Source: an uncultured Algisphaera sp. (GTDB lineage: Bacteria; Planctomycetota; Phycisphaerae; Phycisphaerales; Phycisphaeraceae). From it: a DNA stretch of 36,211 nucleotides. Each line of letters opens with the position of its first letter. The first letter of the stretch is position 1. Location: assembly GCA_938015655.1 (NCBI GenBank), contig CALLPP010000023.1, positions 1-36,211 on the forward strand, written 5' to 3'. Positions 1 through 36,211 of the stretch are shown here, one piece after another. Under the pieces are notes generated by a model. The model saw nothing but the letters and a program-made list of their open reading frames with translations. It had not been told where the DNA came from and made no database searches. The position numbers were made by a program, and so were the translations under genes.

Positions 1-657
1 GCTGCGGCCACGACCGGTACCCGGGCCACCGCGTCCGCGGTTGCCGCCGCGGCGACCGTCTTTGCCCTTGCCCACGGTGTTCTGCGGCGCCGCCATTTTG
101 CTGCCGCCCGCGGTCTCGGACTCGGTCATGAACTTCTTGGCCGCGATCATCATCTCGTCCACGGTGCTCGACTCGATGGTCACCCCACGCAGAGCGGCGA
201 TCTCTTCACGCGTGCGGAGTTTCTCAAGAGCGTCAATGGCGGCCCGGCATAGGTTGATCTTGTTGGTGCTGCCATAGGCCTTGGTCAGACAGTCACGAAT
301 ACCGGCCATTTCCAGCACCGCACGCACCGTGCCGCCAGCGATCACGCCTGTACCCGGCGAAGCAGGGATAAGCTTCACGCTCGACGCACAGCTGCGGCCC
401 AGCACCTCGTGGGGCAGCGTGCCCCCATGGGTTTTGACCTTGAACAGGTTCTTGCGGGCGTCTTTTTGGGCTTTTTCAATGCCCGCGGGCACGCCACGAC
501 CCTTGCCGTAGCCCACACCCACGCTGCCGCTGCGGTCGCCCACCACCACCAGAGCGGAGAAGCTCATGCGACGCCCCCCCTTCACGGTGGTGGCCGTGCG
601 GTTGATCGCCACCGTGGTGGATTCAAGGGAGTTACCGTCGTCGAGGTATTCAGCCAT
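1..657 (-). CDS. rpsE: 30S ribosomal protein S5, 3' end beyond window
   Basis: S5 of the small subunit, important for decoding accuracy. It starts at ATG 657 and is open through base 1, so at least 219 residues are coded and the stop lies outside the window. The N-terminal RNA-binding part (GGRRMSFSALVVVGD, residues 27-41), GYGKGRGVPAGI (49-60) and PGTGVIAGGTVRAVLE (101-116) are typical S5. The E. coli protein has 167 residues. This one continues past the S5 fold with a tail that turns Gly/Arg-rich from about residue 196 (RRGGNRGRGGPGTGRGR). It is the last visible gene of the spc cluster, 136 bp after rplR. Confidence 0.95.
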   Translation of the reverse strand, partial: MAEYLDDGNSLESTTVAINRTATTVKGGRRMSFSALVVVGDRSGSVGVGYGKGRGVPAGIEKAQKDARKNLFKVKTHGGTLPHEVLGRSCASSVKLIPASPGTGVIAGGTVRAVLEMAGIRDCLTKAYGSTNKINLCRAAIDALEKLRTREEIAALRGVTIESSTVDEMMIAAKKFMTESETAGGSKMAAPQNTVGKGKDGRRGGNRGRGGPGTGRGRS

Positions 658-661
658 CGTT

Positions 662-788
662 TTAGCCTTTAGCCACTAGCCCGGGGCTCCAAAGAGCTGC
701 GCTAGCAAGAAGAGTTTGGGTTGGGGTCGTGTTTAAATCGGTGCGGGGAGCATTGCTTACTAACGGCTAACGGCTAGCGGCTAGCGGC
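662..788. repeat. Inverted heptanucleotide repeats in the rplR-rpsE spacer
   Basis: Four head-to-tail 7-mers lie at 761-788 (TAACGGC twice, then TAGCGGC twice). Three opposite-sense 7-mers lie at 662-682 (TTAGCCT, TTAGCCA, CTAGCCC). On the transcribed minus strand the first set reads GCCGCTA/GCCGTTA and can pair with the second set just before the rpsE start, giving a long imperfect hairpin in the spacer. A related octamer (CTAAAGGG twice) is at 4314-4329 between rplN and rpsQ. Function unknown. Confidence 0.7.
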
Positions 789-793
789 TCGAG

Positions 794-1150
794 TCAGAAT
801 TTCAGGCCGCCCTCACGGGCCGCATCGGCCAGGGCCTTCACTCGGCCGTGGAAGCGAAAGCCGTTGCGATCAAACGCGACGGTTTCCACCCCCGCACTCT
901 TGGCTTTCTGGGCGATCGACTTGCCCACGGCCACGGCGGCTTCGATGTTGCCGCCCTTTTCGAGCTTGTCTGCCACCGAGCTGGCCGCGGCCAGCGTGGT
1001 GCCCGTCGCGTCGTCGATCACCTGCGCATAGACGTGTTTGCTGCTGCGGAAGATCGAAAGCCGCGGAGACTCGGCGGTGCCGTACACACGCTTGCGGATA
1101 CCTGTCTTGCGGCGAGTCCGGCGGAGGGTTTTCTGCTTGTTCTTGTCCAT
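794..1150 (-). CDS. rplR: 50S ribosomal protein L18
   Basis: L18 binds 5S rRNA and anchors it to the large subunit. The product has 118 residues, the normal length, with a basic N-terminus ([16 protein letters not shown]) and the conserved [18 protein letters not shown] and [25 protein letters not shown] segments. It starts at ATG 1150. It lies between rplF and rpsE as in the standard spc order, but the spacers on either side (223 and 136 bp) are long for this operon. Confidence 0.97.
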
Positions 1151-1373
1151 GGTCGGGTCCGCAGCAAACCGGTGCGGTCGGGGGTTGGGGTTTTTCGGAG
1201 CGAGGGCAGGAACCCTCTTTTCGCTGCATCTATCTCACGGATGTCCTGTTGCGGACGTGGTCTTGCGAATGTGGGCGAAGCACGGTTCGCTTGCATCTCC
1301 ACGCCGATGCGGCTTGTGGCCGTATCGTACGCCTCTGAGGCTAGCCCCAAAGACGAAAAACTTGACGGAGCAA

Positions 1374-1925
1374 TCAGTTACCGAATGCCTTACCTTGCTT
1401 ACGGATTATTTGCTCGCCCTGATACCGCACGCCCTTACCGTTGTACGGCTCTGGCTTGCGGTGCTGCCGCATGGCGGCCGCCGTCTGGCCGACCAACTGC
1501 TTGTCGATGCCGGTCACGGTCACTTCACTCATAGCACTGCCGGGCTTCACCACCACGGTGACTCCGCCGGGAATTTCCACGATCCGCTCGTCGGCGTAAC
1601 CCAGCTTCAGCTTCACCTTGTTGCCCTGCACCGCCGCGGTGTAGCCCACACCGTGGACTTCCATCACGATGCTGTAGCCCTTGGTGACGCCTTCGATCAT
1701 GTTGGCGATCAGTGAGCGGGTCAGGCCGTGCATAGCCTTGGAGATCTTGCTGTCGTCTTGCCGGGTCACGACCACCTCTTTGGCGTCGTCATCCACCGTC
1801 ACCGACACTTCCGGGCGGTGCACATAGGTGAGCGTACCGCCCTTGCCGTTGACCGAGATTTCCCGGCCGCTGACTTTGACGGTGGTTCCTTGCAGCTCGA
1901 CTGGTTTTTTTCCAATGCGTGACAT
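1374..1925 (-). CDS. rplF: 50S ribosomal protein L6
   Basis: L6 of the large subunit, near the factor-binding centre. It has 183 residues with the N-terminal MSRIGKKPVELQ, two similar alpha/beta domains, and the C-terminal signature PEPYNGKGVRY (about residues 158-168) followed by a Lys-rich end. It starts at ATG 1925. It belongs to the spc cluster between rpsH and rplR. The 223-bp spacer that follows is the longest in the cluster; no gene or clear promoter was seen there. Confidence 0.97.
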   Translation of the reverse strand: MSRIGKKPVELQGTTVKVSGREISVNGKGGTLTYVHRPEVSVTVDDDAKEVVVTRQDDSKISKAMHGLTRSLIANMIEGVTKGYSIVMEVHGVGYTAAVQGNKVKLKLGYADERIVEIPGGVTVVVKPGSAMSEVTVTGIDKQLVGQTAAAMRQHRKPEPYNGKGVRYQGEQIIRKQGKAFGN

Positions 1926-2037
1926 GGTTGCTCTCGTCTCGGTTGTCCCGAGGTTGTCAGGCCGCCGATGAAGGACTGGCCTTAGCTTTAAAACGTTCGG
2001 TCCGAAACACTTCGAACTTCGTAGTTCAACACCTGCA

Positions 2038-2436
2038 TTATTCGACGATACAGATCATTTCGCCGCCGACGTTTTCTTCGCGGCACTGACGGTCACTCAG
2101 CACGCCCTTGGGGGTGGTGAGGATCGCCACACCCAGGCCTGCCAGCGGCCGAGGCAGCTCGTCGACCTTCGCGTACACCCGGCATCCGGGTTTACTCTGC
2201 CGCTGCATCTTGTGGAACAGCTGTTCACCGTTGGGGCCGTATTTCAGTTGAACCCGCAGGATACCCTGGCGGCCGTCGTCGATCACGTCGTAGCCTTTGA
2301 CGTAGCCCTCGTGTGTCAGCGCCTTGGCGATGCCGGTGCAGACCTTCGAATTCTTGCAATCGACCGACGGGCTGTGGTTCAGCGCGGCGTTGCGGATGCG
2401 GTTGAGCATGTCGGCAATGGGGTCGCTCAGGGCCAT
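2038..2436 (-). CDS. rpsH: 30S ribosomal protein S8
   Basis: S8 binds the central domain of 16S rRNA and in other bacteria represses the spc operon. The product has 132 residues, starting MALSDPIADMLNRIRNA and ending with GGEMICIVE; the C-terminal PKGVLSDRQCREENVGGE block is the S8 signature (usual form TxxGxxxxxxAxxxxxGGE). It starts at ATG 2436. No strong Shine-Dalgarno sequence precedes it. No S8 target hairpin like that of E. coli was identified. Confidence 0.96.
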   Translation of the reverse strand: MALSDPIADMLNRIRNAALNHSPSVDCKNSKVCTGIAKALTHEGYVKGYDVIDDGRQGILRVQLKYGPNGEQLFHKMQRQSKPGCRVYAKVDELPRPLAGLGVAILTTPKGVLSDRQCREENVGGEMICIVE

Positions 2437-2539
2437 GGCGGGAGTTCTCTCGGGCGTCAGGCGTCGCGGGGACGACGCGGGGGATCAATTCAGGGGGAGC
2501 GGAGCCAGCAAACGGCGGCCGCGGCGGACGATAGGATGC

Positions 2540-2809
2540 TTACCAGGAAGCTTTACGCATGCCCGGGACCTTACCTTCGAGGGCAAGCTCGCGGAGTTTG
2601 ATCCGCGAAATCTGGAACTTGCGGTACACGCTGCGGCTGCGGCCGGTCAAGGCACAGAGGTTACGCACTCGGGTCGGACTGGCGTCGCGGGGAAGCTGGG
2701 CCAGCCCCGCGTAGTCTCCGGCCTTCTTGAGGGCGGCGCGTTTCTCAGCGTACTTCGCGACGGTCTTCTTGACGCGGTCGTTGCGGGTGATGGTGGAGCG
2801 TGAGGCCAT
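2540..2809 (-). CDS. rpsN: 30S ribosomal protein S14, zinc-free type
   Basis: S14 of the small-subunit head. It has 89 residues with the C-terminal block [20 protein letters not shown] typical of S14. Only one Cys is present where the short zinc-binding form has two CxxC pairs, so this is the longer, zinc-independent (C-minus) form. It starts at ATG 2809, between rplE and rpsH. Confidence 0.96.
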
Positions 2810-2863
2810 GGTGTTGCAATCTCGGTTAGAACGGGTGGTCTGGAGGGCTGTGGGCGCTGAAGC

Positions 2864-3457
2864 CTACTTTTTCACCGGCGGTTTACGGAAGGGAAAGCCC
2901 ATCTCGGTCATCGCCAGACGCGAGATGTCATTGGTGGAATTCTTGAACACCAGCGTGACATGCATACCGAAGGTGTGCTGGGCACTGGCCATGTCGACTT
3001 CAGGAAAGATCCCCTGTTCGGTCAGGCCGAAAGAGTAGCTTCCGCGGCCGTCGAAGCTCTTGGGGCTGAAGCCACGGAAGTCCTTAATCCGGGGGATCGC
3101 GAGGCTGACCAGGCGGTCAAAGAACTCCCACATCCGTTCGCCACGGAGCGTCACCATGGCGCCATTTTCATAGCCGGTGCGGACCTTAAAGTTCGCGACC
3201 GATTTACGGGCCTTGGTCATGACGGCCTTCTGGCCGGTGATCAGCGCAAGGTCTTTGACCACCTGCTCCTTGGCCTTGGCGTTGAGTTTGGTGCCCTCGA
3301 TCTGATTGCCCATCCCCACATTGACAATGATCTTGTCCAGGCTGGGCATGGCCATCGGGTTCGAGATCCTCGACTCCTGACGGATCTTTTCCGCAACGGG
3401 GCCGTTGAATTTCTCTTTCATCCGCGGCGGGGCGACGGGGGCAGAGGTGGTGCTCAT
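2864..3457 (-). CDS. rplE: 50S ribosomal protein L5
   Basis: L5 binds 5S rRNA and contacts P-site tRNA. It has 197 residues, some 18 more than the E. coli protein, the extra length being mostly an N-terminal Ser/Pro-rich segment (MSTTSAPVAPPRMKEKFNGP). Conserved parts are LDKIIVNVGMGN, ITGQKAVMTKARKSVANFK, VTLRGERMWEFFDRL and FGLTEQGIFPEVD. It starts at ATG 3457. An internal ATG (PRMKEKF) could give a more usual length but was not preferred. Confidence 0.96.
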   Translation of the reverse strand: MSTTSAPVAPPRMKEKFNGPVAEKIRQESRISNPMAMPSLDKIIVNVGMGNQIEGTKLNAKAKEQVVKDLALITGQKAVMTKARKSVANFKVRTGYENGAMVTLRGERMWEFFDRLVSLAIPRIKDFRGFSPKSFDGRGSYSFGLTEQGIFPEVDMASAQHTFGMHVTLVFKNSTNDISRLAMTEMGFPFRKPPVKK

Positions 3458-3525
3458 GACTTACTCGATTCGATTCCGGGATCGGGGCCCGGGTTGGGTC
3501 GTGGGGGTGGGTCGAACGGGGCCGG

Positions 3526-3879
3526 TTAACGGGCCTTCTTCAGCTCCGGACCCAGCTGCTCACCGGTGGTGGCGGCAACACGGATCTTGGCTCCGTTGTC
3601 CTTGGTTTCAAAACGGACGCGGGTGGGCTTGCCGTTTTTATCCACCGGGCTCACGTTTGACGCGTGGATGGGCACCTCGATTTGGATGGTGCCTCCCTGG
3701 GGATTGGCCTGGCTGCGCTTCAGGTGCTTGGAGCGGACGTTGATGCCCTGCACCACCACCCGGACGTCGTCGGGGTGGTCGGCAGTGACTACGCGGAGCA
3801 CTTCGCCGGTCCGGCCCCGGTCTTCTTTACGGCCTGCGGTCACCATCACGGTGTCGCCTTTGCGGATGTGTCGTGCCAT
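3526..3879 (-). CDS. rplX: 50S ribosomal protein L24
   Basis: L24 is an early assembly protein of the large subunit. The start was set at ATG 3879 (MARHIRKGDTVMVTAGRKED), giving 117 residues, because a good GGAGG lies nine bases upstream and the KOW motif begins directly after it. A TTG start ten codons upstream would overlap rplN. The KOW segment KGDTVMVTAGRKEDRGRTGEV and the following VQGINVRSKHLK are conserved. One base separates its start from the rplN stop, so translation of the two is probably coupled. Confidence 0.95.
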   Translation of the reverse strand: MARHIRKGDTVMVTAGRKEDRGRTGEVLRVVTADHPDDVRVVVQGINVRSKHLKRSQANPQGGTIQIEVPIHASNVSPVDKNGKPTRVRFETKDNGAKIRVAATTGEQLGPELKKAR

Positions 3880-3880
3880 A

Positions 3881-4267
3881 TCAAACCACCTCCGATGCGA
3901 GGGAAACAATCTTCATATAACTCTGCTCGCGAAGCTCGCGGGCGACGGCACCGAAGATACGGGTGCCGCGGGGGTTCCCATCGTCGTCGATCAGTACGAT
4001 GGCGTTCTTGTCAAAACGCACGTAGCTGCCGTCTTTGCGACGGATCGGGTAGTTGGTCCGCACCACGACGCCTTTGACAATCGTGCCCGACTTTAGATCG
4101 CTGCCGGGCAGCGCCTTCTTAACCGAGCAAACAACTTTGTCGCCAACCCCGGCACAGGGCCGGGTGGTTTTGCCGCGGGCCGTTGAGGTACCGAGCACCC
4201 GGATCACATACGCGATCTTGGCGCCGGAGTTGTCCGCGACGTCGACTCTGGATTCCTGCTGGATCAT
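3881..4267 (-). CDS. rplN: 50S ribosomal protein L14
   Basis: L14 lies at the subunit interface. The chosen start, ATG 4267, gives [17 protein letters not shown], which is the family N-terminus, and 128 residues (usual 122). A GTG twelve codons upstream would add residues unlike any L14. Conserved parts include [21 protein letters not shown] and the C-terminal [14 protein letters not shown]. The last codons hold the rplX ribosome binding site. Confidence 0.96.
3889..3893 (-). promoter_or_regulatory. Ribosome binding site of rplX
   Basis: GGAGG on the minus strand, nine bases before ATG 3879 and inside the last codons of rplN. It decides the rplX start and is one of the few clear Shine-Dalgarno sequences in the ribosomal cluster. 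Confidence 0.75.
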
Positions 4268-4360
4268 GGCGGTGGGCCTTGGCCATTCCGGAGTGAAAGT
4301 CACCGGGAGGCGTCTAAAGGGCTAAAGGGGATCTAACAAAAGGTGGGGCTTCGAAGCGAC

Positions 4361-4690
4361 TCAGGCCTCTTCGGCGGACTTCTCGATTTCGGGGGCAGGG
4401 ATATTGGTCACCGGGGGCAACGCTTCCTCGACCACCCGGACCAGACGCCAGCTCTTGGTCTTGCTTAGCGGTCGGCAAGAGGCGATCTCAACCCGATCCC
4501 CTTCTTTCGAGGCGTTCTGTTCATCGTGGACCTGGAACTTCTGGGTCTTTTTGATGAACTTGCCGTACTTGGGGTGGCGGACCTTGTAGGCAACGGTGAC
4601 GGTGCGGCTCTTGTCGCGTTTATCGCTGGTGACGACACCGATTTTGGTGCCAAGCAGGGGACGCGCGGATTGCGTGGTGGTGGTGGCCAT
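4361..4690 (-). CDS. rpsQ: 30S ribosomal protein S17
   Basis: S17 is a primary 16S rRNA-binding protein with an OB fold. It has 109 residues. The core ([20 protein letters not shown] ... [21 protein letters not shown]) is standard. A C-terminal tail of about 25 residues, Pro- and Glu-rich ([18 protein letters not shown]), extends beyond the usual 80-85 residues. It starts at ATG 4690, three bases after the rpmC stop. Confidence 0.96.
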
Positions 4691-4693
4691 GGT

Positions 4694-4909
4694 TTAGTTA
4701 GACTCCGATTTCGAGCTGTTGGCGAGCTCACGGCTGCGCTGTTCGGTCAACACGCGGGCAACATCCTTGCGGAGCTCGCCGAGGCGCTGGGGGTTTTCAA
4801 GCTTCTGAGTGACGGCTTGGTTGCGGAGCTCGAAGAGCTCGTTACGGACCTGCTTCACCGTTTCGGTGAGCTGGGCGTCGCTCATCTTTTTGACTTCGGC
4901 GGCGTTCAT
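4694..4909 (-). CDS. rpmC: 50S ribosomal protein L29
   Basis: L29 sits at the exit of the peptide tunnel. The product has 71 residues and is almost all alpha-helical (MSDAQLTETVKQVRNELFEL, then NPQRLGELRKDVARVLTEQR, the L29 signature). ATG 4909 was chosen; a second Met eight codons in is an alternative. It lies between rplP and rpsQ, as is usual. Confidence 0.95.
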   Translation of the reverse strand: MNAAEVKKMSDAQLTETVKQVRNELFELRNQAVTQKLENPQRLGELRKDVARVLTEQRSRELANSSKSESN

Positions 4910-4987
4910 GGTGCTTGCCTTGCCCCCGAGGGGGCGGAAATAGTCGGGCGGGTTTCGGGGACGGTCGAATCGGGTGGCCAGGCCAGG

Positions 4988-5410
4988 TCAGGACGCAAGG
5001 CCGCGGCGTTCAACAAAGCGGCACTTGAACGGAAGCTTGTGGGCCACGCGGACAAAGGCCTTCTTGGCGATGTCGCGGGGCACCCCCGCGAGCTCGTAAA
5101 CCACGGTGCCGGGCTTCACCCGGGCGGCCCAGAACTCCGGCTCCGCCTTGCCTTTACCCATGCGCTGCTCTAGCGGCTTCTTGCTCATCGGCTTGTCCGG
5201 GAACACTCGGACGTAGAGCTTCCCTTCGCGGGCGACGTATTGACGGGCGGCGATACGGCCAGCCTCGATTTGACGGGCCGTAAGCAGACCACCTTCGGTC
5301 AGCTGCAGGGCGTAATCGCCGAACGAGACCTTGTTGCCGCGGCTGGCGACGCCGCGGATCTTGCCGCGTTGCTGCTTGCGGTACTTTACGCGTTTGGGGA
5401 GAAGGGGCAT
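4988..5410 (-). CDS. rplP: 50S ribosomal protein L16
   Basis: L16 helps place tRNA in the A site. It has 140 residues with [20 protein letters not shown] at the start, [18 protein letters not shown] in the middle (family form TxKPxExRMGxGKG) and [13 protein letters not shown]. It starts at ATG 5410. It stands between rpsC and rpmC, with spacers of 112 and 78 bp. Confidence 0.97.
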
Positions 5411-5522
5411 GGGAGGCTCTCGGGTTCAAGCGGCCGTCAACGGTCGCATTCGTTTCGGTTGGGTTCGGACAGGGTCGAGGCGGTGACGGCGCCAGCCGCT
5501 CGGGCCGGAGGCCCGACTCCAA

Positions 5523-6233
5523 TTAGTAGTTGCCGCGGGCACGGGGGCGGGCCCCGGCGGCCTTCGACTCGATCTCGCCTTCGGCGAGACTGGCGAAGGT
5601 GCCCTTGTAGATCCACACCTTTACCCCGATGATGCCGTAGGTGGTGCGGGCTTCGGCAAAGCCATAATCGATATTGGCCTGCAGGGTTTGCAGGGGCACG
5701 GCGCCCATGCGGATCTCTTCACTGCGGCTCATCTCGTGGCCGCCCAGACGGCCTGAAAGCATGATTTTGATGCCCAGGACGCCGGGCACATTCATGGCCG
5801 TTTCGGCCTTCATCTTCATCACGCGGCGGAAGCTAGCCCGCTTGGCCATCTGCTCGGCGATGGACTCGCATATCAGCTTACTCTCCGCATCGGGATTGCT
5901 GACTTCGATGCAGTTCATCGACACATTCCGGCCAGTGAGGTGTTGCAGCTCACCGGTGAGTCGGTCGATTTCGGCTCCCTTGGGACCAATGACCAAGCCC
6001 GGACGGGCCGTCTTGACGATGATCTTCAACTCTTCACGGGTCCGCTCGATATGGATGTCCGACACCGCGGCGAATGGGGGCCGGCGGTTCAGCTGACGGT
6101 CGAGGTAGCGGCGGATCCGCTCGTCTTCGATCAGCAGTTCGCCGTAAAAGGCCTTGGTCGGCGCATACCAACGGCTGCGGTGAGCCTCGGTGATGCCGAC
6201 ACGGAAGCCGAAGGGGTGAACTTTTTGTCCCAT
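5523..6233 (-). CDS. rpsC: 30S ribosomal protein S3
   Basis: S3 forms part of the mRNA entry channel. It has 236 residues. The N-terminus is MGQKVHPFGFRVGI, the KH domain shows PGLVIGPKGAEIDRL (about residues 78-92), and the C-terminal domain shows GVLGIKIMLSGRLGGHEMSR and GVKVWIYKG. The Arg-rich end is normal. It starts at ATG 6233, between rplV and rplP. Confidence 0.97.
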   Translation of the reverse strand: MGQKVHPFGFRVGITEAHRSRWYAPTKAFYGELLIEDERIRRYLDRQLNRRPPFAAVSDIHIERTREELKIIVKTARPGLVIGPKGAEIDRLTGELQHLTGRNVSMNCIEVSNPDAESKLICESIAEQMAKRASFRRVMKMKAETAMNVPGVLGIKIMLSGRLGGHEMSRSEEIRMGAVPLQTLQANIDYGFAEARTTYGIIGVKVWIYKGTFASLAEGEIESKAAGARPRARGNY

Positions 6234-6336
6234 GGTGGGTTTCTCGCAATCGCGACGTGGGTCGCGTCTGGGGGAGTTGCCGCGGTGCGGCGGTCGGTCA
6301 GTCGATCAGGAGAGACGGCCGGGCCGCCGGTAAGGA

Positions 6337-6666
6337 TTAGCCCTCGTCAACACTCACGGTAATGTGGCTGGTGCGCTTGAGGATTTTGTGCGAGCGGCCC
6401 CGGTCTTTAGGCTGAAACCGCTTGATAGTGGGCCCGGCATCTACCCGGGCATCGCTCACCACCAGATTGCGGACGTTGGCTTCAGCCTGGTCGGCATTGT
6501 GGTATGCCGCAACCAGGGCGTTTTTAACTAGCACCGCGGCGCGAAGCTTAGACATCTCTAGCGTGTTGAGGGCGTCGGAGTAGCGCTTGCCGCGGATCAG
6601 ACCCACAACGAGCCGCGCTTTCTGCGGGCTGATGCGGGCCATGCGGTGGACGTTGGTGTAGGCCAT
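6337..6666 (-). CDS. rplV: 50S ribosomal protein L22
   Basis: L22 lines the nascent-peptide tunnel. ATG 6666 gives MAYTNVHRMARISPQKARLV, the normal N-terminus, and 109 residues; an upstream in-frame start would add 19 Pro-rich residues without counterpart in the family. The C-terminal hairpin (PTIKRFQPKDRGRSHKILKR) that reaches into the tunnel is conserved. It lies between rpsS and rpsC. Confidence 0.96.
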   Translation of the reverse strand: MAYTNVHRMARISPQKARLVVGLIRGKRYSDALNTLEMSKLRAAVLVKNALVAAYHNADQAEANVRNLVVSDARVDAGPTIKRFQPKDRGRSHKILKRTSHITVSVDEG

Positions 6667-6740
6667 GGCGTTGCAGGGGGTCGGTGGGTTGGGAGGCGGA
6701 AAACGGTGCCGGTAGGCCGGCAAAACCAGAACGAGAGGGG

Positions 6741-7028
6741 TTAGCGTTGCGCCGCCCGCTGGGCCTTGGTGCCGGTGGTGTGGGAGCGGAACTGGCGAGT
6801 CAGGCTGAACTCACCCAGCTTGTGGCCGACCATGTCTTCGGTAACGAACACGTTGAGGAACGAGCGACCGTTGTGAACCAAGAACGTGTGGCCGACAAAT
6901 TCGGGCACGATGGTGCAGGCCCGGGCCCAAGTCTTGATGGGCTCGTGCTTGTCCATTTGGTTGAGCTTTTCGACCTTGCGGTAGGTCTTAAAGTCAACGT
7001 AGGGGCCTTTTTTTAGACTGCGTGCCAT
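6741..7028 (-). CDS. rpsS: 30S ribosomal protein S19
   Basis: S19 is in the small-subunit head. It has 95 residues with [19 protein letters not shown], the motif [39 protein letters not shown] and [13 protein letters not shown]. It starts at ATG 7028, between rplB and rplV. Confidence 0.97.
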
Positions 7029-7111
7029 GTCGTTGCCTTGGGTTTCTTAACGGCCGGCGACGGGCCGGCGAATGCGTTCGTAACGTGGAAAAAATACTGC
7101 CGGTAAACGGC

Positions 7112-7969
7112 TTACTTAACTTTGAGCTGACCGTACCTCTTGGACACCCGACGGCGGATGATCCGCTTGTTGCTGCCCTTGCCGGGCTTGCGGGTGCGTC
7201 CACCTTTGGCCAGGGTGCCCGACCGCTGGGCCGGAGGGCGGTTGCCCGACGACTTGTTGTCGCCGCCGCCCATGGGGTGTTCGTGGTGGTTCTTAGCCAT
7301 GCCGCGGGTGTGCGGCCGGCGGCCTAAATGGCGACTCTTGCCCGCCTTGCCCAGGCTGGTTTTGTTGTGGTCGGTGTTACCCACCTGTCCCAGCGTGGCC
7401 CGGGCGTCCACCGAAACCTGGCGGACTTCACCCGAGGGAAATACCAGGGTCGCCCATTTGCCTTCGCGGTTGGTCAGGCGGGCGTAGGTGCCGGCGGACC
7501 GGCAAAACTGGGCGCCCTTTCCCGGAACCATTTCGATGCAGTGCACATTGAGGCCGGTGGGGATCTTGCCCAGGGGCATGCTGTTGCCCACCTGTGGCTC
7601 GGCTTTCTCGGCCGAGCTAACGACCTTCATGCCGTCGGTCAAGCCAATGGGAGCGATGATGTAGCGCTTCTCACCGTCTTCGTACTGCAAGAGCGCGATG
7701 TTGGCCGAGCGGTTGGGGTCGTATTCGATGCCCACCACGGTGGCGACGACGTCATCTTTCTTGCGCGAGAAGTCGATGCGGCGGTAGCGCTGCTTGTTGC
7801 CGCCACCGCGACTCTGCACGGTAATCTTGCCCTGGTTGTTGCGGCCACCGAACTTCTTGTTCTTACTCAGCAGCGTCTTCTCGGGTGACTTTTTGGTCAC
7901 TTCCGAGTAGAGGTTGACCGAGGCGTCACGCCGGCCGGGCGTCGTCGGCTTGTAGTTGCGAATGGCCAT
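7112..7969 (-). CDS. rplB: 50S ribosomal protein L2
   Basis: L2 is needed for subunit joining and lies near the peptidyl transferase centre. It has 285 residues (E. coli 273). The RNA-binding domain shows RGGGNKQRYRRIDFSRKKDD; the C-terminal part shows GRRPHTRGMAKNHHEHPMGGG. The usual motif at that place is DHPHGGGEGR; the first His (E. coli His229) is kept, the second is Met here, and EGR is replaced by DNK. It starts at ATG 7969, between rplW and rpsS. Confidence 0.97.
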   Translation of the reverse strand: MAIRNYKPTTPGRRDASVNLYSEVTKKSPEKTLLSKNKKFGGRNNQGKITVQSRGGGNKQRYRRIDFSRKKDDVVATVVGIEYDPNRSANIALLQYEDGEKRYIIAPIGLTDGMKVVSSAEKAEPQVGNSMPLGKIPTGLNVHCIEMVPGKGAQFCRSAGTYARLTNREGKWATLVFPSGEVRQVSVDARATLGQVGNTDHNKTSLGKAGKSRHLGRRPHTRGMAKNHHEHPMGGGDNKSSGNRPPAQRSGTLAKGGRTRKPGKGSNKRIIRRRVSKRYGQLKVK

Positions 7970-8046
7970 GATGAGGACTCGTTACGAGGCGTTTGCGGGC
8001 GGCGGAAGGGGTCCGCCGGGCTTGAAAAGGCGAGGTGATGGCGGGA

Positions 8047-8331
8047 TCAGAAGATCTCGATACGGTCTTCGGCGTGAACCTGCACGATGGCCTTTTTCCA
8101 GTTGGAGCTTTTGGCAGGGCCAAAGCGGGTGCGAAAGTACTTGCCTTTACGGATCTGGGTCGCGACGCTCTCGACGCGCACGCCGTAGAGGGTTTCAACC
8201 GCAGCCTTGATCTGCCGCTTGCCGGCCTTGAGGTTGACCTCAAAGGCGTAGCGGTTGCGATCCGTCGATTCCCAAGTGCTCTTCTCGGTGACGAGAGGCT
8301 TCTTGATGATGTAGGTGGGTTCGAGGTGCAT
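8047..8331 (-). CDS. rplW: 50S ribosomal protein L23
   Basis: L23 is at the tunnel exit, where trigger factor and SRP dock. It has 94 residues, with IIKKPLVTEKST near the start, RNRYAFEVNLKAGKRQIKAAVETLYGV (here in two parts) and an acidic C-terminus. It starts at ATG 8331, four bases after the rplD stop, so the two are probably translationally coupled. Confidence 0.95.
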   Translation of the reverse strand: MHLEPTYIIKKPLVTEKSTWESTDRNRYAFEVNLKAGKRQIKAAVETLYGVRVESVATQIRKGKYFRTRFGPAKSSNWKKAIVQVHAEDRIEIF

Positions 8332-8335
8332 GGCT

Positions 8336-8995
8336 TTACGCGGCCTCCGCAGGTTCGTGGGTCTTGACGCCTTGAGTCACGCGGGCCAAATACGCTTCGA
8401 AGGCGGCCTTGGGCACGACGACGTAGCGGTGGTTCAGCAGGTCGAAGGCGTTAAGCCGGTCGATCTGGGTGACGGTGATATTTTCGAGGTTTTTCGACGA
8501 CGCAGCTTCCGGGCTGGTGACGTCAGGCAGGGCGATCAGACACGAACGGTCGATCTTGAGGGCTGCCAGCAAGGCGGAGAACTTCTTGGTGCTGGGTTTG
8601 TCGTAAGCCGGGATGTCGATGAGCCGAATCTCACCGTCGATCGCCTTGGCCAGGAGCGCGTTGCGGTTGGCCAGGCGCTTCATTTTGACGGGCATGTCTT
8701 GCCGCCAGCGGTGACCGACCTTGGCGTGGGCCGAACCACCCCCGCGGAGGATGTTGGCCTTCTTGTCACCGCGACGGGCGTTGCCGGTCCCCTTCTGCTT
8801 GTAGAGTTTCCGGGTGGACCCTTCGACCATGCCTCGGTTTTTGGTCGTGGCGTTGATCGAGCGGCGGTTGGCGTGGTAGCGCACAAACGCCTGCTTGAGC
8901 AGACCCGGACGGACCGAGCCACCCAGGAGACGCTCGTCGATCTGGACGGTGCCGGCCTCGGCACCCGACTCGTTATAGACGTGGATATCGATCAT
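8336..8995 (-). CDS. rplD: 50S ribosomal protein L4
   Basis: L4 lines the tunnel and in E. coli represses the S10 operon. It has 219 residues. The loop KLYKQKGTGNARRGDKKAN (about residues 65-83) followed by ILRGGGSAHAK is the L4 signature, and the globular part ends with LNAFDLLNHRYVVVPKAAFE. It starts at ATG 8995. The 183-bp spacer to rplC is long and shows no further gene. Whether L4 autoregulates here cannot be judged. Confidence 0.96.
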   Translation of the reverse strand: MIDIHVYNESGAEAGTVQIDERLLGGSVRPGLLKQAFVRYHANRRSINATTKNRGMVEGSTRKLYKQKGTGNARRGDKKANILRGGGSAHAKVGHRWRQDMPVKMKRLANRNALLAKAIDGEIRLIDIPAYDKPSTKKFSALLAALKIDRSCLIALPDVTSPEAASSKNLENITVTQIDRLNAFDLLNHRYVVVPKAAFEAYLARVTQGVKTHEPAEAA

Positions 8996-9178
8996 GGTTC
9001 TTACCTACGGGCCGCGGGAGGTCAACGGGACCTGGCCGGGGGCTGCGTGCGTTTCGCCGGGGAAGCCTTCTGCTTGGAAGGGCAAACGACCGACTCGGTG
9101 CGGGGCCGGATTGTGGCGCCGGGGAAGTTTCGCGTGCGGGGCCTGCCGTCACAAGACGGCCGGTTCACCCGCGGCGAC

Positions 9179-9859
9179 TTACCCCGCCTGAGCGATCTTG
9201 GCCTTGCCTTTGTAAAGCCGGGTTGCCGCCCGGACGTAAAGGAGCCCCTGCTTAGGCCCGGGCACCGGGCCATGGATCAGGAGCAGGTTCTTTTCTGTAT
9301 CGATACCGATCACCCTAAGCGATCGGACGGTCACCCGCTCGGCACCCATGTGCCCACCCATGCGGATACCTTTTTTCGGCTTGCCGGTCCCCAGGTTCGA
9401 AGAACGCCCACCGATCGAACCGGGCGAACGGTGCTTTCGCTCGACACCATGGCTGGCTTCCTGACCCGCGAATCCGTGACGCTTCATGGGCCCCTGAAAA
9501 CCCTTGCCTTTGCTGGTACCGACGACGTCGCAGAACTTGATGCCCGCAAACGAGTCGACGGTGATTTTTTGCCCAGTTTCGTAGCCTGCCGCCCCACCGT
9601 CTTTAAGACGCACCTCGCGGCGGAAACGCTTGGGCCCGACCCCAGCCTTAGCGTCGTGGCCGATCAGCGGGAATGTCGAGCTACGGGGCTTGAGATCTTC
9701 GAAGGCGAGCTGCACGGCGTCATAGCCGTCAACTTCCGCGGTTTTCACTTGCGTGACAAAACAGGGGCCGGCTTCAACCACGGTGACAGGCACGTTGTTG
9801 CCAGCGTCATCGTAGAGACGAGTCATCCCGATTTTGCGGCCAAGGATTGCAGTGGACAT
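9179..9859 (-). CDS. rplC: 50S ribosomal protein L3
   Basis: L3 is an assembly-initiating protein close to the peptidyl transferase centre. It has 226 residues with LGRKIGMTRLYDDAG at the start, the signature GKGFQGPMKRHGFAGQEASH in the middle, then RSPGSIGGRSS and KKGIRMGGHMGAERVTV. The Gln of GFQGPMKR matches the Gln that PrmB methylates in E. coli. It starts at ATG 9859, second gene of the S10 cluster. Confidence 0.97.
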   Translation of the reverse strand: MSTAILGRKIGMTRLYDDAGNNVPVTVVEAGPCFVTQVKTAEVDGYDAVQLAFEDLKPRSSTFPLIGHDAKAGVGPKRFRREVRLKDGGAAGYETGQKITVDSFAGIKFCDVVGTSKGKGFQGPMKRHGFAGQEASHGVERKHRSPGSIGGRSSNLGTGKPKKGIRMGGHMGAERVTVRSLRVIGIDTEKNLLLIHGPVPGPKQGLLYVRAATRLYKGKAKIAQAG

Positions 9860-9963
9860 GAAATGGATCTCCGGGGGTGGCGAGGGCTGCTCGCCGGATC
9901 TTCCCGTCAGGCGGGAGAGGATCGCGCCCTGTTTGATGGTGCGAGGCGGGTACGAACGGGGGA

Positions 9964-10272
9964 TTAGGCCTTGATTTTCACGAAGACGCCGGCGGGAACG
10001 ACCAGACGGTTGAGCGCCTCGACGGTGCGGGCACTGGGCTCTTTAATGTCGATGATCCGCTTGTGTGTGCGGATTTCGAACTGCTCCCGCGACTTCTTAT
10101 CGATGTGCGGGGAGCGAAGAACGGTGTACCGCTCGATGCGGGTGGGCAGCGGCACCGGACCAGCAACCTTTGCGTTAGTCCGCTTGGCGTGGTCCACGAT
10201 CTCACGAGCCGAGGCGTCGAGCGCCTGGTGGTCGTAAGCTTCCATTCGGATTCGGATCTTGCCAGCGGTCAT
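9964..10272 (-). CDS. rpsJ: 30S ribosomal protein S10
   Basis: S10 is in the small-subunit head and also serves as NusE in antitermination. It has 102 residues: [18 protein letters not shown], then [29 protein letters not shown] (signature, here longer than quoted elsewhere only by context) and ending in [11 protein letters not shown]. It starts at ATG 10272. It is the first gene after the promoter at 10360-10387, with a leader of about 80 bases. No tuf, fus, rpsG or rpsL precedes it. Confidence 0.96.
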
Positions 10273-10359
10273 CGGGGGCTCATCGAACTGCGGAGGGGGA
10301 CGGAGGGGCCGGGAATAGCCCGCGTCGAGCGAACCAGGGCCCGCGACGGGGAGCCGGGT

Positions 10360-10400
10360 AGTCTAGGGTCCGCCGTCAGCCTGTCAAGCGGGCTTTTTTT
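10360..10400 (-). promoter_or_regulatory. Sigma70-type promoter of the S10 ribosomal cluster
   Basis: On the minus strand TTGACA (10382-10387) is followed after 16 bases by TAGACT (10360-10365, four of six matching TATAAT). Seven consecutive A (10394-10400) lie just upstream of the -35 box, as in an UP element. Transcription should start near 10353 and run into rpsJ. Confidence 0.72.
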
Positions 10401-10420
10401 CGGATGCCCCAGGATCCTAT

Positions 10421-10855
10421 TCACGCCGGCTCGTCGGGCGGGCACGCCACGGCCAAAACGCCCTCATCGACGAAAATAGGCACCTGACTGGCCGCGCCCA
10501 AGGCAATCGCATCGGACGGGCGGGCGTCAACGTCAACGCGGTGTTGGGGGTCCGAAGAAGACCGCAAGCACAGGCGAGCAAAGAAGGTGTGCTCGTGAAG
10601 CTCGGTGATTTCGATGCACTGAATCTCAAACCCCAGGGTGTGGATCACGTCACCCAACAGGTCGTGGGTTTGGGGCCGAGGCGACGCCTCGCCCAGCAGC
10701 CGGCGGCGGACCGCCGAGGCCTCGGCGTGGCCGATGACGATGGGGAACGTACGCGAGGGGGCGGCGCCCGATGATCCGACTTCGCGCAGCTCCACAAAGT
10801 GAAGGTCTTGAGTGTCGCTGGCCAGCACCCGGGCGACTTCCATTTCGACGGGCAT
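10421..10855 (-). CDS. Bifunctional nuclease family protein (DUF151)
   Basis: The 144-residue product matches the bifunctional nuclease domain family, members of which have shown DNase and RNase activity in plants and occur widely in bacteria with unknown role. Family marks are RTFPIVIGHAEASAVRR, LGEASPRPQTHDLLGDVI, and DVDARPSDAIALGAASQVPIFV (the RPSDAIALA core). It is cytoplasmic, with no signal or membrane segment. It starts at ATG 10855, 40 bases after rsmB, and stops 34 bases before the S10 promoter, so it is probably the last gene of the trpE-rsmB unit. Confidence 0.85.
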   Translation of the reverse strand: MPVEMEVARVLASDTQDLHFVELREVGSSGAAPSRTFPIVIGHAEASAVRRRLLGEASPRPQTHDLLGDVIHTLGFEIQCIEITELHEHTFFARLCLRSSSDPQHRVDVDARPSDAIALGAASQVPIFVDEGVLAVACPPDEPA

Positions 10856-10895
10856 GGCGTCGTCCTTCCGCTGGGCATTCGCCCCGCTGGTGGCT

Positions 10896-12191
10896 TCACG
10901 GGCCGGGAGACTGGATCAGAGCATGGTAACTGCCGTCGTGGCCCCGGGGCCCGGCGACCGGCAGCAGGGTGTTTTCGGCCCGCAGCGCGCCGCCTTGGGC
11001 ATGGGCCAGGGCCCACTGCACCTGCTCCTGGTTTTCTTCCGGGTCGATCGAACAGGTGCAGTAGAGCAGATGCCCGCCCGGGGCCAGCTGCCGCAGCCCC
11101 GCGGCGATGATGCCTTGCTGCAAGGCGACCAGCGACGCACGGGAGCGCACCGTTGACCGGTAGCGGGCGCCCGCGCGGCGGGCGAGCACGCCGGTGTTGG
11201 AACACGGCACGTCGAGGACCACCAGGTTGTACGGCGGCGGACCAGCGGCCGTGGGTGCCGCGTCCAGGGCCCGCAGGTTGTCCACCGCGTCGGCGGCCAG
11301 CGCCAGGTCCACGGCCCGGACCGGGTCGGGGTCCCAGGCGTCCACCTGCGCGTCGGGGAACACCGCCGACAGCTGCCGGCTTTTGGTGCCCCGCCCGGCG
11401 CAGAGGTCCAGCACCCGCGTGGGGGTGAGCCCCGCGGACCGGGCCACGGCGACCGAGGCCAACGACGCGGGGTCTTGCACCCGCCGGCCCGGCGCCGCGG
11501 CCAAAAAGTCGATCAGCTCGGCGTGCGTGCCTTCCCAGAGCCGCGGGGTTTCTTGATCGATGACGTAGGTGCGAGGCGACGCGAGGCTTTGCAACGCGAG
11601 CGCCGTGGCACGCTCGCGCCCAAAGAGCTTGAACCACCGCTGTAACAGTGGCAGCGGCAGGCTGGCGGCCGCCGACAGGTGGGCCAGCAGGTTGTCGGGC
11701 TTGGGCAGCAGCGGCCGGTTCAACCGCACGGTTGCCGGCGCGTCGGCGTCAGCCGCCGCCAGGGGCACCGCGTCGGCCGCGGGCGTCCAGGGCCGGTCGT
11801 CGGGCCCGGCCACGAAGCCCGCCGCTTTGCGCAGCGTGGTGTTGACTAGCCCCGTGGCCCGCTTGCGATCCAACTTACGGGTCAGTGCGACGGCGCTGTC
11901 AATCACGGCGTAGTCCGGCAGCCGGTCCATGAACAGCAGTTGGGCGCCGGCGTTGACCATCACGCCCCGCACCACCGGGTCGAGCTTGGCCACCGGCTGC
12001 CGCAGGGCTCCCTGCAGCACGGCTTCGATGGTCATCCACCGCTGTAGGCTGTGGCGGTGGATGGCCGTGCACAGGCGCGTGTCAGCGTCCGAGAGCCGGG
12101 AGGTGTCCGGCTCGGCCAGGGGCAGGTCGGGGAAGCGGGCGGCCAGTCGGACCACGACCAGCGCCGCGGCGAGGCGGGCGGGATCAGCCAC
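10896..12191 (-). CDS. rsmB: 16S rRNA (cytosine-967-C5)-methyltransferase RsmB
   Basis: RsmB transfers a methyl group from SAM to C967 of 16S rRNA. The protein has an N-terminal NusB-like RNA-binding domain (about residues 1-130) and a C-terminal Rossmann methyltransferase. SAM motif I is VLDLCAGRGTKSRQL (about 260-274). The two catalytic Cys are in LDVPCSNTGVLARR (Cys 330) and LLYCTCSIDPEENQ (Cys 380). The start was set at GTG 12191 (431 residues), overlapping the trpE stop by eight bases. An in-frame start at 12245 would add a Pro/Arg-rich stretch lying inside trpE. Confidence 0.88.
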   Translation of the reverse strand: MADPARLAAALVVVRLAARFPDLPLAEPDTSRLSDADTRLCTAIHRHSLQRWMTIEAVLQGALRQPVAKLDPVVRGVMVNAGAQLLFMDRLPDYAVIDSAVALTRKLDRKRATGLVNTTLRKAAGFVAGPDDRPWTPAADAVPLAAADADAPATVRLNRPLLPKPDNLLAHLSAAASLPLPLLQRWFKLFGRERATALALQSLASPRTYVIDQETPRLWEGTHAELIDFLAAAPGRRVQDPASLASVAVARSAGLTPTRVLDLCAGRGTKSRQLSAVFPDAQVDAWDPDPVRAVDLALAADAVDNLRALDAAPTAAGPPPYNLVVLDVPCSNTGVLARRAGARYRSTVRSRASLVALQQGIIAAGLRQLAPGGHLLYCTCSIDPEENQEQVQWALAHAQGGALRAENTLLPVAGPRGHDGSYHALIQSPGP

Positions 12192-13764
12192 GGGCGGCCG
12201 CGCTTTCCCCGCCCGGCCGCGGGGCGCCCGTCGGGCCGGCCGCAAACAGCTGCTCGGCCAGATCCACCGCGCGGGCCAGGGCCGCAGCTTTGTTCACGGT
12301 TTCTTCGTGCTCCGCCTGCGGGTCTGAATCCGCCACCACGCCGGCACCGGCCTGGATGTGGACCGTCCAGCCCGCGCCGCCCGAGGGCTCAGCCACCGCG
12401 GGCGGCCGGGGCCGGATCACCATCGTGCGCAGCGCGATGCACATGTCCAGGCTGCCGGCGAAGTCGGCGTAGCCCACCGCCCCGCCGTACGGCCCGCGGC
12501 GTGTGGGCTCCAGCTCGTCGATGATCTGCATGGCCCGCACCTTGGGCGCCCCGCTCACCGTGCCCACCGGCAGGCTCACCCGTAGCGCGTCCCAGCAGTC
12601 CACACCGTCGCGCAGCGTGCCGGTGACGGTCGAGCTCAGGTGCATCACGTGCGAATAGCGCTCGACCGCCAGTAGTTCGGGCAGTTCGACCGTGCCCGGC
12701 TGCGCCACGCGGCCAATGTCGTTGCGGTGCAGGTCTACGAGCATCACGTGCTCGGCGCGGTCTTTGGGGTCGGCCTGCAGGTCGTCGGCCAAGGCCACGT
12801 CGGCCGCCGGATCGGCTGCGCGGCGCCGGGTACCGGCCAGCGGGCGACTGGTCACGCTGCGGCCGGTCACGTTCACCAAAATTTCAGGGCTGGATCCGAC
12901 TAGCACGGCGCCGCGGGTCTGCAAATAGAACATGTACGGCGAGGGATTGACCACCCGCAGCGTGCGGTAGACGTCGAACGGGTCGGCCTTCGTGGCGCGC
13001 TCAAAGCGTTGCGAGGGCACGATCTGAAACGCATCGCCGGCGCCGATGTACTCCTGGCAGCGCTGGACCGCGGCCGCGTAGCCGCCCGCGGGCATGTTCG
13101 ACTCGCCCGGGTCGGGCGTGGCGGTGGAGAGCGCCACGTGCGCCCGCGGGGTGGGCAGCGGCGGGCGGTCGTCGTCCAGCAGACGCGATTCCAGCTCGTC
13201 CAGCTCGTGCTGGGCGGTGTCCCACGCCGCGGCGGCCGGGTCGTCACCCTCGCCAAAGGCGTTGGTGTCGATGTGGGTCAGCACCATCACGGTCTTCTGC
13301 ACGTGATCGAACACCACAGTCTGCAGGTACAGCTGCAGGTGCAGGTCCGGCAGGCCGCGGTCGTCGTCGGGCGGCGCGGCAAGCTTCTCGGCCTCGGCGT
13401 AGCGGACCGCGTCGTAACCGACGTAGCCCACCCACCCGCCGGTGAACGCCGGCAGCCCCGGTTCGCGGACAAAATCCGGGCCCGCGGTCAGCCGCGGCGC
13501 TTCGGTCAGCGGGTCGGCGCTGCGGAACGTCTCGTCGCGCTCCCGGCCCCGCCGGGCATCGACGACCGTCACCTCGTGGCCACGGGCCAGGACCTGGGCC
13601 ACAGGCCGCGCGCCCAGGGTGCTGTAACGACCCACACGGTCGCCGCCGGTGACCGACTCGAACAAGAAGCTGGGGGCCATACGCGCGTCGCCGCGGACCA
13701 GCGCCCGGTAGGCCGACACGGGAGTCAGCACATCGCTGAGCAGCCGCCGGGCCACCGCAATCAC
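12184..13764 (-). CDS. trpE: Anthranilate synthase component I
   Basis: TrpE makes anthranilate from chorismate, the first step of tryptophan synthesis, with a TrpG amidotransferase that is not in this window. The start GTG 13764 gives VIAVARRLLSDVLTPVSAY, matching TrpE N-termini, and 526 residues; a longer frame back to 13851 begins with TTG and adds unmatched residues. The FLFESVTGG segment corresponds to the tryptophan feedback site (LLES in others). The chorismate-binding domain covers about 222-496, with SSPEILV, RPLAGTRRR, DLHRNDIGRV, GTVSGAPKVRAM and IQAGAGVVADSDP. PLAGT favours TrpE over PabB. Confidence 0.88.
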   Translation of the reverse strand: MIAVARRLLSDVLTPVSAYRALVRGDARMAPSFLFESVTGGDRVGRYSTLGARPVAQVLARGHEVTVVDARRGRERDETFRSADPLTEAPRLTAGPDFVREPGLPAFTGGWVGYVGYDAVRYAEAEKLAAPPDDDRGLPDLHLQLYLQTVVFDHVQKTVMVLTHIDTNAFGEGDDPAAAAWDTAQHELDELESRLLDDDRPPLPTPRAHVALSTATPDPGESNMPAGGYAAAVQRCQEYIGAGDAFQIVPSQRFERATKADPFDVYRTLRVVNPSPYMFYLQTRGAVLVGSSPEILVNVTGRSVTSRPLAGTRRRAADPAADVALADDLQADPKDRAEHVMLVDLHRNDIGRVAQPGTVELPELLAVERYSHVMHLSSTVTGTLRDGVDCWDALRVSLPVGTVSGAPKVRAMQIIDELEPTRRGPYGGAVGYADFAGSLDMCIALRTMVIRPRPPAVAEPSGGAGWTVHIQAGAGVVADSDPQAEHEETVNKAAALARAVDLAEQLFAAGPTGAPRPGGESAAARG

Positions 13765-13929
13765 CCGCCCCCCGGGCGCCGCGCGGCCCGCATCAAAGCG
13801 AGACGCGAAGCCGCCGGCGTCGGGGAGGCTAGCGGAACGTCCAAAAAGCAAAGCCAGGGTCTTCCGGAGGAGGCGTCGGGGTACGGCGGAGATACTCCGT
13901 CACGAGATCTGGACCGCCGCGCGCTAGTG

Positions 13930-13935
13930 TATAGT
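13930..13935 (+). promoter_or_regulatory. Possible -10 box for the membrane NTPase gene
   Basis: TATAGT (five of six bases of TATAAT) lies 42 bases before ATG 13978, in the 213-bp region between the divergent trpE and NTPase genes. No convincing -35 hexamer was found at the right distance, so this is tentative. Confidence 0.35.
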
Positions 13936-13977
13936 CGCCGGTGGTAAACCGCATTCACTTCCCCCAGAGCCCGACGC

Positions 13978-15603
13978 ATGAAAGTCGACAGCTTCCTCTC
14001 TCATCACGGGCTGATCGAAAACCCGTTCGCCGCCGAAGAAGCACGCCTGGACGCAGTGTTCGCCCGGCTGTTTGAAACCAGGATGCACCATCCGGACCTG
14101 GACAAGATCATGGGCGACATCGCCCAGCCGTCTACCGCCGTGGTGTTCGGCGAAAAGGGCTCGGGCAAAACCGCAATTCGCCTGACCCTCGCCAAGGAAG
14201 TGGCGAGCCACAACCGCGCCCAAGACAACACCCACCCCGACAAGCCCGCCCGCACCGGCGAGCGTGTGCTGGTGGTGGCCTACGACGATTTCAACCCGGT
14301 ACTGGACAAGCTCACCCGCGCCGGCCACACCGACGCCGCCACGGTGATCCAGAACTTCCGGCTGGTGGACCACCAAGACGCGATCCTGGGCCACGCGGTG
14401 ACCAAACTCACCGACGCGTTGCTGAACGACGCCCCGGGCACCGACCTGCCCATGCCCCTGCCCAAAGAGAAGCCGCGCGTGCTCCGCAAGCGCCTCACCG
14501 CCCAGCAGCGCCTCGACATGGCCGTGCTGGCGGGATTGTACGACCAGCCGCCCTCGGGCATCACCCTGCCGCGCTGGAAAAAGCTCTGCAAAACCTTGCG
14601 GATCGGCTGGCGCTTGCCCCTGTCGTTCTGGCGGAACCTGGCCGTCGCCCTGATGCTCGTCACCGGCCTGCTGGCCCTGGGCTTCTGGTGGCTGGAAGGA
14701 CGCGCCCCGCAAGCCGTCGCCGGGGTCACCGCGAATCCGGGGGCCGGGGATCACCGCGGGGCCGACTGGTGGATGATCCCGACCCTGGGACTCTGCGCCG
14801 CCGCCGCGGTGGTGCTCTGGGTGTACTGGAGCGCAATGTTCTTCCGCACCTGGGGGCTGTCACGCAAAGTCGCTAAAGAGATGCCGGCGATCGGCCGCAC
14901 CGCGGGCACCCTCCGGGGTGTCTTCGGGCAGCTCTCGGGCCCCATGTTGGCCGGCCAGCCGCTTCCTCAGCACGGGACCGATGCCCAGAACTGCCGCGAC
15001 GCCCGCTACCAGCTGACCCGGCGCTTTGTCGGCGTGCTACAAAGCCTGGGCTACTCGGGCATGACCGTGCTGGTGGACCGGGTGGACGAGCCCACCGCGG
15101 TCGCCGGCGACGCGATGAAGATGCGCTCGCTGATCTGGCCCATGTTCGATAATAAGTTTTTGAAGCAAGAAGGCATCGGCCTCAAGCTGCTGCTACCCAT
15201 CGAACTCAGTTACCTGCTAAACAAAGAAGGCCCCGCGTTTTTCCAGGAAGCACGCCTGGACAAACAGAACATGATTGAGAAGCTCAGCTGGTCGGGCGCC
15301 ACGCTTTACGACCTGTGCTCGGCCCGGCTCAACGCCTGCGCCTCGGCCACCGGCAGCGAACCGCTGACCCTCACTTCGCTCTTTGACGAGAACGTCACCC
15401 GCCAGACGCTGATCGACGCCCTGGACCAAATGCACCAGCCGCGCGACGCGTTCAAGTTCCTCTACGGCGTGGTGCAAGAACACTGCCGCCTGCTGGCCGA
15501 TGACGCGGGCGACTTCCGCATCAACCAGCTCACGCTGGACACCGTGCGTCGGAACCAGAGCCAGCGAGTGCAAGAGCTTTACCGCGGACTCACCCCGGGT
15601 TAG
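13978..15603 (+). CDS. KAP-like membrane-anchored P-loop NTPase
   Basis: A 541-residue P-loop NTPase of unknown role. Walker A is GEKGSGKT (residues 58-65). A Walker B-like strand MTVLVDRVDEP (362-372) comes far later in the chain. Between them are two hydrophobic helices (about 219-239 and 265-288) separated by a short polar loop, so both nucleotide-binding parts face the cytoplasm. An NTPase domain split by a transmembrane hairpin is the arrangement of KAP-family NTPases; the Walker A context also resembles Sll1717-type ATPases. It starts at ATG 13978. It stands alone, divergent from trpE, with a palindromic repeat beginning four bases after its stop. Confidence 0.6.
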   Translation: MKVDSFLSHHGLIENPFAAEEARLDAVFARLFETRMHHPDLDKIMGDIAQPSTAVVFGEKGSGKTAIRLTLAKEVASHNRAQDNTHPDKPARTGERVLVVAYDDFNPVLDKLTRAGHTDAATVIQNFRLVDHQDAILGHAVTKLTDALLNDAPGTDLPMPLPKEKPRVLRKRLTAQQRLDMAVLAGLYDQPPSGITLPRWKKLCKTLRIGWRLPLSFWRNLAVALMLVTGLLALGFWWLEGRAPQAVAGVTANPGAGDHRGADWWMIPTLGLCAAAAVVLWVYWSAMFFRTWGLSRKVAKEMPAIGRTAGTLRGVFGQLSGPMLAGQPLPQHGTDAQNCRDARYQLTRRFVGVLQSLGYSGMTVLVDRVDEPTAVAGDAMKMRSLIWPMFDNKFLKQEGIGLKLLLPIELSYLLNKEGPAFFQEARLDKQNMIEKLSWSGATLYDLCSARLNACASATGSEPLTLTSLFDENVTRQTLIDALDQMHQPRDAFKFLYGVVQEHCRLLADDAGDFRINQLTLDTVRRNQSQRVQELYRGLTPG

Positions 15604-15607
15604 ACCA

Positions 15608-15719
15608 CCGCATCACCCGGTTTAACCACCGTGCCTTGCGGGAACGTGGCCCCCGGGGCGGCGGTTCCTAACGGGAAGCCTCTCCCATGGGCGGCAGCCG
15701 GTCAAACCATTCGATGCGC
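15608..15719 (+). repeat. Palindromic repeat family 1, copy A
   Basis: This is a 112-bp element starting four bases after the NTPase stop. Its left end (CCGCATC, four bases, GGTTTAACC) and right end read in reverse (GCGCATC, four bases, GGTTTGACC) are inverted repeats. The inner part has GTGCCTTGCGGGAACGTGG, shared with copy B. It is the shortest of the three copies. Confidence 0.75.
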
Positions 15720-16050
15720 CCCCTGTAAGACGGCGGCGACCAGCGGTTGCGGGTTAACCCGTATTAGGAGGTGACGTGGCGGGCGCCAACGGCCGTTTGT
15801 GCCCACCGCGCCCGATAATCAAGAGAATTTTTGGCCTGACAGAACACTCTAGGACGATGTCCAACCCCTGGTTGTGGGCCAAGGTTAAAGCGCGGTAACC
15901 TTCCGCAAACTAATCTCGAAAATGCGTGCCTCAACGCCTCGACCACATCGCCACCCTGCCGCCACCGGCACGGACCTCGGACCGCGCCCCGTCGGCCCGG
16001 CCCGCTGCCCCCAACGGGGTACCCTCAAATCGCTGTAAGGAGCCACTTCT
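15720..16050. other. Intergenic leader before the outer-membrane protein gene
   Basis: No gene is seen here. It holds a perfect palindrome, GGGTTAACCC (15751-15760), and the leader of the next gene. Its last part has the ribosome binding site described separately. No convincing -35/-10 pair was recognised. Confidence 0.5.
16036..16042 (+). promoter_or_regulatory. Ribosome binding site of the outer-membrane protein gene
   Basis: TAAGGAG, eight bases before ATG 16051. It fixes the start of the gene that follows. Confidence 0.8.
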
Positions 16051-16953
16051 ATGCACAGCCCGTCTAAGACCATCGCCCTGCCCTTCGCCACATTGGCCGC
16101 CGCATCGGTCGCCCTGCCCCTGCAGGCCCAGTCCGCCGACCCCTACAACCCCGCGCCCGCCAGCACCTACGACGCGCCCCGCGTGATCAACACCGGCCAG
16201 CTCAACATCTCCGCCGGGGCCGAAATCGTCTCGACCTACATCTTCCGAGGCGCCGAACAGCAGGACAGCGGCCTGATCATCCAGCCGTGGGCCGAAGTCG
16301 GCACCTCGCTGGGCGACAGTGGCTTTGACCTGACCCTGGGCACCTGGCACTCGCTGCAGTCGCGCGGCGACGCCGTGGGCACCCAGTCCGGTGCCAACAG
16401 CCCCAGCACCTTGTTCGAGTCGGACATCTACATCGATCTGGCCTACACCATTGATGATTGGACCCTGCACGGCCAGTTCCAGGGCTTCTACTCGCCCGCG
16501 GGTAACTTCGGCTCGGTCGAAGAACTCAACTTCAAAGCCGAGTTCGACGACAGCGCGTACCTCGAAGAATACGCCTTCTCCCCCTACGCCCTGATCGCGT
16601 TTGAAACCCGCGACGAAAACGGCTCGGAAGACGTGTACCTGGAAATCGGCGGCGAATTCACCGCCCCCTTCGTGGACAGCGAGTCGCTTCCCGTCGATCT
16701 GACCTTCCCCTTCGCCTTCGGCTTCTCGCTGGATGACTTCTACCAGGACAACGGTGGCGACAACGAGTTCTTCGGCTTCTTCCGCATCGGCGCCGTCGCC
16801 ACGGTCGCTCTGGACAACATCCCCGCCGAATACGGCGAGTGGTCTGCCCACGCGGGCATCGACCTGTGGTTCGTCAACGACGACGCCAATCTGCTGGACA
16901 GCGGCGACGAAGTCGAACCAGTGCTGCGGGCCGGTATCTCGCTGAGCTACTAA
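16051..16953 (+). CDS. Outer-membrane beta-barrel protein, TIGR02001-like
   Basis: A 300-residue exported protein. The N-terminus is a signal peptide (basic start, hydrophobic core, likely cut after LPLQA at about residue 26). The rest alternates hydrophobic and polar residues in beta-strand fashion and ends in a C-terminal aromatic (SLSY), as outer-membrane barrels do. The segment SAGAEIVSTYIFRGAEQQDS resembles the TIGR02001 family of uncharacterised outer-membrane proteins (their form is SDYRFRGxSQ). It is acidic, and substrate or function is unknown. It is monocistronic, with a strong ribosome binding site and a terminator of its own. Confidence 0.65.
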   Translation: MHSPSKTIALPFATLAAASVALPLQAQSADPYNPAPASTYDAPRVINTGQLNISAGAEIVSTYIFRGAEQQDSGLIIQPWAEVGTSLGDSGFDLTLGTWHSLQSRGDAVGTQSGANSPSTLFESDIYIDLAYTIDDWTLHGQFQGFYSPAGNFGSVEELNFKAEFDDSAYLEEYAFSPYALIAFETRDENGSEDVYLEIGGEFTAPFVDSESLPVDLTFPFAFGFSLDDFYQDNGGDNEFFGFFRIGAVATVALDNIPAEYGEWSAHAGIDLWFVNDDANLLDSGDEVEPVLRAGISLSY

Positions 16954-17002
16954 GGCTCATCGGACAACGCGGCCCCCCGGGGCACGCGGCCCAGACCAAC
17001 GC

Positions 17003-17037
17003 AAGCCGGCCCGCTCAATGAGCGGGCCGGCTTTTTT
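17003..17037 (+). terminator. Intrinsic terminator
   Basis: A perfect 12-bp stem (17005-17016 with 17020-17031), a three-base loop and six T. It ends the outer-membrane protein transcript. The A residues at 17003-17004 extend the stem, so it could act in both directions and also stop the converging desulfurase transcript. Confidence 0.93.
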
Positions 17038-17097
17038 GAATGCGGTACGTCGTCTCGCCGCCGGACTGTTCTTCGTCCACGGGAGAAGCCCCCCTCT

Positions 17098-18282
17098 TTA
17101 CTCCACGATCGCCCGCAGCGCATCAACTAGCTGATCGATCTCGTTCGCCGTCGAGAACGCCCCCGGGCTTACCCTCACCGCGCCGTCGGGAAAGGTGCCG
17201 AACCGCTGGTGGGCGTACGGCGAACAGTGTAGCCCGGGGCGGACCGCGATCTCGAAGCTGTCGTCCAGGATCGAGCCGACGTCGGGGGCGTCAAAACCCG
17301 CGACCGTGAACGACACCGTGCCCACCCGCCGGGCCGGGTCGCTCGTGCCCAGCACGCGGAAGCGGTCGTCGCCGGAGAGCGCATCGATCAGCCGGGCGCA
17401 CAGCGCCTGCTCGTGGGCCAGCACCTCGGCCAACGGCGTGGCCAGCACGTGGTCCACCCCCGCCGCCAGGCCTGCCAGCCCGACGGTGTTGGGCGTGCCG
17501 CCTTCCAGGTAATACGGAAACAACGCCGGCTGCGTGGGCGTCGACGAGTCGCCGCCGGTGCCGCCCTCGCGGAACGGAGCGAACCGCCCCGCCGCCGCCG
17601 CGTCTCCGGGCCCCGGGCAGCGTTCGCCCACATAAAGCGCCCCGGTGCCGGTGGGCCCCAGCAGGCTCTTGTGCCCGGGGAAGGCCAGCAGGTCGATCTT
17701 CATCGCTTCGATGTCCACCGTCACCACCCCGGCGGTCTGTGCAGCGTCCAGCAAAAACAGCACGTCGCGGTCGCGGCACAGCGTCCCCACCGCCGCGGCG
17801 TCCTGGATCGTGCCGGTCACGTTGCTGGCGTGGGTCATGGCCACCAGCACCGTCGCGTCGGTCAGGGCCGCGCCGATGTCCGCCGGGGCCACGAACCCCG
17901 CGTCGTCGCAGTCCACGCGTGTGAGGGTAATGGCCCCTTGGTCGGCCAGGGCCTGCAACGGCCGACTCACCGAGTTGTGCTCCAGCACCGTGGTCACCAC
18001 GTGCGGCACCACGCCCGCGGGCTGCGCCCCCACCACCCCTTTGATGGCGATGTTCAGCGCGTCGGTGGTGTTGAGCGTAAACACCATGCGCTCGTGGCTG
18101 GCCCCGTTGAACAGCCGCGTGAGTTTCAGCCGCAGCGCGTCGAGCGCCTGCTCGGCCGCCACCGCCATGCGGTGCCCCGCCCGGCCGGGGTTGGCCGCGT
18201 CGTTGGCGATGAAGGCCGCCGTGGCTTCCCCCACGCCCGGGGCCTTGGGGAAGCTGGTGGCGGCGTTGTCGAGGTAAATCAT
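17098..18282 (-). CDS. Cysteine desulfurase, class V aminotransferase fold
   Basis: PLP enzyme that removes sulfur from cysteine and passes it on as a persulfide. The start ATG 18282 gives MIYLDNAATSFPKAP, the family N-terminus, and 394 residues. PLP lysine is Lys205 in FPGHKSLLGPTGTGALYV. The persulfide Cys is Cys353 in RPGLHCSPYAHQRFG. Both motifs are those of the SufS-like subgroup often labelled cysteine desulfurase family protein. It is the last gene of the cluster that begins with the SAM riboswitch at 23118 and is the likely sulfur source for the carrier protein at 21083-21364. It could also serve other sulfur pathways. Confidence 0.85.
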   Translation of the reverse strand: MIYLDNAATSFPKAPGVGEATAAFIANDAANPGRAGHRMAVAAEQALDALRLKLTRLFNGASHERMVFTLNTTDALNIAIKGVVGAQPAGVVPHVVTTVLEHNSVSRPLQALADQGAITLTRVDCDDAGFVAPADIGAALTDATVLVAMTHASNVTGTIQDAAAVGTLCRDRDVLFLLDAAQTAGVVTVDIEAMKIDLLAFPGHKSLLGPTGTGALYVGERCPGPGDAAAAGRFAPFREGGTGGDSSTPTQPALFPYYLEGGTPNTVGLAGLAAGVDHVLATPLAEVLAHEQALCARLIDALSGDDRFRVLGTSDPARRVGTVSFTVAGFDAPDVGSILDDSFEIAVRPGLHCSPYAHQRFGTFPDGAVRVSPGAFSTANEIDQLVDALRAIVE

Positions 18283-18438
18283 CACAGTGCAACCGGTGGT
18301 CGGAAAACAAAAAGGTGGGGCGAAAAACGTGCGGCGCACCGGACGGAGGGAGGACAGGGGCGGGACTAAGCGGCGCCGTGGGTCGCCGCGGCAAAACGCC
18401 CCGTACGCCCCGCACGCCCCGGCGCAGACAGGCCGGGC

Positions 18439-18936
18439 CTACACCGCCGGCAGCCCCAGCACCCGCCGCCACGCCGACAGCTGGCCCAGGTGCTGCATCT
18501 CGTGGATGAGCATGGTGTGGGCCAGCGCCGTGCCGGTGGTGGGGAAGCGCTCGCGGAAGCCCGCGGGCAACGTCTCGGGCACCGAACGCTCGAACCAGTC
18601 CGGGGTCTGGCCGGCCACGGCGGCGGTCACCGCGTCGTGAAGCCGCTCCAGCTCGGCCAACGCCGCGGCCAGCGTCGGCTGCCCGGGGGCGTGCGGCCCG
18701 GGGTAGGTGCCGCCATCGAACCAGGCATCCCAGCCCTCCAGCGTGCGGGGCTGGGCAAACAGCAGCCCCAGCGTGACCTTGTCCGCCGTCTGGGCCAAGT
18801 GGCCCACCACCCACCGCGGGGTGTTCATCCCCGCCGCGGGCGCGTGGTCGCCCTGCTCTTCGCTCAGCCCTTCAATCAGCCGGCGGGCGTAGTCGAGGTT
18901 GCTGGCAAACCGCTGGTTCAGAATATTGCGGATCAT
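18439..18936 (-). CDS. DinB-fold protein 1
   Basis: A 165-residue four-helix DinB/YfiT-type protein. A metal site is visible as His46 (WVVGHLAQ) and HxxxH (His145, His149, in LIHEMQHLGQLSAWRR). The superfamily includes thiol transferases acting with bacillithiol or mycothiol, and also many proteins of unknown role, so a thiol-related job would fit the neighbours but is not shown. It is a tandem paralogue of the next gene. ATG 18936 is supported by AAAGGAG (18942-18948), which overlaps the stop of that upstream gene, so the two are probably coupled. Confidence 0.72.
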   Translation of the reverse strand: MIRNILNQRFASNLDYARRLIEGLSEEQGDHAPAAGMNTPRWVVGHLAQTADKVTLGLLFAQPRTLEGWDAWFDGGTYPGPHAPGQPTLAAALAELERLHDAVTAAVAGQTPDWFERSVPETLPAGFRERFPTTGTALAHTMLIHEMQHLGQLSAWRRVLGLPAV

Positions 18937-18941
18937 CGGAT

Positions 18942-18948
18942 CTCCTTT
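18942..18948 (-). promoter_or_regulatory. Ribosome binding site overlapping an upstream stop codon
   Basis: AAAGGAG on the minus strand, five bases before ATG 18936. Its first two bases lie in the stop codon (18947-18949) of the upstream DinB-fold gene, which points to translational coupling. Confidence 0.75.
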
Positions 18949-19441
18949 AGAACAGCCGCGGCATGCCCTTGGCCCGGCGCCAGGCCGACAGCTGCCCCAG
19001 GTGGTAGCCCTCGTGGGTGGTCAGCACGAAGCTCAGAAAATCGTGCACGGTGGGCAGGCCCGCCTGCACGAAAAAGTCGTAGGGGCAGGGGCCCGCCAGC
19101 GCCTCGCTGGGCGCGTTGGGGGCCAGGGCCACCACGTCGGCGTGCCCCTTCTTCCAGGCCGCGACCACTTCATCCCACGCGGGGTAGGCACCCACGCCCT
19201 GCTGAAGCTCGGTGCCGCCGTCAAACAGCGCCTTCCACCGGTCCATGTCGATCGACGGCGTGCCGCCGAGCATGCTGGTGACCTGCCCCGCCACAAAGGC
19301 CAGGTGGCCGATCACCCACACCGGGTGCTGGCCGCCGGGGCACGTGGACGTCGCCGCGTCCGCGGCGTCGATCCCGTTGATCAGGCCCTCGGCCAGCGTG
19401 AGGTGAAACCCAAAGACCTTCATTTCTTGTTCGAACGCCAT
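18947..19441 (-). CDS. DinB-fold protein 2
   Basis: Tandem paralogue of the gene at 18439-18936, with about 164 residues. Metal ligands are the His in WVIGHLAF (residue 46 from this start) and HxxxH in TTHEGYHLGQLSAWRR (143 and 147). GHLA and HLGQLSAWRR are shared by the two paralogues. Two ATG codons in a row (19444 and 19441) are possible starts; AGGAG at 19448-19452 is better spaced for the second. It follows the ThiF-like gene by about 50 bases. Function is unknown; see the paralogue. Confidence 0.72.
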   Translation of the reverse strand: MAFEQEMKVFGFHLTLAEGLINGIDAADAATSTCPGGQHPVWVIGHLAFVAGQVTSMLGGTPSIDMDRWKALFDGGTELQQGVGAYPAWDEVVAAWKKGHADVVALAPNAPSEALAGPCPYDFFVQAGLPTVHDFLSFVLTTHEGYHLGQLSAWRRAKGMPRLF

Positions 19442-19494
19442 CATGAACTCCTGATTAAATGTGGGACCGTTTAAGCCGCCGCCGGCGGCGGCGG

Positions 19495-20622
19495 TCAGGC
19501 CCCCACGTACTTCGCGTAAACACCCTTCGCCACGTTGGCGTGCTTGGTGCCCTTCACAATAGCGCGGCCGTCGGTGAAAAGCGTCAGCTCGTACGGCTCG
19601 CCGTTGTCGGTGATGTCAGCCCGCAGCATGAACTTGTTGACCTTCACCGTGCCGTGGGCCTCCAGCCGCTGGCCGATCTCCGTGAAGTCCAGCTTGCCGC
19701 CCGCCGCCTCTTTGTTGGTGATCTGCACCGCATTGCGGCCGCACAGCGTGGTGGTGCTGCTGCCGAACTTGCCGTCCAAAAACTCGAACTCCCGGTGCTT
19801 GCAGCAGCGGCAGTCGCCCACGTCGTAGGCCTTGGCCACCTTGAACTGCCGGAACGTGTTGCCCCACAGGTCCAGGTTCAGCATCGTCGGGCTCACCCGG
19901 TCCAGGTTGCCGGTGAGGATCTTCAGCGTCTCGGCCACCTGGTAATTGCTCACGATCGACACCGCCGGGCCGATCACCCCCGCCGTGTCGCACGTGGGGT
20001 TCAGCCCCGGCGGCGGGGCCTGCTCGAAGATGCAGCGCAGGCACGGGGTGGCCCCCGACGCCTCGCCGGCCTCCCACGCCGCGTCGCCTTTTTCGGTGTG
20101 CGGCAGCACCGCGTAGCTGGCGCCCACCGTGCCCACCGCCCCGCCGTACACGTACGGAACCCCGTGCTTCACCGCGCAGTCGTTGGCCAGGTAGCGCGTC
20201 TCGAAGTTGTCCACCCCGTCCACGATCACGTCCACGGGTTTGCCCGCCCACTGCCCTTGGGAGTAGCCGCCCAGGGCCAGCTTCTCCATGTTGGTGTGGT
20301 TCACGTCTTCGACCACCGCGGTCACCGTCACGTCGGAGTTAATCCCCGCGATCTTGTTCTTGGCCGCCTGGGCCTTGGGGATCGCGTTGGCCACGTCCGA
20401 CTCGTCGAACAGCACCTGCCGCTGCAGGTTGGTCATCTCGATGAAGTCGCGGTCCACGATGATCAGGTGCCCCACGCCGGCGCGGGCCAGCATGTTGGCA
20501 ATCACCGTGCCCAGCGCCCCGCAGCCCACGATCAACGCGGAGCTGCCGAGCAGCTTCTTCTGGCCTTCTTCCCCGAACCCGGGGAGGAGCATCTGGCGGT
20601 GGTAACGGTCAAGTCCGGGCAT
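19495..20622 (-). CDS. ThiF/MoeB-family E1-like sulfur-carrier adenylyltransferase
   Basis: E1-like enzyme expected to adenylate the C-terminal glycine of a MoaD/ThiS-type carrier so that sulfur can be loaded as a thiocarboxylate. It has 375 residues. The nucleotide-binding motif is IVGCGALGT (31-39). Other family marks are NLQRQVLFD, DGVDNFETRYLAND and PTCDTAGVIGPAVS (Cys211, at the place of the conserved MoeB Cys). Cys194/Cys197 (CLRC) and CRCC at 271-274 can form the zinc site. About 100 further residues (LCGRNAVQI ... ELTLFTDGRAIVKGT ... YAKYVGA) follow in place of a rhodanese domain. The partner carrier lies two genes upstream, at 21083-21364. Confidence 0.85.
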   Translation of the reverse strand: MPGLDRYHRQMLLPGFGEEGQKKLLGSSALIVGCGALGTVIANMLARAGVGHLIIVDRDFIEMTNLQRQVLFDESDVANAIPKAQAAKNKIAGINSDVTVTAVVEDVNHTNMEKLALGGYSQGQWAGKPVDVIVDGVDNFETRYLANDCAVKHGVPYVYGGAVGTVGASYAVLPHTEKGDAAWEAGEASGATPCLRCIFEQAPPPGLNPTCDTAGVIGPAVSIVSNYQVAETLKILTGNLDRVSPTMLNLDLWGNTFRQFKVAKAYDVGDCRCCKHREFEFLDGKFGSSTTTLCGRNAVQITNKEAAGGKLDFTEIGQRLEAHGTVKVNKFMLRADITDNGEPYELTLFTDGRAIVKGTKHANVAKGVYAKYVGA

Positions 20623-20651
20623 GGCATCACTTTCATCAACAAAAACGGGTT

Positions 20652-20785
20652 AACCGCAGAGGCACAGAGCACGCGGAGGAGACGCTAGCGGAGGCAGCAC
20701 GTCTTGTCCGCAACGCCAAAACGCGGGGTGCAGCCGACGACGCGGAGAATCTTTCTTTGCGGTCTCTGCGTCTCGCTTCTTCGGC
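20652..20785. repeat. CAGAG-type palindromic repeat, copy D
   Basis: An imperfect inverted repeat between the NIL and ThiF-like genes. The left arm (20652-20684) carries CCGCAGAGGCACAGAG. The right arm (20749-20785), read in reverse, carries GACGCAGAGACCGCAAAGA. It would fold as a large hairpin in the transcript. It is related to copy E at 21396-21530. Confidence 0.6.
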
Positions 20786-20796
20786 CACACGGAGCA

Positions 20797-21057
20797 TCAC
20801 CCCGCCACCATCGACCCGCCTTCCACCGGATCGACGCGCACGTCCGCGTCGGCCAAGAACTTCAGCGCCGCGTCCAGTTCCCCCTGCGTGTCGGCGGTGA
20901 ACTCCAGCGCCATCACGCCGATCTTCGCACCCACGTGGGCCTGGCGGATGTCGAACATCACCTGGGGGAACTTCTGGCTCAGCTGCCAGATGACCGGCTG
21001 GTCTTGGCAGCCGCCCTCGAAGGTCAGCCAGCACTTCTGCTTCACGGGGGTGGGCAT
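20797..21057 (-). CDS. NIL-domain protein
   Basis: A stand-alone NIL domain of 86 residues with a ferredoxin-like fold. Visible marks are KQKCWLTFEGG, PVIWQLSQKFPQVMFDIRQA, HVGAKIGVMALEFTADTQ and a final hydrophobic strand (ADVRVDPVEGG). NIL domains form the C-terminus of the methionine transporter ATPase MetN, where they bind methionine. A NIL-ferredoxin protein acts with a DUF39 protein in homocysteine formation in some archaea. Lying next to a sulfur carrier and behind a SAM riboswitch, a role in methionine-related sulfur transfer or sensing is likely but unproven. It starts at ATG 21057, 25 bases after the carrier gene. Confidence 0.8.
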   Translation of the reverse strand: MPTPVKQKCWLTFEGGCQDQPVIWQLSQKFPQVMFDIRQAHVGAKIGVMALEFTADTQGELDAALKFLADADVRVDPVEGGSMVAG

Positions 21058-21082
21058 GGCGGGTTCCTGAAAAGGGGTGAGG

Positions 21083-21364
21083 TCAGCCGCCGGCGATGGC
21101 GGGCACGACCGCGACCTGGTCGGCGGACGTCACGGCGGTGTCGAGGTTGTCCAGGAAGCGGATGTCCTCGTCGTTCACGTAGATGTTCACGAAGCGGTTC
21201 AGCTCGCCCGCGTCGTTAAACAGCTTCGCCCCGAACTCGGGGTAGTCGGCCTTCATCGTGTTCAGCAGGTCGCCGACGGTGGCGCCCTCGACGGCGACGG
21301 CCTCCTGGTCGTTGACCTGGGGACGGAGGGCGGCGGGGATTTCAACGTTGATGGTGTCGGGCAT
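21083..21364 (-). CDS. MoaD/ThiS-like sulfur carrier protein
   Basis: A 93-residue ubiquitin-fold sulfur carrier. It starts at ATG 21364 (MPDTINVEIPAALRPQV); a longer frame to 21457 runs into a repeat and is not credible. Family marks are GATVGDLLNTMKADYPEF, IYVNDEDIRFLDNLDTAV and the C-terminal VAVVPAIAGG. The final Gly-Gly is free, so no protease is needed before activation. The carrier could serve molybdopterin or thiamine synthesis, but no genes for those pathways are near. The neighbours (E1 enzyme, desulfurase, NIL protein, threonine-synthase-like enzyme, SAM riboswitch) point to amino acid sulfur transfer. Confidence 0.87.
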   Translation of the reverse strand: MPDTINVEIPAALRPQVNDQEAVAVEGATVGDLLNTMKADYPEFGAKLFNDAGELNRFVNIYVNDEDIRFLDNLDTAVTSADQVAVVPAIAGG

Positions 21365-21395
21365 GGTATGTCTCTTCGTCGGGGGGCCTCTAAGG

Positions 21396-21530
21396 CGGTG
21401 CTTCGCACACCACAGAGGTCCAGGATTGAGTTTTGCGGAGAACACAGAGGAAGGCATTTCGAAGCGCCGTCTTGTCTTCCTCTATAGTTCTCTGTGGCCT
21501 CTGTGACTTCTGTGGTAAAGCGAAGCGTTG
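21396..21530. repeat. CAGAG-type palindromic repeat, copy E
   Basis: A long imperfect inverted repeat between the threonine-synthase-like and sulfur carrier genes. The left arm holds GCTTCGC, ACCACAGAGGTC and GAGAACACAGAGGAAG. The right arm read in reverse holds GCTTCGC, ACCACAGAAGTCACAGAGG and GAGAACTATAGAGGAAG. The arms meet near 21460. Read through, it would give a large hairpin inside the operon transcript. Confidence 0.72.
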
Positions 21531-21550
21531 CCTCACCGGAATCTTAAGCA

Positions 21551-22831
21551 TCACCCGTCGATCAGCGCCGAGAAGTCTTTCATCTTCGCCGGGATCGCCG
21601 CCGCTTCGTCGAACTGGCCGTCCAGGGCCTCGATCGTCTTCAGCCCGTTGCCGGTGATGCACACGCAGATCGATTCGTCCTTAGGAATCGTGCCGTTTTC
21701 GATCAGCTTGATCGCGCACGCCAGCGTGGTGCCGCCGGCGGGCTCGGTGAAGATGCCCTCGGTCTCGGCCAGCAGCTTCATCGCCGCGACGATCTCATCG
21801 TCGGTCGCCGACGCGCCGCCGCCGCCGCTCTCGCGGATGTCTTTCAGCACGTAGTAGCCGTCGGCCGGGTTGCCGATGGCGATGCTCTTGGCGATCGTGT
21901 CGGGCTTCTGCGGCCGGAACAGCTCGGCGTCTTCTTCGAGCGCGGTGACGATGGGGTTGCAGCCCTGAGCCTGCGCGCCGTACATCTTCGCGCCGTTGTC
22001 TTCGACCAGGCCCAGCTCGATGAACTCTTTGTAAGCCTTGTAGATCTTGGGCAGGATCGTGCCGCCGGCCACCGGCGAAACGGTGTGCTGGGGCAGCCGC
22101 CAGCCCATCTGCTCGGCGATCTCAAACCCATGCGTCTTGGCCCCTTCGGTGTAGAACGGCCGCAGGTTCACGTTCACGATCGCCCAGTTGTACTTGTCGG
22201 CGATCTGGCTGCACAGCCGGTTCACGTCGTCGTAGTTGCCCTCGATGCGCACGACCCTGGGGCCGAACACCCGCATGGCCGCCATCTTGCCCGCCTCCAG
22301 GTCATGGGGCACCATCACCACCGCCTCCATGCCCGCCGCCGCGGCGTGGGCGGCGACCGAGTGGGCCAGGTTGCCGGTACTCGCGCAGCCCACGCAGTCG
22401 AAGCCGAACTCGAAGGCCTTGGTGACCGCCACCGACACCACCCGGTCTTTGTACGAAAAACTCGGGTAGTTCGCCGAGTCGTCTTTGATGTACAACTCTT
22501 TGCAGCCCAGGTGCTGGGCCAGCCGGTCGGCCCGCACCAGCGGCGTGAAGCCCGAGCGCAGCCCCGCGCGGGGCTCGCCGCTGATCGGCAGCAGGTCGCG
22601 GTAGCGCCACAGGCTGCGCGGCCCCGCCTCGATCGACGCGCGGGTGACCTTGCCCTTCATCGCCGCGTAGTCGTAGGTCACCTCGACGGGCCCGAAGTCG
22701 GTGTCGCAGATCGTCCGCGGCTCGATGGGGTAGTCGATGCCCGACTCTTTGCCGCGCAGCGACTTGACGTAGCCCTGAGCGGACCGGTCGGCGGCGGCGG
22801 GAGATTCCGGCTGAGAGGTGGCGGTGGGCAT
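21551..22831 (-). CDS. thrC: Threonine-synthase-type PLP enzyme
   Basis: A fold-type II PLP enzyme of 426 residues, close to threonine synthase, which converts O-phosphohomoserine to threonine. The PLP lysine is Lys128 in NYPSFSYKDRVVSVAV (others have SFKDR); the phosphate-binding loop follows in ASTGNLAHSVAAHAA; the C-terminal part has EPAGGTTLA and CITGNGLKT. It starts at ATG 22831. It is first in a cluster with a sulfur carrier, NIL protein and E1 enzyme, and its leader is a SAM riboswitch. Threonine synthases are not normally under SAM control, so it may instead place sulfur from the carrier on O-phosphohomoserine to make homocysteine. Ordinary threonine synthesis remains the conservative reading. 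Confidence 0.85.
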   Translation of the reverse strand: MPTATSQPESPAAADRSAQGYVKSLRGKESGIDYPIEPRTICDTDFGPVEVTYDYAAMKGKVTRASIEAGPRSLWRYRDLLPISGEPRAGLRSGFTPLVRADRLAQHLGCKELYIKDDSANYPSFSYKDRVVSVAVTKAFEFGFDCVGCASTGNLAHSVAAHAAAAGMEAVVMVPHDLEAGKMAAMRVFGPRVVRIEGNYDDVNRLCSQIADKYNWAIVNVNLRPFYTEGAKTHGFEIAEQMGWRLPQHTVSPVAGGTILPKIYKAYKEFIELGLVEDNGAKMYGAQAQGCNPIVTALEEDAELFRPQKPDTIAKSIAIGNPADGYYVLKDIRESGGGGASATDDEIVAAMKLLAETEGIFTEPAGGTTLACAIKLIENGTIPKDESICVCITGNGLKTIEALDGQFDEAAAIPAKMKDFSALIDG

Positions 22832-22867
22832 GGTCGGGGTCCTGCGATCGGGGCGGGCGACGGGGCC

Positions 22868-22903
22868 AAAAAAAAGGCCTTCACATCACGGAGGATGGGA
22901 AGG
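22868..22903 (-). terminator. Intrinsic terminator in the riboswitch expression platform
   Basis: On the minus strand CCTTC, C, CATC (22903-22894) pairs with GATG, T, GAAGG (22887-22878), giving nine pairs with one mismatch and a six-base loop, then CC and eight T (22868-22875). CTTCCC in its 5' arm is complementary to GGGAAG at 22985-22990, inside the P4/P1 closing region of the SAM aptamer. Terminator and anti-terminator can therefore exclude each other. Confidence 0.65.
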
Positions 22904-22977
22904 GCTCGCAGGGCTGCGGGGAGATCTAGCCACCGGGGAAACGGCCAGACGGATCCGCAGGATCCAGGGCGACCCGT

Positions 22978-23118
22978 CACTCATCTTCCCTTCAACGGGC
23001 CAAAAGGCGACGTTAAAAGCGAGAATTCGCACCATTCAACGCCTTGGGCCGGGGCCCGCGGCAGGGGAAGGTTGCGGTGACTTCAAAGGGCTCGTCCCTC
23101 GGTCACTCTGGATAAGCG
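22978..23118 (-). ncRNA. SAM-I (S-box) riboswitch aptamer
   Basis: The leader of the threonine-synthase-type gene. The 5' block (23118-23068 on the minus strand) has CGCTTATCCAGAGTGACC, GAGGGACGAGCCC, TTTGAAGTCACC, then GCAACC, in the order and spacing of the SAM-I consensus. P1 is CGCUUAUC (23118-23111) with GAUGAGUG (22985-22978). P2 is GUGAC with GUCAC around the GGGAC-GAGCCC part. GGTGCGAATTC (23033-23023) matches the conserved GGUGCUAAUUC. P4 is CUUUUAACG with CGUUGAAGG (22989-22997). S-box riboswitches turn methionine and SAM genes off when SAM is plentiful. The 420-bp gap between the flanking genes is thus mostly riboswitch leader. Confidence 0.85.
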
Positions 23119-23147
23119 CGTGTTACGCGATTGGGTTGTCGGGCGAA

Positions 23148-23176
23148 AGGGTAGGCAGCGGGCCCCGGCAAGTCAA
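23148..23176 (-). promoter_or_regulatory. Promoter of the SAM-riboswitch-controlled cluster
   Basis: TTGACT (23171-23176), a 17-base spacer and TACCCT (23148-23153) on the minus strand. The -35 matches at five of six bases, the -10 at three of six. The start point near 23141 lies just upstream of the aptamer. Confidence 0.6.
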
Positions 23177-23251
23177 GGCGGACGCCCGCCATCCGGCCGC
23201 CCGCCTCTGCGTGGCACGCCCTGTCCGCGGCCCCTGAGTCTGCCGTCCGCG

Positions 23252-24406
23252 TCACCCCCCCGCCAGCCCCACCAGCACGTCCAGCCCTCGCTCCAACATC
23301 GCCTCGTCGCAGGCGTAGCTCAGGCGGAAGTGCGTGTCGCGCTGGCTGAAGACACTGCCGGGAATGATCAATAGGTTCTGGGCCACCGCGGCTTCCACAA
23401 ACTGGCTGGCGGTCATCCCCAGCCGCTCGGGCACCTGGGGGAAGGCGTAGAACGCCCCGCCGGGCGCGGCCAGCTCGTAGTGCGGGCTCAGCCGCTCGAC
23501 CACGCGGTCACGCTTCTTGGCGTAGGCCGCCACGTGAGCGCTCATGTCGGTGTCCAGCGCGGTCACGCCGGCCGCCTGCACCATGCTGGGGGCGCACACA
23601 AAGCTGTACTGCTGCAGCTTGGTCATCTGCTCCACGATCGTGGCGGGCCCCGCGGCGTAGCCCAGCCGCCAGCCGGTCATGCCGTAGGTCTTGCTAAAGC
23701 CGCGCAGCAAGAGCACGTCGGCGGTGGTGTGCAGCGGGCTGGGGAACGGCGCCCCCTCCAAGCCGTACGCAAACACGTCGTAGATCTCATCGCTTAGCAG
23801 CAGGATGTTCTTCTCGGCGCAGAAGCCCGCCACCGCCGCGGCCTGGGCCGCCGACGCCCGCACCCCCGTGGGGTTGCTGGGGGTGTTGAACAGCAGCAGC
23901 TTCGTGCGCTGGGTCACGTGCGGGGCCAGCCGCTCGGGCGTGACCGCGAAGTCGGGGTAGGTGTCCACGAACACGGCGGTGGCGCCGGTCAGCGTCACCA
24001 GGTGCTTGTACATCACAAAATACGGGTCGGGGATCAGCACCTCGTCGCCGGGGCCCACGCAGGCCATCAGCGCCAGCATCAGCCCGCCCGACACGCCGCT
24101 GGTCATCAGCAGGCCCGCGTCGCCCGAGGCCAGCGCCGGGCCCAGCGTGCCGGGAAACTCCCGGGAAAGCTCGGCGGCCACCTTCTCGCGCAGCGGGCCG
24201 GTGCCCTGCGTCTGCGTGTAGCGGTTCTGCCCGCTGCGGATCGCGTCCACCGCGGCGTCCTGAACCGCCTCGGGCACATCAAAGTCCGGCTGGCCGATCG
24301 AGAGGTTGATCGGGTTTTTCAGCGTCGCCGCCAGGTCGAACACCCGGCGGATGCCCGAGGCGTCGACGGCGCGGGCGCGGTTGTGGATGAAGCGGGAGAA
24401 GTCCAT
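23252..24406 (-). CDS. Class I/II PLP aminotransferase
   Basis: Aminotransferase of the aspartate aminotransferase fold, 384 residues. Marks are NLSIGQPDFDVPE (substrate loop), NTPSNPTG, SDEIYDVFAY and the PLP lysine in LRGFSKTYGMTGWRLGY; the C-terminal Arg for the alpha-carboxylate is in HFRLSYA. Subfamily marks fit aspartate/prephenate- or methionine-type enzymes; the amino donor cannot be told from the sequence. It starts at ATG 24406. It lies upstream of the SAM-riboswitch cluster on the same strand, but the promoter at 23148-23176 makes it a separate unit. Confidence 0.85.
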   Translation of the reverse strand: MDFSRFIHNRARAVDASGIRRVFDLAATLKNPINLSIGQPDFDVPEAVQDAAVDAIRSGQNRYTQTQGTGPLREKVAAELSREFPGTLGPALASGDAGLLMTSGVSGGLMLALMACVGPGDEVLIPDPYFVMYKHLVTLTGATAVFVDTYPDFAVTPERLAPHVTQRTKLLLFNTPSNPTGVRASAAQAAAVAGFCAEKNILLLSDEIYDVFAYGLEGAPFPSPLHTTADVLLLRGFSKTYGMTGWRLGYAAGPATIVEQMTKLQQYSFVCAPSMVQAAGVTALDTDMSAHVAAYAKKRDRVVERLSPHYELAAPGGAFYAFPQVPERLGMTASQFVEAAVAQNLLIIPGSVFSQRDTHFRLSYACDEAMLERGLDVLVGLAGG

Positions 24407-24502
24407 GGGCTTTCAGGCGAAGGCGGGCAGAAGAACCGAGAACTTTACCGACAAACCACCCGCCGCCACGCCGGCCCCACCCCGAAACCGTCGCTTGCGC
24501 AC

Positions 24503-24525
24503 AAAAAAGCCGCCCCGTGGGCGGC
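24503..24525 (-). terminator. Intrinsic terminator after the small basic protein gene
   Basis: On the minus strand a seven-base stem, GCCGCCC with GGGCGGC, a three-base loop and six T (24503-24508). It lies 48 bases after the stop at 24573, so the small basic protein transcript ends here and the aminotransferase gene is transcribed separately. Confidence 0.85.
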
Positions 24526-24572
24526 CGTGATCCGTACGCGTCGGCCCAACCCGCCGGACGGGCCGGCGGGAA

Positions 24573-24785
24573 TCACTTGTCTTCGTCGCCCGCGTCTTTC
24601 TTCTTCTTGGTGGTCTTGCCGGTCACCAGCTTGCGGTTGCCCACCTTGCGGATGCCCAGGGGGCTGTCTTTTTCAACATCAAAGCCGTCGGTCTTCACCA
24701 AACGGGCCACACGCTCGGCGCGGGTCAGGACGTTGCGGTGGCGGCTGAGTCCGCCGCCAGATTTCAGTGAGGAGTCGAGGCTCAT
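24573..24785 (-). CDS. PVC-group small basic protein, TIGR04137-like
   Basis: A 70-residue, very basic protein. Its N-terminal half (MSLDSSLKSGGGLSRHRNVL, then TRAERVARL) matches the small basic protein family found in Planctomycetes, Verrucomicrobia and Chlamydiae. The function is unknown; an RNA- or ribosome-related role has been implied only by the family's name and charge. The C-terminus adds a Lys-rich tail (KTTKKKKDAGDEDK). It starts at ATG 24785, 25 bases after the membrane protein gene, and is followed by a terminator. It is a useful taxonomic marker. Confidence 0.8.
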   Translation of the reverse strand: MSLDSSLKSGGGLSRHRNVLTRAERVARLVKTDGFDVEKDSPLGIRKVGNRKLVTGKTTKKKKDAGDEDK

Positions 24786-24810
24786 GGTCTTGCTTCTTTC
24801 GTAGGCCCAA

Positions 24811-25689
24811 TCAGTCGGTTACGGGCTTGAATTTACGGAACATCATCGTGTTCAGGTCGCTTCCGATACCACGGTTGTGAGCCTTCCAAGCCCTTCCCAG
24901 GGCTCGTCGAGCCGCATAAAAGGACTCATGCTCGCCGTTAAACCACTGTTCTCGGCTAAAACCGCGACTCACGTCGACGACCTGGATCCAGCCCTTGAGC
25001 TTCTCGCTCGACGCCGGATCGAAGAGTTTACTGCCGGTCAGAATCGTTGCAACCCCGGCCTGCTGGAAGAAACGCTGGATCCGGCGGGCTTCGTCGATGT
25101 CCTCGGCCCGTAGGCTGACAAAACACAGGTAGTTGTAGCCCGGAATGCGCGGATCGGCGGTGGGCAGGTGCGCTGCGCCGCCCGGGGTGTCCTGCCCCTG
25201 ATCAAACCACGAACCCGGCGGAGAGGGGGCAATCAGCGCCTCGCCTCCCGCCACGACCGGTGCCGGACCGGCCGCCCCTTCCCCCCCCAGACCGCCCGTC
25301 ACCAGACCCGCCGGCAGCCCGGTGCGCTGCCCCACCTGCGAGCCCATCCAAAACACCCCAGCCAGGGCCAACACCACCGCCAGGCCCATGCCCGCCAACG
25401 CCACAACCGGAAGACGTACCGCCACGGGCGAGCGTACCGCCGAACCCCATACCGACAACCGTACCAACACCCCGCGCCGAACCACCCGCAGCCGGTGCGC
25501 CAGCCCTCCCACGCCTGAAACTTGCACCTCGCCCTCACGGTCCGGCAACGATGCGTTACCAAGACCACCGTCGGCCGGTGGAAGCTCCAGCGGGGCGCTT
25601 GACGTCGTCACCGAGTCCGAGGTCGCAGCCCCCCCCGCAACCTGACGCATGATTTCGTATGGCGCGGTACGTCCGTGTTTACGGGCCAT
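24811..25689 (-). CDS. Single-pass membrane protein of unknown function
   Basis: A 292-residue protein not recognised as a named family. The start ATG 25689 gives MARKHGRTAPYEIMRQVAGG; longer frames upstream are not credible. Residues 1-90 are polar and probably cytoplasmic, about 94-116 form one transmembrane helix (LPVVALAGMGLAVVLALAGV), then comes a Gly/Pro-rich linker and a folded C-terminal domain (about 187-292, from GYNYLCFVSL to RKFKPVTD). The C-terminal domain, with its alternating strands and an ARRIQRFFQQAGVAT helix, is reminiscent of SPOR-like domains but no match is claimed. The -10-like TAGACT lies eight bases before the ATG. Confidence 0.6.
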   Translation of the reverse strand: MARKHGRTAPYEIMRQVAGGAATSDSVTTSSAPLELPPADGGLGNASLPDREGEVQVSGVGGLAHRLRVVRRGVLVRLSVWGSAVRSPVAVRLPVVALAGMGLAVVLALAGVFWMGSQVGQRTGLPAGLVTGGLGGEGAAGPAPVVAGGEALIAPSPPGSWFDQGQDTPGGAAHLPTADPRIPGYNYLCFVSLRAEDIDEARRIQRFFQQAGVATILTGSKLFDPASSEKLKGWIQVVDVSRGFSREQWFNGEHESFYAARRALGRAWKAHNRGIGSDLNTMMFRKFKPVTD

Positions 25690-25697
25690 GTTCACTG

Positions 25698-25703
25698 AGT
25701 CTA
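25698..25703 (-). promoter_or_regulatory. -10 box for the membrane protein gene, leaderless start
   Basis: TAGACT on the minus strand, eight bases before ATG 25689. The same hexamer is the -10 of the S10 promoter. At this distance the transcript would begin at or next to the ATG. A clear -35 box was not found. Confidence 0.4.
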
Positions 25704-25872
25704 CCGGGTAATCGTCCGAGAAAACTACATCCACCCCAATGCTAACGCGACCCGCGCTCACCCCGCAGCCGATCGCACAACAGTTTTTCCACATCGGGCG
25801 CCCCCCCTTCCGCCCCATCCCCAACACCAGAAACCAAGCACCAGACCGGAGCCGCCGGCACCCCGCGCCGGC

Positions 25873-26259
25873 TCAGCCCCCCGCCCCGATCGCGCTGGCC
25901 ACCGCGTGGGTGTCGGTGTGCGAGATGCTCAGCCACCACCCGGTGATGCCCAGCTGCTCGGCCTTCTGGGCCGCCACCCCGTGCAGCCGCACCGTCGGCT
26001 GGCCCGAGGCCTCGCGTACCACCTCCACGTCGGTCCACGCGATGCCCCCCGACCAGCCGGTGCCCAGCACCTTCAGCACCGCTTCTTTCGACGCAAAGCG
26101 CCCCGCCAGGTGCTCGTCGCGCCGCTTGGGCCGGCTGTCGGCGTAGCCCCGCTCGTCGGCGGTAAAGACCCGGCGCAGAAAACGCTCGGGGTGCTCGCCC
26201 ATCATCCGCCGGATGCGGGCGGTCTCGACGATGTCGATGCCGTGGCCTTTGATGTCCAT
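25873..26259 (-). CDS. acpS: Holo-[acyl-carrier-protein] synthase
   Basis: AcpS moves the 4'-phosphopantetheine of CoA to the serine of acyl carrier protein. It has 128 residues. The metal-binding residues are Asp9 in GHGIDIVE and Glu59 in GRFASKEAVLKVLGTG; the C-terminal SISHTDTHAVASAI is typical. It starts at ATG 26259. It is divergent from mqnE, with 88 bp between the two starts and a -10-like hexamer for each. Confidence 0.93.
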   Translation of the reverse strand: MDIKGHGIDIVETARIRRMMGEHPERFLRRVFTADERGYADSRPKRRDEHLAGRFASKEAVLKVLGTGWSGGIAWTDVEVVREASGQPTVRLHGVAAQKAEQLGITGWWLSISHTDTHAVASAIGAGG

Positions 26260-26266
26260 GCCTCCC

Positions 26267-26338
26267 AGTTTAGATCAATACCACCCGCCGCCCTCGCAAC
26301 ACACCCCAGCCGTCGGCTCGGTCGGGCACGGCTAAACT
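26267..26338. promoter_or_regulatory. Divergent promoter region between acpS and mqnE
   Basis: TAAACT occurs on the minus strand at 26267-26272, seven bases before ATG 26259 (acpS), and on the plus strand at 26333-26338, nine bases before ATG 26348 (mqnE). Both are four-of-six -10 hexamers at a distance that predicts leaderless mRNAs. No clear -35 boxes were found. A GGGAGG next to the acpS ATG is too close to be a useful ribosome binding site. Confidence 0.45.
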
Positions 26339-26347
26339 CCGTCACAC

Positions 26348-27511
26348 ATGGACCCCGCCCTGCGAGACATTCAGAGGAAAGTCAACGACCAAGAGCGCCT
26401 GTCCGCCGACGACGGCCTCACCCTCCTGCGCACCGACGACCTACACACCCTGGGCGACCTGGCCCACCAGGTCCGCACGCGCCTGCACGGCGACCGGGCC
26501 TACTACAACATCAACCGTCACCTGAACTACAGCAACCTCTGCATCCTGTCGTGCAAGTTCTGCGAGTTCCACCGCAAACCCGGGCAAGACGGCGCGTACG
26601 AATACACCCTCGACGACATCGTCAAGCAGGCCCACGACGCCCGCGACGCGGGCGCCACCGAGATGCACATCGTCGGCGGCCTGCACCCCAAGCTGCCCTT
26701 CAGCTACTACACCGACATGCTCGCCGCGATCCGGGAAGCCGCGCCCCAGGTCCACCTCAAGGCCTTCACCGCCGTCGAGATCGTTCACCTGGCGCGGGTC
26801 AGCAAGCGGGCGGTCCGCAAAGACTTCGCCGGCGCCGTGCGCGCCGTGCTCGAAAACCTGGTCGCCGCGGGCCTCCGCTCCATGCCCGGCGGCGGCGCCG
26901 AGGTCTTCGACGACCGCGTCCACGACGAGGCCTTCCGCGGCAAGATCCGCAGCGACGAGTGGCTCACCGTGCACCGCACCGCCCACGAGCTGGGCCTGCA
27001 CACCAACGCCACCATGCTCTACGGCCACATCGAGAGCCCCGAAGACCGCATCCACCACCTGGACATGCTCCGCCAAGAGCAAGACCACGCCACCGCCCGG
27101 GGCTTCCCCGCCCGTTTCCAGACCATCATCCCCCTGCCGTTTTTCCCCGACGGCAGCGAGCTGCAGCACCTGCCGGGCCCCGGCGGCGTCGAGAACCTGC
27201 GCATGATCGCCGTCGCCCGGCTCATGCTCGACAACATCGACCACGTCAAGGCCTTCTGGATCATGCAGACCCTGCCCATGACGCAGGTGATGTTGGACTA
27301 CGGCGCCGACGACGTCGACGGCACCGTGGTCTGGTACGACATCACCAAGGTCGGCGGCAGCGACACGCACCAAGAGGTCACGGTCGGCACGCTGCGGTCC
27401 GCGATCTGCGAGGCGGGCTACGTACCGGTCGAACGCGACACGCTGTACCGCGAGGTGCAGCGCAACGGCGCGGCGTGGACCGTGAGCGACGCGGCGGGTG
27501 TTTCGGGGTGA
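26348..27511 (+). CDS. mqnE: Aminofutalosine synthase MqnE
   Basis: Radical SAM enzyme that joins SAM to 3-[(1-carboxyvinyl)oxy]benzoate to give aminofutalosine in the futalosine route to menaquinone. It has 387 residues. The [4Fe-4S] Cys are 65, 69 and 72 (CILSCKFC). HLKAFTAVEIVHLA and GLRSMPGGGAEVF separate MqnE from MqnC, whose motif is close. It starts at ATG 26348. Other mqn genes are not in the window. The product implies menaquinone-based respiration. Confidence 0.9.
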   Translation: MDPALRDIQRKVNDQERLSADDGLTLLRTDDLHTLGDLAHQVRTRLHGDRAYYNINRHLNYSNLCILSCKFCEFHRKPGQDGAYEYTLDDIVKQAHDARDAGATEMHIVGGLHPKLPFSYYTDMLAAIREAAPQVHLKAFTAVEIVHLARVSKRAVRKDFAGAVRAVLENLVAAGLRSMPGGGAEVFDDRVHDEAFRGKIRSDEWLTVHRTAHELGLHTNATMLYGHIESPEDRIHHLDMLRQEQDHATARGFPARFQTIIPLPFFPDGSELQHLPGPGGVENLRMIAVARLMLDNIDHVKAFWIMQTLPMTQVMLDYGADDVDGTVVWYDITKVGGSDTHQEVTVGTLRSAICEAGYVPVERDTLYREVQRNGAAWTVSDAAGVSG

Positions 27512-27995
27512 GCCGGGCCGGGCGGCGTCGTTCGTCGGGGGGGCTTCGAGCGGCACGGGCCTTTCTCAACCCCAAGCCAGGCGGCTCGCTGCGCTCGCGA
27601 GTCGAGTTGGCGGTGCGCGGCGCACTCGAAACTGCCGGTCAACTTGGACACGGCCAAGGGCCAGCCACCGAGTTGAGTGGCGGGGTTTCGCTTACGCACC
27701 GCGTATTTTACAACAGCTGCGGCCCACGGCGACGTACAAGACGCCGTGGACACAGAGAAAAGCGGCAGACCAAAGCGTTTGGGTAGATCGAAATACCCGG
27801 CGGGGCTGCGGCCTTACGGCTTCATCAATCCCGTCAAGCCACCCACCTGCTCTGGGCCCATCAATGGAATGAAAACCGTCGATGTCTACACTGATGTCCA
27901 GCGTGGGCGGTCAACGCCACCGGCCACCAGAAAGCCCCCTCTCATCAGCACCCGCTCTCGTCCCTCACGGCCGCTTTTCGCGAAAAGTCTTCGCC
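27512..27995. other. Intergenic region before the GH43-like gene
   Basis: No gene is supported. It holds an inverted repeat, CCACGGCG with CGCCGTGG around 27724-27749, followed by ACACAGAGAAA, which looks like a decayed CAGAG-type repeat arm, and a palindrome (CTTTTCGCGAAAAG, 27974-27987) just before ATG 27996. That last palindrome could be an operator for the glycosidase gene. An in-frame ATG at 27882 would lengthen the next protein by 38 residues ahead of its signal peptide. Confidence 0.4.
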
Positions 27996-30503
27996 ATGCA
28001 ACACGTTTCAAACCGTACCACCAACCAAACCCGCCCGGATTGGAAGTGCGGCGGCCTCGTGGTTTTATGCCGAGTGTCTTTGGCCCTCACGTTCTTTTTG
28101 TCGGCGGGCCCAGTATCGGCCGACACGGTGCTGATCGGCCTCAACATCCCGGATGCCAGCGTGCTCGACGGCGACTTCACGCAGGTCCGCCGCGCCCCAT
28201 GGCGTTCAGCCCTCCCCTCGCCGCACTGGACAACCCACGTCGTCAAAGGCCCGGGACGGGTTGGCCTCGCCTCGGGCCGAATGATGAACGACGGCGCCGC
28301 CGTCGCCACCATCGAGTCCGACCGACTCGACCATACCCCACACAAGCAGCTGATCCCCGGCGACGTTCTGGCGTGGCGTTTCTCCTCGAACGCCGAATAC
28401 CCCTGTAACGGCCGGGTAAGCCTCAGCCTGGTCTTCAACGACCAGGTCCGGGTCTTGGCCAGCCGCCTCAAAGTCCCTCACGGCCCCGCAACACCCCGGG
28501 TTTACGAGGGCTTTTACACGGTGACCACCGAAGACGCGGCCCCGGGGATGCCCAGGCTTCGATTCACCGTCGAGTCGACCCACCGCATCAAGGTGTACAT
28601 CAACTGGGTGGATCTCAAGCTGCTCGCCGACATCCCGGACGCCACCCGATGGCTGGCGGCCAACGGAGTCGAGACCGGCATCGAACTCACCTGGGGCGGC
28701 ACCCCCAACCGCCCCCACACCATCTACCGCAGCGACGATCCCCGCACGGGCTTCAAGGCGATCGCCCAAGGCGTACGCGGCAACCGCTGGACCGACACCA
28801 CCGCGACGAGCGGAGCACACTGGTTTTACGCCGTCGAGCACGGGCCGGTGATGTCGCCGGTGATCGGCGCGCGCACCGTCGACTCGCAGGCCCCAGCCGC
28901 ACCGTTCGCCGTTCAAGCCACCGATGGCGACTGGGTTACCCATGTGTCTTGGAAGTCTGCGGACGACGACACCGAATACTTCAAGGTCTACCGCGCCGAC
29001 AAGCCCGATCAAGACATGGTGTGCATCGCGCCGCACGTCACCGGCACCAAGTTCACCGACGACCTGCCGATCAAAGGCTCCAACAATGTTTACGCCGTGC
29101 AGGCAGTGGATTACAGCGGCAACCCGAGCCCGCTTTCCGCCACCGCCATCGCCACCACGCGGTCGGTCCGCGGGGCCTCGTTCAGCGATCTGATTCAACC
29201 TATGCCGATCCACCGCCAGCTCCGCGCGGACGTCTGGGGGGCCGACACCGTGGTGCCCCGCGACCCCGACAACGGCGTCGAAGACCCGTTCTGGAGCTAC
29301 TGGGGCGGCAAGGTGATCGAAGACCCCGCCGACGGCAAATATCACATCTTGGTGGTCCGCTGGCCGGAAAACGACCGCAAAGGCCACTGGGCCTGGCCCT
29401 ACTCGACCGTCGCGCACGCCGTGGCCGACCAACCCACCGGCCCCTATCGCATCGCGCAAGATCTGGTGTACGACCACGCGGAGGGGAGCGGCCACAACGC
29501 GAACATCATCCCCCTCAACGACGGCCGCTACGCCCTTTATTCGCTGATCCACTTCAAGCCCACCATCTTCACCGCCGACACGATGAGCGGGCCCTGGACC
29601 CTCGAAGGCGAGATCCAGGTCAACTACGAAAACCCCCTGGTCGATGTCAAACGCGACAACCGATACCGAAACAACCTCACCGGCGTGCAGCAAGCCGACG
29701 GCACGATCCTCATCGCGACGAAATCCGGCGCCATGATGCAGAGCACCACGGGGCTGCTCGGTCCCTACGAAGCGCTGAACCGCGACGTCAACCACAACCC
29801 CACCGTCCCAAAACACCTCAAGACCAACTACGAAGACCCGGCCTTTTGGTACGACGGCCTGCAGTACCACCTGCTGATCAACGCCAACCACACCCGCCGC
29901 GCGATCTACTTCCGGTCCCTCAACGGCATCGACTGGAAGTATGAAACCGGGTTTGCGTTCACGCCCACCTGCACCATCTACGAAGACGGCACCCGCACCT
30001 TTTGGCATAAAGTCGAGCGGCCCAACGTGCTTCAAGACGAACAGGGCCGGGCCACCCACCTGTCGCTGGCGGTGATGGACGCGCCAAAAGACGAAGACTT
30101 CGGCGACGACAACCACAGCTCCAAGCACCTGGTCATCCCCCTGGTGGTCAACAAACGCATCACCATGCTCAACCCACAACCGGTGTCGACAGAAACCAAA
30201 AAAATCCACGTCGTGATCCACTCCGAGCCCGGCTTCGACGCAGCCAACGACCTGGACCTGACCTCGCTACGCCTCGGCGGATCCGAGGCCGTCAACTTCG
30301 GTGGCGGTGCCAAGCTCGAAAGTTCCACCCCGCACCCCGACGGCCTGCAACTCACCTTCGACGGCGCGGACAACGGGATGACCGACCAAAACTTCGTCTG
30401 CAAGCTCATCGGCAGCACCACGTCGGGCGGGCTGGTCGTCGGTTACGCCCCAACACAAGCCCAGCGCAAGCCGCCCGCGGAAGCATCCCACCGGAACAGG
30501 TGA
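27996..30503 (+). CDS. Exported multidomain glycosidase with GH43-like propeller
   Basis: A large exported protein of 835 residues from ATG 27996, where an N-terminal signal peptide (hydrophobic core about 19-40, cut near SAGPVSA) starts correctly. Domains in order: a beta-sandwich resembling a carbohydrate-binding module (about 45-210), two fibronectin-III-like domains (about 225-300 and 300-390), a propeller-like catalytic part (about 400-725; EDPFWSYWGGKVIED, FKPTIFTADTMSGPW, NYEDPAFWYDG, WHKVERPNV), and a C-terminal sandwich. The repeated blade pattern and the acidic residues in these motifs resemble family 43-type glycosidases. Substrate is unknown. Its neighbours (a DUF5060 glycosidase and sulfatases) suggest a sulfated polysaccharide. 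Confidence 0.65.
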   Translation: MQHVSNRTTNQTRPDWKCGGLVVLCRVSLALTFFLSAGPVSADTVLIGLNIPDASVLDGDFTQVRRAPWRSALPSPHWTTHVVKGPGRVGLASGRMMNDGAAVATIESDRLDHTPHKQLIPGDVLAWRFSSNAEYPCNGRVSLSLVFNDQVRVLASRLKVPHGPATPRVYEGFYTVTTEDAAPGMPRLRFTVESTHRIKVYINWVDLKLLADIPDATRWLAANGVETGIELTWGGTPNRPHTIYRSDDPRTGFKAIAQGVRGNRWTDTTATSGAHWFYAVEHGPVMSPVIGARTVDSQAPAAPFAVQATDGDWVTHVSWKSADDDTEYFKVYRADKPDQDMVCIAPHVTGTKFTDDLPIKGSNNVYAVQAVDYSGNPSPLSATAIATTRSVRGASFSDLIQPMPIHRQLRADVWGADTVVPRDPDNGVEDPFWSYWGGKVIEDPADGKYHILVVRWPENDRKGHWAWPYSTVAHAVADQPTGPYRIAQDLVYDHAEGSGHNANIIPLNDGRYALYSLIHFKPTIFTADTMSGPWTLEGEIQVNYENPLVDVKRDNRYRNNLTGVQQADGTILIATKSGAMMQSTTGLLGPYEALNRDVNHNPTVPKHLKTNYEDPAFWYDGLQYHLLINANHTRRAIYFRSLNGIDWKYETGFAFTPTCTIYEDGTRTFWHKVERPNVLQDEQGRATHLSLAVMDAPKDEDFGDDNHSSKHLVIPLVVNKRITMLNPQPVSTETKKIHVVIHSEPGFDAANDLDLTSLRLGGSEAVNFGGGAKLESSTPHPDGLQLTFDGADNGMTDQNFVCKLIGSTTSGGLVVGYAPTQAQRKPPAEASHRNR

Positions 30504-30534
30504 CGCTCTTAAAACTTCACCAGTGATTAGAGCC

Positions 30535-30679
30535 CCACATCAAACGGTTTAACCGTCGTGCCTTGCGGGACGTGGTTCCCGCGGCGTTGGTTTTTATCGG
30601 CAACCCAAGGGGGTTCCTGCGTCAACCTCCTTGCGGGAACCACCTCCCGGGCCGCAGCCGGTCAAATCATTCGATGCGG
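30535..30679 (+). repeat. Palindromic repeat family 1, copy B
   Basis: A 145-bp element between two converging genes, 31 bp from one stop and 16 bp from the other. The outer ends are inverted (CCACATC, four bases, GGTTTAACC against CCGCATC, four bases, GATTTGACC). The inner arms hold GTGGTTCCCGC (30572-30582) and its exact complement GCGGGAACCAC (30633-30643). Nearly the whole element can fold on itself. Confidence 0.8.
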
Positions 30680-30695
30680 GGCCCTAGAAGCCTCC

Positions 30696-32522
30696 TCACC
30701 GCTGCGCCTCATCCGCCGCGCGGATCAACGCCACCCAGTCGTCATCGTCGGGTGCGGGCCCGATCGACACGCCGCCCCCCCCAGTGATGCCCGACGCGCC
30801 CGCCACCAGGGGCCCGCCGTCGCGGGGGTTGAACCACGCCACGGTGTAGCGTCCAGGCCCCGGCAGGTTCACGACGAGATCCTGCCCCGCGGGCAGGTAC
30901 ACCGCGTAGACCGCGCCCGCGGCACCAAACACATAAGCACCTTCGACCGCGGTCACCCCGTCGAGCGCTTCCATTCCCCAAAACGGCAGGTGCGTGTGGA
31001 AAAACGCCAGGGCATGACGGCAGTAGTCCCAGCTCTGGTCCCGCGAGCGATAGTCGTCGCAGGTCAGGTCCGAGTGCGGGTGGTCATAGCCGAAGTAGTA
31101 CTCCACGCCCGCCCCGCCCCCCAGCAGGTTGCCCCAAAGCACCTTGTGCCGGATGGCGTGCTTGGTGACCTCGCCTTCGTGCGTATCCAGCGGCACCCCC
31201 AGGTTCGCACGGCCCTGCTCGTCGCTGCACACGATCCACGGCTTGCCGGCCTGCGCCGACTCGGACACCCAGCGCCGGGTGATCGCGTTCACCTCGGACC
31301 AGACGTGCTGAATCGACGTGCCGGTCATCGCCGAACGGTCGCCGATCAGCCCGCGGTAGATGGCCAACTGCCCCGGCAAATCCTTGGGCCGCACCAGGCG
31401 CCCGGTGGTGTGCACCACCCGCGGGTGGTTGTACGGGTCGTGGGCCTTGAAATAGTCCAGCACCGCGATGCGCTGCTGCGGCGTGGACTTGTTCATCTCC
31501 TCACCGACGTTCCAGTTCAGCGCCAGGTGATAGCCGTAGCGGGCGATGAGCTCGCGGTAGTACAGCTTGCGCTCGGGGCCGACGTCGCCGTCGTTCATGC
31601 GAAGCTCGTTTTCCGCCTCCCCCAGCTTGAAGTGCAAGAACATGCCTTGCGTCTGGGCGTGATCGAACACGATGCCCCACTGGTCGAGCTTGGAGCAGTC
31701 GAAGCGGTTGTAGTCGGTGTTTTCGTCTGTCACGTAGGGAAACACGTTGCGGTCGTCGCCAAACTGGTTCCAAGTCAAGAACGAAAAAACATTCATCCCC
31801 TTGGACGCCAGATAGTTGATGGCCCCGATGATCTCGGTGCCCCGCCCTTCGCCCCAGGTCGGATCGCCCGGACGCCAGTCCCCGCGGTGCGGGGCCCAGG
31901 TGTGGCGGTACGCGCCGCTGCGTTTACGCCCCTCCACGAAGTGGTTGGGGGTGTTGTCAAAGTCGTCATAAGCCAAGAAGTTTTCCGGAGAGTCCGCGCC
32001 GGCTTTTAGAAAATACCCGCCGTCTTCGGCGAAGCGCAGATAGTGCCCGCCCACATATTCCAGCCGCCCACGGGCCCGCAGGTCCGGCGCCTGCTTGTCC
32101 GACGGCCCCACGTCGAAACGCCCGCTGACCCCATCCAGCCCCTCGACCGGCTGCCCCGCGGTCACGCCGTCGGCCACCGACACGCCCGGCCCCCGGCGGA
32201 AGTGGATGCGGTAGTCCCACGCGCCCACCGCGTCGGGCGAGAAGTGGACCCGCCACACCCGCCCGTCCGTCGCCGAGGTGTTGGCCGCGTCACCGTCGGC
32301 CGCAAAATACCCCGGCACCACATAGGTCTGGTCACCGCGCGTAAACACGCCCGTCAGCTGGTAGTTCAAAAACGGGTTGTCCGCGTGGCCTTCCGAGCTT
32401 TCGGGACCGGTGACCTCCAGGGTGATTTTGTGCCATTTTTTAAGTTCGCCCACCACCTCGACCCCTCCGGCCGCAGGCAGCGCGACGGACCACAACACCC
32501 ACAAAAGAAAACATTGACGCAT
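30696..32522 (-). CDS. DUF5060-type exported glycoside hydrolase
   Basis: An exported glycosidase of 608 residues from ATG 32522, where the signal peptide (MRQCFLLWVLWSVALPAAGG) begins and AGAGGT lies seven bases upstream. Domain 1 (about 22-110) is the DUF5060 beta-sandwich. A TIM-barrel catalytic domain follows (about 155-510). Likely catalytic acids are Glu341/Glu342 in LNWNVGEEMN and Glu435 in PWIVCSDEQG. The C-terminal sandwich (about 530-600) resembles the putative collagen-binding domain often found last in such enzymes. DUF5060 enzymes act on algal and plant polysaccharides in related bacteria. The exact substrate is not known. It is divergent from the sulfatase at 32942. Confidence 0.75.
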   Translation of the reverse strand: MRQCFLLWVLWSVALPAAGGVEVVGELKKWHKITLEVTGPESSEGHADNPFLNYQLTGVFTRGDQTYVVPGYFAADGDAANTSATDGRVWRVHFSPDAVGAWDYRIHFRRGPGVSVADGVTAGQPVEGLDGVSGRFDVGPSDKQAPDLRARGRLEYVGGHYLRFAEDGGYFLKAGADSPENFLAYDDFDNTPNHFVEGRKRSGAYRHTWAPHRGDWRPGDPTWGEGRGTEIIGAINYLASKGMNVFSFLTWNQFGDDRNVFPYVTDENTDYNRFDCSKLDQWGIVFDHAQTQGMFLHFKLGEAENELRMNDGDVGPERKLYYRELIARYGYHLALNWNVGEEMNKSTPQQRIAVLDYFKAHDPYNHPRVVHTTGRLVRPKDLPGQLAIYRGLIGDRSAMTGTSIQHVWSEVNAITRRWVSESAQAGKPWIVCSDEQGRANLGVPLDTHEGEVTKHAIRHKVLWGNLLGGGAGVEYYFGYDHPHSDLTCDDYRSRDQSWDYCRHALAFFHTHLPFWGMEALDGVTAVEGAYVFGAAGAVYAVYLPAGQDLVVNLPGPGRYTVAWFNPRDGGPLVAGASGITGGGGVSIGPAPDDDDWVALIRAADEAQR

Positions 32523-32941
32523 CGTGAGACCTCTGATGTGCTTGGAACGATCCGGCGCTTTCGGCAATTCAGCCACCGGCTATCGCGTGCTAAAGACAGG
32601 CGGCAGAAACCACCCTCCGCCGCATCCTAACGCCATCGGATCACGGCCCGCAACGCCCTATCACACCGCCCCCATGCCATGGCCGGTAAACCCTCTGCCC
32701 GACTCGGTGCGGGCACCGGCACCGCCCCTCATGACACCGCTCCGAAATAGGCCGCCGAGCCCACCCCCCGGCAGCCGCGCAAGGGGTTTCGTACAAAAAC
32801 CTACCGAGCTTCGTGACGGCGGACGACCCCAACCCTCCGGACACCGGCGCCCGGCCACGACACCAAGATGTTTACACTTAACCCTGCGGCGGCCCGTGTG
32901 GGCCCGCCACGGCCACCGCCTGCCCCCAACGAGATTCATCC
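32523..32941. other. Divergent region between glycosidase and sulfatase genes
   Basis: 419 bp without a supported gene. It must hold the promoters of both flanking genes. AGAGGT (32529-32534, minus strand) is the ribosome binding site of the DUF5060 gene. A possible -10 (TACACT, 32873-32878, plus strand) lies 63 bases before the sulfatase start, without a clear -35. No repeats of either palindrome family were seen. Confidence 0.4.
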
Positions 32942-34390
32942 ATGCCGACCCGCCCACGGATCGCCGCCCGCCTCCGCCCCGCCGCCCTCGTGCTGCTGCT
33001 GATCGCCACGGCCTGGGCCCCGCCTGCCCGCGCCGCGCGGCCCGGGCCGCCCAACATCGTCTTCGTCATGATCGACGACCTGGGGCTCTACGACCTGCAC
33101 TGCTACGGCTTCGAGGCCGTGGACACCCCGAACATCGACTCGCTCGCCGCCGACGGCATGCGGTTCACCCACGCCTACGCCGGCGCGCCCGTCTGCTCGC
33201 CGGCCCGTGCCGGGGCCGTCACCGGCCAGGCCCCGGCCCGGCTTCGCCTCACCAACCACCTTTCGCGCAAACACTTCGCCCCCGAGGACGCCGCGGTCCT
33301 CGACGCCCCCACGCTGCTCAACCTGCCGCAGTCCACCGTCACCTACGCCGAGCGCCTCCAAGAAGCCGGCTACGCCTGCGGCTTCTTTGGCAAATGGCAC
33401 CTGTCGGTCAACGAGCCCTGGCCCAGCCTGCGGGCCGAAGACCCCTCGACCCTGCCCGACCAGCAGGGCTTTGCCAACAACGTGGCCGGGAACGGGTCCG
33501 GCGGCCCGCGCACCTGGTTCTCGCCTTACAACAACCCCTACCTCCCCGACGGCCCGGACGGCGAGTACCTGCCCTACCGCCTGGCCGACGAAGCCACCGC
33601 GTTCATGCGGGCCCACCGCGACCAGCCGTTTCTCATCAACTTCTGGAATTTCACCGTCCACTCGCCGCTGGGCACCACGCCCGAGCTGCTAGAGAAGTAC
33701 CAAGCCAAGCGCAAGGCCGGCGCCAAAATGTCGTCGCCGGTGTACGCCGGGATGATCGAGGCCACCGACCACGTCGTGGGCCGGCTGCTGAGCACCCTCG
33801 ACGAGCTGGGCCTGGCCGAGAACACGATGGTGGTGGTCACCTCCGACAACGGCGGCATCTTCAAGCTCACCCACGCCGGGCCCACGCCCCTGCGTCTGGG
33901 CAAGGGCTACCTCTACGACGGGGGCCTGCGCGTGCCGCTGCTGGTTCGCTGGCCGGGCAAGGCCGAGCCCGGCACCACGCACGGCGCCCGCGTCAGCCAC
34001 CTAGACATGTTCCCCACCTTCCTCGAAGCCGCCGGCCTTACCCCGCGGCCCGAGCGCCCGCTCGACGGCGAGAGCCTGGTGCCGCTGCTCACCGAGCAGG
34101 CCCAGCTGCAGCGCGACGCGATCTACTTCCACTACCCCAACTATGCGTGGCACGGCAAGAACCGCCTGGGCAGCGTCATCATCCAGGGCGACCACAAGCT
34201 CCTGCTCTGGTACGACGACAACACCACCGAGCTCTACGACCTCGCCGCGGACCCGGGCGAGACCAACGACCTCGCCGCCCAGCACCCCTTACTCGCGCAA
34301 TCACTTGAAGAAAATCTCCGGGACTGGCTGAAAAAAACCAGTGCCGCCATGCCCATGGCCAACCCCGACCACGTTCCCGCCACGCCCTAA
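32942..34390 (+). CDS. Exported sulfatase, formylglycine type
   Basis: A 482-residue exported arylsulfatase-type enzyme that removes sulfate esters, here probably from polysaccharides. The N-terminus is a signal peptide (basic RLRPAALVLLLIATAWAPPARA). The metal-binding Asp pair is in MIDDLG (45-46). Cys85 in CSPARAG is the residue that is oxidised to formylglycine. NGGIF with the SDNGG motif supplies further metal ligands, and GKWHL carries the usual Lys/His. A C-terminal SxxxxxxDLAADPGETNDLA segment is typical. Substrate is not predictable. It starts at ATG 32942, divergent from the DUF5060 glycosidase. A maturase is needed but was not seen in this window. Confidence 0.9.
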   Translation: MPTRPRIAARLRPAALVLLLIATAWAPPARAARPGPPNIVFVMIDDLGLYDLHCYGFEAVDTPNIDSLAADGMRFTHAYAGAPVCSPARAGAVTGQAPARLRLTNHLSRKHFAPEDAAVLDAPTLLNLPQSTVTYAERLQEAGYACGFFGKWHLSVNEPWPSLRAEDPSTLPDQQGFANNVAGNGSGGPRTWFSPYNNPYLPDGPDGEYLPYRLADEATAFMRAHRDQPFLINFWNFTVHSPLGTTPELLEKYQAKRKAGAKMSSPVYAGMIEATDHVVGRLLSTLDELGLAENTMVVVTSDNGGIFKLTHAGPTPLRLGKGYLYDGGLRVPLLVRWPGKAEPGTTHGARVSHLDMFPTFLEAAGLTPRPERPLDGESLVPLLTEQAQLQRDAIYFHYPNYAWHGKNRLGSVIIQGDHKLLLWYDDNTTELYDLAADPGETNDLAAQHPLLAQSLEENLRDWLKKTSAAMPMANPDHVPATP

Positions 34391-34550
34391 CCGCCTCTGC
34401 GCCCACGCCACCGGCCATGCACGGTGCGACGCGCGACGAGACTCCGCGGGGAAAACCTCCACACGCTCCCGCACACCCCCAATCGCTCACACACGACAAA
34501 ACCAGCAGAACAACCGCCCCTCGGCCGCGGGTCCGCGCCCTGCATCTGTC

Positions 34551-35216
34551 TCACACCGCGCCAGATTCGGAGGGCAAGCGGCGGGCACGGATGATCTCGT
34601 TTTCCATCAACGCAATTTTCCGCACCAGCCGCTTACGTCTGAAGTAAGGCACCCGGGAGAAGCCCGGACGCCTCCACTTAGGCTCTGCAAAATAGAGGCG
34701 CTCTTCACCGTTCTTTACAACAGACAACACGTTGTGCAGGCTGCGGGTGTAAATCCCAATCTTCAATACAAAGTCTTTGAATTCGGCCCAAGCACTTCGA
34801 AAAGACGCGTCTTCCCCCCGCTGCCTGAATCGCTCACTTAACGTTGTGGCGATCTCGCCGTTGTCGTGCCGGAGCAATTCAACCGCCAGGCCCAGCCCCA
34901 AATCGGTTTCTACAAAACCATAACACCGCGGAAGATGACGCCAGACCCACTCCCCGCGTTGCGACTGCGCATGCAAGTGGCCTTGCCACTCGTTTAAATT
35001 CGCGTCGGATAAATGCTTGGTGAATCTCTTGAGGCGATACCACACGCTGTACCGGTAGACCTGCTTGCGTTGCGACCAACGGTGTCTCCTCGCCCCGGGA
35101 ATCAGCAGAATTTTTATACACACTGAGGGGTTGTGAGGATGGACATAACACTTCCGCGTGGTGCCCGTGGCAAAAGGTTCGATTCCGGCAAGACTGACCA
35201 CGCTGTTCTTTTCCAT
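34551..35216 (-). CDS. YrbL-like kinase-fold protein
   Basis: A 221-residue protein resembling the PhoP-regulated YrbL family (kinase-like fold). The N-terminal part (PFATGTTRKCYVHPHNPSVCIKIL) matches the nucleotide-binding start of that family, RxCYxHPxxPxxCIK. No HGDLHxxN-type catalytic loop is visible, so kinase activity is doubtful. It is clearly less GC-rich than its neighbours and its codons are mixed, which suggests transfer. It starts at ATG 35216; a GTG one codon upstream is less likely. It is convergent with the sulfatase and is probably transcribed alone. Confidence 0.55.
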   Translation of the reverse strand: MEKNSVVSLAGIEPFATGTTRKCYVHPHNPSVCIKILLIPGARRHRWSQRKQVYRYSVWYRLKRFTKHLSDANLNEWQGHLHAQSQRGEWVWRHLPRCYGFVETDLGLGLAVELLRHDNGEIATTLSERFRQRGEDASFRSAWAEFKDFVLKIGIYTRSLHNVLSVVKNGEERLYFAEPKWRRPGFSRVPYFRRKRLVRKIALMENEIIRARRLPSESGAV

Positions 35217-35427
35217 CACTTTTCTACTTGTTTAGGGAAAACCTGAAGTTGCTTCTCACTCGTCCCCTTCCCAGCCGAGGCGGGGCCAGCGCATCACATT
35301 CAATAAGCGCGGTTCGCCCGAATAACCGGCGAAGGTTGGGGCGTTCTTAAAACGGAAACAACATCGTTTGGGTCGAGAAAACGGCGTGCCGGCACCAAAT
35401 AATTCCCTCTTTACGCCGGCGAGGGTA
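35217..35427. other. Intergenic region upstream of the YrbL-like gene
   Basis: 211 bp with no gene seen and lower GC than the surroundings, like the adjoining YrbL-like gene. It should hold that gene's promoter, but no convincing hexamer pair was found. Palindrome copy C follows at 35428. Confidence 0.35.
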
Positions 35428-35576
35428 CCGCATCAAACTCTTTGACCGGCGGCCTCTCGCGGGATGAGATTCTCGCCAAAAAGCTCGAAGCAAGCGCCCC
35501 CCGAAGGGTTGCCGATGGAAACCGACGCCGCGGGAGATACGGCCCGCACGGCACGCGGTTCAACCATTGGATACGG
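35428..35576 (-). repeat. Palindromic repeat family 1, copy C
   Basis: A 149-bp element in the opposite orientation to copy B. Read on the minus strand it has CCGTATC, four bases, GGTTGAACC at one end and GGTCAAAGAGTTTGATGCGG at the other. Inside, CCCGCGGCGTCGGTTT and then CCATCGGCAACCC match the same part of copy B (CCCGCGGCGTTGGTTT, TTATCGGCAACCC). It ends 73 bp from the stop of the partial sulfatase. Confidence 0.78.
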
Positions 35577-35649
35577 CGCCCTCACCAACACCCCCGGCGG
35601 TCCGGCCGGTGTCCGCCCGACATCAGCATCACCGCCGTGCGGCCTCCGC

Positions 35650-36211
35650 TTACCGCGGCGGGCCGTGTTCGGTGTGGTAAAGATCAAACTGCGGCAAGAG
35701 CGACTGCACTTTGGCCTTTTCATCGCGGTGGGCCTGGCTGACCCGGTCCCAGTCGGTGATCCTGGGGAAGCTGGTGTGATCGGCGGGAAGTTCGGTAACG
35801 TCCCACCACTTGCCGTCGCCGTCACGCAGCACGCGGTGTCCGCGCATCAACTGCCGGTCCTGACGATACGAATAGATCCAGTCGTGATGCTGGTCGGCTT
35901 CCGTGGACAGGTACGGCCACAGGCTGCGCCCATCGATCTGGTAGTTGCCGGGAATCTCCACGTCCATGATGTCGGCAAACGTGGGCAGGATGTCGGCGAG
36001 CGAGGCGAGGATGTCCTGCCGGCCACTCTTGGTCATGCCCGGGGCATAAATGATCATGGGCACCGCCACGCCGCGTTCCTGGATGACCTTGGTTTTGCCG
36101 TACTGGTGCGAGCCGTTGTCCGCGGAGAAAATGAAGACGGTGTTGTCCGCGACCCCCATCGCCTCGGCCTTCTGCATGTAGCGCCAGAGCATGTAATCGA
36201 CGTAGTTGATG
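35650..36211 (-). CDS. Sulfatase, C-terminal part, 5' end beyond window
   Basis: C-terminal 187 or so residues of a second sulfatase. The frame is open to the right edge (the codons before the first internal Met read INYVDY), so the N-terminus with the formylglycine site is outside the window. The visible part has [16 protein letters not shown] (metal-binding DN), [29 protein letters not shown] and [10 protein letters not shown], all usual for the sulfatase C-terminal half. It stops at 35650 (TAA). Together with the enzymes at 27996-34390 it fits a polysaccharide-degradation locus. Confidence 0.85.

Follow-up and report, generated by a model that had tools for sequence, protein, structure and literature searches.

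The 36,211-nucleotide stretch of DNA analysed here, which we call the window, carries three copies of a palindromic sequence, raising the question of what kind of element they represent, how it moves and where in a genome it settles. The preliminary description of this locus had offered two possibilities, a MITE-like non-autonomous element or a structural repeat like REP.

The palindromic family in the window and its genome

The genome to which the window belongs (G000; 2.51 Mb in 219 contigs, ~78% complete) was searched for further members of the family. With copy B as the query, BLAST returned 54 matches, the full-length ones with E-values down to 1e-35, and the covariance model R1 recovered about 62 distinct copies in both orientations (top E-value 3e-52). 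The terminal pattern, allowing at most 3 mismatches, was found 103 times, versus 5 times for a reversed control pattern. The earlier claim of a dispersed palindromic family with three copies is thus borne out by both BLAST and the covariance model: all three copies are present and dozens more occur genome-wide, which rules out both a similarity at the level of shuffled sequence and an absence of further copies.

Alignment of the copies together with their flanks defined the ends of the family as YTAGAGCACCGCATCaAATnATYTRACC...GGTTRAATnATTTGATGCGGTGCTCTAR. A full copy of ~164 bp is a near-complete palindrome ending in YTAGAGC...GCTCTAR. Most G000 copies measure 154–165 bp, and a series of internally deleted forms with the same ends (~95, ~75 and 39 bp) accompanies them. 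Judged by the usual marks of MITEs, the elements are short, non-coding and numerous (about 62 copies of 39–194 bp in G000), and they have terminal inverted repeats, seen as near-perfect ends of ~30 bp within a palindrome that covers most of the length.

Rfam gave no relevant match, either in a gathering search of the window or in an E-value search of five loci, and the consensus of the window family had no match in plasmids and phages. A literature search, incomplete in coverage and not searchable by sequence, did not find the family described. Within that coverage the family is previously unlisted, although the kind of element, a MITE-like TA-flanked hairpin repeat, is already known. Separately, a scan for the 15-mer TTAGAGCACCGCATC across contigs of many genomes gave 109 chance-level matches, about nine of them from Poribacteria, seemingly above the share of these genomes.

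The three window copies belong to this genome-wide family, which occurs in both orientations, and share the ends YTAGAGCACCGCATC...GATGCGGTGCTCTAR (Table 1). Their location was described correctly but their extent was not, alignment with the flanks showing that each end had been set ~8 bases too short. Alignment also agreed with the observation that copy C is reversed relative to copies A and B. The copies contain no coding region, as had been noted, but the gene at 13978–15603 takes its stop from the TAG at the tip of copy A; in a frame scan of this plus-strand ORF, frame 0 scored best as coding (26.9). Copy B is flanked by convergent genes, with distances of 24 bp and 9 bp to their stops. 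Elsewhere, the window contains sulfatase and DUF5060 genes, which may point to a host in the Planctomycetota, as well as a SAM riboswitch at 22978–23118 on the minus strand (RF00162, 67.7 bits).

Table 1 Positions of the palindromic elements and their parts in the window
Feature	Position	Strand	Description	Evidence
Copy A	15600..15726	-	127 bp, central hairpin lost by internal deletion; 3' end supplies the stop of the 13978-15603 (+) gene	CM R1 78 bits, E 1.8e-18; alignment; frame scan
TAG at outermost end of copy A	15601..15603	+	Stop of upstream 541-aa ORF	ORF 13978-15603; sequence
Copy B	30527..30687	-	161 bp, full length	CM R1 162 bits, E 1.5e-41
Core hairpin of copy B	30577..30641	-	Conserved internal-loop module	CM R3 57 bits, E 2e-14
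5' terminal inverted repeat of copy B	30657..30687	-	CTAGGGCCCCGCATCGAATGATTTGACCGGC	Alignment
3' terminal inverted repeat of copy B	30527..30556	-	Ends GGTTAAACCGTTTGATGTGGGGCTCTAA	Alignment
Copy C	35420..35584	+	165 bp, full length, ends decayed	CM R1 143 bits, E 2.2e-36
Core hairpin of copy C	35468..35535	+		CM R3 27.6 bits, E 8.6e-6

Relatives in other genomes and the core hairpin

Whereas BLAST found no relatives of the window family across 60 related genomes, the covariance model uncovered two further sets of elements: a family in G005, a complete chromosome from a different genus within the host's family, and an older family in the same-genus relative G001. About 36 copies are present in G005, most of them 95–100% identical to the query copy, and the median pairwise identity (33 copies) is 95%; this family is a recent burst. 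The outer inverted repeats of the G005 and G001 elements are unlike those of the window family, but the length (~160 bp), the core and the ends YTAGAGC...GCTCTAR, or nearly these, are shared. When model R2 (full hairpin) was run over 397 genomes of the class, 46 of them, representing 44 genera, had the element at E ≤ 1e-4, and in many of these it was multi-copy. We conclude that the elements form a real, class-wide MITE-like superfamily, and two of its properties are notable: it often inserts into stop codons, and it has a conserved core specific to one strand. Both of these properties, like the spread over genera, go beyond what had been recognised at this locus.

Support for the fold comes from base pairs maintained despite sequence change. 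For the whole palindrome, compared over the G000 and G001 families, 84% of pairs are kept, versus 35–41% when the partner strand is slid, and 23 pairs have changed on both sides. For the core, 32 class-wide sequences were aligned by MAFFT, in which structure was not used. Of the cells in this alignment 92.7% are paired, versus 24–54% after sliding; both partners have changed in 16 of 19 pairs; and the covariation score is 0.618, versus at most 0.147 after sliding. These pair counts lean to the structure, since the core and its pairs were part of the model by which the homologues were collected. Between genera the outer inverted repeats vary and the stems of the core change in compensating fashion, while its internal loops stay; the unpaired parts CAAGGM, GAAGCAG, CGATGCA and RACGNNG are nearly fixed, a conservation that was partly selected for by the same search model. 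Columns 14 and 57 of the core, in which A stands opposite G in 26 sequences and C opposite A in 5, apparently form a non-standard pair.

One strand is the folding one, since G-U combinations exceed A-C combinations both in the core (37 versus 8, p = 1.5e-5) and in the whole element (121 versus 67). RNAalifold applied to the copies of one genome alone yielded no more than 18 pairs, because the copies decay, so that families from other genera were needed. The G005 copies were excluded from models R2 and R3, their core having been misaligned by MAFFT.

Target sites and stop codons

Most copies have YTA on one side and TAR on the opposite side, and in nearly all G005 copies the 3' TA is followed by A or G. 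Joining the flanks and keeping one TA reconstructs an empty site of the form YTAR, which is consistent with TA duplication, these sites being rebuilt in this way rather than seen as alleles. We then related the sites to genes called with a home-made codon model trained per genome, in a GC3-anchored version for G005. In G000 the TA fell within a TAA or TAG stop codon at 27 of 57 non-coding empty sites versus 28 of 239 background sites (Fisher p = 1.3e-8), and in G005 stop-codon placement was seen for 14 of 32 non-coding copies versus 11 of 51 (binomial p = 0.004, Fisher p = 0.03), the background being non-coding YTAR sites elsewhere, unweighted for accessibility or for the loss of promoter insertions. 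Class-wide, the frame ending on the TAG of the element (frame 0) was the longest at 12 of 19 ends, a count made by hand from 25 loci and covering ends whose inbound frame stays open over 100 codons or more.

The element starts with TA-G, so its insertion into TAA or TAG leaves a TAG in place, and the gene is not lengthened. Two conserved genes among those concerned, named frr and dnaA from recognisable sequence, have the same terminal residue in G001, where the element is absent; judging from this comparison, their stop codons look ancestral and the genes do not appear to have been truncated by the element. There is precedent for the supply of stop codons by repeats in Streptococcus pneumoniae, where 36 genes have their 3'-terminal stop codon supplied by a BOX element, with no evident truncation (PMC3049150), although BOX differs from the window family in its modular boxA/B/C design and the two are likened by description, not by sequence.

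Copies between convergent genes account for 26 of 62 in G000 and 15 of 33 in G005, and those between divergent genes are rarer (9 of 62 in G000). At two G000 loci, L037 (G000:C7:4916) and L195 (G000:C89:14265), the element lies in a TTAA common to the stops of two convergent genes, so that a single element terminates both.

The nature of the element, its proposed mobilisation and its known counterparts

The MITE-like reading offered in the preliminary description is supported by the shortness of the copies, their non-coding nature and inverted repeats, their occurrence in both orientations, the YTAR/TA target, the deletion series and the burst of the related family in G005. We therefore consider that the copies are probably non-autonomous MITE-like mobile elements, moved in trans, for which stop codons are safe landing sites and the folded strand serves their own spread. 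A transposase recognising the inverted repeats at the ends would move the elements in trans and duplicate TA; presumably it would be IS630- or IS5-like, the kind that duplicates TA. Stop codons would be a safe and tolerated landing place because insertion there is neutral. The folded strand, as RNA or single-stranded DNA, would be needed for the spread of the element itself rather than by the adjoining host gene, given that the copies of one genome show near-even decay and are found in both orientations.

A transposase with the same ends was searched for and none was found. The IS630 (PF13358), DDE_Tnp_1 (PF01609) and Y1 (PF01797) genes of G000 do not carry these ends. The only IS630-type gene found there (L189, G000:C97:242-649), which is apparently frameshift-split, has ends of about TACGCATYCCA, unlike the repeats studied here, and the repeats on either side of the single Y1 (RAYT-like) gene are unrelated ones of the AAAAAGGTGTCAGGAACC type. 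Half-repeats picked out as candidates in G000 and G005 turned out to be short derivatives or chance. At BLAST sensitivity, neither G000 (78% complete) nor the complete G005 genome yielded an autonomous relative sharing these ends, and no longer element carrying these repeats was found in G005. The terminal repeats of four other families yielded no convincing insertion sequence in plasmids, and the core pattern had no match in viral contigs. We keep the label 'MITE-like' because no autonomous relative was found, and short shared ends could escape BLAST. As a side observation, the RAYT-like Y1 gene (L259 1410-2180) and a DDE_Tnp_1 gene (L257 127-1872) have a common flanking inverted repeat, AAAGGTGTCAGGAAC, which suggests a further dispersed repeat family in G000.

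The stop-codon excess could in principle be a by-product of where TA survives when a genome is GC-rich; the target would then have no feature other than YTAR, and the excess would play no part in the element's biology. TA is indeed rare in these genomes, and TAA and TAG make up 12% (G000) and 22% (G005) of non-coding YTAR sites, yet the observed shares of 47% and 44% exceed these backgrounds; we regard this account, which concerns the niche only and is compatible with MITE-like elements, as rather unlikely. A different role would fall to the stop codons if the element were a host-serving RNA at mRNA 3' ends, acting as a terminator, stabiliser or RNase site and selected there. Such an RNA would fit the stop-codon and convergent-gap placement and the strong fold specific to one strand, and ERIC has been reported to affect the stability of upstream mRNA (PMC2229807). 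However, relative to the neighbouring upstream gene the folding strand shows no preference for the sense orientation (21 ends sense versus 23 not in G000; 6 versus 8 in G005, hand-read), the G000 copies have decayed to a median pairwise identity of 71%, and the conservation of their core loops exceeds that of the remaining element only slightly and without significance, the conserved end CTCTAR leaves no U-tract 3' of the stem, and the same-genus orthologues examined are without the element. On these grounds, we judge a host function to be distinctly improbable. The near-even decay within a genome suggests that selection favours spreading and not individual copies; each copy may be close to neutral once inserted, and the structure would matter to the spreading lineage.

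Least probable among the alternatives, and in our view very unlikely, is a single-strand mode of transposition (HUH/Y1, REP- or IS200-like), in which a RAYT-type enzyme would cut and paste the hairpin strand and the flanking YTA would be its cleavage site. A fold specific to one strand, with conserved unpaired loops, would suit such an enzyme, and a Y1 transposase gene does exist in G000; set against this are the foreign repeats that flank this gene, the lack of a GTAG tag, and the two-sided YTAR target evident from the G005 copies, which single-strand insertion would not need. The suggestion that the family is a structural repeat like REP fits only in part. REPs, the repeats of the REP/RAYT system, are likewise extragenic palindromes scattered through genomes and presumably mobilised in trans, and they have been reported from Planctomycetes as well (PMC3733652), but they measure 20–40 bp, as opposed to ~160 bp here, and carry GTAG or CGTC tags, whereas the ends of the window family are YTAG with Y = C or T. 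Membership among the REPs was rejected on the tag, the length and the other repeats around the RAYT-like gene.

The MITE-like elements described here also have close counterparts among the short TA-flanked hairpin-forming repeats that include ERIC, Correia and RUP (PMC2229807, PMC2759123). ERIC (also IRU or RU-1) of enterobacteria is a 127 bp imperfect palindrome with terminal TA, TA duplication, intergenic placement and no known transposase (PMC2759123, PMC2229807). At the position of the outer core loop, the ERIC consensus carries GCAAGGCGG...GCCAACGCAGC (p = 0.001–0.002 versus structure-keeping shuffles), and single ERIC copies gave p-values of 0.004 and 0.026 for this module, aligned elsewhere than in the consensus. 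ERIC differs in being without GAAGCAG and CGATGCA and in its terminal sequences, and models R2 and R3 did not match it significantly (E-values of 0.84 and 0.53). Correia (NEMIS) elements of Neisseria, which come in two sizes (107 and 155 bp), have inverted repeats, duplicate TA and form long RNA hairpins (PMC2229807). The Correia copy compared carries CAAGGCGGCGAAGC...GCAACGCCG (p = 0.0004–0.001 versus structure-keeping shuffles), but its inner part and terminal repeats are unlike those of the window family, and its score with model R3 (6.2 bits) was not significant. No match to the outer loop module was found in the RU-2 and RU-3 repeats. RUP of S. pneumoniae resembles the window family in size (107 bp) and TA target, and trans mobilisation by IS630-Spn1 has been proposed for it (PMC2229807); it differs in that an insertion sequence with matching ends is known, while none was found for the window family.

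From these sequence comparisons, the outer loop module common to ERIC and Correia may be taken as a lead to a common superfamily, not as proof of one. That ERIC, Correia and window-type elements form one bacteria-wide superfamily of TA-flanked hairpins, in which a conserved single-strand loop core is combined with lineage-varying terminal repeats and read as a folded strand by one shared mechanism, is a tentative idea that we consider doubtful.

To our knowledge, the way in which ERIC and other small hairpin repeats of bacteria are mobilised has been an open question since about 1990. The present elements offer a concrete handle on it, in the form of a class-wide family that has recently burst in a single complete genome, a clear insertion rule (TA, frequently within a stop codon) and fixed core loops combined with changing terminal repeats, and the core can be used for searching, for mutation and as bait. 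They also suggest that selection on such repeats can work on the spreading lineage rather than on single copies.

A second hairpin family, of ~162 bp and with ends CTAGCAGGCCGCTGCAGAACC, was observed in G005 at four loci (L319, L325, L299 and L310; G005:C1:2747781, 717053, 836530 and 511250). Three of its four copies adjoin a copy of the first family, with one YTAG in common, and its outer loop (AGGA...GACGAAG) resembles the core module minus GAAGCAG.
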